This document shows, in pieces, positions 1 to 38,125 of a DNA stretch of 38,125 bases. Each line of letters begins with the position of its first letter. Positions within the stretch are counted from its first letter, which is position 1. The notes under the pieces are model-generated. The model was given only the letters and a program-made list of their open reading frames with translations. It did not search any database and was not told where the DNA came from. A program made the translations under genes and the position numbers. Source of the DNA: an uncultured Kiloniellales bacterium (GTDB taxonomy: Bacteria > Pseudomonadota > Alphaproteobacteria > Kiloniellales > JAKSDN01); the NCBI GenBank assembly GCA_947258885.1, contig CAMYKD010000034.1, forward strand, positions 1 to 38,125, given 5' to 3'.

Positions 1-68
1 ATCGAGAAAGCGGCAACCAGCCAAATCCAGGTGTTCTTCTTCAAAGCTTGAGTGATCCGTTCCGCCAT
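1..68 (-). CDS. N-terminus of an unknown membrane protein (partial)
   Basis: The left edge cuts a gene that reads leftward from an ATG at 68. The 22 visible residues begin MAERITQALKKNTW and run into a hydrophobic stretch (IWLVAAFS), which looks like the cytoplasmic start of an N-terminal membrane helix. A strong Shine-Dalgarno sequence (AAGGAGA on the minus strand, about 75-81) sits at good distance from this ATG. An ATG at 75 in another frame gives a charged, unconvincing peptide. The family cannot be named from so little sequence. Confidence 0.5.
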   Translation of the reverse strand, partial: MAERITQALKKNTWIWLVAAFS

Positions 69-171
69 GTTCCATCTCCTTCGTCGGGTGCTTGCTGCGT
101 AACCCTCTTCGGGTCTCGTCCGGCGGTACGGTCACCCGCGATTCGCCCGACGCGTTCAGAGCATCGGCAGT

Positions 172-262
172 GTTGTTATACCTGTCAATAATTCGTTGTT
201 TACAAACAAGTTTTTTGTAAAAACCTTACTTGCGACAGGAGTAAAATTGTCAAATTTGTAAA
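172..262. promoter_or_regulatory. AT-rich intergenic island with inverted repeats (possible operator/promoter)
   Basis: The divergent gap 69-348 is unusually AT-rich for this GC-rich window. It holds a near-palindrome TTGTTTACAAACAA (196-209), an overlapping inverted repeat TTTACAAA / TTTGTAAA (199-206 and 214-221), and CAAATTTG (251-258). Such clustered palindromes between divergent genes suit a repressor or activator site, and both neighbours need promoters here. I could not place a clean -35/-10 pair, so the regulatory role is inferred. Confidence 0.3.
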
Positions 263-348
263 TCCAGACAGAGACTCTTGGTGCGAGCGCGTAAAGTTTG
301 CGACACTGACACGCAACCTATGCAGCCTCGGTGACGGGTGGGCGTTCC

Positions 349-891
349 ATGATACGGGTCCTTTCGACAGTCTTGATCCTGGCTGGCCTGGCGGCGTCCG
401 GTACGGTCTTGGGCGTGAACGCCGCCGAGGAGGGTGGTGCCATGAACAACGCGCGATTGGACCAGCTGATCCGGCGGCTCGAGGGTATCGAAGGCGAGAT
501 CGAGGGTCGGCCCGGCTTTTGGCGGTTCGACGTCAGGGGGTTCCAGGCCTACGTCATCACCGACGAGCGCGCCGACCGGATGCGGATCATGGTTCCGGTC
601 GCGGCGGCCGAGGGCCTGGGCAAGGACGCGCTTAATCGGGTGATGCAGGCCAATTTCGATACCGCGCTGGATGCCCGCTACGCGATCGCACAGGGCGCCC
701 TGTGGAGCGCGTTCATCCACCCGCTGTCTGCGCTGGGGGAGGACGAGTTCTTCGCCGGCTTCGAGCAGACGGTCACCCTGGCCGCGACCTACGGCACCAG
801 TTACAGCTCCGGCGCGCTCAAGTTCGGCGGCGGCGATGCGCCGCCCGGCAGCCCCGAGGACGCGCCAGAGGCGGAGGACAAGGAGCTTTAG
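349..891 (+). CDS. secreted protein resembling the YbjN / CesT chaperone-like fold
   Basis: A 180-residue protein. Residues 1-25 form a classical signal peptide ([13 protein letters not shown]..., predicted cut after VNA), so it is probably periplasmic. The rest alternates charged helices with a central sheet-like segment ([29 protein letters not shown]) and a helix ending in LWSAFIHPL. That pattern reminds me of the YbjN / type III chaperone (CesT) group, a family impression that no catalytic motif supports. The last 20 residues are acidic and proline-rich. I chose ATG 349 because it opens the signal peptide directly; a GTG at 331 adds six residues. It lies 155 bases before acnA on the same strand; a functional link is not evident. 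Confidence 0.6.
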
Positions 892-965
892 CACAAGATG
901 CTCCGAGCGGGCGGCGTGGCTGCTGGACTCCCGGAGCGAATCGAATAATGTGGCGCTGCCAAGGC

Positions 966-999
966 GTTCCCCGCAAGGCGCCTGCGCACGGCGGGGAAC
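966..999 (+). promoter_or_regulatory. hairpin in the acnA leader
   Basis: GTTCCCCGC (966-974) and GCGGGGAAC (991-999) form a perfect 9-bp stem with a 16-base loop, 48 bases before the acnA start. No T-run follows, so it is not a standard terminator for the upstream gene. It could stabilise or regulate the acnA leader, or be a Rho-type end for the upstream gene. Confidence 0.3.
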
Positions 1000-1046
1000 C
1001 CGGAACCCACCCGGACCGTGGAACTCTCATCGAAGGGGACAGACCC

Positions 1047-3712
<2,666 letters not shown>

Positions 3713-3716
<4 letters not shown>

Positions 3717-4324
3717 GGAGGCCATGCTCCAGAGTCGAGGCGTGCCTTCAGGATCTCGATCCGACCGCCGCTCAGGCGGTAGAGGTTGGTCTGGTCCTGC
3801 GTCAGTTTGACGCATACGGCTGGTGGCAGGCCGGCGTAGAGGCCGCGTATCACCCGCGAGACCGCGCCGTGGCAGACCACGATCAGGCGGGCCTCGACCG
3901 GCTGTGCCTTTAGCCAGTCGCCGACGCGCGCCGCCACAAGGTCGTAGCTTTCGCCGCCCGGCGCGACGAAGGTCCAGCGGTCGGTCTCGCGGCCCGCCCA
4001 GGCGCCCGGAGCGGCGGCCTCGACCTTGGAGACCGTCAGCCCGTCCCAGTCGCCGAAGCTGATTTCGGCGAGCCGCGGATCGCAGGCGGCTGTCTGGGTG
4101 TCGAGGCCCAGCGCCTGGCAAAGGATGGCCGCGCTTCGCCGCGCCCGGCCGAGCGGCGAGCACACGACGGAGAAGTCCGAGGGCTCGGCGATCTGCTCGC
4201 GCAGCAGCGCCCCGATCGCGCGGACCTGCGCGACCCCCTTCAGGGTCAGGGGCGAGTCGCTTCGGCCCTGCAGCCGGCCTTCCAGGTTCGCGACCGTCTC
4301 GCCGTGGCGCAGCAGGTAGATCAT
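3713..4324 (-). CDS. histidine phosphatase family protein (second tandem copy)
   Basis: A 203-residue protein of the phosphoglycerate mutase-like (branch 1 histidine phosphatase) superfamily. The phospho-accepting His7 is in LLRHGET, Arg60 in [10 protein letters not shown], acid Glu87 in [12 protein letters not shown] and the second His152 in VVCHG. Its start overlaps the previous gene's stop as ATGA, so the two are translationally coupled. It matches that neighbour over its whole length, with all four catalytic residues at identical positions, which indicates tandem duplication. The substrate (phosphosugar, alpha-ribazole phosphate, phosphoprotein or other) cannot be told from sequence. The stop is convergent with, and overlaps, that of acnA. 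Confidence 0.88.
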
Positions 4325-4941
4325 CGGCCTCTCGCCGGATCGCTCGTCTCGTCCGGCTCGGCCTCGAAGGTTGTGATAGTGCCGTCGGCCAGACGGTAGA
4401 GGGAGCCCTGCGGCTCCAGCATTTCCATCACCTCCGCTCGTGGCAGGCCCACGTAGAGGCCGCGCAGCACCCGGCCGGCCAAGCCGTGGCCGACCACGAT
4501 GAGCCGGTCGTCGACGCTCTGCTCGTCGAGCCAGCTCTGCACCCGGACCGCGACCCGGGCGTAGCTTTCGCCGCCAGGCGCCTCGAAGGTCCACTGGTTG
4601 GCACGCCGCCGCTCCCAGAGGTCCGGGAAGCGCGCCTCGATTTCCTCCCAGGTCAGGCCTTCCCAGAGGCCGAAGTGATGCTCCTGGAGGCGCGGCTCGA
4701 AACGGATCGCGCGGCAGTCCAGGCCGAGCGACTGGCTGACGATGACCGCGGTCTGCCAGGTGCGGGCGAGCGGGCTGGCGACGACGGTAAACGCCGAAGG
4801 GTCGTCGATCAGGTCGCGCAGCAGGCCGGCGACGGCCCGGGCTTGCGAGAGCCCGCGCAGGGTCAGGGGAGAATCCTTCCGGCCCTGTAGCCGGCGTTCG
4901 ACGTTCCAGATCGTCTCGCCGTGACGCAGCAGGTAGATCAT
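4321..4941 (-). CDS. histidine phosphatase family protein (first tandem copy)
   Basis: A 206-residue histidine phosphatase beginning [13 protein letters not shown]. The active site is complete: Arg6-His7, Arg60 in SPLARTWQTA, Glu87 in RLQEHHFGLWEG and His152 in VVGHG. It is the promoter-proximal gene of a two-gene unit; GAAGGG on the minus strand supports ATG 4941. Compared with its downstream twin it has a more acidic C-terminal tail ([14 protein letters not shown]). The shared first 10 residues and the aligned insert QWTFEAPGGESY / [12 protein letters not shown] show close paralogy. No neighbour reveals a pathway. Confidence 0.88.
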   Translation of the reverse strand: MIYLLRHGETIWNVERRLQGRKDSPLTLRGLSQARAVAGLLRDLIDDPSAFTVVASPLARTWQTAVIVSQSLGLDCRAIRFEPRLQEHHFGLWEGLTWEEIEARFPDLWERRRANQWTFEAPGGESYARVAVRVQSWLDEQSVDDRLIVVGHGLAGRVLRGLYVGLPRAEVMEMLEPQGSLYRLADGTITTFEAEPDETSDPARGR

Positions 4942-5027
4942 CGGCGCCCTTCACGTCCTTTGGAGCGGGAGAGCGAGAATAGGCGGCCCGCTACCGCTTG
5001 TCACATGGGGCGGCAATGTCCTAAGCC

Positions 5028-5039
5028 ACAATATATTGT
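5028..5039. promoter_or_regulatory. perfect palindrome ACAATATATTGT between divergent genes
   Basis: A 12-bp perfect palindrome and local AT island in the 160-base gap between the phosphatase pair and the transglutaminase gene. Its position in a divergent promoter region fits a dimeric regulator site or a -10 region. Neither role is proven. Confidence 0.3.
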
Positions 5040-5101
5040 AGCCGTCCCGCGCTTTCCGATAGACTGCCGCGCTGCCTTGCCCAGGAGGTTCGTGTATCGC
5101 C

Positions 5102-6004
5102 ATGACCCGGCTGACGGTTCGCCATGTCACGCTCTACCGCTATCGCCGGCCGGTCGGCTTCGGCGAGCACCGCCTGATGTTCCGGCCGCGCGATTCCCAT
5201 GACCTGCGCCTGATTCGCACTGTGCTCACGATCGAGCCCGCCGCCGAGGTGCGCTGGCTGCACGACGTCTTCTCCAATTCCATCGCCATCGCCGGCTTCC
5301 GGGACCAAGCCACGGAGCTGCGCTTCGAGAGCGAGATCGAGATCGAGCATTATGGCCTCGACTACCCAGAGTTTTTGCTCGAGCCTACCGCCCGGACCTA
5401 TCCCTTCAGCTACTCGAGCGACGAGGTGCCCGATCTCGGCTGCACCATGGAGCGCCATTACCCCGACCCGGACCGGCGGGTCGACGCCTGGGTCAAGGAC
5501 TTCCTTCAGGACAACGGCGAAACCGACACCGCCGACCTGCTCGGGCGCATCACCCGCGCGATCAACCATGGTTTTACGTATCAGACTCGCTTTGCGATCG
5601 GTACGCGCAGCCCGATCGAGACCCTCGACCACGGCAGCGGGACTTGCCGCGACCTGGCGCTTTTCATGATGGAGGCGGTGCGTTCGCTGGGGCTGGCGGC
5701 GCGCTTCGTCTCCGGCTACCTCTACGAGCCGGTGCTCGACCCGCCGACCGCCGAAGGCGGCACCGCGGCGACCGGCATCCAGGGCGGCGGTGCGACCCAC
5801 GCCTGGGTCCAGGTCTACCTGCCCGGGGCCGGCTGGGTCGAGTTCGACCCGACCAACGGGCTGGTCGGCGGCGCCAACCTGATCCGAGTCGCCGTGGCGC
5901 GCGACCCGGCCCAGGCGGTGCCCCTTCAAGGCAGCTACCTCGGCGCGCCCGAGGACTTCATAGACATGGAGGTGGACGTTAAGGTTACCGCCGCGGGGGC
6001 TTGA
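5102..6004 (+). CDS. transglutaminase-like cysteine peptidase with bacterial N-terminal domain
   Basis: A 300-residue protein. An N-terminal beta-rich domain (about 1-115; TRLTVRHVTLYRYRRPVGFGEHRLMFRPR) is typical of bacterial transglutaminase-like proteins. The core follows with the papain-like triad Cys182 (GSGTCRDLA), His233 (GGATHAWVQVYLPG) and Asp249 (WVEFDPTN). Members of this family act as peptidases or amidases, not as cross-linkers, and are usually cytosolic; no signal peptide is seen. In many bacteria they sit beside alpha-E and circularly permuted ATP-grasp genes, absent here. AGGAGG (5083-5088) is 13 bases from the ATG, longer than usual, but no nearer in-frame start exists. Confidence 0.88.
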   Translation: MTRLTVRHVTLYRYRRPVGFGEHRLMFRPRDSHDLRLIRTVLTIEPAAEVRWLHDVFSNSIAIAGFRDQATELRFESEIEIEHYGLDYPEFLLEPTARTYPFSYSSDEVPDLGCTMERHYPDPDRRVDAWVKDFLQDNGETDTADLLGRITRAINHGFTYQTRFAIGTRSPIETLDHGSGTCRDLALFMMEAVRSLGLAARFVSGYLYEPVLDPPTAEGGTAATGIQGGGATHAWVQVYLPGAGWVEFDPTNGLVGGANLIRVAVARDPAQAVPLQGSYLGAPEDFIDMEVDVKVTAAGA

Positions 6005-6071
6005 TCCGGGGCCGTCGGCTCTCACCCGAAAGTGATTCGCACGTGAGGGGGGGCGTCGTTAGGTTCCCCGG

Positions 6072-6857
6072 ATGGCGAGATTGCGACACTGGACCTTCGC
6101 GGCCGCCGCCGTCTTGGCGGCGGCCGTGGTGTTTGGCCCCGATTGGGGCCTCCCCAAGAGGGCAGCTGCCGAGGTCGGAGTGGCACCGGGGTCCCCGAGC
6201 GTGCCGGTTGTGGTTGAGCTGTTTACGTCGCAGGGTTGCAACTCCTGTCCGCCGGCCGACGAGTTCCTGGGCGAGTTGGCCGAACGGCCCGGGATCATCG
6301 CGCTATCGCTGCACGTCGACTACTGGGACTACATTGGCTGGAAGGACCCCTACGCCATTCCGCAGGCGACCGCGCGGCAGCGCGGCTACGTCGAAGGGCT
6401 GGGGCTGCGCTACGTGTACACGCCGCAAATGGTCATCGACGGTCGCGCGGACGTGGCGGGTCTGCGGCGGAACGAAGTGCTGCGGGCGATCGAGACGGCG
6501 GCCGTCGGGCGCAAGGCCCTTCAGGTCCGGTTCGAGCGCGCGGACGGGGGCAAGATCGTGGTTCCCGCTGGACACGCTCCCGAGGGCGGCGCGGCGGTCT
6601 GGCTCGCGGTCTACGACCGGAACCACGAGACCAGCGTGCCGCGCGGCGAGAACGCCGGGCGCAAGCTGCACAATTACAACGTGGTGCGGGAGCTGAGCCG
6701 GATCGGCACCTGGCACGGCGAGCGTCTGGAGATCCCCTTCGACATGGCCGCCGCCGCCGCGCAGGGTCGCGACGGCTGTGCCGTCATCGTGCAGCAGGCG
6801 CCGGCCGGCCCGGTGTTGGGCGCCGCCGCGATCCCGTTGGAGACGCTGCGCCAGTAG
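6072..6857 (+). CDS. DUF1223 thioredoxin-fold secreted protein
   Basis: A 261-residue protein with an N-terminal hydrophobic export signal (about 1-33, ending near KRAAA). A DUF1223 domain follows, starting VVVELFTSQGCNSCPPAD. The CxxC pair is Cys56 and Cys59, placed like a thioredoxin active site. Other family motifs are LHVDYWDYIGWKDPYA, YTPQMVIDGR and HNYNVVREL. The family is common in alphaproteobacteria and its function is not established; a periplasmic redox role is inferred from the CNSC motif and the signal. It stands alone between the transglutaminase and the convergent htpG. Confidence 0.85.
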   Translation: MARLRHWTFAAAAVLAAAVVFGPDWGLPKRAAAEVGVAPGSPSVPVVVELFTSQGCNSCPPADEFLGELAERPGIIALSLHVDYWDYIGWKDPYAIPQATARQRGYVEGLGLRYVYTPQMVIDGRADVAGLRRNEVLRAIETAAVGRKALQVRFERADGGKIVVPAGHAPEGGAAVWLAVYDRNHETSVPRGENAGRKLHNYNVVRELSRIGTWHGERLEIPFDMAAAAAQGRDGCAVIVQQAPAGPVLGAAAIPLETLRQ

Positions 6858-6932
6858 GCCGCTTCGACCCAGAAATCGAAGCCTGCCACAAACCCGGGAA
6901 CGCCGAGGGGCGCGACCGGCACGGCCGCCCCG

Positions 6933-8831
6933 CTACTCGCTCAGGCCTCTGGCCATCATCTCGGACATGCGTTTGGCGAAGCCGGCCGGGTCTGCCAGCG
7001 GCTCGCCCTCCAGGATGCGGGCCTGGTCGAGCAGCAGGCGCGCTGCCGCCTCCAGGTCTTCGCCGGCGCCGCTTTCGCCGACCCGCTCGGCCAGACGCCG
7101 GATCAGCGGATGCTTGGGGTTGACCTCGAGGATGCGGTGCGCGGCTGCGTTAAGCTGGCCGTGTTGCTTCAGGATCCGTTCCAGGTGTATGTCCAGATCA
7201 CCCTCGTCGGCGACCAGGCAGACCGCGCTTTCGGTCAGGCGCTCGGAGCCGCGCACGTCCTTGACCTCGTCCTTGAGGGTCAGCTTGACGAAGGCGACCA
7301 GCGCGTTCAGCCCTGCCGCCTGTTCCTGGACCTCGCCGTCCGCCGCCGCCGCCGTATCCCCGGCCGCCTTGATCTTGCCGAGGTCGGTGCCGCCGCGCGT
7401 GACCGACTTGAAGGGCTTGTTCTCGAAGGCGCCCACCGCGGGCAGCCAGAACTCGTCCACCGGGTCGGTCAGCAGCAGCACTTCGATGTCCTTGGCGGCA
7501 AAGCCCTCGAGCTGCGGGCTCTTGGCCAGGCTGTCGAAATCGTCGCCGGTGATGTAGAAGATCGACTCCTGGCCCTCCTTCATGCGGCCGAGATAGTCGG
7601 CCAGGCTGACCAGGCCGTCGCCGGCGGTCGAGCGGAACCGGGCGAGGCCCAACAGCGCCTCGCACTGGCCCGAGTCCTCGTAGAGGCCCTCCTTGAGCAC
7701 GGCGCCGAAATTGTTCCAAAAAGCGGCGTAGTCCTCCGGCGTCTTTTGCGCTTTCTTCTTCAGCTCGCCCAGCACCCGCTTGACCACCGCGTTGCGGATC
7801 TTGGCGATCATGGGGTTGTGCTGCAGCATCTCGCGGCTGATGTTGAGCGGCAGGTCCTCCGTGTCGATCACGCCGCGCAGGAAGCGCAGATAGGGTGGCA
7901 GCAGATCCTCGCAATCGTCGGTGATGAACACCCGCTTGACGTAGAGCTTGACCCGATGCCTGCGGGTCGGGTCGAACAGGTCGAAGGGCTTGGTCGAGGG
8001 GACGAACAGCAGCCCGGTGTACTCGATCACGCCCTCTGCCTTGAAGTGCAGCCTGAGCCAGGGTTCGTCGAAAGTGTGCCCGACGTGGTGGTAGAACTCC
8101 TTGTACTGCTCGTCGGTGATCTCGGACTTGGGCCGGGTCCAGATCGCGGCGGCGCTGTTTACGCGCTCGGCCTCGCCGTCCATCTCGACACCGGCCTTGC
8201 CCTCGGGCTCGAGCAGGATCGGGATCGCGATGTGGTCCGAATAGGTCGTGACGATCTGGCGCAGGCGCGCGGCCTCGAGGAACTCCTTCGCGTCCTTGCG
8301 CAGGTACAGCGTGACTCGCGTGCCGCGCGCCGGCGCGTCCTCCGTGGCGGTCACCGTGAACTCGCCCTTGCCGTCCGAGACCCAGCGCCAGCCCTGCGCG
8401 TCCCCTGCCTTGCGGCTCGATACCTCGACCCGGTCGGCGACCATGAAGGCCGAATAGAAACCGACCCCGAACTGGCCGATCAGGCCGAGGCTGCCCTCCG
8501 TCTTCTCGATCTCCTCCACGAAGGCCGCGGTGCCCGAGCGCGCGATCGTGCCGAGGTTGGCGACCAGGTCGCCGCGGTTCATGCCGATGCCGTTGTCGGC
8601 GACAGTGAGGCTTTTCGCCTTCTTGTCCAGAGCGAGCGTGATCCTGAAGTCGGAATCTTCTGCGCTCAGAACGGGCTGCGTGATCGCCGCGTAGCGCAGC
8701 CGGTCGCAGGCGTCCGAGGCGTTGGAAATCAGCTCGCGCAGAAAGATTTCCTTGTTGGAATAGAGCGAGTTCGCGACGATGTCGAGGAGCCGGCTGACCT
8801 CGGCTTGAAAGCTGAGCTTCTCTTCGGACAT
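6933..8831 (-). CDS. htpG: molecular chaperone HtpG (Hsp90)
   Basis: Bacterial Hsp90, 632 residues, an ATP-dependent cytosolic chaperone dimer. The GHKL ATPase domain has the expected motifs: YSNKEIFLRELISNASDACD, DNGIGM, the lid GTIARSGTAAF, IGQFGVGFYSAFMV and GTRVTLYL. The middle domain carries GVIDTEDLPLNISREMLQ and the C-terminal dimerisation region ends at residue 632 (MARGLSE). The open frame runs 150 codons further upstream, but MSEEKLSFQAEVSRLLDIV is the family start, so I use ATG 8831, preceded by AAGG. It is transcribed divergently from pcm and probably from a heat-shock promoter at 8908-8936. Confidence 0.96.
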   Translation of the reverse strand: MSEEKLSFQAEVSRLLDIVANSLYSNKEIFLRELISNASDACDRLRYAAITQPVLSAEDSDFRITLALDKKAKSLTVADNGIGMNRGDLVANLGTIARSGTAAFVEEIEKTEGSLGLIGQFGVGFYSAFMVADRVEVSSRKAGDAQGWRWVSDGKGEFTVTATEDAPARGTRVTLYLRKDAKEFLEAARLRQIVTTYSDHIAIPILLEPEGKAGVEMDGEAERVNSAAAIWTRPKSEITDEQYKEFYHHVGHTFDEPWLRLHFKAEGVIEYTGLLFVPSTKPFDLFDPTRRHRVKLYVKRVFITDDCEDLLPPYLRFLRGVIDTEDLPLNISREMLQHNPMIAKIRNAVVKRVLGELKKKAQKTPEDYAAFWNNFGAVLKEGLYEDSGQCEALLGLARFRSTAGDGLVSLADYLGRMKEGQESIFYITGDDFDSLAKSPQLEGFAAKDIEVLLLTDPVDEFWLPAVGAFENKPFKSVTRGGTDLGKIKAAGDTAAAADGEVQEQAAGLNALVAFVKLTLKDEVKDVRGSERLTESAVCLVADEGDLDIHLERILKQHGQLNAAAHRILEVNPKHPLIRRLAERVGESGAGEDLEAAARLLLDQARILEGEPLADPAGFAKRMSEMMARGLSE

Positions 8832-8907
8832 GGCGACCTTGTCAATATCGATATGTTTGGGCGACGGCGTCGCCCGCTCGCGGCGCGACCACGCGCAACC
8901 GCGCCTG

Positions 8908-8936
8908 ATATGTGGTGAGGTGTCGCTGCGTGCAAC
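8908..8936 (-). promoter_or_regulatory. putative RpoH (sigma-32-type) promoter of htpG
   Basis: On the minus strand a -35-like GTTGCA (8931-8936) is followed after 15 bases by CCACATAT (8908-8915). This matches the sigma-32 pattern CTTGAA-N13-15-CCCCATNT at 4 of 6 and 7 of 8 positions. It lies about 75 bases before the htpG start. htpG belongs to the heat-shock regulon in E. coli and other proteobacteria, which makes the match credible. It remains a prediction. Confidence 0.5.
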
Positions 8937-8969
8937 CCCCACAGTGGGCCGCCGCGGGAGGATTCGACC

Positions 8970-9695
8970 ATGACGAAGGGCGACGATTGGGCCGAGCGGG
9001 CGCGCCGCGCCCTGGTACGGACCATCGCCGAAGAGGTGATCGAGACCGAAAACTGGCTCGGCAAGCGGGCGCTCGACCCCCGCGTGATGGAGGCGATGGC
9101 GAAGGTGCCGCGCCATGAGTTCGTGGCGGGCGCGCAGCGGCTGTTCGCCTATGAGAACCGACCGCTTCCGATCGGCCACGGCCAGACCATATCGCAGCCC
9201 TACATGGTCGCCGTCATGACCGACCTCTCGGCGGCCGGACCGGGCACACGGGTGCTCGAGGTCGGCACGGGCTGCGGCTACCAAGCGGCCGTGCTCGGCG
9301 AGCTAGGCGCTCGGGTCACCTCTGTCGAGCTGGTGCCGGAACTGGCCGAGGGCGCGGCGCGGCGCCTGGAGCGACTCGGCTACGACCGGGTCGATGTGCA
9401 CCAGGGCGACGGCGCCAGAGGCTGGCCGCCGGACGCGCCCTACGAAGCGATCGTGGTGACGGCGGCCGCCTTCGCGCGGGTGCCGCCGGCGCTGCTCGAC
9501 CAGCTGGCGCCGGGCGGGCGCCTGGTGATCCCGATCGAGCACGGCGGTGCGCGGCGCGGCCTGTTCCGCTTCGGCCCCGAGCAGGAGCTGCTCGTGATCA
9601 CCAAGGACGCCGAAGGCCGGACGTCGGAGCGCGGTATCCTGCCGGTCGCCTTCGTGCCGCTGCTCGAGGGCAAGGGTCGGCCCCGCGGGCATTGA
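8970..9695 (+). CDS. pcm: protein-L-isoaspartate O-methyltransferase
   Basis: A 241-residue SAM-dependent enzyme that methylates isoaspartyl residues to start repair of aged proteins in the cytosol. The family substrate motif is IGHGQTISQPYMVAVMTDL (about 68-86) and the SAM-binding glycine loop is VLEVGTGCGYQAAVL (95-109). Further motifs are VTSVELVPEL and LAPGGRLVIPI. The ATG is preceded by GGGAGGA at good spacing. It is divergent from htpG; pairing a protein-repair enzyme with a chaperone fits a shared protein-quality role, though co-regulation is an inference. The C-terminal tail is short and basic. Confidence 0.93.
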   Translation: MTKGDDWAERARRALVRTIAEEVIETENWLGKRALDPRVMEAMAKVPRHEFVAGAQRLFAYENRPLPIGHGQTISQPYMVAVMTDLSAAGPGTRVLEVGTGCGYQAAVLGELGARVTSVELVPELAEGAARRLERLGYDRVDVHQGDGARGWPPDAPYEAIVVTAAAFARVPPALLDQLAPGGRLVIPIEHGGARRGLFRFGPEQELLVITKDAEGRTSERGILPVAFVPLLEGKGRPRGH

Positions 9696-9738
9696 ACAGC
9701 GCTTGCAACCGGGGCCAGCAAGGCCGATTCTCTCCGCC

Positions 9739-12303
9739 ATGAGGTCTTCGCGCCAAGGCCGAGTCACCGCCGTGCTCGGCCCGACGAATACGGGCAAAAC
9801 CTACCTGGCGATCGAGCGCATGCTGGGCTACCGCAGCGGCATGATCGGCTTTCCGCTGCGCCTGCTGGCGCGCGAAAACTACGACCGCGCAGTCGAGCTC
9901 AAGGGCCGCAACGCGGTGGCGCTGGTGACCGGCGAGGAAAAGATCGTGCCGCAGAACGCGCGCTATTTCTGCTGTACGGTGGAAGCCATGCCGCTCGACC
10001 GGACGGTCGAATTCCTGGCGATCGACGAGGTCCAACTGGCGGCCGATCCCGAGCGCGGCCACGTCTTCACCGACCGCCTCCTGTATGCGCGCGGCAGCGA
10101 GGAGACCATGCTGTTGGGCGCCGATACCGTGCGCCCGGTGCTGCAGAAGTTGGTGCCGGAGGCCGAAACCCTCTCCCGGCCGCGCTTTTCGACGCTGAGC
10201 TACAGCGGCCCGAAAAAGCTCACGAGGCTGCCGCCACGCTCGGCGGTCGTGGCCTTTTCGGCCGCCGAGGTCTATGCCCTGGCCGAGATGCTGCGGCGCC
10301 AGCGCGGCGGCACCGCCGTCGTTCTGGGCGCGCTCAGCCCGCGCACGCGCAACGCCCAGGTGGCGCTGTTCGAGGCCGGCGAGGTCGATTACCTGGTCGC
10401 CACCGATGCCATCGGCATGGGCCTCAACCTGAGCCTGGACCACGTCGCCTTCAGCCGGCTCAGAAAGTTCGACGGACGCCTGCCCAGGCGCCTCACCCCG
10501 GCCGAGGTCGGTCAGATCGCCGGGCGTGCCGGGCGACATATGAACGACGGCACCTTCGGCTCGACGGACGAGTTGGGGCCCATGGAGCAGGACCTGGTGG
10601 AGGCGGTCGAGGCCCATCGCTTCGACCCGCTGCATTTCGTCTTCTGGCGCCACCGCCGGCTCGACTTCCACTCGCCCGGCGCCCTGCTCAAGAGCCTCGA
10701 GCGCAACCCGCCGATGCCCGAACTGGTCCGCGCCCGCGAGGCCGACGACCACTTGGCCTTGGCGGCGCTGGCCGGCGACGCGGAAATCGCGCAGCTCGCC
10801 ACGACGCCGGCGGCGGTCGCCCTGCTCTGGGAGGTCTGCCAAATTCCCGATTTCCGCAAGACACTCTCGGACCAGCACGCCGGCCTGTTGCGTCGTATCT
10901 ACCGCCACCTGATGGCCGGCCGGGGGCACCTGCCGGACGACTGGGTCGACGGCCAGATCGCCCGCATCGATCGGGCCGAGGGCGATATCGACGCCCTGGT
11001 AGCGCGCATCGCGCACGTGCGGACCTGGACCTATGTCGCCCATCGCGGCGATTGGCTGAAGGATGCCGCCCACTGGCAGGGCCGCACCCGGGCCATCGAG
11101 GACCGACTGTCCGACGCTCTGCACGAACGCCTGACCCAGCGCTTCGTCGACCGGCGGACGGCCGTTCTAGTGCGCCGCCTGAAGGATGGCGACGCGCTGC
11201 TCGGCGCCGTCCGTCAGACCGGCGAAGTGCTGGTCGAGGGCGAGTTCGTGGGCCGTCTCGAGGGCTTTTGTTTCGTCCTGGACGAGGCCGCCGGCATCGG
11301 CGACGCCAAGGCCCTGCTGACCGCTGCGAGGCGCGCTCTGGCAAGCGAGATTCCCGCACGCCTGCGCCGGCTCGAGGATGCCGGCGACGGGGCCTTTGCG
11401 CCGCAGCCGGACGGTCGGATTGCCTGGCGGGGTCAGGCCGTGGCGCGCCTCGCGGCGGGCGCAACCGCGTTGGCGCCCCGGGTCGAGCCGCTGGCCAGCG
11501 AGTTCCTGGACGGCGCCCAGCGCGAGCGCCTGCGCAAGCGTCTGACGGTCTGGCTCGGGCGCTATCTGCGGGCCCGGCTCCGACCGCTGTTCCGCGCCGT
11601 CGAGACCGAGGCCGGCGCCGCGGTGCGCGGCCTGGTATTCCAGCTGACCGAGGCCCTGGGCGTTCTGCCGCGCGCCATTCTAGCTGCGCAGATCGCCGGT
11701 CTGACCAAGGCCGACCGCAAGGTCTTGGCCGGCCTCGGCGTTCGGCTCGGCGCCGCCAGCGTGTTCTATCCGGCGCTGTTGCGCCCGCGCGCGGCGCGGC
11801 TCAAGGGATGGCTCTGGGCGGCGCATGCGGGGCAGCCCGTGCCGGTGATGCCGCCTACCGAAGCGCTGTCCTTTCGGCCGTCCGGCGCCGAGGGGACCCT
11901 AGGGGCGCAGGAAGAGGCCTTCTGTTTGGCCATCGGCTACCGCCGCTTCGCCGAGGGCGACCGGGTCCTGGCGGTCCGGGCCGACGCGCTCGAACGCCTA
12001 GCGGCGGCCGCCCGCAAGCTGGCCGCGCAGGGCAGTTTCGGCGCGACCCCCGCGCTGCAGCGGTTGGTCGGCGGCAGCGCAGAGGACCTCGCCCTGGCGC
12101 TGGCGGCGCTGGGCTATCGGGCCGAAAGCGACGAGACGGGTCTCAACTTCATGCCGCGGCGTGCGGGTGCCGCTCAAGGGGGCGGGCGCAAGGGCGCTAG
12201 GGGGCGGTCCCGGGGCGGTGGCAAGGGCACCGGGGCGCGGCGCAGGCCCGCGCAGGCGGATTCACCCTTTGCTAAGCTGCGCGACCTCAAAATCGAGCCA
12301 TGA
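9739..12303 (+). CDS. Suv3-like DEAD/DExH-family RNA helicase
   Basis: An 854-residue helicase related to mitochondrial Suv3 and to alphaproteobacterial single-chain homologues. Walker A is GPTNTGKT (14-21), Walker B is IDEVQ (95-99) and motif VI is QIAGRAGRH (259-267). The helicase core occupies about the first 360 residues; the rest is helical and substrate-binding. The C-terminus is a Gly/Arg/Lys-rich tail (about 806-838), suited to RNA contact. Role: probably RNA unwinding in decay or ribosome-linked processes, inferred from family. The frame is open to a TTG at 9703, but ATG 9739 starts just before the core and suits homologues. Its stop overlaps the next gene as ATGA, linking it to an S4 RNA-binding protein. 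Confidence 0.88.
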   Translation: MRSSRQGRVTAVLGPTNTGKTYLAIERMLGYRSGMIGFPLRLLARENYDRAVELKGRNAVALVTGEEKIVPQNARYFCCTVEAMPLDRTVEFLAIDEVQLAADPERGHVFTDRLLYARGSEETMLLGADTVRPVLQKLVPEAETLSRPRFSTLSYSGPKKLTRLPPRSAVVAFSAAEVYALAEMLRRQRGGTAVVLGALSPRTRNAQVALFEAGEVDYLVATDAIGMGLNLSLDHVAFSRLRKFDGRLPRRLTPAEVGQIAGRAGRHMNDGTFGSTDELGPMEQDLVEAVEAHRFDPLHFVFWRHRRLDFHSPGALLKSLERNPPMPELVRAREADDHLALAALAGDAEIAQLATTPAAVALLWEVCQIPDFRKTLSDQHAGLLRRIYRHLMAGRGHLPDDWVDGQIARIDRAEGDIDALVARIAHVRTWTYVAHRGDWLKDAAHWQGRTRAIEDRLSDALHERLTQRFVDRRTAVLVRRLKDGDALLGAVRQTGEVLVEGEFVGRLEGFCFVLDEAAGIGDAKALLTAARRALASEIPARLRRLEDAGDGAFAPQPDGRIAWRGQAVARLAAGATALAPRVEPLASEFLDGAQRERLRKRLTVWLGRYLRARLRPLFRAVETEAGAAVRGLVFQLTEALGVLPRAILAAQIAGLTKADRKVLAGLGVRLGAASVFYPALLRPRAARLKGWLWAAHAGQPVPVMPPTEALSFRPSGAEGTLGAQEEAFCLAIGYRRFAEGDRVLAVRADALERLAAAARKLAAQGSFGATPALQRLVGGSAEDLALALAALGYRAESDETGLNFMPRRAGAAQGGGRKGARGRSRGGGKGTGARRRPAQADSPFAKLRDLKIEP

Positions 12304-12677
12304 GCGACGAGGGCCTCCGGGCCGACAAGTGGCTGTGGTACGCGCGCTTCTTCAAGACGCGCAGCCTCGCGACCAGGGTGTGCAACGCCGGCCAGGTGAG
12401 GATCGGCGGCAACGGCGTCTCCAAGGCGCACAGCAAAGTGAAGGTGGGCGACGTCCTGACCTTCACACAAGCCCGGCATATCCGGGTCGTCAAGGTGCTG
12501 GCCCTGGCCACGCGGCGCGGCCCTGCTCCGGAAGCGCGCGCGTTGTACGAGGATCTGAAACCGCCCGAAGCGGCCAATCGCTTGCCGCGCCGCACTGCCC
12601 CCGGGCGTTCGCCGGGTACCGGCCGCCCGACCAAGAAGGACCGGCGGGCCGTCGACCGCCTGGTCGGCGAGCCGTAG
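12300..12677 (+). CDS. S4-domain RNA-binding protein (Hsp15 type)
   Basis: A 125-residue basic protein. The S4 domain fills about residues 6-55 (LRADKWLWYARFFKTRSLAT, then GQVRIGGNGVSKAHSKVKVGD), followed by an HIRVVKVLALATRRGPA segment and a lysine/arginine-rich tail. Size and layout match Hsp15 (HslR), which in E. coli binds free 50S subunits carrying a stalled nascent chain. The start overlaps the helicase stop by four bases (ATGA), so the pair is translationally coupled. This pairing is common in alphaproteobacteria and suggests a shared RNA or ribosome function. It converges on the methyltransferase gene ten bases downstream. Confidence 0.88.
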   Translation: MSDEGLRADKWLWYARFFKTRSLATRVCNAGQVRIGGNGVSKAHSKVKVGDVLTFTQARHIRVVKVLALATRRGPAPEARALYEDLKPPEAANRLPRRTAPGRSPGTGRPTKKDRRAVDRLVGEP

Positions 12678-12687
12678 AGGCGCCGGA

Positions 12688-13341
12688 CTAGGACCTGGCG
12701 AAGACCACCGAGAGGTTGTTGGCGGGCATCTCGATCACCTCGCGGAGCTCCAAGCCGTGCCGGCCCGCCAGCTCGGCCACAGCCTCGAGGTCGCGCAGGC
12801 CCCAGTCGGGGTTTCGGCTGCGCAGGCTTTCATCGAACTCGGCATTGCTCGGCGCGGTGTGGCGGCCGTCGCGCCGGTAGGGGCCGTAGAGATAGAGCAC
12901 GCCCGCCGGCGGAAGGAGGCTGCTGGCACCGGCCATCAGGCCCTCGGCCGCCGACCAGGGGGCGATGTGGATCATGTTGATGCAGACCACCGCGTCGGCC
13001 CGTTCGATCGGCCAGGGTTGCCGGGTTACGTCGAGGTCGAGCGGCGGTTTCAGCGTCCTTACGCCGGCGCCCTTCGCGTGGACCGCAATGCTTCGGCGCA
13101 TCGCGGGGTCCGGATCGCTCGGTTGCCATTCCAGCGGGCGCAGGTGCTGGGCGAACCAGAGTGCGTGGTCGCCGGTACCGCTGGCCACCTCGAGCACCAG
13201 TCCCTCGCCCGGCAACGTTCTCGACAACACCTCGAGGATCGGTTCGCGGTTGCGCTGCGTGGCGGGTGCGAAGAGGCGGGGGTCCGCTTCTGGCGTCTCC
13301 GTGGGTGATGGCCAAGTCTCCTCGGGCGGCGGCCGGGTCAT
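12688..13341 (-). CDS. DUF938 SAM-dependent methyltransferase
   Basis: A 217-residue class I methyltransferase of the DUF938 family. The SAM-binding motif is LVLEVASGTGDHALWFA (about 48-64). Later family motifs are EWQPSDPD, ADAVVCINMIHIAPW, GVLYLYGPYRRDGRHTAPSN and DWGLRDLEAV. The substrate is unknown. The N-terminal 30 residues are proline-rich and poorly structured. The gene faces the helicase-S4 pair and leaves about 100 bases to the TerB-like gene, so it appears to be an insertion into an otherwise co-oriented block. Confidence 0.85.
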   Translation of the reverse strand: MTRPPPEETWPSPTETPEADPRLFAPATQRNREPILEVLSRTLPGEGLVLEVASGTGDHALWFAQHLRPLEWQPSDPDPAMRRSIAVHAKGAGVRTLKPPLDLDVTRQPWPIERADAVVCINMIHIAPWSAAEGLMAGASSLLPPAGVLYLYGPYRRDGRHTAPSNAEFDESLRSRNPDWGLRDLEAVAELAGRHGLELREVIEMPANNLSVVFARS

Positions 13342-13439
13342 GGCATGAGGTTAAGCGGACCGGCCCGCCCCCACAAGGCGCTCTTGCCCCAAGAAAGGCT
13401 GGGGTTGAACCGGCCCGGGGCACCATGATAGGCAGAGCG

Positions 13440-13907
13440 ATGATCCACCGCATCAAGGCCCTGTTGCTCGGTTCCGGCCACAAACAGGTGGCGCACGCGC
13501 TTGGCGGCGAAGAAGAACGCCGGATCGCGGTGGCCGCGCTGTTGGTCGAGGCGGCGTTGATGGACGACTGTTTCGACGCCGGCGAGAGGGTCAAGATCGC
13601 GAAGCTGTTGAAGGCGCGCTTCGACCTGAGCGACGCCGAAACCGAAAGCCTTACGGAAACCGCCGGAAAAAGGGTCGCGGACTCGGCCCAGCTGTTCGGT
13701 TTCACCCGCGTGGTCAACGACGGCTTCGCCCACGAGGAGAGGGTCGAGTTGATGGAAATGCTGTGGCAGGTCGTGTACGCGGATGGTCGGCTGGACGACT
13801 ACGAGGCCAACCTGATGCGGCGGATTTCAGGATTAATCCATGTGTCGGACCGGGATAGTGGGGAGGCGCGCAAACGGGCCTTGGCACGCCTCGGCCTGGA
13901 GGCATAA
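13440..13907 (+). CDS. TerB-like (tellurite-resistance TerB family) protein
   Basis: A 155-residue helical acidic protein. It shows the TerB-type duplicated pattern: RRIAVAALLVEAALMDDCFDAGERVKIAKLLKARFDLSD in the first half and ELMEMLWQVVYADGRLDDYEANLMRRIS in the second, each with Asp/Glu clusters that in TerB bind metal. Stand-alone TerB-like proteins are widespread in alphaproteobacteria and rarely have a proven link to tellurite. I prefer ATG 13440 (AGG at 13430, 7 bases away) over ATG 13425, which has a weaker ribosome site. It lies 60 bases before fdxA on the same strand and may be co-transcribed with it. Confidence 0.8.
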   Translation: MIHRIKALLLGSGHKQVAHALGGEEERRIAVAALLVEAALMDDCFDAGERVKIAKLLKARFDLSDAETESLTETAGKRVADSAQLFGFTRVVNDGFAHEERVELMEMLWQVVYADGRLDDYEANLMRRISGLIHVSDRDSGEARKRALARLGLEA

Positions 13908-13967
13908 AACAGCGGCAGCGAGGGCAGCGGAACAGCGACCGCACCGCCGGAGGAGGAATACGAGGAA

Positions 13968-14312
13968 ATGACCTACATCGTCACCGAAGCCTGCATCCGA
14001 TGCAAGTACATGGACTGTGTCGAGGTGTGCCCCGTGGATTGCTTCTACGAGGGCGAGAACATGCTGGTCATCCATCCCGACGAATGCATCGACTGCGGCG
14101 TCTGCGAACCGGAATGCCCGCCGGAAGCCATCCTGCCCGACACCGACCCCCAGGCCGAGCAGTGGCTGGAGCTGAACCGCGAGTACAGCGAGACCTGGCC
14201 CAACATATCGCGCAAGGGCGAACCGCCGGCGGACGCCGAGGAATACCGAGGCATGGCGGACAAGTACAACAAGTTCTTTAGTTCTAATCCAGGTAGCAGC
14301 GACCAGGTCTAA
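13968..14312 (+). CDS. fdxA: 7Fe ferredoxin FdxA
   Basis: A 114-residue [3Fe-4S][4Fe-4S] ferredoxin of the Azotobacter FdI type, a soluble electron carrier. By analogy with FdI, Cys9, Cys17 and Cys50 hold the 3Fe cluster and Cys21, Cys40, Cys43 and Cys46 hold the 4Fe cluster. Cys12 and Cys25 correspond to the free cysteines of FdI. The motif [18 protein letters not shown] is diagnostic. GGAGGAGGAA precedes the ATG. FdxA next to CarD is a recurring alphaproteobacterial arrangement, but no redox partner is visible nearby. Confidence 0.95.
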
Positions 14313-14457
14313 GAACAACTCTTAATCTTCAGAGGCCAGTTTCGGTAGAATCGAATTTGCCGCCCTGCCCCCGGGGTTGCAAAGCGGCCTCGAACCAGTG
14401 AAGACGCACACCCGCCGCCTTTCGGCGACGGATCCGGCTGCGTTGCAGACGTTGTGT

Positions 14458-14486
14458 TTGAGCCCAAAATATTGTATATATATAAG
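14458..14486 (+). promoter_or_regulatory. putative sigma-70-type promoter of carD
   Basis: TTGAGC (14458-14463) and TATAAG (14481-14486) are separated by exactly 17 bases, in an AT-rich stretch that contrasts with its surroundings. An overlapping alternative, TTGTGT (14452-14457) and TATATA (14475-14480), also has 17-base spacing. Either would start transcription near 14487-14493. Confidence 0.5.
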
Positions 14487-14578
14487 CTCAAAACGTGGAT
14501 GTTCGCGGGCGGTCGGGTGTCATGGTGCAGACACCAGCAGGCAGGCCGAACGGGGGCACCCGAATTCGCCGTAGCGAT

Positions 14579-14628
14579 ACGAGAGAGGGGCGCCGCCAGG
14601 GCCCGCGGCGCTTAAGGCCTTCCCTCGT
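14579..14628 (+). promoter_or_regulatory. long stem-loop in the carD 5' leader
   Basis: A perfect 7-bp stem GCGCCGC (14590-14596) / GCGGCGC (14605-14611) with an 8-base loop is enclosed by further pairing, ACGAG (14579-14583) with CTCGT (14624-14628), and partly pairable AGAGG / CCTTCC between them. The structure is about 85 bases before the carD start. No T-run follows. It resembles a regulatory leader or attenuator more than a terminator, but no known riboswitch is recognised. Confidence 0.35.
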
Positions 14629-14711
14629 GTGTGGCGGACCGAAGTCGCGTCGCGCCGAAGTCCGCGGGCGGTCGGATCGGAGACATAGTGCGGAAACAAG
14701 AGAACGGACAC

Positions 14712-15215
14712 ATGGCAAAAGCAAAACACGACGACTACAGCGCAGGCGATTTCGTCGTCTATCCGACCCATGGTGTCGGCAAGGTCCTGGGGGTCGAGAC
14801 CCAGGAGATCTCGGGAATCAGCCTCGATCTGATCATCATCAAGTTCGACAAGGACCGTATGACCTTGCGCGTGCCGGTCGGCAAGGCCGAGAATTCCGGG
14901 CTGCGCAAGCTCTCGACCCGCAAGGTCATGGACAGCGCGCTGACCACGCTCAAGGGGCGCAGCCGGGTCAAGCGCACCATGTGGAGCCGCCGGGCCCAGG
15001 AGTACGAGGCGAAGATCAACTCCGGCGATCCGGTGTCGATCGCAGAAGTGGTGCGCGACCTGCACCGCGGCGACGATCAGCCCGACCAGTCCTACAGCGA
15101 GCGGCAAATGTACCAGGCCGCCCTCGACCGGCTGGCACGCGAGCTGGCGGCGCTCGAAAAGATCGACGAGGACGCCGCCGCCGAGAAGCTGGAACGCCTG
15201 CTCAAAGCGGCGTGA
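14712..15215 (+). CDS. carD: CarD family transcriptional regulator
   Basis: A 167-residue CarD/CdnL-type protein. The N-terminal Tudor-like RNA polymerase-interaction domain (about 11-70) shows YSAGDFVVYPTHGVGKVLGVE and LIIIKFDKDRMTLRVPVGKAE. The C-terminal helical domain has the conserved KRTMWSRRAQEYEAKINSGD and VVRDLHR, which in relatives contacts promoter DNA near the upstream edge of the -10 element. CarD stabilises open complexes at housekeeping promoters and is essential in several bacteria. The frame is open upstream to 14631, but MAKAKHDDYSAGD is the family start. The long structured leader suggests post-transcriptional control. Confidence 0.94.
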   Translation: MAKAKHDDYSAGDFVVYPTHGVGKVLGVETQEISGISLDLIIIKFDKDRMTLRVPVGKAENSGLRKLSTRKVMDSALTTLKGRSRVKRTMWSRRAQEYEAKINSGDPVSIAEVVRDLHRGDDQPDQSYSERQMYQAALDRLARELAALEKIDEDAAAEKLERLLKAA

Positions 15216-15358
15216 TCCCGAGGCCGGGTCCGTATGCGGGCGGATCCGACCGGAACCGGGCCGGCCGGGGAACCTCGCTGCGTCGGCGATGCGGGTCTGA
15301 TATCAACGACCTTTGGTATGAGCCGCCAACCAGGCCGAAAGGGGCCTTGGGTCGCGCC

Positions 15359-16159
15359 ATGAACGACCGGCGCAAATTCGCGAAGCTGAGCGGTGCCCGG
15401 CGGATCTGGGCGGTGGGCTCGGTGCATGGCGAGGCCCGGCGCCTGGAGCGGCTGCACGGGGCGTTGGCGCAGCGTCTGACGCCCGGCGACCGGATCGTCT
15501 ATCTGGGCAATATGATCGGCCACGGGTCCGCGGTCGCGGAAACCCTCGCCGCCATGATGCGGTTCCGCGCGGCTGTTCTCGCCGGGCAGCACAGCTTTGC
15601 CTGCGACCTGGTCTATCTGCGCGGTCGCCAGGAGGAGATGTGGCAGAAGCTGTTGCAGATCCAGTTCGCCACCGATCCGGCGGGCACCTTGGAGTGGATG
15701 CTCGATCAGGGGCTTGGCCCGACCCTCGAGGCCTATGGCAGTTGCGTGGACGACGCCCGGCGCCACGCCTCGGACGGCGCCGTCGGCCTGACCCGCTGGA
15801 CCAGGAGCCTGCGCGAGGCCATGCAGGCCAGGCCGGGTCACAACGAGCTCTTCGCTTCGCTGCGCCGCACGGCCTTCACCGAGGACGGTGCCTTGCTATT
15901 CGTCAACACCGGGCTCGATCCGAGCCGGCCCCTGGAGGCCCAAAGCGACAGCTTCTGGTGGAGCAGCGCCGCTTTCGCGCGCATCGCCGAGCCCTACGGG
16001 TCCTACCGGCTCGTCGTGCGCGGGTTCGACCCGGATCATCCAGGGCTCAAAATCACCGCCTACACCGCGACCGTTGACGGCGGCTGCGGCTTCGGCGGCC
16101 CCCTCCTTGCGGCTTGTGTGATGCCGGGCGGCGAGATCGTCGAGACCTTGGAGGGTTAG
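15359..16159 (+). CDS. metallophosphoesterase-fold protein with degenerate active site
   Basis: A 266-residue protein whose motif spacing follows calcineurin-like Ser/Thr phosphatases, but the metal ligands are replaced. Motif I GDxHG reads GSVHG (20-24, Asp to Ser). Motif II GDxxDRG reads GNMIGHG (50-56, both Asp lost). Motif III GNHE reads GQHS (76-79). The fold cues remain: DRIVYLGNMI, helices around residues 60-70, and LLFVNTGLDPSRPLEAQ as in the VHAG-type segment. It is therefore probably a non-catalytic relative or uses altered chemistry. It lies 143 bases after carD on the same strand; a regulatory partnership is possible but unproven. ATG 15359 is the first Met fitting the domain; the frame is open far upstream. 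Confidence 0.7.
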   Translation: MNDRRKFAKLSGARRIWAVGSVHGEARRLERLHGALAQRLTPGDRIVYLGNMIGHGSAVAETLAAMMRFRAAVLAGQHSFACDLVYLRGRQEEMWQKLLQIQFATDPAGTLEWMLDQGLGPTLEAYGSCVDDARRHASDGAVGLTRWTRSLREAMQARPGHNELFASLRRTAFTEDGALLFVNTGLDPSRPLEAQSDSFWWSSAAFARIAEPYGSYRLVVRGFDPDHPGLKITAYTATVDGGCGFGGPLLAACVMPGGEIVETLEG

Positions 16160-16173
16160 TACCTTTGTATAAG

Positions 16174-18090
16174 TCAGCTTGTCTGCTGGTCGGAGCTGAC
16201 CGAGCTCGGCGGGCCGTCGTGGCCGGTCAGGCGAAATACTTCCGTCTTGCTGATGCGCCCGCGCAGCCGGTGCATCCCTAGAGCCGACAGCCGGAACCCG
16301 GGCCCGAGCAGGGCCGCGGTCTCGCCGCTCAGCAGGATCACCGTGTCCTCTTCGGCCTCGGCAAACCTCTTGCCCAGACCCTCGAGCCGCTGGGCGACGT
16401 TCACCGTGTCGCCGATCAGCGTATAGTTGACGCGCCCGGGCGCGCCGATGTTGCCGACCACTGCGGGCCCGGAATGGATGCCGATTCTCAGGCGGACCGG
16501 CTCGCCGCCCGCGGCGCGGCGCTTCCGGTTGTCGGCGGCGACTGCGGCGGCGATGGCCAGCGCGGCGCGGCAGGTCTGATTGGCGTGGTCCGGCTGCGTC
16601 GTCGGCGCCCCCCAGAAGGCCATCACCGAGTCGCCGATGTACTTGTCCAAGGTACCGTTCTCGGCATCTATGGGGGCCGCGACCAGGGCAAAGTGAGTGT
16701 TCAGGAACGCGGCGAGCTCGGCGGGAGTAAGCCGGTCGCTCAGGCTCGAGAATCCGGCGATATCCGTAAACAGTACGCTGATCGTGCGCTCTTCCGATCG
16801 GGTCGTCGCGTCGCCCAGGCGCATGAGCCGGAAGACCAGGGTCTTGGGCACGTAGGTCTCGAACCAGCGCAGGCCGCTCAGCATGGAGTTGTAGGCCTGC
16901 GCCATGCTGTCCAGCTCACGGAAGGGGCTGTGCTCGAGCGGCCCGATGCTGGCCATCTCTAGGTTTCTAATCGCCAATGAGGCCGTTGCCAGGCGGCGGA
17001 TCGGCCGCGCGATCGCCTGCCCCAAGACCCACGCCAGGGTGATCGCCACGAGCAGGATGGCGAGCGCGATCGCTCCGGCAATGAAAAGTCGCCGGTAGGG
17101 ATTGTCGACCTCGCCCTCCAGGAAGTAGACGCCGACGTACCAAGGGTCCGGCCCGAAACTCTCGATTCGGCGATAGAGGTAGATGTAATCGTTATCGGGC
17201 CCTTGGACGACCCGGCCTTGCACCGGACTGTCGGCCAGGAAGGCCTGCATGTCGTCGACGCTTTCGCTCCAGATCGCGGCCAGCACCCGGTCGTTGACCT
17301 CGCCCAGGGCGGGCAGCGGCTTGTTCTCCGACAGGCCGCGCGTCCCGCCGGCCAACGAGGGATGCGCCAACACACGGTCCCGGCCGTAGAGAATGAAGCT
17401 GTTGGTGCCAAAGGCCCGGTCGTTGGCGTCGAGAAACTCGGAGAGCGCGCCGATCGAGACCACGGAGGCCATGACGCCGAGGAATTCGCCGTCGCGCCGA
17501 ACCGGATGGTTCACAGTCACGGACGGCAGCTTGAGATCCTGGATCCACAGCACCGGACTCCAAATACTCGCCGTCTCGTCCCGCATGGTCGGGAGCCAAT
17601 CCCGAATGTCGGCACGGTTGCTCCAGTCGGATCTGAGACTGAGCAGCTCGTCGTAGCGGCGGCCGACCCGAAACGAGGTGAGGTCCGCCGAAATGAAGGC
17701 GATTCCCGCAACCTGCGGGGCTGCGGCCAGGCTGCCGAGCAGCACCTGCTCAAGGCGTTCGCTGTCGGCGGGATCGAGCTCGCCCCGGCCGATGAGGTCG
17801 GCCAGAAACTCGACCTCATGGCGGGCTGGGCTAAGGTGCAGATCGATCCGTCCGATCGCCGATTCGAGGGTCAGCTCGGCTGTCCGGCGCAGCAGGTGGA
17901 GCGTGTTCTCGCGCGCCGCGCCGAGCGAGACCCACATCACCGCCGCCACCGCCGCGACCACCAGCGAGCCGAAGCCGAAGGTCAGAACGGCCGCGATCGA
18001 CGGCCGCCATCGCGACGCTCCTGCGCCGCCGGCCTCTGTGCCGGTGCCGGGTTGCGGCGCGGTTGACGGGGGCGGTGCCGCGCTGCTCAT
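16174..18090 (-). CDS. membrane class III adenylate/guanylate cyclase (Cache-HAMP-cyclase)
   Basis: A 638-residue inner-membrane sensor cyclase. Order: proline-rich cytoplasmic tail, TM1 (about 31-56), periplasmic Cache-like ligand domain (about 60-330), TM2 (336-358), HAMP (about 358-410), and catalytic domain (about 435-620). Metal ligands Asp443 (VLFTDIAGFSSLSDRL) and Asp487 (DKYIGDSVMAFWGAP) are present, with Lys483, Asp561 (IGDTVNVAQRLE), Asn564 and Arg568. The Lys/Asp pair favours ATP, so cAMP is the likely product. It senses an unknown periplasmic signal. The start overlaps the upstream protease stop (ATGA), so it is the last gene of a coupled three-gene unit. Confidence 0.92.
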   Translation of the reverse strand: MSSAAPPPSTAPQPGTGTEAGGAGASRWRPSIAAVLTFGFGSLVVAAVAAVMWVSLGAARENTLHLLRRTAELTLESAIGRIDLHLSPARHEVEFLADLIGRGELDPADSERLEQVLLGSLAAAPQVAGIAFISADLTSFRVGRRYDELLSLRSDWSNRADIRDWLPTMRDETASIWSPVLWIQDLKLPSVTVNHPVRRDGEFLGVMASVVSIGALSEFLDANDRAFGTNSFILYGRDRVLAHPSLAGGTRGLSENKPLPALGEVNDRVLAAIWSESVDDMQAFLADSPVQGRVVQGPDNDYIYLYRRIESFGPDPWYVGVYFLEGEVDNPYRRLFIAGAIALAILLVAITLAWVLGQAIARPIRRLATASLAIRNLEMASIGPLEHSPFRELDSMAQAYNSMLSGLRWFETYVPKTLVFRLMRLGDATTRSEERTISVLFTDIAGFSSLSDRLTPAELAAFLNTHFALVAAPIDAENGTLDKYIGDSVMAFWGAPTTQPDHANQTCRAALAIAAAVAADNRKRRAAGGEPVRLRIGIHSGPAVVGNIGAPGRVNYTLIGDTVNVAQRLEGLGKRFAEAEEDTVILLSGETAALLGPGFRLSALGMHRLRGRISKTEVFRLTGHDGPPSSVSSDQQTS

Positions 18091-19547
18091 TCCGTGACGA
18101 TCTTGACGGTCCGGCCGGGCCTGATCAGGTCCTTTTCGTTAAGGCCGTTCAGGACCAGGAAGCGCTGGAGGCGGTAGCTCTCGAAGGCCATGCGGCCGGA
18201 AATGCCGCTCAGCGTGTCCCCGGGCCGAACGCGGTAGAGGTGCAGCCGGCGCGGTTTGATCTGCGCCGCCTCGCCCGGGCTCAGCCGATGGAAGCTGTAG
18301 GTCGTGCGCTTGAACCCCTCGGCCAAGGCACCAGTCAGCTTGGGCGGCGACACGAAGCGGAAGCGGTAGACCGAGTCGGCGTCGTCCTGGATGGCGACCA
18401 AGCGGAAATCGAGCGTGCCCTGCCTGCCACGCACTCGGGTCTGTGCCGTCGCGGCGGCCAGGCCGTTGACGGTGATCGTTTCCACGTCCCGAAGGGTCGC
18501 GTCCTTGGCCCAGTCCCGGATGAGATAGTCGGTTATCGAGACGCCTGCGCCTTTGGGCGCCCGGTCGAAAACGATGGCCGCGCCCTCTGGCCCCCGGGCG
18601 GCCACCTGCTTGGGGCCGTTGAGCAGGTGGAAGCCGTCGGGAACCTCGAAGGCGAAGCGAAGGTCGGGGTGCAGGAACCGCCGGCCTCGAATGACCCCCT
18701 GCTTCGGATCGTCGCCGTACAGCAGGCCGTCGACCTTGCCGAGGTAGAGGTCGCGCGCGATCAGCGGATCGGCCACGGGCTTGGCGCCCGCCGCACGGAT
18801 CGCCAGCTCGATCCGCTCGGCCGTGCGCGGATGGGTCTGCAGCAGGCTGAACTCGTCGGCCTTGCCGGGGCGGCCCTGGATCTCCGCCTCCAGGCGGCTG
18901 TGCGCCTGAAGGCGGGTCAGGAAGCTGGCCATCGCCTGGGGTCGGTAGCCGACCCGCGACAGGTAGCGCACGCCGAGCAGGTCGGCCTCGTGTTCCTGGT
19001 CGCGCGACCAGCTGCGCACGAACAGCATCGCGCCCGTCCCGGCGATATCCGCCGCCTCGCCGCCAAGCAGCAGCCCCGCGCCCAAGGCACCGCCCTGGGC
19101 GAGGATGGTGTGGCCATAGCGCTCGGCGGTGTGGCGGGCGGTGACGTGGCCGATCTCGTGCGCCAGCACGCCGGCCAGCTCGGCCTCGTCGTCGGCCAGG
19201 GCGAGCAGGCCGCGGGTTACGTAGACGTAGCCGCCGGGCAAGGCGAAGGCGTTGACGATCGGCGAGTCGAGCACGGTGAAGGTGAACGCGAGGTCCGGCA
19301 TTTCCGAGGTGCGGGCGAGCAGCTTGCCCAGGCTGGAGACGTAGCGGGCCAAGGCCGGGTCGTCGTAGGCGCCGCCGAACTCCTTCTGGACCTTCTTGTC
19401 CTCCTTGAATCCCAGCGCGGCCTCTTTCTCGGGCGTGAGCCCGCCGGTGAAGATGGTGCGCCCGGTTGCCGGGGCCACCGCGCAGGCGGCCAAGACCGGC
19501 AACAGCAGGATCAGCGCGGCGGCACGGCGGAATCTTCGAGCGGTCAT
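18087..19547 (-). CDS. M48 family metalloprotease lipoprotein with C-terminal LysM domain
   Basis: A 486-residue lipoprotein protease of the BepA/LoiP-like M48 type. The signal ends in the lipobox LAAC (Cys22). The zinc motif is HEIGH (His130, Glu131, His134) with the third ligand Glu187 in EHEADLLG. A linker domain follows (about 230-430), and the C-terminus is a LysM module (about 437-484; YRVRPGDTLSGISGRMAF...VLNGLNEKDLIRPG) that should bind peptidoglycan. The predicted place is the periplasm, anchored by lipid to a membrane and by LysM to the wall; outer-membrane protein quality control is the family role. It overlaps both neighbours by four bases. Confidence 0.92.
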   Translation of the reverse strand: MTARRFRRAAALILLLPVLAACAVAPATGRTIFTGGLTPEKEAALGFKEDKKVQKEFGGAYDDPALARYVSSLGKLLARTSEMPDLAFTFTVLDSPIVNAFALPGGYVYVTRGLLALADDEAELAGVLAHEIGHVTARHTAERYGHTILAQGGALGAGLLLGGEAADIAGTGAMLFVRSWSRDQEHEADLLGVRYLSRVGYRPQAMASFLTRLQAHSRLEAEIQGRPGKADEFSLLQTHPRTAERIELAIRAAGAKPVADPLIARDLYLGKVDGLLYGDDPKQGVIRGRRFLHPDLRFAFEVPDGFHLLNGPKQVAARGPEGAAIVFDRAPKGAGVSITDYLIRDWAKDATLRDVETITVNGLAAATAQTRVRGRQGTLDFRLVAIQDDADSVYRFRFVSPPKLTGALAEGFKRTTYSFHRLSPGEAAQIKPRRLHLYRVRPGDTLSGISGRMAFESYRLQRFLVLNGLNEKDLIRPGRTVKIVTE

Positions 19548-20338
19548 GGCGCGAGCACCTCGATCTGTTCCGAATGGGTGACTTCGATCATGGGACCGTT
19601 GTAGGACTTCAGCCAGCCCCTGACCCGCAGACGGGTCCCCTGGTAGTCGCGCGGGTCGATGCCCTCGGCCTCGAAGCGGCGGCGCACCTCGGGCGCCAGG
19701 GTGACCGTGAAGTCCTCGCGCCAGTCGGCGCCGAAGTTGAGATAAGCGCGCCCGCGCACCACCGCGGCCTCGAGGACGCGGCCCTCGACCAGCTGAAAGG
19801 TGCCCAGGTGCCCGCCGGCGGCTTCCGCGGCGCGGATCGCATAGAAGGGGTTCGTCCAGATGCCGCGCCGGTCCGCCCGCGCCGCCCGCTCAAGCGCCAG
19901 CATCTCGGCAACCAGGGCGCGGTTGTCGGCGAAGCTGTAGACCCGCGCCATGCCCTGCTCCAGCAGCGCCCCCTGGATCCAGCGCTCCGCGCCCTCGTCC
20001 TCGGGTGCATAGAGATGGGCCAGCAGCCGGCCGTGCCGGTCCATGCGCCGCCCGCCGTAGGCCAGCCTGAGCGGCCGCCCCAGGGCGAGCGCGCCGAGCG
20101 CCGCCTTGGCCTCCTCGGCGAGCGGCCAGGTCTCGAAGTTGGGTCGGCCGAGCGGCAGCTTGGGTGCCTGGATGCCGACCAGGCGCACCTGACGGCCGTC
20201 TTCCAGCACCAGGGTGTCGCCGTCGACGATCTCCGTAGCCCGCGCGGTCTCGCCGGCCGGTGCCCCGGCTTCGACCTGGGCCGCCGTTGGCACGATCGCC
20301 AGAAGCGAAAGCAGAAGATGGACGAGCAAGACCCGCAT
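19544..20338 (-). CDS. exported staphylococcal-nuclease-like (SNase fold) protein, altered active site
   Basis: A 264-residue protein with a signal peptide (MRVLLVHLLLSLLAIVPTAAQ) and an SNase/thermonuclease domain (about 34-155). Aligning to staphylococcal nuclease, Arg35 corresponds to Arg52 (QVRLVGIQAPK) and Arg87 to Arg104 (MDRHGRLLAHLY). The metal ligand Asp40 is Gln57 and the general base Glu43 is Lys60. Nuclease activity is thus doubtful. A second domain (about 165-264) is OB-like (RVRGWLKSYNGPMIEVTHSEQIEVL). The stop overlaps the protease start (ATGA). I use ATG 20338 since the upstream extension lacks signal character. It may bind nucleic acid or another periplasmic ligand. Confidence 0.82.
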   Translation of the reverse strand: MRVLLVHLLLSLLAIVPTAAQVEAGAPAGETARATEIVDGDTLVLEDGRQVRLVGIQAPKLPLGRPNFETWPLAEEAKAALGALALGRPLRLAYGGRRMDRHGRLLAHLYAPEDEGAERWIQGALLEQGMARVYSFADNRALVAEMLALERAARADRRGIWTNPFYAIRAAEAAGGHLGTFQLVEGRVLEAAVVRGRAYLNFGADWREDFTVTLAPEVRRRFEAEGIDPRDYQGTRLRVRGWLKSYNGPMIEVTHSEQIEVLAP

Positions 20339-20410
20339 GGCCGCATCATAGTGGCAGTTGCTCCTAGGGGATACGCGGCAAGAGCGTCTGAGCATCCCCG
20401 CGCAACGCGC

Positions 20411-21199
20411 TCAGACCCGGCGGGTGTGCCAGGGGGCGAACCAGTCGAGGCTTCCGGCTGTCGTGCCGGTCGGGCGGTACTCGGCGCCGACCCAGCCGCC
20501 ATAGCCCAGCGCGTCGAGCGCGGCGAAGACGGCGGCGAAGTTGATCTCGCCGGTTCCCGGCTCGTGGCGGCCGGGGGTGTCGGCGAACTGGACATGCGCG
20601 ATGCGCGGCAGGTGGCGCTCGAGTGCCGGGATCAGGTCGCCCTGCATGACTTGGCGATGGTAGAGGTCGAACTGCAGCTTCAGGTTTTCGGCCCCGGCCC
20701 GGTCGATCGCCTCGAGCGCGTCCTCGGTGGTCTGGAGCAGGAAGCCCGGGTTGTCGCGCCCGTTGGCCGGCTCGACCATCACGGTGACGTCCTCGCGCGC
20801 GAAGGCCTCGGCGGCGAGGCGCAGGTTGTCGATCAGCACGGCGCGGCAGGCCGCCGGTTCGGTGCCCTCGGGCACCCGGCCGGCCAGCACGTTGACCCGG
20901 GCGGCGCCGAGCGCCCTGCAATAGGCGAGCGCCCGGTCGATCCCGGCGCGGAACTCCGCCTCGCGCCCGGGCAGGGCCGCGATGCCGAGCTCCCCGGCCG
21001 CCAGGTCGCCGGCCGGCAGGTTGATCAGCACGACCTCGACCCCCGCCGCCCGCGCCCTTTGCGCGACCGTTTCGGGCGGATGGTCGTAGGGGAACTGGAT
21101 GTCGACCCCGGCGAAGCCCAAGTCCGCCGCCGCCGCGAAGCGGTCGAGGAAGACGTGTTCGTGCAGCATGAAGCTGACGTTGATCGAAAAGCGCGGCAT
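20411..21199 (-). CDS. hyi: hydroxypyruvate isomerase family protein
   Basis: A 262-residue TIM-barrel enzyme of the Hyi/OtnI family, interconverting hydroxypyruvate and tartronate semialdehyde in glyoxylate or related sugar-acid metabolism. The two catalytic acids are Glu143 (MVEPANGRDNPGFLL) and Glu240 (GAEYRPTGTTAGSLDW). Metal-site motifs are DLYHRQVMQGDL and HVQFADTPGRHEPGTGEINF. GAGGA precedes ATG 21199. The gene is complete and ends 72 bases before the SNase-like gene on the same strand, so it could be the first gene of that transcript, although the function is unrelated. OtnI-type substrates are also possible. Confidence 0.88.
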   Translation of the reverse strand: MPRFSINVSFMLHEHVFLDRFAAAADLGFAGVDIQFPYDHPPETVAQRARAAGVEVVLINLPAGDLAAGELGIAALPGREAEFRAGIDRALAYCRALGAARVNVLAGRVPEGTEPAACRAVLIDNLRLAAEAFAREDVTVMVEPANGRDNPGFLLQTTEDALEAIDRAGAENLKLQFDLYHRQVMQGDLIPALERHLPRIAHVQFADTPGRHEPGTGEINFAAVFAALDALGYGGWVGAEYRPTGTTAGSLDWFAPWHTRRV

Positions 21200-21350
21200 G
21201 CGGTTCGTCGTCCTCGCCCGACTCGGCGGGCCGAAGCTAGCACGAAGGCCGCGCCGGTGGGAGGGGCCGGTGTGAGCCGCGGCCCGAGGGCGTTGGCGGG
21301 ACGCCGTGCTTGCGCTATAGGGGTGCGGCCTTGATTTTCGGGAGGACGCG

Positions 21351-22301
21351 ATGGCCGCCGAGGACCTGTTTCCGCCGATCGAGCCCAGCCAGACCGGCCG
21401 GCTGGAGCCGGACGGGCGCCATGCCGTCTACTGGGAGGTCTCGGGCAACCCGGCGGGCCGGCCCGTCGTCTTCCTGCACGGCGGGCCCGGCGCGGGCGCT
21501 TCGGCCGACCACCGCCGCTTCTTCGACCCGGCGCACTACCGCATCGTGGTCTTCGACCAGCGCGGCGCCGGCCGCTCGACGCCGCTGGGCGAGCTCTCCG
21601 ACAACACGACGGGGCACTTGATCGCCGACATGGAGCGGCTGCGCGAAGCCCTGGGCATCGACCGCTGGCAGGTGTTCGGCGGCTCCTGGGGCTCGACCCT
21701 GGCGCTCGCCTATGCCCAGGCGCACCCGGAGAAAGTCGCGGCCCTGGTCCTGCGCGGCATCTTCCTGTGCCGCCGGTCCGAGATCGACTGGTTCCTCTAC
21801 GGCATGCGCCAGATCTTCCCGGAGACCTGGCGGACCTTCGCCGGGTTCCTGCCCGAGGCGGAGCGCGGCGACATCCTGGCGGCCTACCACCGGCGGCTGA
21901 TCGACCCGGATCCGGCGGTGCACCTGCCGGCGGCGCGCGCCTGGAGCACCTACGAGGGCGCCTGCTCGACCCTGCTGCCCAGCCCCGAGACCGTGGCCGC
22001 CTTCGGCACCGACCGCATGGCGCTTGGCCTGGCGCGGATCGAGGCGCACTACTTCGCGAACGACATCTTCCTGCCCGAGAACGCGCTCTTGGAGGGCGTG
22101 GACGGCATCCGTGCCATTCCGACCGTCATCGTCCAGGGCCGCTACGACGTGGTCTGTCCGATCGCCACCGCCGACGAGCTGCACCGCGCCTGGCCCGAGG
22201 CCGAGTACCGGGTGGTCCCGGATGCCGGCCACTCGGCCATGGAGCCCGGAATCCGCCGCGCGCTGGTCGCCGCGACAAACCGCTTCAAGGACGCGGTGTG
22301 A
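21351..22301 (+). CDS. pip: proline iminopeptidase
   Basis: A 316-residue alpha/beta hydrolase of peptidase family S33 that removes N-terminal proline from peptides in the cytosol. Oxyanion motif HGGPGAG (43-49), nucleophile Ser112 in GGSWGS, Asp266 in GRYDVVCP and His294 in DAGHSAMEPG form the catalytic set. FDQRGAGRSTP is diagnostic for the family. GGGAGGA precedes ATG 21351. Its stop overlaps the GTG start of the following pagL-like gene (GTGA), so the two are coupled although one is cytosolic and the other outer-membrane. It is divergent from hydroxypyruvate isomerase. Confidence 0.94.
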   Translation: MAAEDLFPPIEPSQTGRLEPDGRHAVYWEVSGNPAGRPVVFLHGGPGAGASADHRRFFDPAHYRIVVFDQRGAGRSTPLGELSDNTTGHLIADMERLREALGIDRWQVFGGSWGSTLALAYAQAHPEKVAALVLRGIFLCRRSEIDWFLYGMRQIFPETWRTFAGFLPEAERGDILAAYHRRLIDPDPAVHLPAARAWSTYEGACSTLLPSPETVAAFGTDRMALGLARIEAHYFANDIFLPENALLEGVDGIRAIPTVIVQGRYDVVCPIATADELHRAWPEAEYRVVPDAGHSAMEPGIRRALVAATNRFKDAV

Positions 22302-22822
22302 GGGCCGGCCTCGGCCGGCGGGCGCCGCGCGCGGTCTGGACCGCAGTGGCTGTCTGGCTGCTGCTCTTCTCGTCGGCTCGGGCCGACGAAAGCGACCCCG
22401 CGCTGCTCGCCCTTGGCGTCGGCTACTACGACCTCAATTTGCGCGACGACGAGGCGGCCGACTTCCGCCTGGAGTACCGTTCCGACCTAGCGCTCTGGAT
22501 CGTCAAGCCCTGGGTCGGCCTGGAGGTCACCAGCGACGGTGCGGTCTATGGCCTGGGCGGCATCCTGGCCGACATCGCGCTGGGGCCCAACGTCCGCCTG
22601 ACGCCCAGCGTCGGCGTCGGCGCCTACCACGACGGCGGCGGCAAGGACCTGGGCCACACGGTCGAGTTCCGCAGCCAGATCGAGCTCGCCTATCGTTTCG
22701 AGGGCGGCCCGCGCCTGGGCCTCGCCTTCGGCCACATCTCCAACGCCTCGCTGGGCGACGACAACCCCGGCACCGAAATCCTCACGATCTACTATATGAT
22801 TCCGCTCGAAAGCCTGTTTTGA
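22298..22822 (+). CDS. pagL: PagL-type lipid A 3-O-deacylase (acyloxyacyl hydrolase family)
   Basis: A 174-residue outer-membrane beta-barrel protein. The signal peptide runs to ARA (29) and alternating polar/hydrophobic strands follow. The PagL catalytic set is intact with the right spacing: His146 and Ser148 in FGHISNASLG, and Glu160 in NPGTEILTIYY (H-x-S, then 12 residues to Glu). The protein ends in Phe, the usual outer-membrane insertion signal. PagL removes the 3-position acyl chain from lipid A. GTG 22298 overlaps the pip stop; no other start leaves the signal peptide intact. Confidence 0.87.
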   Translation: MRAGLGRRAPRAVWTAVAVWLLLFSSARADESDPALLALGVGYYDLNLRDDEAADFRLEYRSDLALWIVKPWVGLEVTSDGAVYGLGGILADIALGPNVRLTPSVGVGAYHDGGGKDLGHTVEFRSQIELAYRFEGGPRLGLAFGHISNASLGDDNPGTEILTIYYMIPLESLF

Positions 22823-22876
22823 GCAAACAAGCCCATGCAAAGGGGCCGGACCCGCGCAGCAGCAGCCTTCCCGCCC

Positions 22877-22905
22877 TTGGGTTTCGGCCCTTAAGCGCGT
22901 ATATA
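22877..22905 (+). promoter_or_regulatory. putative sigma-70 promoter of tRNA-Arg
   Basis: TTGGGT (22877-22882) and TATATA (22900-22905) with a 17-base spacer lie just before the tRNA, which would begin about 13 bases after the -10 element. The position fits a dedicated tRNA promoter. Confidence 0.5.
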
Positions 22906-22917
22906 GAACCCGGCAGC

Positions 22918-22994
22918 GGCCCCGTAGCTCAGCTGGATAGAGCGACAGATTCCTAATCTGTAGGTCACAGGTTCGAATCCTGTCGGGGTCGCCA
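22918..22994 (+). tRNA. trnR: tRNA-Arg (anticodon CCU)
   Basis: A 77-base cloverleaf. The acceptor stem is GGCCCCG / CGGGGTC with one G-T pair, followed by discriminator G and an encoded CCA (22992-22994). The D arm is GCTC...GAGC. The anticodon stem ACAGA / TCTGT holds the loop TTCCTAA, giving anticodon CCT (22952-22954), which reads AGG. The T arm is ACAGG TTCGAAT CCTGT. No integrase or duplicated 3' end is seen nearby, so the tRNA does not appear to host an island here. Confidence 0.97.
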
Positions 22995-23110
22995 ATTTTC
23001 AGCATGCACAGGAAGTCCGGCGCCGGCATCTAGCCGGCTGGGTGTTCGATAGTGCTGGTCGGAAGAGGGGGCGGGGGCCGTCGGGCCCAGCCGATCATGG
23101 CAAGGTGGTC

Positions 23111-23136
23111 GGGCCGCCCGAAGGAACGGGCGGCCC
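23111..23136 (-). terminator. strong hairpin downstream of the cold-shock gene
   Basis: GGGCCGCCCG (23111-23120) and CGGGCGGCCC (23127-23136) form a perfect 10-bp stem with a 6-base loop, 15 bases past the csp stop. No T-run follows on either strand, so it is either a stem-only terminator or a 3' stabiliser. Confidence 0.55.
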
Positions 23137-23151
23137 TCTCGAAGCAAGGCG

Positions 23152-23355
23152 TCAAGCGGCCTGGAGGTTGACCGCCTTGGGGCCGCGCTGGTCCTGCTGG
23201 ACCTCGAAGCGGACCTCCTGGCCCTCGGTCAGGTGGCCCAGGGTCGAGCGCTCGACGGCCGAGATGTGTACGAAGACGTCCTTCGAACCGTCGGCCGGCT
23301 GGATGAAGCCGAAGCCCTTTGTGGTGTTGAAGAACTTTACGGTACCTGTGGTCAT
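23152..23355 (-). CDS. cspA: cold-shock protein (CspA family)
   Basis: A 67-residue single cold-shock domain. RNP1 is KGFGFI (13-18) and RNP2 is VFVHIS (27-32); the start [17 protein letters not shown] is typical. It is an OB-fold single-strand nucleic-acid binder, acting as an RNA chaperone. The ribosome site AGGA lies in the loop of a short hairpin (23362-23374), and a larger hairpin lies further upstream (23383-23407). This leader may tune translation with temperature, as in other csp genes, but cold induction of this copy cannot be judged from sequence. Confidence 0.95.
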
Positions 23356-23361
23356 TTACGT

Positions 23362-23407
23362 GTATTCCTAATACTGAAGTTCCCGCGGAAGCACTGCGCT
23401 TCGGCGG
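23362..23407 (-). promoter_or_regulatory. structured leader of the cold-shock gene
   Basis: Two inverted repeats lie in the region before cspA. GTATT / AATAC (23362-23366 and 23370-23374) places the AGG of the ribosome site in a three-base loop. CCGC-G-GAAGC / GCTTC-G-GCGG (23383-23407) has a five-base loop and one mismatch. A thermosensing role is inferred by analogy with other cold-shock mRNAs. Confidence 0.35.
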
Positions 23408-23569
23408 GGCAAGGGTGCATACTTTGGGGGAGATACTCTTTAAGACGCGGTGCGGCTACACGAGATCTGCCGGCTTCCGATATGCAGCCGTCACAAGCGC
23501 TTAGGTAGGGCCTGCGGGCCGCCGATGCAAGGCTCCTGCTGTCTCGCGTTCCATGCCATACTCCCCGCC

Positions 23570-24847
23570 ATGCCCGCCCTCGCAGGATTCGCGCGTATCG
23601 CCCGCGCGCTCAGGACCCCGAACTACCGCATCTACGTCGCCGGCAACTCGGTCTCGCTGGTCGGTACCTGGATGCAGCGCGTGGCGGTCGGCTGGCTGAC
23701 TTGGCAGCTCACGGAATCGGGTGCCTGGCTGGGCGCGATGGCCTTCGCGGACCTCTTCCCGACCGTGGTGATCGGGCTCTTCGCCGGGGCGGCGGCCGAC
23801 CGCTGGGACCGGCGCCGGGCGCTCAGGCTCGGCCAGTCGATCATGCTGGCCCAGGCGCTCGTGCTCTTCGCCCTCACCGCCTCCGGCCTGATCACCATAT
23901 GGCTGCTCCTGGCGCTCACCCTGTTCAACGGCGTGGTCATCGCCTTCAACCAGCCGACCCGCCTGGCGCTGATCCCCAGCCTGGTGGCGCGCGACGATCT
24001 GGCGGCGGCGGTCGCGACCAATTCGATCATCTTCAATTCGGCGCGTTTCGTCGGGCCCGCGGCGGCCGGCGTGGTCATCGTGACCGGCGGCGTGGCCGCC
24101 GCCTTCGCGGCCAACGCGGCCTGCACCGCGGTGCTCGTCCTGGCGCTGTCGCGCATCCATCTGGCCCCGGACGAGGGCAAGGGAGCGGTGCACCGCGGCA
24201 ATCTCCTCGCCGAGGTTGCCGAGGGCGTGGGCTACGCCGCGCGCCATCCGGGCATCGCGCCGCTGCTGCTGCTCCTGCTGGCGGTCGGCCTTTGCGCCCG
24301 GCCCTTTGTCGAATTGCTGCCCGGCTTCGCCGACGCGGTCTTCGAGGCCGGAGCGGAAGGACTCGCGACGATGACCTCGACCGTGGGGCTGGGCGCGATC
24401 CTGGGCGGGCTGTGGCTGGCCCGGCGCGACGGACATCGTGGGCTTACCCCGGTGGCGCTTGCCAGCCCGCTCGTCCTGGCGATGGCGCTTGCCGGTTTCG
24501 TCTCGAGCGAGCGCCTGTGGCTCGCGCTGCCGGCCCTGGCGGTGGCCGGCTTCGCCATGGTGGCCGGCGGCGTCGGCACCCAGACCCTGCTGCAACTCGC
24601 GGTCGAGGGACGCCTGCGCGGCCGGGTGCTGGCGCTCTACGGGCTCATCTTCCGCGGCGGCCCGGCGCTGGGCGCGCTGGCCATGGGCGCGCTCTCCGAG
24701 GTCTACGGCCTGCGCCTGCCGCTCGCCGCCGGCGCTTGCCTCGCGGCCCTGGCCGGGGTCGCGGCCTGGACGCGGAGAAGCACGATCGCCACGGCGCTCG
24801 AGCCGTCGGAGCAAGCTGCCGGTCTGGAGGGCGCACCGGGGTCCTGA
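23570..24847 (+). CDS. MFS transporter (EntS-like, MFS_3 type)
   Basis: A 425-residue protein with about 12 predicted membrane segments. The N-terminal part is typical of the EntS/MFS_3 exporter group: RALRTPNYRIYVAGNSVSLVGTWMQRVAVGWLTWQLT, then the loop motif GAAADRWDRRRALRLGQ (a variant of the MFS A motif), and NQPTRLALIPSLV. Family members export siderophores or small molecules; the substrate is not known here. The frame opens earlier, but ATG 23570 starts right before the family sequence. It is separated from cspA by a divergent gap and converges with the next gene, five bases apart. Confidence 0.87.
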   Translation: MPALAGFARIARALRTPNYRIYVAGNSVSLVGTWMQRVAVGWLTWQLTESGAWLGAMAFADLFPTVVIGLFAGAAADRWDRRRALRLGQSIMLAQALVLFALTASGLITIWLLLALTLFNGVVIAFNQPTRLALIPSLVARDDLAAAVATNSIIFNSARFVGPAAAGVVIVTGGVAAAFAANAACTAVLVLALSRIHLAPDEGKGAVHRGNLLAEVAEGVGYAARHPGIAPLLLLLLAVGLCARPFVELLPGFADAVFEAGAEGLATMTSTVGLGAILGGLWLARRDGHRGLTPVALASPLVLAMALAGFVSSERLWLALPALAVAGFAMVAGGVGTQTLLQLAVEGRLRGRVLALYGLIFRGGPALGALAMGALSEVYGLRLPLAAGACLAALAGVAAWTRRSTIATALEPSEQAAGLEGAPGS

Positions 24848-24852
24848 ACCTG

Positions 24853-25986
24853 CTACCAGCCGTTCGCGCGCTCCCAGCGGGCGATCGCCTCGGGGCCGCC
24901 ATCGACGACGTGATAGACCCCGTGCGCCGCGGCGGTGATGCAGGCGTGGTTGGGCAGGATCCGCACCTTGGAGCCGATCGGCAGTGTGTCGTAGGGCGGC
25001 GCGCCCTCCGCGGCCGCGATCAGGCCGTGCTCCTGGTGCACCTCGGCGACGTAGAGGCCGTCGATGGGCCGGGTCGTTTCGGCCGGGCAGACCAGGCCGT
25101 AGCCGACATGGCTCATGAAGGCACCGGCACTGACGTCCTTCGAAAGCGCCAGGGCGCCGGCGTCGATCAGCACTCGGCCGGCCCGCCGGTTGTGGCCGAT
25201 CACCGAGGCCAGCACCGAGACCGCGATGTCCTCGATCACGCAGGCGCCGATGCCGACCTGGTCCAGGTCGAAGAAGACGTAGACCCCAGGGCGCAACTCG
25301 GTGACGCCCTCGAGGCTCTCGGCGTAGACCGCGGTCGGCGTCGAGCCGGCGCTCACCACCGGGCAGGGCAGGCCGGCCTCCCTTAGCCGCCGAGCCGCCA
25401 GCGCGGCCCCGGCGCGCTCGGCCTCGGCCACGGCGCGGATCTCGGCCACGCTCCGGCAGTCATAGGACTGCCCGGCGTGGGTCAACACGCCTTCGAGCGC
25501 CAGGCCCGCCGCGGCCTCGATCGCGCGGCCCAGGTCGAGCAGCTCGCCGGACTCGGGCAGGACGCCGCCCCGCAAGCCGCCGGTGTCGACCTCGATCAGC
25601 AGGCGGAAGACGCTGTCCAGGCCCCCGGCCCGCTCGGCCGCGCCGGCGACCGCCTCGGCACTGTCGGCGATCAGGGTCAGGCGCGCGCCATTGCGCTCGA
25701 GGGCCGCGACCTCGCCCAGCTTGGCCGGCACGATGCCGACGGCATAGGTGATGTCGCGGAAGCCGCGCGCGGCGAAGTAGCGCGCCTCGGCCAGGGTCGA
25801 GACCGTGATGCCGCCGAACTGTCCGGCGGTGGCGAGCTTGGCCACCTCGGCCGACTTGGCGGTCTTGAGGTGCGGGCGCAGACGAACGCCGTGGCCCGCC
25901 ATGCGCGCGGCCATGGCCGCGCAGTTCCGGGCCAGCACGGCGCGGTCCAGGATCAGCGCGGGGGTTCCGAGGTCGGCGATCCGCAT
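24853..25986 (-). CDS. D-threonine aldolase / D-serine dehydratase-like fold-III PLP enzyme
   Basis: A 377-residue protein with an alanine-racemase-type N-terminal barrel and a C-terminal D-serine dehydratase-like domain. The PLP lysine is Lys41 in LRPHLKTAKS. The metal-binding pair His347 and Cys349 (PNHACIT) match the zinc site of eukaryotic D-serine dehydratase, while many D-threonine aldolases have His-x-Asp; activity toward D-threonine, D-serine or beta-hydroxy-D-amino acids is possible. THAGQSYD and SAGSTPTA are family motifs. It starts two bases after the lipoprotein stop, making it the last gene of the pncA-mla operon, an unusual partner for lipid transport. Confidence 0.88.
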   Translation of the reverse strand: MRIADLGTPALILDRAVLARNCAAMAARMAGHGVRLRPHLKTAKSAEVAKLATAGQFGGITVSTLAEARYFAARGFRDITYAVGIVPAKLGEVAALERNGARLTLIADSAEAVAGAAERAGGLDSVFRLLIEVDTGGLRGGVLPESGELLDLGRAIEAAAGLALEGVLTHAGQSYDCRSVAEIRAVAEAERAGAALAARRLREAGLPCPVVSAGSTPTAVYAESLEGVTELRPGVYVFFDLDQVGIGACVIEDIAVSVLASVIGHNRRAGRVLIDAGALALSKDVSAGAFMSHVGYGLVCPAETTRPIDGLYVAEVHQEHGLIAAAEGAPPYDTLPIGSKVRILPNHACITAAAHGVYHVVDGGPEAIARWERANGW

Positions 25987-25988
25987 CG

Positions 25989-26657
25989 CTACGAGCGCCG
26001 CCTGCGCCGGTCGGCCTCTTCGCCGGTCACGAGGGTCCACTCGACCAGCTTCTTGAGGCACTTGCCGAGCGCCTCGTCGAAGGCGGAGACGACGTCGCTC
26101 AGGCGGTCGGCGCCGGCCTCGTGCCGGCTGTCGAAGTTCTTCGACGCGACGATCGTGCGGGTCGCGCTCTGCACCAGCTTGGCGTTGAGGGCGACATGGG
26201 CGACCGGGCGGTCGCTTCCGTAGTACTCGGTCTGGAACTCGCGCAACTCGGTCTTGAGCACGAAATCGGAGCGAAGGCCCACCGACTCGCGGCCGACGGC
26301 GACGATTCGGCCCGAGTTCTCGAAGGATTCGATCATCAGGGTGAGCACCATGCTGGGCGCCCGGTCGGTCCAGCTGGCCCGCGCGTAATACTGCAGGTGC
26401 GTCGGGTTGCGGTAGAGCGCGATCCGGGTCGTGCTGAGCCCGGCATTGGCCAGCGGCAGCTGGAGCACCAGCTGCCATTGCACCGTCGGCAGGTCGGACC
26501 GGAAGGTGCTCTTCGGCGTCAGGCGGTAGAGGATCGGCGGCGGGCCCTTGCCGGGCACCACGCCCTCGCAGGCGGCGGCGAGCGAGACCAGCGGCGCCGC
26601 CGCCAGGGCCCTGAGGACGCGGCGGCGGCCCGGGCGGTTCTTATTGGGCCGGCTCAT
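25989..26657 (-). CDS. ABC-type transport auxiliary lipoprotein (PqiC/YmbA-like)
   Basis: A 222-residue lipoprotein. The N-terminus has consecutive arginines (GRRRVLRALAAAP), suggesting possible Tat export, and a lipobox-like LAAAC with Cys30. The mature part fits the ABC-type transport auxiliary lipoprotein family: PILYRLTPKSTF, VQWQLVLQLPLANAGLSTTRIALYR, YYARASWTDRAPSMVLTLMIESFE. Related proteins (PqiC, LetA/PqiB-linked) sit in the outer membrane and serve MCE systems. It overlaps the end of mlaD by 17 bases and thus is part of the Mla machinery here. The C-terminus is arginine-rich. Confidence 0.85.
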   Translation of the reverse strand: MSRPNKNRPGRRRVLRALAAAPLVSLAAACEGVVPGKGPPPILYRLTPKSTFRSDLPTVQWQLVLQLPLANAGLSTTRIALYRNPTHLQYYARASWTDRAPSMVLTLMIESFENSGRIVAVGRESVGLRSDFVLKTELREFQTEYYGSDRPVAHVALNAKLVQSATRTIVASKNFDSRHEAGADRLSDVVSAFDEALGKCLKKLVEWTLVTGEEADRRRRRS

Positions 26658-27603
26658 AGCCCTGCTGCTGGTTGCCGAACAGGAAGCGGGCCGGGTCGCG
26701 CTCGACCTCGGTGGTCACCCGGTTGAGGCCGACCAGGAAGTCCCGCACCTCGGCGACCATGTTCGTGATGTCGTAGAGTCCCCCCGAGGTGAAGTCGCGC
26801 AGCGGCTCCCGGTTCACCAGGGCGCTGACGTCCGTCTTCATGCTGTCGGCGGACCGACCGAGCGTGCCCGCAAGATCTTCGGCCGCGGCCAGGGTGTCGC
26901 TCGCCTGGCTGACCAGCCGCGTGCTTTCGCCCTTCAGCGCGCCGGCCAGCTCGGCCACCGAGGCCGAGGCCTCGCGCAGGTTCGTCATGGTCTTGGCGGC
27001 GTCGGCGAACAGCGTGTCGATCTGCGTGCTCTGGTCGGCCAGCGTCCCGGTGAGGCGGTCGATGTTCGCGAGGGTCCGGCCGATGTGGGTGGTGTTCTCG
27101 TCGTCGAGCAGGCGGTTGGCGCGGGCCAGCAGCAGGTTCGCGCCCTCCAGAAGGTCGGGCGCACCGGCCAGGACCTGCTCCAGCGAGGAGGCGCGCGAGG
27201 CGATGACCGCCAGCTTCTCGCCGGCTCGGGGCTCGGGCGGCGGCGCGTCCGCCGAGCCGCCCGAGAGTAGCACGTAGAGCCCGCCGGTCAGGCCCTGGAG
27301 CTCCAGGCTCGCCACGGTATCCTGACGGATCGGCGTGCCGGCCTCGACCTCGATCGTCGTGTGCACCATCTGCGGGTTGTTCCGGTCGAGGCGGACCTCG
27401 ATCACCTCGCCGACCCTGACGCCGCTGTAACGCACCGGGCTGCCGGGGTTCAAACCGGTCACCGAGCCGTCGAACACGATCTGGTAGCGGCGGAACTCGA
27501 CATCGAACTGGAACTTTGCGAACCACACCACGAAGGCCATGAACCCCGCGATCAGAGCGAGGACGAAGCCGCCGACCAGCAGATAGTTGGCGCGCGTTTC
27601 CAT
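26641..27603 (-). CDS. mlaD: MlaD family MCE-domain protein
   Basis: A 320-residue protein with one N-terminal membrane helix (about 7-30; LLVGGFVLALIAGFMAFVVW), then the MCE domain (about 38-118; YQIVFDGSVTGLNPGSPVRYSGVRVGEVIEV, GLTGGLYVLLSGG), then a long periplasmic helical tail (about 130-300) rich in Leu/Ala that may form the tunnel or coiled-coil extension. E. coli MlaD is 183 residues, so this belongs to the longer type. It binds lipid and carries it between the membranes. It begins three bases after mlaF. Confidence 0.9.
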   Translation of the reverse strand: METRANYLLVGGFVLALIAGFMAFVVWFAKFQFDVEFRRYQIVFDGSVTGLNPGSPVRYSGVRVGEVIEVRLDRNNPQMVHTTIEVEAGTPIRQDTVASLELQGLTGGLYVLLSGGSADAPPPEPRAGEKLAVIASRASSLEQVLAGAPDLLEGANLLLARANRLLDDENTTHIGRTLANIDRLTGTLADQSTQIDTLFADAAKTMTNLREASASVAELAGALKGESTRLVSQASDTLAAAEDLAGTLGRSADSMKTDVSALVNREPLRDFTSGGLYDITNMVAEVRDFLVGLNRVTTEVERDPARFLFGNQQQGYEPAQ

Positions 27604-27606
27604 GCT

Positions 27607-28398
27607 CTACCCGTTTCCCGTCCCCGCTCCGTGACCGGCCGCCGCCTGGGCCGCCCGGCCGCGCGGGCCGCGGAAGTACTCCTGGATCCAGGGGTCCGGC
27701 TCGCGCATCAGGCTTTCGATCGTGCCGACCTTAACACGTTTGTCGATCAGCACGGAAACCCGATCGCAGACGGCATGCAGACTGTCGAGATCGTGAGTCA
27801 CGACGAGCACCGAGAGGCCGAGCGCGCGCTGCAGGCCGCGGACCAGCCGATCGAACTTGGCGGCGCCGATCGGATCGAGCCCGGCGGTCGGCTCGTCGAG
27901 AAACAGGATCTCCGGATCGAGCGCCAGCGCGCGGGCCAGACCGGCGCGCTTGCGCATGCCGCCGGACAGCTCCGAGGGGAACTTGTTGGCCGCCTCGGGC
28001 GGCAGCCCGGCCAGGCTGATCTTGACGTCGATCATGTCGCGGCGCAGGCGGCGCGACATCCGGGTGTGCTCTTTCATCGGCGCCTCGATGTTCTGCGCCA
28101 CGGTGAGCGACGAGAACAGGGCGCCGTCCTGGAACAGCACGCCCCAGCGCCGCTGCAGGGCCCGCACCGCGTCGGGCGGCAGGGCGGTCATGTCGTGGCC
28201 GAGCACGACGATCCGGCCGGCGGCGGGGCGGATCAGGCCTATCACGCTGCGCAGCAGGACCGACTTGCCGGTGCCCGAGCCGCCGACCACGCCCATGACC
28301 TCGCCGCGCGCGACGCTGAAGTCCAGGTCTTCGTGGATAACCTGGATTCCGAATTGGGTGCGCAGGCCGGTGATCTCGATGACGGTGCCGTCCTGCAT
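27607..28398 (-). CDS. mlaF: MlaF family ABC transporter ATP-binding protein
   Basis: A 263-residue ATPase. Walker A GGSGTGKS, Q-loop GVLFQDGALF, signature LSGGMRKRAGLARAL, Walker B ILFLDEPTAGLDP, and H-loop VTHDLDS are all intact. The spacing FQDGALFSSLTVAQNIEAPM is typical of the MlaF/Mkl group. It powers phospholipid transfer with MlaE and MlaD at the inner membrane. It starts six bases after mlaE. The tail (RAAQAAAGHGAGTGNG) is low in complexity and lacks the MlaB-binding motif expected of E. coli MlaF, which agrees with the STAS domain being fused to the permease. Confidence 0.93.
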   Translation of the reverse strand: MQDGTVIEITGLRTQFGIQVIHEDLDFSVARGEVMGVVGGSGTGKSVLLRSVIGLIRPAAGRIVVLGHDMTALPPDAVRALQRRWGVLFQDGALFSSLTVAQNIEAPMKEHTRMSRRLRRDMIDVKISLAGLPPEAANKFPSELSGGMRKRAGLARALALDPEILFLDEPTAGLDPIGAAKFDRLVRGLQRALGLSVLVVTHDLDSLHAVCDRVSVLIDKRVKVGTIESLMREPDPWIQEYFRGPRGRAAQAAAGHGAGTGNG

Positions 28399-28404
28399 CG
28401 TACC

Positions 28405-29538
28405 TCAGATCCCGAGGTTGGAGAACAGGATCGAAGCCAGTGCGTCGAGCACGATCACTAGGAAGATCGCCTCGACCACGGCGGCGGTGGTGCGCCGGCC
28501 GACCGATTCGGCGCTGCGCGAGACCATAAGACCCTCGAAACAGCCGACCATGGCGATGATGAAGGCGAAGACCGGCGCCTTGATGATACCGATCCAGAAG
28601 GACCACGGCGTAACCCCCGAGCTCAGCTGGCGCGCGAACTGGAGAAACGAGATGTCGAGCTCGACGAAGGCGATCACCGCGCCGCCCAGAAGCCCCAGCA
28701 TGTCGGCGTAGAAGGTCAGCAGCGGCAGCGTCAGCATCAGCGCGAGCACCCGCGGGATCACCAGGACCTCCATGGGATCGAGCCCGATGGTGCGCATGGC
28801 GTCAATCTCCTCGTTCACCTTCATGGTGCCGATCTGGGCGGTGAAGGCCGATCCGGAACGCCCGGCGACCAGGATCGCCGTCAGGAGGATGCCCATCTCG
28901 CGCAGCACGCCGTAGCCGACCAGATTGACGGTGAAGATCTGTGCGCCGAAGCGGGTCAGTTGGTCGGCGCCCTGGTAGGCGAGCACCATGCCGATCAGGA
29001 AGGACATCAGGCCGACGATCGGCAGGGCGTTGAGGCCGGCCTGCTCCATGTGGCTGACCAGGGAGGTCAAGCGGATGGAGCGCGGTCTTGCGAGCGAGCG
29101 CAGCAGCACGACGGTCGTGTGACCGAGGAAATTCACCAGGTCGCGAGCCTCGGCCAGCACCTCGACCGTCGCCCGGCCGAGCCGCAACAGGAGGGTGACC
29201 AGCGGGTTGACCGGTGGTGGCGGTCCCGGGCAAGGCACGTCGTGCGCCGCCACAGTGGCGATCAGATCGAGGTGCTCCTGGTCGCCGCCGCTGAGGTCGA
29301 CCACGACTCCGCGGCGCTTGAGCTCGCGCGCCGCGCGGTAGACGAGCCAGGCGCCCGTCGTGTCCATCTCGTCGATCTCGCCCAGCTCGATCCGGGCCTG
29401 CTTGGCGCCGTCGGGCTCGAGGGCCGCCAGGGCCGCGTCCTCGCCGGCGATCGCCCGGGTGGTCCAGCGGCCGCCGAGCGCGACGACCAGGCAAGCGCCG
29501 TCCAGCCGCGTATCCAGCCGCGGGGCCGGAGCCGCCAC
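28405..29538 (-). CDS. mlaE: MlaE family permease with fused N-terminal STAS domain
   Basis: A 377-residue protein. The N-terminal 100 residues form a STAS-like domain (LVVALGGRWTTRAIAG..., then ARIELGEIDEMDTTGAWLVYRAARELKRRG), followed by the MlaE permease (about 125-377; GHTTVVLLRSL, LIGMVLAYQGADQLTRFGAQ, EMGILLTAILVAGRSGSAFTAQIGTMKVNEEIDAMRTIG). In E. coli the STAS part is the separate MlaB, so here MlaB and MlaE are one chain. GTG 29538 shares a base with the pncA stop (TAGTG), and the STAS sequence begins right after it. Confidence 0.9.
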   Translation of the reverse strand: MAAPAPRLDTRLDGACLVVALGGRWTTRAIAGEDAALAALEPDGAKQARIELGEIDEMDTTGAWLVYRAARELKRRGVVVDLSGGDQEHLDLIATVAAHDVPCPGPPPPVNPLVTLLLRLGRATVEVLAEARDLVNFLGHTTVVLLRSLARPRSIRLTSLVSHMEQAGLNALPIVGLMSFLIGMVLAYQGADQLTRFGAQIFTVNLVGYGVLREMGILLTAILVAGRSGSAFTAQIGTMKVNEEIDAMRTIGLDPMEVLVIPRVLALMLTLPLLTFYADMLGLLGGAVIAFVELDISFLQFARQLSSGVTPWSFWIGIIKAPVFAFIIAMVGCFEGLMVSRSAESVGRRTTAAVVEAIFLVIVLDALASILFSNLGI

Positions 29539-30179
29539 TAGACCGCGAGCGCCGAGGACGGCACCAGGCTCGCGCCGGCCTCGGACATCTGGGCCTTGGC
29601 CGCGGCCAGCGAGCCGTCCAGGTCGATCGCCCGGCAGGCGTCCTCGATCACCACTACCGCAAAGCCCTCGCGGGCGGCGTCGGTGGCCGAGTAAGCGACG
29701 CAGAAGTCGGTCGCCAGGCCGGCCAGGAAGACCCGCTCGAAGCCGCGCGTCCTGAGATAGCCGGTCAGGCCCGTGGCGGTCGTCCGGTCGTTCTCGTAGA
29801 AGGCCGAATAGGAATCGATCGCGCGGTCGTAGCCCTTGCGGATGATCAGCTCGGCGCGTGTCGCCTCCAGGTCGCGGTGGAACGCGGCGCCCGTGCTGCC
29901 CTGCACGCAATGGTCGGGCCAAAGGGTCTGCGCGCCGTAGGCGACTTCGATGGTCTCGAAGGGATGGCGGCCGGGATGCGAGGAGGCGAACGAGGTGTGC
30001 CCCGCCGGATGCCAGTCCTGGGTCAGCAGCACGTGTTCGAAGCCGCCGGCCAGGCGGTTGATGACCGGCACCACGGCATCGCCGTCCGGCACGGCCAGCG
30101 CCCCGCCCGGGCAAAAATCGTTCTGCACGTCGATCACCAGAAGCACGTCGCCCCGGCCGGGCGTTGTGTCTTGGGTCAT
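29538..30179 (-). CDS. pncA: nicotinamidase (bifunctional nicotinamidase/pyrazinamidase type)
   Basis: A 213-residue isochorismatase-like hydrolase converting nicotinamide to nicotinate for NAD salvage. The catalytic triad is Asp17 (VIDVQNDFCPGG), Lys115 (IIRKGYD) and Cys160 (LATDFCVAYSA). Metal site residues Asp55, His57 and nearby His61 are in TQDWHPAGHTSFAS. GYDRAIDSYSAFYEND is also diagnostic. ATG 30179 has GGGAGG before it; the frame extends upstream without support. It is the first gene of the operon that continues through mlaE, mlaF, mlaD, the lipoprotein and the PLP enzyme. Its link to lipid transport is unexplained. Confidence 0.92.
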   Translation of the reverse strand: MTQDTTPGRGDVLLVIDVQNDFCPGGALAVPDGDAVVPVINRLAGGFEHVLLTQDWHPAGHTSFASSHPGRHPFETIEVAYGAQTLWPDHCVQGSTGAAFHRDLEATRAELIIRKGYDRAIDSYSAFYENDRTTATGLTGYLRTRGFERVFLAGLATDFCVAYSATDAAREGFAVVVIEDACRAIDLDGSLAAAKAQMSEAGASLVPSSALAV

Positions 30180-30330
30180 GTGCCGCCTCCCTCGCTCGCA
30201 TCCGCGCCCGTCCCAATCATAGACTCGAGAAACGGCGAGTTCACGCGCATCCGTATGGCGACCCAAGTTTTGGCGAAACGTTCCAGGCTGTGAGGGACGG
30301 CGGGAGGAGCCTGGGCTGTAAGCCGCCGCG

Positions 30331-31974
30331 TTACTGCGCGGCCTTGCGCTTCTCCAGGACGCCGTCGAGCCAGTCGGGATCCATCTCGGGCACCGAGGAC
30401 AACAGCAGTTCCGTGTACTCGTGATGAGGCGGCGTGAGGATCTCCTGCTTTTCGCCCTGCGCGACGATCCGGCCCTGGAGCATGACCACGATCTCGTCCG
30501 AGATCGCCTTCACGGTCGCCAAGTCGTGGGTGATGAAGAGGTAGGTCACGCCCAGGTCGTCCTGGAGGCGTTGCAGCAGCTTGAGGATTTCCTCGGCGAC
30601 CAGCTGATCGAGCGCCGAGGTCACCTCGTCGCAGATGATGACCTCCGGGTTCGCCGCGAGCGCGCGGGCGATGCATATGCGCTGCTTCTGTCCGCCGGAC
30701 AGCTCCCCCGGATAGCGGTCGGCGAAATCGGCCGGCAGCTCGATCATGTCCAGGAGCTCCAGGATGCGCTTCTCGCGCGCCTGGCTGTCCATGCCGAGAT
30801 AGAAGGACAAGGGGCGGCCGATCACGTCGCGCACCTTCTGCCGCGGATTGAGGGCCGTATCCGGCATCTGATAGATCATCTGCAGGTGGCGAAGCTGGTC
30901 GCGGGTCCTGGCCTTGTAGGATGCCGGCAGCTCTTCGCCGTCGAAGAGGACCTTGCCCTTGAGCGGCGGCAGCAGGCCCGTGATCGCCCGCGCCAGCGTG
31001 CTCTTGCCGCTGCCGGATTCGCCGACGATCGCGACGGTCCGGCCACGCTCGACCTTCAGGTCAATGTCTTGCAGGACCAGGAGGGTCTTACCGTAGGCCG
31101 CCGAAACGTCCTGGATGTCGAGCAGGGGACGTTCGGACGGGGCGGCGGCGGTGTCTTCTTTCTTGTAGGTACGCACCGCCAGAAGCTGGCGGGTATAATC
31201 CTCCTTCGGGTTGGCGATCATCTCGCGCGCGTCGCCTTCCTCGATCAGATCGCCGTAGCGCAGCACCATGATCCGGTCCGCCATCTGCGCCACCACCGCG
31301 AGGTCGTGGGTGATGTAGATGGCCGCGGTGTTCGACTGGCGGACCACGTCCTTGATCGCGGCGAGGACCTCGATCTGGGTCGTCACGTCGAGCGCGGTGG
31401 TCGGCTCGTCGAAGATGATCAGATCGGGTTTGCAGGACATGGCCATGGCGGTCATCGCCCGCTGCAACTGGCCGCCGGAAACCTGATGCGGATAGCGGTA
31501 GCCGATGTTGTCCGGGTCCGGCAGCTGGAGACGGCGATACAGGTCCTTGGCGTCCTGCTCGGCCTCTGCGGCCTTGAGGATGCCGTGCTGGACCGGCGTT
31601 TCCGAATACTGGTCGATCAGCTTGTGCGCCGGATTGAAGGAGGCCGCGGCGCTCTGGGCGACATAGGCGATGCGCGACCCGCGGATCTCGCGCTTGGTTT
31701 CCTCCGAGGCGGCGGTCATGTCGATGCCGTCGAAGACGATCGTGCCGCCGGAGATTCGGCAGCCGGGCCGGGCGAAGCCCATGCTGGCAATGCCGATGGT
31801 CGATTTGCCGGCGCCCGATTCGCCGATCAGGCCCAGGACCTCGCCGCGCCGCAAGGTCAGGTCGATGCCGTTGACGATCTCGTGCCACTGCTCGTCGGAC
31901 TGCCCCTCGATGCGCAGTCCGCGCATCTCGAGCAGGACCTCGCCGATCTCGTGTTTGCCGCCGTCAGTGCTCAT
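30331..31974 (-). CDS. oligopeptide-type ABC transporter, fused double ATP-binding protein
   Basis: A 547-residue protein with two complete ATPase domains, equal to DppD and DppF joined. Domain 1 (about 12-260): Walker A GESGAGKS, signature VSGGQLQRA, Walker [13 protein letters not shown]. Domain 2 (about 285-525): Walker A GESGSGKS, signature LSGGQKQRI, Walker [13 protein letters not shown]. The last ATPase region ends in EVYTELLL-type sequence and a KRKAAQ tail. ATG 31974 has GAGTGGA at suitable spacing; GTG 31986 would add four residues. It overlaps the end of the preceding permease and completes the importer. Confidence 0.92.
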
Positions 31975-32797
31975 CGCGGAGTCCACTCGTCTTGTGCAGG
32001 AACCAGTCGACCACGAAATTGACCCCTACGGTCAGCAGCGCGATCGCCCCCGCCGGAAGCAGGGGCGTGATGTCGCCGTAGGTGATCAAGGTCGCGTTGT
32101 CGCGCACCATCGAGCCCCAGTCGGCCGTCGGCGGCTGCAGGCCGAGGCCCAGGAAGCTGAGTGCGCTGATGAACAGGAAGACGAAGCAGAAGCGCAGGCC
32201 GAACTCGGCCACCAGCGGCGGCATGGAGTTCGGCAGGACCTCCCGCCCGATGACCCACCATATGCCCTCCCCGCGCAGCCGGGCCGCCTCGACGAAATCC
32301 AGCACGACGATGTTCATCGAGACCGCGCGGGCCAGACGGAAAACGCGCGTGGAGTCCAGGATTGCGATGACGACGATCAGCACGGGGATCGAGGTGCCCA
32401 GGATGGTCAGGATCAGCAGCGCGAAGATCAGCGTGGGAATGGCCATCAGGACGTCGACGATACGCCCCAGGACCTGATCGACCCAGCCGCCCAGGGTGGT
32501 CGCCAGCAGGCCGAAGAACCCACCGATCAGGAACGCGAGGCAGGTGGTCGCGAAGGCGATCCCGATCGTGTTCCTGGCGCCGTAGACCAGCCGCGTCAGC
32601 ATGTCCCGGCCGAGGTTGTCGGTGCCGAGCACGAAACCCTCGCCCCAGGGCTCGAACTCCGAGCCGACGATTTCGGACTCGCCGTAAGGGGTCAGGACGG
32701 GAGCGAAGAAGGCGACAAAGACGTAGACCACGATCACCAGCAATCCGAAGATTGCGGTCGGAGGAGCCGACTTCAGCAGTTTGATCAGCTGTTTCAT
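31964..32797 (-). CDS. ABC transporter permease, DppC type
   Basis: A 277-residue inner-membrane permease. An N-terminal helix (AIFGLLVIVVYVFVAFFAPVL) is followed by the DppC motif GTDNLGRDMLTRLVYGARNTIGIA, several helices, the coupling-loop segment EAARLRGEGIWWVIGREVLPNSMPPL (the EAA motif) and FISALSFLGLGLQPPTADWGSMVRD. It pairs with the DppB-like permease twelve bases upstream. The substrate of the importer may be a peptide, opine or other small solute. Confidence 0.93.
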   Translation of the reverse strand: MKQLIKLLKSAPPTAIFGLLVIVVYVFVAFFAPVLTPYGESEIVGSEFEPWGEGFVLGTDNLGRDMLTRLVYGARNTIGIAFATTCLAFLIGGFFGLLATTLGGWVDQVLGRIVDVLMAIPTLIFALLILTILGTSIPVLIVVIAILDSTRVFRLARAVSMNIVVLDFVEAARLRGEGIWWVIGREVLPNSMPPLVAEFGLRFCFVFLFISALSFLGLGLQPPTADWGSMVRDNATLITYGDITPLLPAGAIALLTVGVNFVVDWFLHKTSGLRDEH

Positions 32798-32809
32798 TCG
32801 GCCGCTCGC

Positions 32810-33766
32810 CTATTTCGGATGGAGGAGTCTGGGGTTGCTGAGGATCGACAGCACGTCGGCCGTCAGATTCAGCAGAATGTAGGTCGCGGCGAAGATCAGG
32901 CAGCTGGCTTGCACAACCGGAACGTCCCGCTTGATGACCGAGTCGACGAACAGCTGGCCTAAGCCCGGGTAGACGAAGACCACCTCGACGATCACCACGC
33001 CGACCACTAGGTAGGCCAGGTTGATCACGATCACGTTGATGATCGGCGCCAAGGCGTTGGGCAGAGCGTGGTGGACGATGATGCGCGAACGGGACAGGCC
33101 CTTCAGGTTCGCCATCTCGATGTAGGGGCTGGCCAGGAGATTGATGATCGATGCGCGGGTCATGCGCATCATGTGGGCGACCACCACCAGCGTCAGCGTC
33201 AGTGCCGGCAACATGACGCGGTATACGCGCTCCCAGAGCGCGAGGTCCGCGCTGACGTTCGAGATGCTGGGGAAAATGTTGGCGTTGACCGCCAGGAACA
33301 GGATCAGGATGTAAGCGACGAAGAACTCCGGGAAGGAGATCGACGACAAGGTCACGACGTTGATCGACCGGTCGAAGAAGCTGTTGCGGTAAAGCGCCGC
33401 CAGCACGCCGAGCGTCACCGCCAGGGGAACCGAGATCACCGCGGCGATGGCGGCGAGAAACAGCGTGTTGGCAAAACGCACGCCGATCAGTTCGGAGATC
33501 TCACGCTCATTGGCCAGGGACTTGCCGAAATCCCCCTGGAGCACTCCGCCCAGCCATTCGATGTAGCGGGTGTGCGGCGGCAGATCGAGTCCGAGTTCCC
33601 TGCGGAACGCCGCAACGGTCTCCGGCGTCGCCGACTGGCCCAGGACAGCCTCCGTCAAGTCTCCGGGCAGCAGCTCGATGCCCAGAAAGATAATGAGGGA
33701 GACAACGAAGAGGGTGAGGAGGCCCAGCGCCAAGCGCTGGGCCACCATCGTCAGGATCTTGGTCAC
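32810..33766 (-). CDS. ABC transporter permease, DppB type
   Basis: A 318-residue inner-membrane permease with about six membrane segments. Motifs typical of DppB are QRLALGLLTLFVVSLIIFLGIELLPGD, ELGLDLPPHTRYIEWLGGVLQGDFGKSL, MRMTRASIINLLASPYIEMANLKGLSRSRIIVHHALPNAL (the EAA loop, here with MANLKG) and VVFVYPGLGQLFVDSVIKRDVPVVQA. It follows the binding-protein gene by 27 bases and precedes the second permease by 12 bases, in the usual order for this importer type. Confidence 0.93.
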   Translation of the reverse strand: MTKILTMVAQRLALGLLTLFVVSLIIFLGIELLPGDLTEAVLGQSATPETVAAFRRELGLDLPPHTRYIEWLGGVLQGDFGKSLANEREISELIGVRFANTLFLAAIAAVISVPLAVTLGVLAALYRNSFFDRSINVVTLSSISFPEFFVAYILILFLAVNANIFPSISNVSADLALWERVYRVMLPALTLTLVVVAHMMRMTRASIINLLASPYIEMANLKGLSRSRIIVHHALPNALAPIINVIVINLAYLVVGVVIVEVVFVYPGLGQLFVDSVIKRDVPVVQASCLIFAATYILLNLTADVLSILSNPRLLHPK

Positions 33767-33793
33767 GGGACCCGTCCGGCTTGCCGGTTCGGA

Positions 33794-35350
33794 TCAGCCG
33801 AACCACCAGCGCTCCACTGCCCTGAAACCGTCGAGGCTCCAGTTCGATCCCATCTTCTCATGCTGGACCTTCTTGGACAGGCCCATGACGTAGTTGTTGA
33901 ACATGGGTACGACGACGCCGCCCTCGTTGCTGACGATCGTCTGCATTTCGACATACATCGCGCGCCGCTTGGCCTCGTCCAGCTCGGCACGCGCCTCGAT
34001 CAGCAGCTTGTTGAAGCGCTCGTGCTCCCAGAAGGAGTCGTTCCACGGCGCCCCGGCGGCGTAGGCGGTCGAGAACATCCAGTCCTCGGTCGGCCGGCCG
34101 CCCCAGTACACCGCGCACCACGGCTTCTTGAGCCAGACGTTCGACCAGTAGCCGTCGTTCGGCTCGCGGACGACGTTGATCTCGATGCCGGCCTTGGCCG
34201 CATGCTCCTTGTAGAGGACCGCCGCGTCGACGGCGCCGGCGAAGGCCGCATCGGCCGCGCTCAGGTCCACCTTCAGGTTGCTGAGGCCTGCCTTCTTCAG
34301 ATGGAACTTGGCCTTGTCTACGTCGTACTTCCGCTGCGGCAGATCGCTGGCACTGGCGTGATAGCGGTTCGACAGGCCGATCGGATGGTCGTTGCCTATG
34401 ACGCCGTGACCACGCAAGATCGACTTCAAGAGCGCTTCGCGGTCGAGCGCGTACTTCAGCGCCAGCCGCACGTCGTTGTTGTCGAACGGCGCCGTGTCGG
34501 TGCGCATGGCGAAGGTGTAATGCGCCGTGCCGCTCGTCTCGACAATCTTGACGTTCTTGTTGCGGGCCAGCAGGTGCGCCGTCTTGAGGTCGACCCGGTC
34601 CATGGCGTCGATCTCGCCCGTGGTCAGGGCGTTCGTGCGCGCCGCAACGTCGACGATGACCAACATCTCGGCCGCGTCGAAATGCGCGCGGCCTTCCTTC
34701 CAATAGTTCGGGAAGCGCTTCAACTTGGTGCGCACGCCCGGCTCGAAGCTCTCGATCGTATAGCCGCTGGTGCCGATGCCCGACGTTGCGTCGGCCTTGC
34801 CGTCCTTCGACGGCATGATCGAGAGGTGATAGTCGCTGATGATGAAGGGGAAATCCGCATTGCCGGTCTTCATCGTGAACACCACCGTGTCCTTGCCGTC
34901 GGCCTTGATGTCGGCGATCGGGTCGACGATGGGCTTGGCCGCCGACTTGGAGTCTTCGCCGCGGTGATGGTTGATCGAGGCGACCACGTCGTCGGCGTCC
35001 AAGGTCTTGCCGTTGTGGAACTCGACGCTCGGCTCCCAGGATTCCGCGAGCTCGGGAACCAGATCGCCGGAGTTGCCCACCTCGGTCAGCTTGTTGTGAA
35101 CGGCGCCGCCCAGGGACTGGATGTAGAGGTTCTCGTAGGTCGCCGGATCGAGCGTGTCGGTGGTCGAGCCGTGGCCGATGCCAAGACGCAGCGTGCCGCC
35201 CTTCTTCGGCGTCGCGGCCGTGGCCGCCTTCGCCGCCAAGCTTGTCGCCAAGGCCGTGGTGAGGCCCAGCGCGGCAGTGCGGCTCATGAACTCACGGCGA
35301 GAGATCTTGCCGCACTCAAGCAACTTACAGTAATGTTCCCATTCCGTCAT
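33794..35350 (-). CDS. ABC transporter substrate-binding protein, family 5 (Tat-exported)
   Basis: A 518-residue periplasmic binding protein of the DppA/OppA cluster (SBP_bac_5). A twin-arginine signal SRREFMSRTAALGL (17-30) is preceded by a 16-residue n-region, and the cut is near ATA-ATPKK. The body shows GGTLRLGIGHGSTTDTLDP, VPELAESWEPS, GKTLDADDVVASINHH and VRLALKYALDREALLKSIL, all typical of the family. AAGGGAGGT precedes the ATG, a very strong ribosome site, as expected for an abundant binding protein. It is the first gene of the four-gene importer operon. Confidence 0.93.
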   Translation of the reverse strand: MTEWEHYCKLLECGKISRREFMSRTAALGLTTALATSLAAKAATAATPKKGGTLRLGIGHGSTTDTLDPATYENLYIQSLGGAVHNKLTEVGNSGDLVPELAESWEPSVEFHNGKTLDADDVVASINHHRGEDSKSAAKPIVDPIADIKADGKDTVVFTMKTGNADFPFIISDYHLSIMPSKDGKADATSGIGTSGYTIESFEPGVRTKLKRFPNYWKEGRAHFDAAEMLVIVDVAARTNALTTGEIDAMDRVDLKTAHLLARNKNVKIVETSGTAHYTFAMRTDTAPFDNNDVRLALKYALDREALLKSILRGHGVIGNDHPIGLSNRYHASASDLPQRKYDVDKAKFHLKKAGLSNLKVDLSAADAAFAGAVDAAVLYKEHAAKAGIEINVVREPNDGYWSNVWLKKPWCAVYWGGRPTEDWMFSTAYAAGAPWNDSFWEHERFNKLLIEARAELDEAKRRAMYVEMQTIVSNEGGVVVPMFNNYVMGLSKKVQHEKMGSNWSLDGFRAVERWWFG

Positions 35351-35834
35351 GATCTCGACCTCCCTTGTTCTTTCTGTTTCGCACGGATCTGGATCGAGAA
35401 ATTTCCCGACCCTGCCGTTGTTCGATTTTCTCTTTCCGGACCAGCCGGGCGAGCACAGGCAAGTTTTGTTCATTCTGGCAAGATTGCGGGAAACAATCAA
35501 ACATCGATATTGGAATATTCCGCCGACCAGCTCTGCAGAGAGGCCCCCGGTCTCGCCATAGCCAAGAGTTGGCATGGCGCGCGAAATCAAGAAGCGCCGG
35601 AAATTCTTGGAAAAAGAGCTGCGACCGCCCACGCAGGCACGGCCTTCACCTTATGGCCGATTCGTCGGGAGATCATGGCGTTGCCCGACTTTGGGCGACG
35701 CGGCATGCCGCGTGACCGGGCCCCCTGTCCGGCGTTCCCGGGGGCCGAAAGCCGGGTCTAAGAAACGCAGGCCGACGGCAGGCAGGTTTGACGCCCCGGC
35801 GCCTGACGGGCCCGGCTTCCTATCCTCACCGCCG
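35351..35834. other. intergenic region upstream of the importer operon
   Basis: About 480 bases without a convincing gene. The part next to the binding-protein gene (about 35351-35525) is relatively AT-rich and probably holds the operon promoter; on the minus strand TTGATT (35495-35500) and CAGAAT (35472-35477) have 17-base spacing, a weak candidate. Nearby is the palindrome GGAATATTCC (35512-35521). Further right are a 16-bp palindrome (35698-35713) and a GC-rich hairpin (35719-35746), likely the end of the small gene at 35835. An open frame at 35574-36134 (plus) overlaps that gene and looks spurious. Confidence 0.45.
35698..35746 (-). terminator. palindrome plus GC hairpin after the small secreted-protein gene
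   Basis: A perfect 16-bp palindrome ACGCGGCATGCCGCGT (35698-35713) is followed by GGCCCCC (35719-35725) / GGGGGCC (35740-35746), a 7-bp stem with a 14-base loop. Both lie 90-140 bases past the stop of the 81-residue gene and before the importer operon. No T-run is present, so the terminator role is only likely by position. Confidence 0.3.
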
Positions 35835-36080
35835 CTACTTGACGCCGAGGATCTCCTTGGCCTTGGCCAGGATCGTCACCGCTTTCTCATGCTTGTCGGC
35901 AAGATGCATCTCCTCGCCGTAGGCGCGGCGCGCCATCACCTCGGCCTTCTGCATGACGGTCAGTTCCCTGCTCGCGGCGAGTTCCCGGTCGATCGTTGCT
36001 ATGTCGCCATAGCAATCGTGGGTAGGAGTAGCGCCCGTAAGCGCGACCCACAGGGCGGTAGCTGTTATAGCGACTCTCAT
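35835..36080 (-). CDS. small secreted hypothetical protein
   Basis: An 81-residue protein that I do not recognise. It starts with a signal peptide (MRVAITATALWVALTGA), then about 60 mature residues predicted as two helices (IATIDRELAASRELTVMQKAEVMARRAYGEEMHLADKHEKAVTILAKAKEILGV), with a single cysteine near the mature N-terminus (DCYGD). It should be periplasmic. AAAGGAGA at the right distance before ATG 36080 argues strongly that it is a real gene; the open frame continues upstream without support. It stands alone, divergent from mmsA. Confidence 0.7.
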   Translation of the reverse strand: MRVAITATALWVALTGATPTHDCYGDIATIDRELAASRELTVMQKAEVMARRAYGEEMHLADKHEKAVTILAKAKEILGVK

Positions 36081-36403
36081 CGAGTCTCTCCTTTGCCGGC
36101 TGTTTCGCCCATGTCCGGATGGCCTCCGTCCTGAAGGCCTCGACCGCCCCAAATCCCGCAAAGTGGCAACCAGCTGCGGGGATCGCGTGTCGGGGCCTGG
36201 GTCCGGACCGGGTCCACACTAGCCTGGATTGGTAAAGCAATCGAGAAGCGGCGGGAATGCTGATGATTGCCAGGTCGCATCAGGGATTTCCCGTAACTGC
36301 GGTGTCCTGCCGTCGGCGATTGCGGGTTTCGCTCCGCCACGCAGTGCGGCTATGCTGGTTGCCGAATCAAGATTCGTCGCGGACAGCTTAGCCGGGAGGG
36401 GTT
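36081..36403. other. divergent intergenic region before mmsA
   Basis: About 320 bases between the small secreted-protein gene and mmsA. It must carry promoters for both. I see the 10-bp palindrome GGTCCGGACC (36200-36209) and no clear -35/-10 pair, RNA gene or repeat. The last bases hold a strong ribosome site (GGGAGGGG) for mmsA. Confidence 0.4.
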
Positions 36404-37919
<1,516 letters not shown>

Positions 37920-37989
37920 CGGAGGGGCCGCTCCGACCCCGCGAGGGATGCTAAGGGTCTGGAACCGAATTATCGATGCGTTTGGTCGC

Positions 37990-38078
37990 GGCGCAATCGG
38001 CCCGCTGTTAGGAGCGAGGAGGGCGGACATGCCGGGCATATTCGACGACGAGCGACGCGGCAGCGGGCCGATTGCGCC
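37990..38078. repeat. perfect 18-bp inverted repeat flanking a gene start
   Basis: GGCGCAATCGGCCCGCTG (37990-38007) is the exact reverse complement of CAGCGGGCCGATTGCGCC (38061-38078). The arms are 53 bases apart, and the spacer holds the ribosome site (AGGAGGG) and ATG of the next gene. In RNA the arms would form a long stem with two further G-U pairs inside (38008-38009 with 38059-38060), enclosing the start region in its loop. Confidence 0.85.
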
Positions 38079-38125
38079 CGATCCCCGCGGGACGGGGCCA
38101 ATTCCCGCCAGGGCCGCGTCGCGGA
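38029..38125 (+). CDS. N-terminus of an unknown protein (partial)
   Basis: An open frame starts at ATG 38029 and runs off the right edge after 32 residues, MPGIFDDERRGSGPIAPDPR followed by GTGPIPARAASR. A strong ribosome site (AGGAGGGCGG) supports the start. The peptide is hydrophilic, with a repeated GxGPI pattern (residues 11-15 and 21-25), and has no signal peptide. Part of its coding sequence is the right arm of the 18-bp inverted repeat. The family is not recognisable from the fragment. Confidence 0.55.
   Translation, partial: MPGIFDDERRGSGPIAPDPRGTGPIPARAASR

Follow-up and report, generated by a model that had tools for sequence, protein, structure and literature searches.

Typical MITEs are products of deletion and show no conservation of their interior. 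The element family described here resembles the MITEs derived from IS5 and IS630 in its terminal inverted repeats (TIRs), its TA/TNA flanks, its copy numbers of tens and its probable trans-mobilization by resident IS elements, and its ends are common to the IS5-family elements L194 and L198 and are IS630-like in other lineages; it differs in that the inside is the conserved part, whereas the ends vary between lineages. The RIME elements of rhizobia and the Rickettsia palindromic elements are palindromic alphaproteobacterial repeats of about 100–150 bp with other sequences; our family is likewise palindromic and alphaproteobacterial, and by these general descriptions it would differ from them in size and sequence. 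According to parts of one report, the Correia repeat enclosed elements of Neisseria (CREE/NEMIS) are small and non-autonomous, with inverted ends, TA targets and hairpins that are carried into mRNA (PMC2649163). Small size, non-autonomy, inverted ends and TA targets are shared with the present element, but CREE/NEMIS as portrayed in those parts measure 71–157 bp, fold into one structure and carry IHF or promoter features, whereas ours is ~270 bp, with two facing covarying hairpins and other sequences and hosts. The enterobacterial, ERIC-like RU-1/RU-2 elements are described in parts of another report as mobile palindromic repeats of small size in which ORFs may be present (PMC2759123), as is the case here; they differ in size, sequence and hosts, and those parts of PMC2759123 contain no covariation of two facing hairpins. 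The family was not found described in the open literature searched, mostly at record level (PMC10969869, PMC2649163 and PMC2759123 in part). As far as these open-literature searches show, this MITE-like family, the interior of which is a conserved structured single strand, is new.

The stretch analyzed (the window) is the whole of contig C34 of genome G000, 38,125 bp in length, and ends with the contig at 38,125. As the initial annotation had proposed, two 18-nt arms at 37,990–38,007 and 38,061–38,078, separated by a spacer of 53 nt, are complementary throughout (18/18), and they constitute the sole perfect inverted repeat of at least 12 bp with a spacer of up to 100 in the window. The view that such arms are improbable by chance was borne out as well: inverted repeats of at least 16 bp appeared in 0 of 100 first-order Markov simulations of the window, and a chance origin was ruled out by these simulations together with the uniqueness of the repeat in the window and the copies of the arm elsewhere in the genome. 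The annotation had also placed a Shine-Dalgarno sequence and an ATG between the arms and the right arm within the coding sequence; a purine-rich stretch and the ATG (38,030) are indeed flanked by the arms, and the ORF opening there includes the right arm.

The inverted repeat is the stem of a hairpin (hairpin 1) in a small non-autonomous MITE-like transposon of ~250–270 bp. It belongs to the left part of this element, which is interrupted by the contig end, so that the window contains only the first ~171 bp. Full copies on contigs C16 and C11 revealed the order TNA, ~31-bp TIR, hairpin 1, small GGGAC hairpin, hairpin 2, TIR and TNA. In the window, a TAA at 37,952–37,954 presumably represents the left-hand target-site duplicate (TNA), as judged from the sequence, from TAA on both sides of the C16 and C11 copies and from the empty site of the C11 copy in G001. 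It is followed on the plus strand by the left TIR (GGGTCTGGAACCGAATTATCGATGCGTTTGG; 37,955–37,985), which has an inverted match at the opposite end of the full copies, and by the 5′ arm of hairpin 1 (37,990–38,007), assigned by complementarity and covariation. The hairpin 1 loop (38,008–38,060) has the loop-base motif GGAG/CGAC, and RNAalifold with 22 sequences predicted in it an inner helix, in which Watson-Crick pairs alternate with tandem G.A/A.G, and an apex stem ATGC/GCAT. The ORF from the conserved ATG (MPGIFDDERRGSGPIAPDPRGTGPIPARAASR..., 38,030–38,125), identified from the sequence and the full copies, is truncated by the contig end, and the 3′ arm (38,061–38,078) was assigned by its complementarity. 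A small hairpin, ATCCCCGCGGGACGGGG, lies between the two large hairpins at 38,081–38,097 in the fold of the full copy C16, and the near arm of hairpin 2 (AATTCCCGCCAGGG) at 38,100–38,113 was assigned from the full copies, the fold and matches of the hairpin 1 model to hairpin 2 on the minus strand elsewhere; the far arm, the right TIR and the right target-site copy fall past the contig end.

Folding of the leader RNA, a check that the annotation had proposed, gave −61.1 kcal/mol (z −6.44) for hairpin 1 on the plus strand, versus −51.3 (z −3.89) on the minus strand. Paired TIRs were detected by a scripted threshold in 58 of the 74 hairpin 1 elements examined, and the remainder were mostly cut by contig ends or deleted. 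Some length variants were observed: L069 (G007), 160 bp long, contains hairpin 1 alone, with its arm continuing the TIR in a single unbroken perfect stem, and longer forms of hairpin 1 carry 27-nt internal duplications (L081, L146 and L148, G012/G024 lineages) or are 15 nt longer (L158 and L356–L358, G004 and G058).

The search for other genomic copies of the arm revealed 13 exact and 3 one-mismatch copies in G000, and with up to 3 mismatches the arm occurred at 56 places versus 23 for the reversed pattern. A 526-bp query matched the element on 12 contigs of G000, the window's own included, with one extra weak match on C78 in the gene part of the query. Contigs C34, C63, C131, C10 and C39 end in the element and C54 starts in it; as a dispersed repeat, the element therefore breaks assembly, which accounts for a series of contig breaks in these genomes. 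In the sister species G001, the site corresponding to that of the C11 copy is empty, with a net difference of 254 bp including one TAA, and thus the element moves. The target-site duplication is TA or TNA, of ambiguous exact length, and in some copies it differs between the two ends. TIRs, a target-site duplication with proof of insertion, and dispersed copies without a transposase gene, all features of MITEs, were each found. The annotation's suggestion of a REP-like chromosomal repeat family was therefore right as to the family but not as to its type: REP, BIME and REPIN sequences are palindromes of 20–40 bp without TIRs or target duplications, whereas this element has long TIRs, TA/TNA flanks and a length of ~250–270 bp. 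Its reading as a dimeric-regulator or recombinase site showed no sign of support of its own and was dropped. A phage or plasmid origin was rejected, with 0 matches of one full copy in the plasmid or phage collection, and the loop pattern had 0 matches in viral_contigs.

At the junction between nfeD and ubiD in another genus, a copy is present in three genomes (G050, G057 and G054) and the site is empty in others. Gene identities group G054 with species lacking the insertion; one inherited event was rejected on this ground, and sequence comparison indicates that the copies at this operon junction (L286, L287 and L288) probably represent two independent insertions. At the same junction, G041 contains ~2.7 kb of other DNA (G041:C10:92473-95206). 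Many unpaired TIR tips of 15–30 nt (TAGGGCCTGTKGACA...) with unrelated flanks and without the remaining element were observed in G012 and G024 (L170–L189), and these may be either deletion remnants or products of single-ended events. Elements reduced to pairs of TIR tips 45–50 bp apart were also seen (G024:C9:28847-28906, C17:29874-29937 and C22:120325-120384).

Comparison of the hairpin 1 arms among relatives, another check that had been suggested, revealed that the pairing is conserved and that both arms change together. In 22 diverse sequences, 17 of 17 stem pairs had changes on both sides, both sides were changed in 108 cells, and 95.6% of 528 cells were paired (alignment A1 was reduced from 25 to 22 sequences by omitting L080, L081 and L133, which have internal deletions, and A2 from 17 to 16 by omitting L097). 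This pairing level was reached in 0 of 500 shuffles, and it fell to 31–41% when one arm was slid by 1–3 columns. The annotation had taken a lack of conserved pairing in close relatives together with a lack of other genomic copies as a sign of coincidence; the pairing is conserved and copies are present. Individual copies decay by deletions, frameshifts and mismatches, and solo TIR tips and internal deletions are abundant, as anticipated for an ordinary MITE whose hairpins are functionless relics with complementarity left over from recent common descent. However, the arms are nearly unalignable between lineages and yet complementary within each, and unconstrained descent would lose pairing as fast as sequence; the covariation already disfavors such relics, which we regard as very unlikely.

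The structure extends into the loop. RNAalifold without any prior loop structure found extra pairs within it, of which 33-65 (17 and 5) and 36-62 (11, 9 and one U-A) swap G-C and C-G among lineages, with G.A/A.G steps between the Watson-Crick pairs (22 sequences) that we take to be sheared tandem pairs. The motif at the inner-helix base, GGAG/CGAC, is replaced jointly by GGCG/CAAC in 13 of 90 hairpin 1 rows of alignment A3 and in 3 of 37 rows of A4. Sequence comparison identifies hairpin 2 as the opposite-strand homologue of hairpin 1, so that the two hairpins face each other: within the same elements, model R1, built from hairpin 1 alone, recognized hairpin 2 on the strand opposite to hairpin 1 at E 1e-8 to 1e-4 (53 of 144 matches). 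Of the 31 pairs predicted for hairpin 2 on its own strand, 24 showed two-sided changes.

To distinguish the strands, we compared G-U with A-C mispairs in the stems. The ratio in the hairpin 1 stem was 12:1 in the 22-sequence alignment, 33:9 in 62 sequences below 97% identity and 11:2 in 27 sequences below 90%, and it was 28:2 in 35 sequences and 21:2 in 24 sequences from later lineages; the CM alignments behind all of these ratios except 12:1 favor G-U. When the alignment was scored symmetrically, hairpin 1 ranks 1–21 yielded 23:9. The later-lineage test omitted the loci of G242, which is the same genome as that of loci already used. Within hairpin 2 on its own strand, the inner helix had a ratio of 18:2 and the arms of 6:8, that is, no bias, and TIR pairs likewise exhibited no bias (47:44); thus not every stem behaves like RNA. 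Since the hairpin 1 arms covary and tolerate G-U far above A-C, the folded single strand seems to be the thing kept: selection on hairpin 1 seems to act on the plus strand in single-stranded form, either RNA or ssDNA. The TIRs bear no such sign, and the likelier reason for their matching changes would be that a single transposase recognizes the two ends. Of the annotation's mRNA stem controlling translation, it is the stem that stood, through arm covariation across lineages and the plus-strand bias of G-U over A-C.

Insertion sites were analyzed in 59 elements with both flanks, with neighboring genes assigned from ORFs and GC position by a simple rule. Between co-directional genes, 38 elements were in sense and 8 in antisense orientation (p 9e-6); 7 lay between convergent and 6 between divergent genes. 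Of 45 left flanks in which a gene is oriented toward the element, 24 have the stop codon of this upstream gene at the junction. Both this placement and the 38:8 sense bias were seen in the branch with IS5-type ends. The window's copy conforms to the placement pattern, in sense orientation ~35 bp past the stop of an aldehyde-dehydrogenase-like gene. Among 24 elements of later lineages (L325 omitted), 10 were sense and 8 antisense (4:0 in G058 and 6:8 in the others), and sense orientation as a general feature was rejected.

Taken together, we consider it probable that the element is a MITE-like transposon with a covarying single-strand fold, mobilized in trans, whose hairpin 1 is read into mRNA in the IS5-ended branch. 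The transposon part is well shown, and we infer the RNA role from sequence patterns, with support and with the failures stated here. Transposases of resident IS elements would move the element in trans, and shared end sequences suggest the IS5 family as the mobilizer in the order of this genome. In the IS5-ended branch, where sense-oriented copies fall in stop codons at which operon genes meet, hairpin 1 may be read into mRNA as an intercistronic structure, which could let the element be tolerated between translated genes by way of processing, of stability or of how the following gene is translated.

Alternatively, pairing may be needed at the DNA level, as single-stranded or cruciform DNA in transposition or replication, for example with a hairpin acting on the non-transferred strand at each end; mRNA would be uninvolved, and template switching may also maintain the arms. 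We hold this as a tentative possibility. Hairpin 1 (plus) mirrors hairpin 2 (minus), the best strand for each being the one that runs inward from its own end, and a full copy folded as single-stranded DNA forms a closing TIR stem that encloses the hairpins, far better than shuffles (z −9.85). The lack of G-U bias in TIRs and hairpin 2 arms and the lack of orientation bias in distant lineages also fit. However, template switching predicts equal numbers of G-T and A-C, in conflict with the 28:2 of hairpin 1 in the later set, and the sense bias of the IS5-ended branch would be unexpected. DDE transposases of the IS5 kind are not known to depend on hairpins of this sort, which also counts against a DNA-level role.

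The ORF within hairpin 1 had been annotated as the start of an unknown gene. Its ATG is present in 80 of 80 near-lineage copies, although the search pattern used favors ATG, and its product had no family match in Pfam or NCBIfam; this much agrees with the annotation, but the frame is lost in distant lineages. Among the 80 copies with both ends, the first stop coincided with the junction stop in 46 for the ATG frame, versus 1 and 5 for the other frames, and in some lineages paired +1/−1 indels keep the length of 192 nt while the peptide changes. The ORF is intact in 25 of 38 sense copies versus 7 of 21 elsewhere (Fisher p 0.028), and at empty nfeD-ubiD sites the stop and start codons overlap. 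These data would suit a scheme in which hairpin 1 supplies the ribosome site and start of an ORF of ~64 codons ending in the far-junction stop, so that ribosomes cross the element and the next gene is coupled, with the frame, and not the peptide, being what matters. However, a prediction set beforehand failed in the new, distant lineages, where the junction stop was in frame 0 in only 6 of 28 and in frames 1 and 2 in 2 and 3; the relay of translation was therefore rejected as a general feature and kept as a rival rather than as the explanation. In addition, only about half of the distinct lengths other than 192 are multiples of three, the Shine-Dalgarno-like stretch is missing in some lineages, and in this genome's full copies the ORF terminates 18 nt short of the element end. 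We judge such a relay unlikely.

The ends vary around a common core. Most elements in the order end in TAGGGYCTGT. G004 contains, as a candidate autonomous partner, an IS5-family element of ~856 bp (NF033580, E 5.6e-82) with an end, TAGGGCCTGTGGACATTC, like that of the G004 elements; one of its ends is identical over TAGGGCCTGTGGACA and the other is degraded. A second candidate partner, an 841-bp IS5-family element in G052 that is frameshifted as read, ends in TAGGTCCTGTTGACA. No transposase with the TIR end of this genome, GGGTCTGGAACGG, was found among the 11 DDE_Tnp_1 and 3 DDE_3 hits in G000. The same hairpin core occurs with CTAGAGCG ends in G305 and G138 and AGAGCG ends in G397 and L110, a tip also found on IS630-type elements in G055, G000 and G052, and with ATACCAA ends in G286 and G254. 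The hairpin core thus persists behind TIRs that are similar to those of different transposon families. IS630 is an unlikely mobilizer of the IS5-ended elements, as G012 and G024 have no DDE_3 hit. In these two genomes, no autonomous copy was found as a TIR pair 0.7–3.5 kb apart; a 1955-bp TIR pair in G012 was rejected as such a copy, as it encloses unrelated genes.

A broader scheme would make the facing-hairpin pair, and not the transposon's ends, the inherited unit, a conserved RNA-like module that spreads through Alphaproteobacteria by swapping its TIRs (IS5-like GGGYCTGT, IS630-like CTAGAGCG or the ATACCAA type, served by different transposase families), with the IS5-ended branch specialized on sense insertions into operon-junction stop codons and with an ORF relaying translation to the next gene; as a whole, we regard this scheme as doubtful.

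DNA similarity located the element in 22 of 58 genomes of the order, and the hairpin 1 model found relatives in 24 of 61 genomes at the level of the order and in 13 of 385 at that of the class, with the own genome and two of the order counted in. The loop pattern matched 55 stretches in genome_contigs, all titled Alphaproteobacteria and many of them Kiloniellales or Rhodospirillales; the named carriers include Denitrobaculum tricleocarpae and Oleispirillum naphthae. Since hairpin 1 loci were gathered by the loop pattern and regular expressions, the collection procedure itself accounts for part of the conservation seen in the loop letters and the ATG, and the unspecified loop positions and the model search are independent of the pattern. 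The Rfam 15 covariance models had 0 matches up to E 1 to L059, which contains a full copy, and a known RNA family among these models was rejected.

If the single-strand signature is true, a selfish bacterial element keeps an RNA or ssDNA fold across a class while replacing nearly all stem letters, and even the transposase-binding ends are replaced while the fold persists. It would then be testable how a mobile element lives within operons without breaking them, and whether MITEs are units of selection themselves as opposed to dead deletion products.

Upstream of the element, the aldehyde-dehydrogenase-like gene (36,404–37,919) contains an exact 19-bp tandem duplication at 37,669–37,706 that shifts the frame, which may reflect either a broken gene or an assembly error. 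Past the duplication, the frame is intact to the TAG at 37,917.
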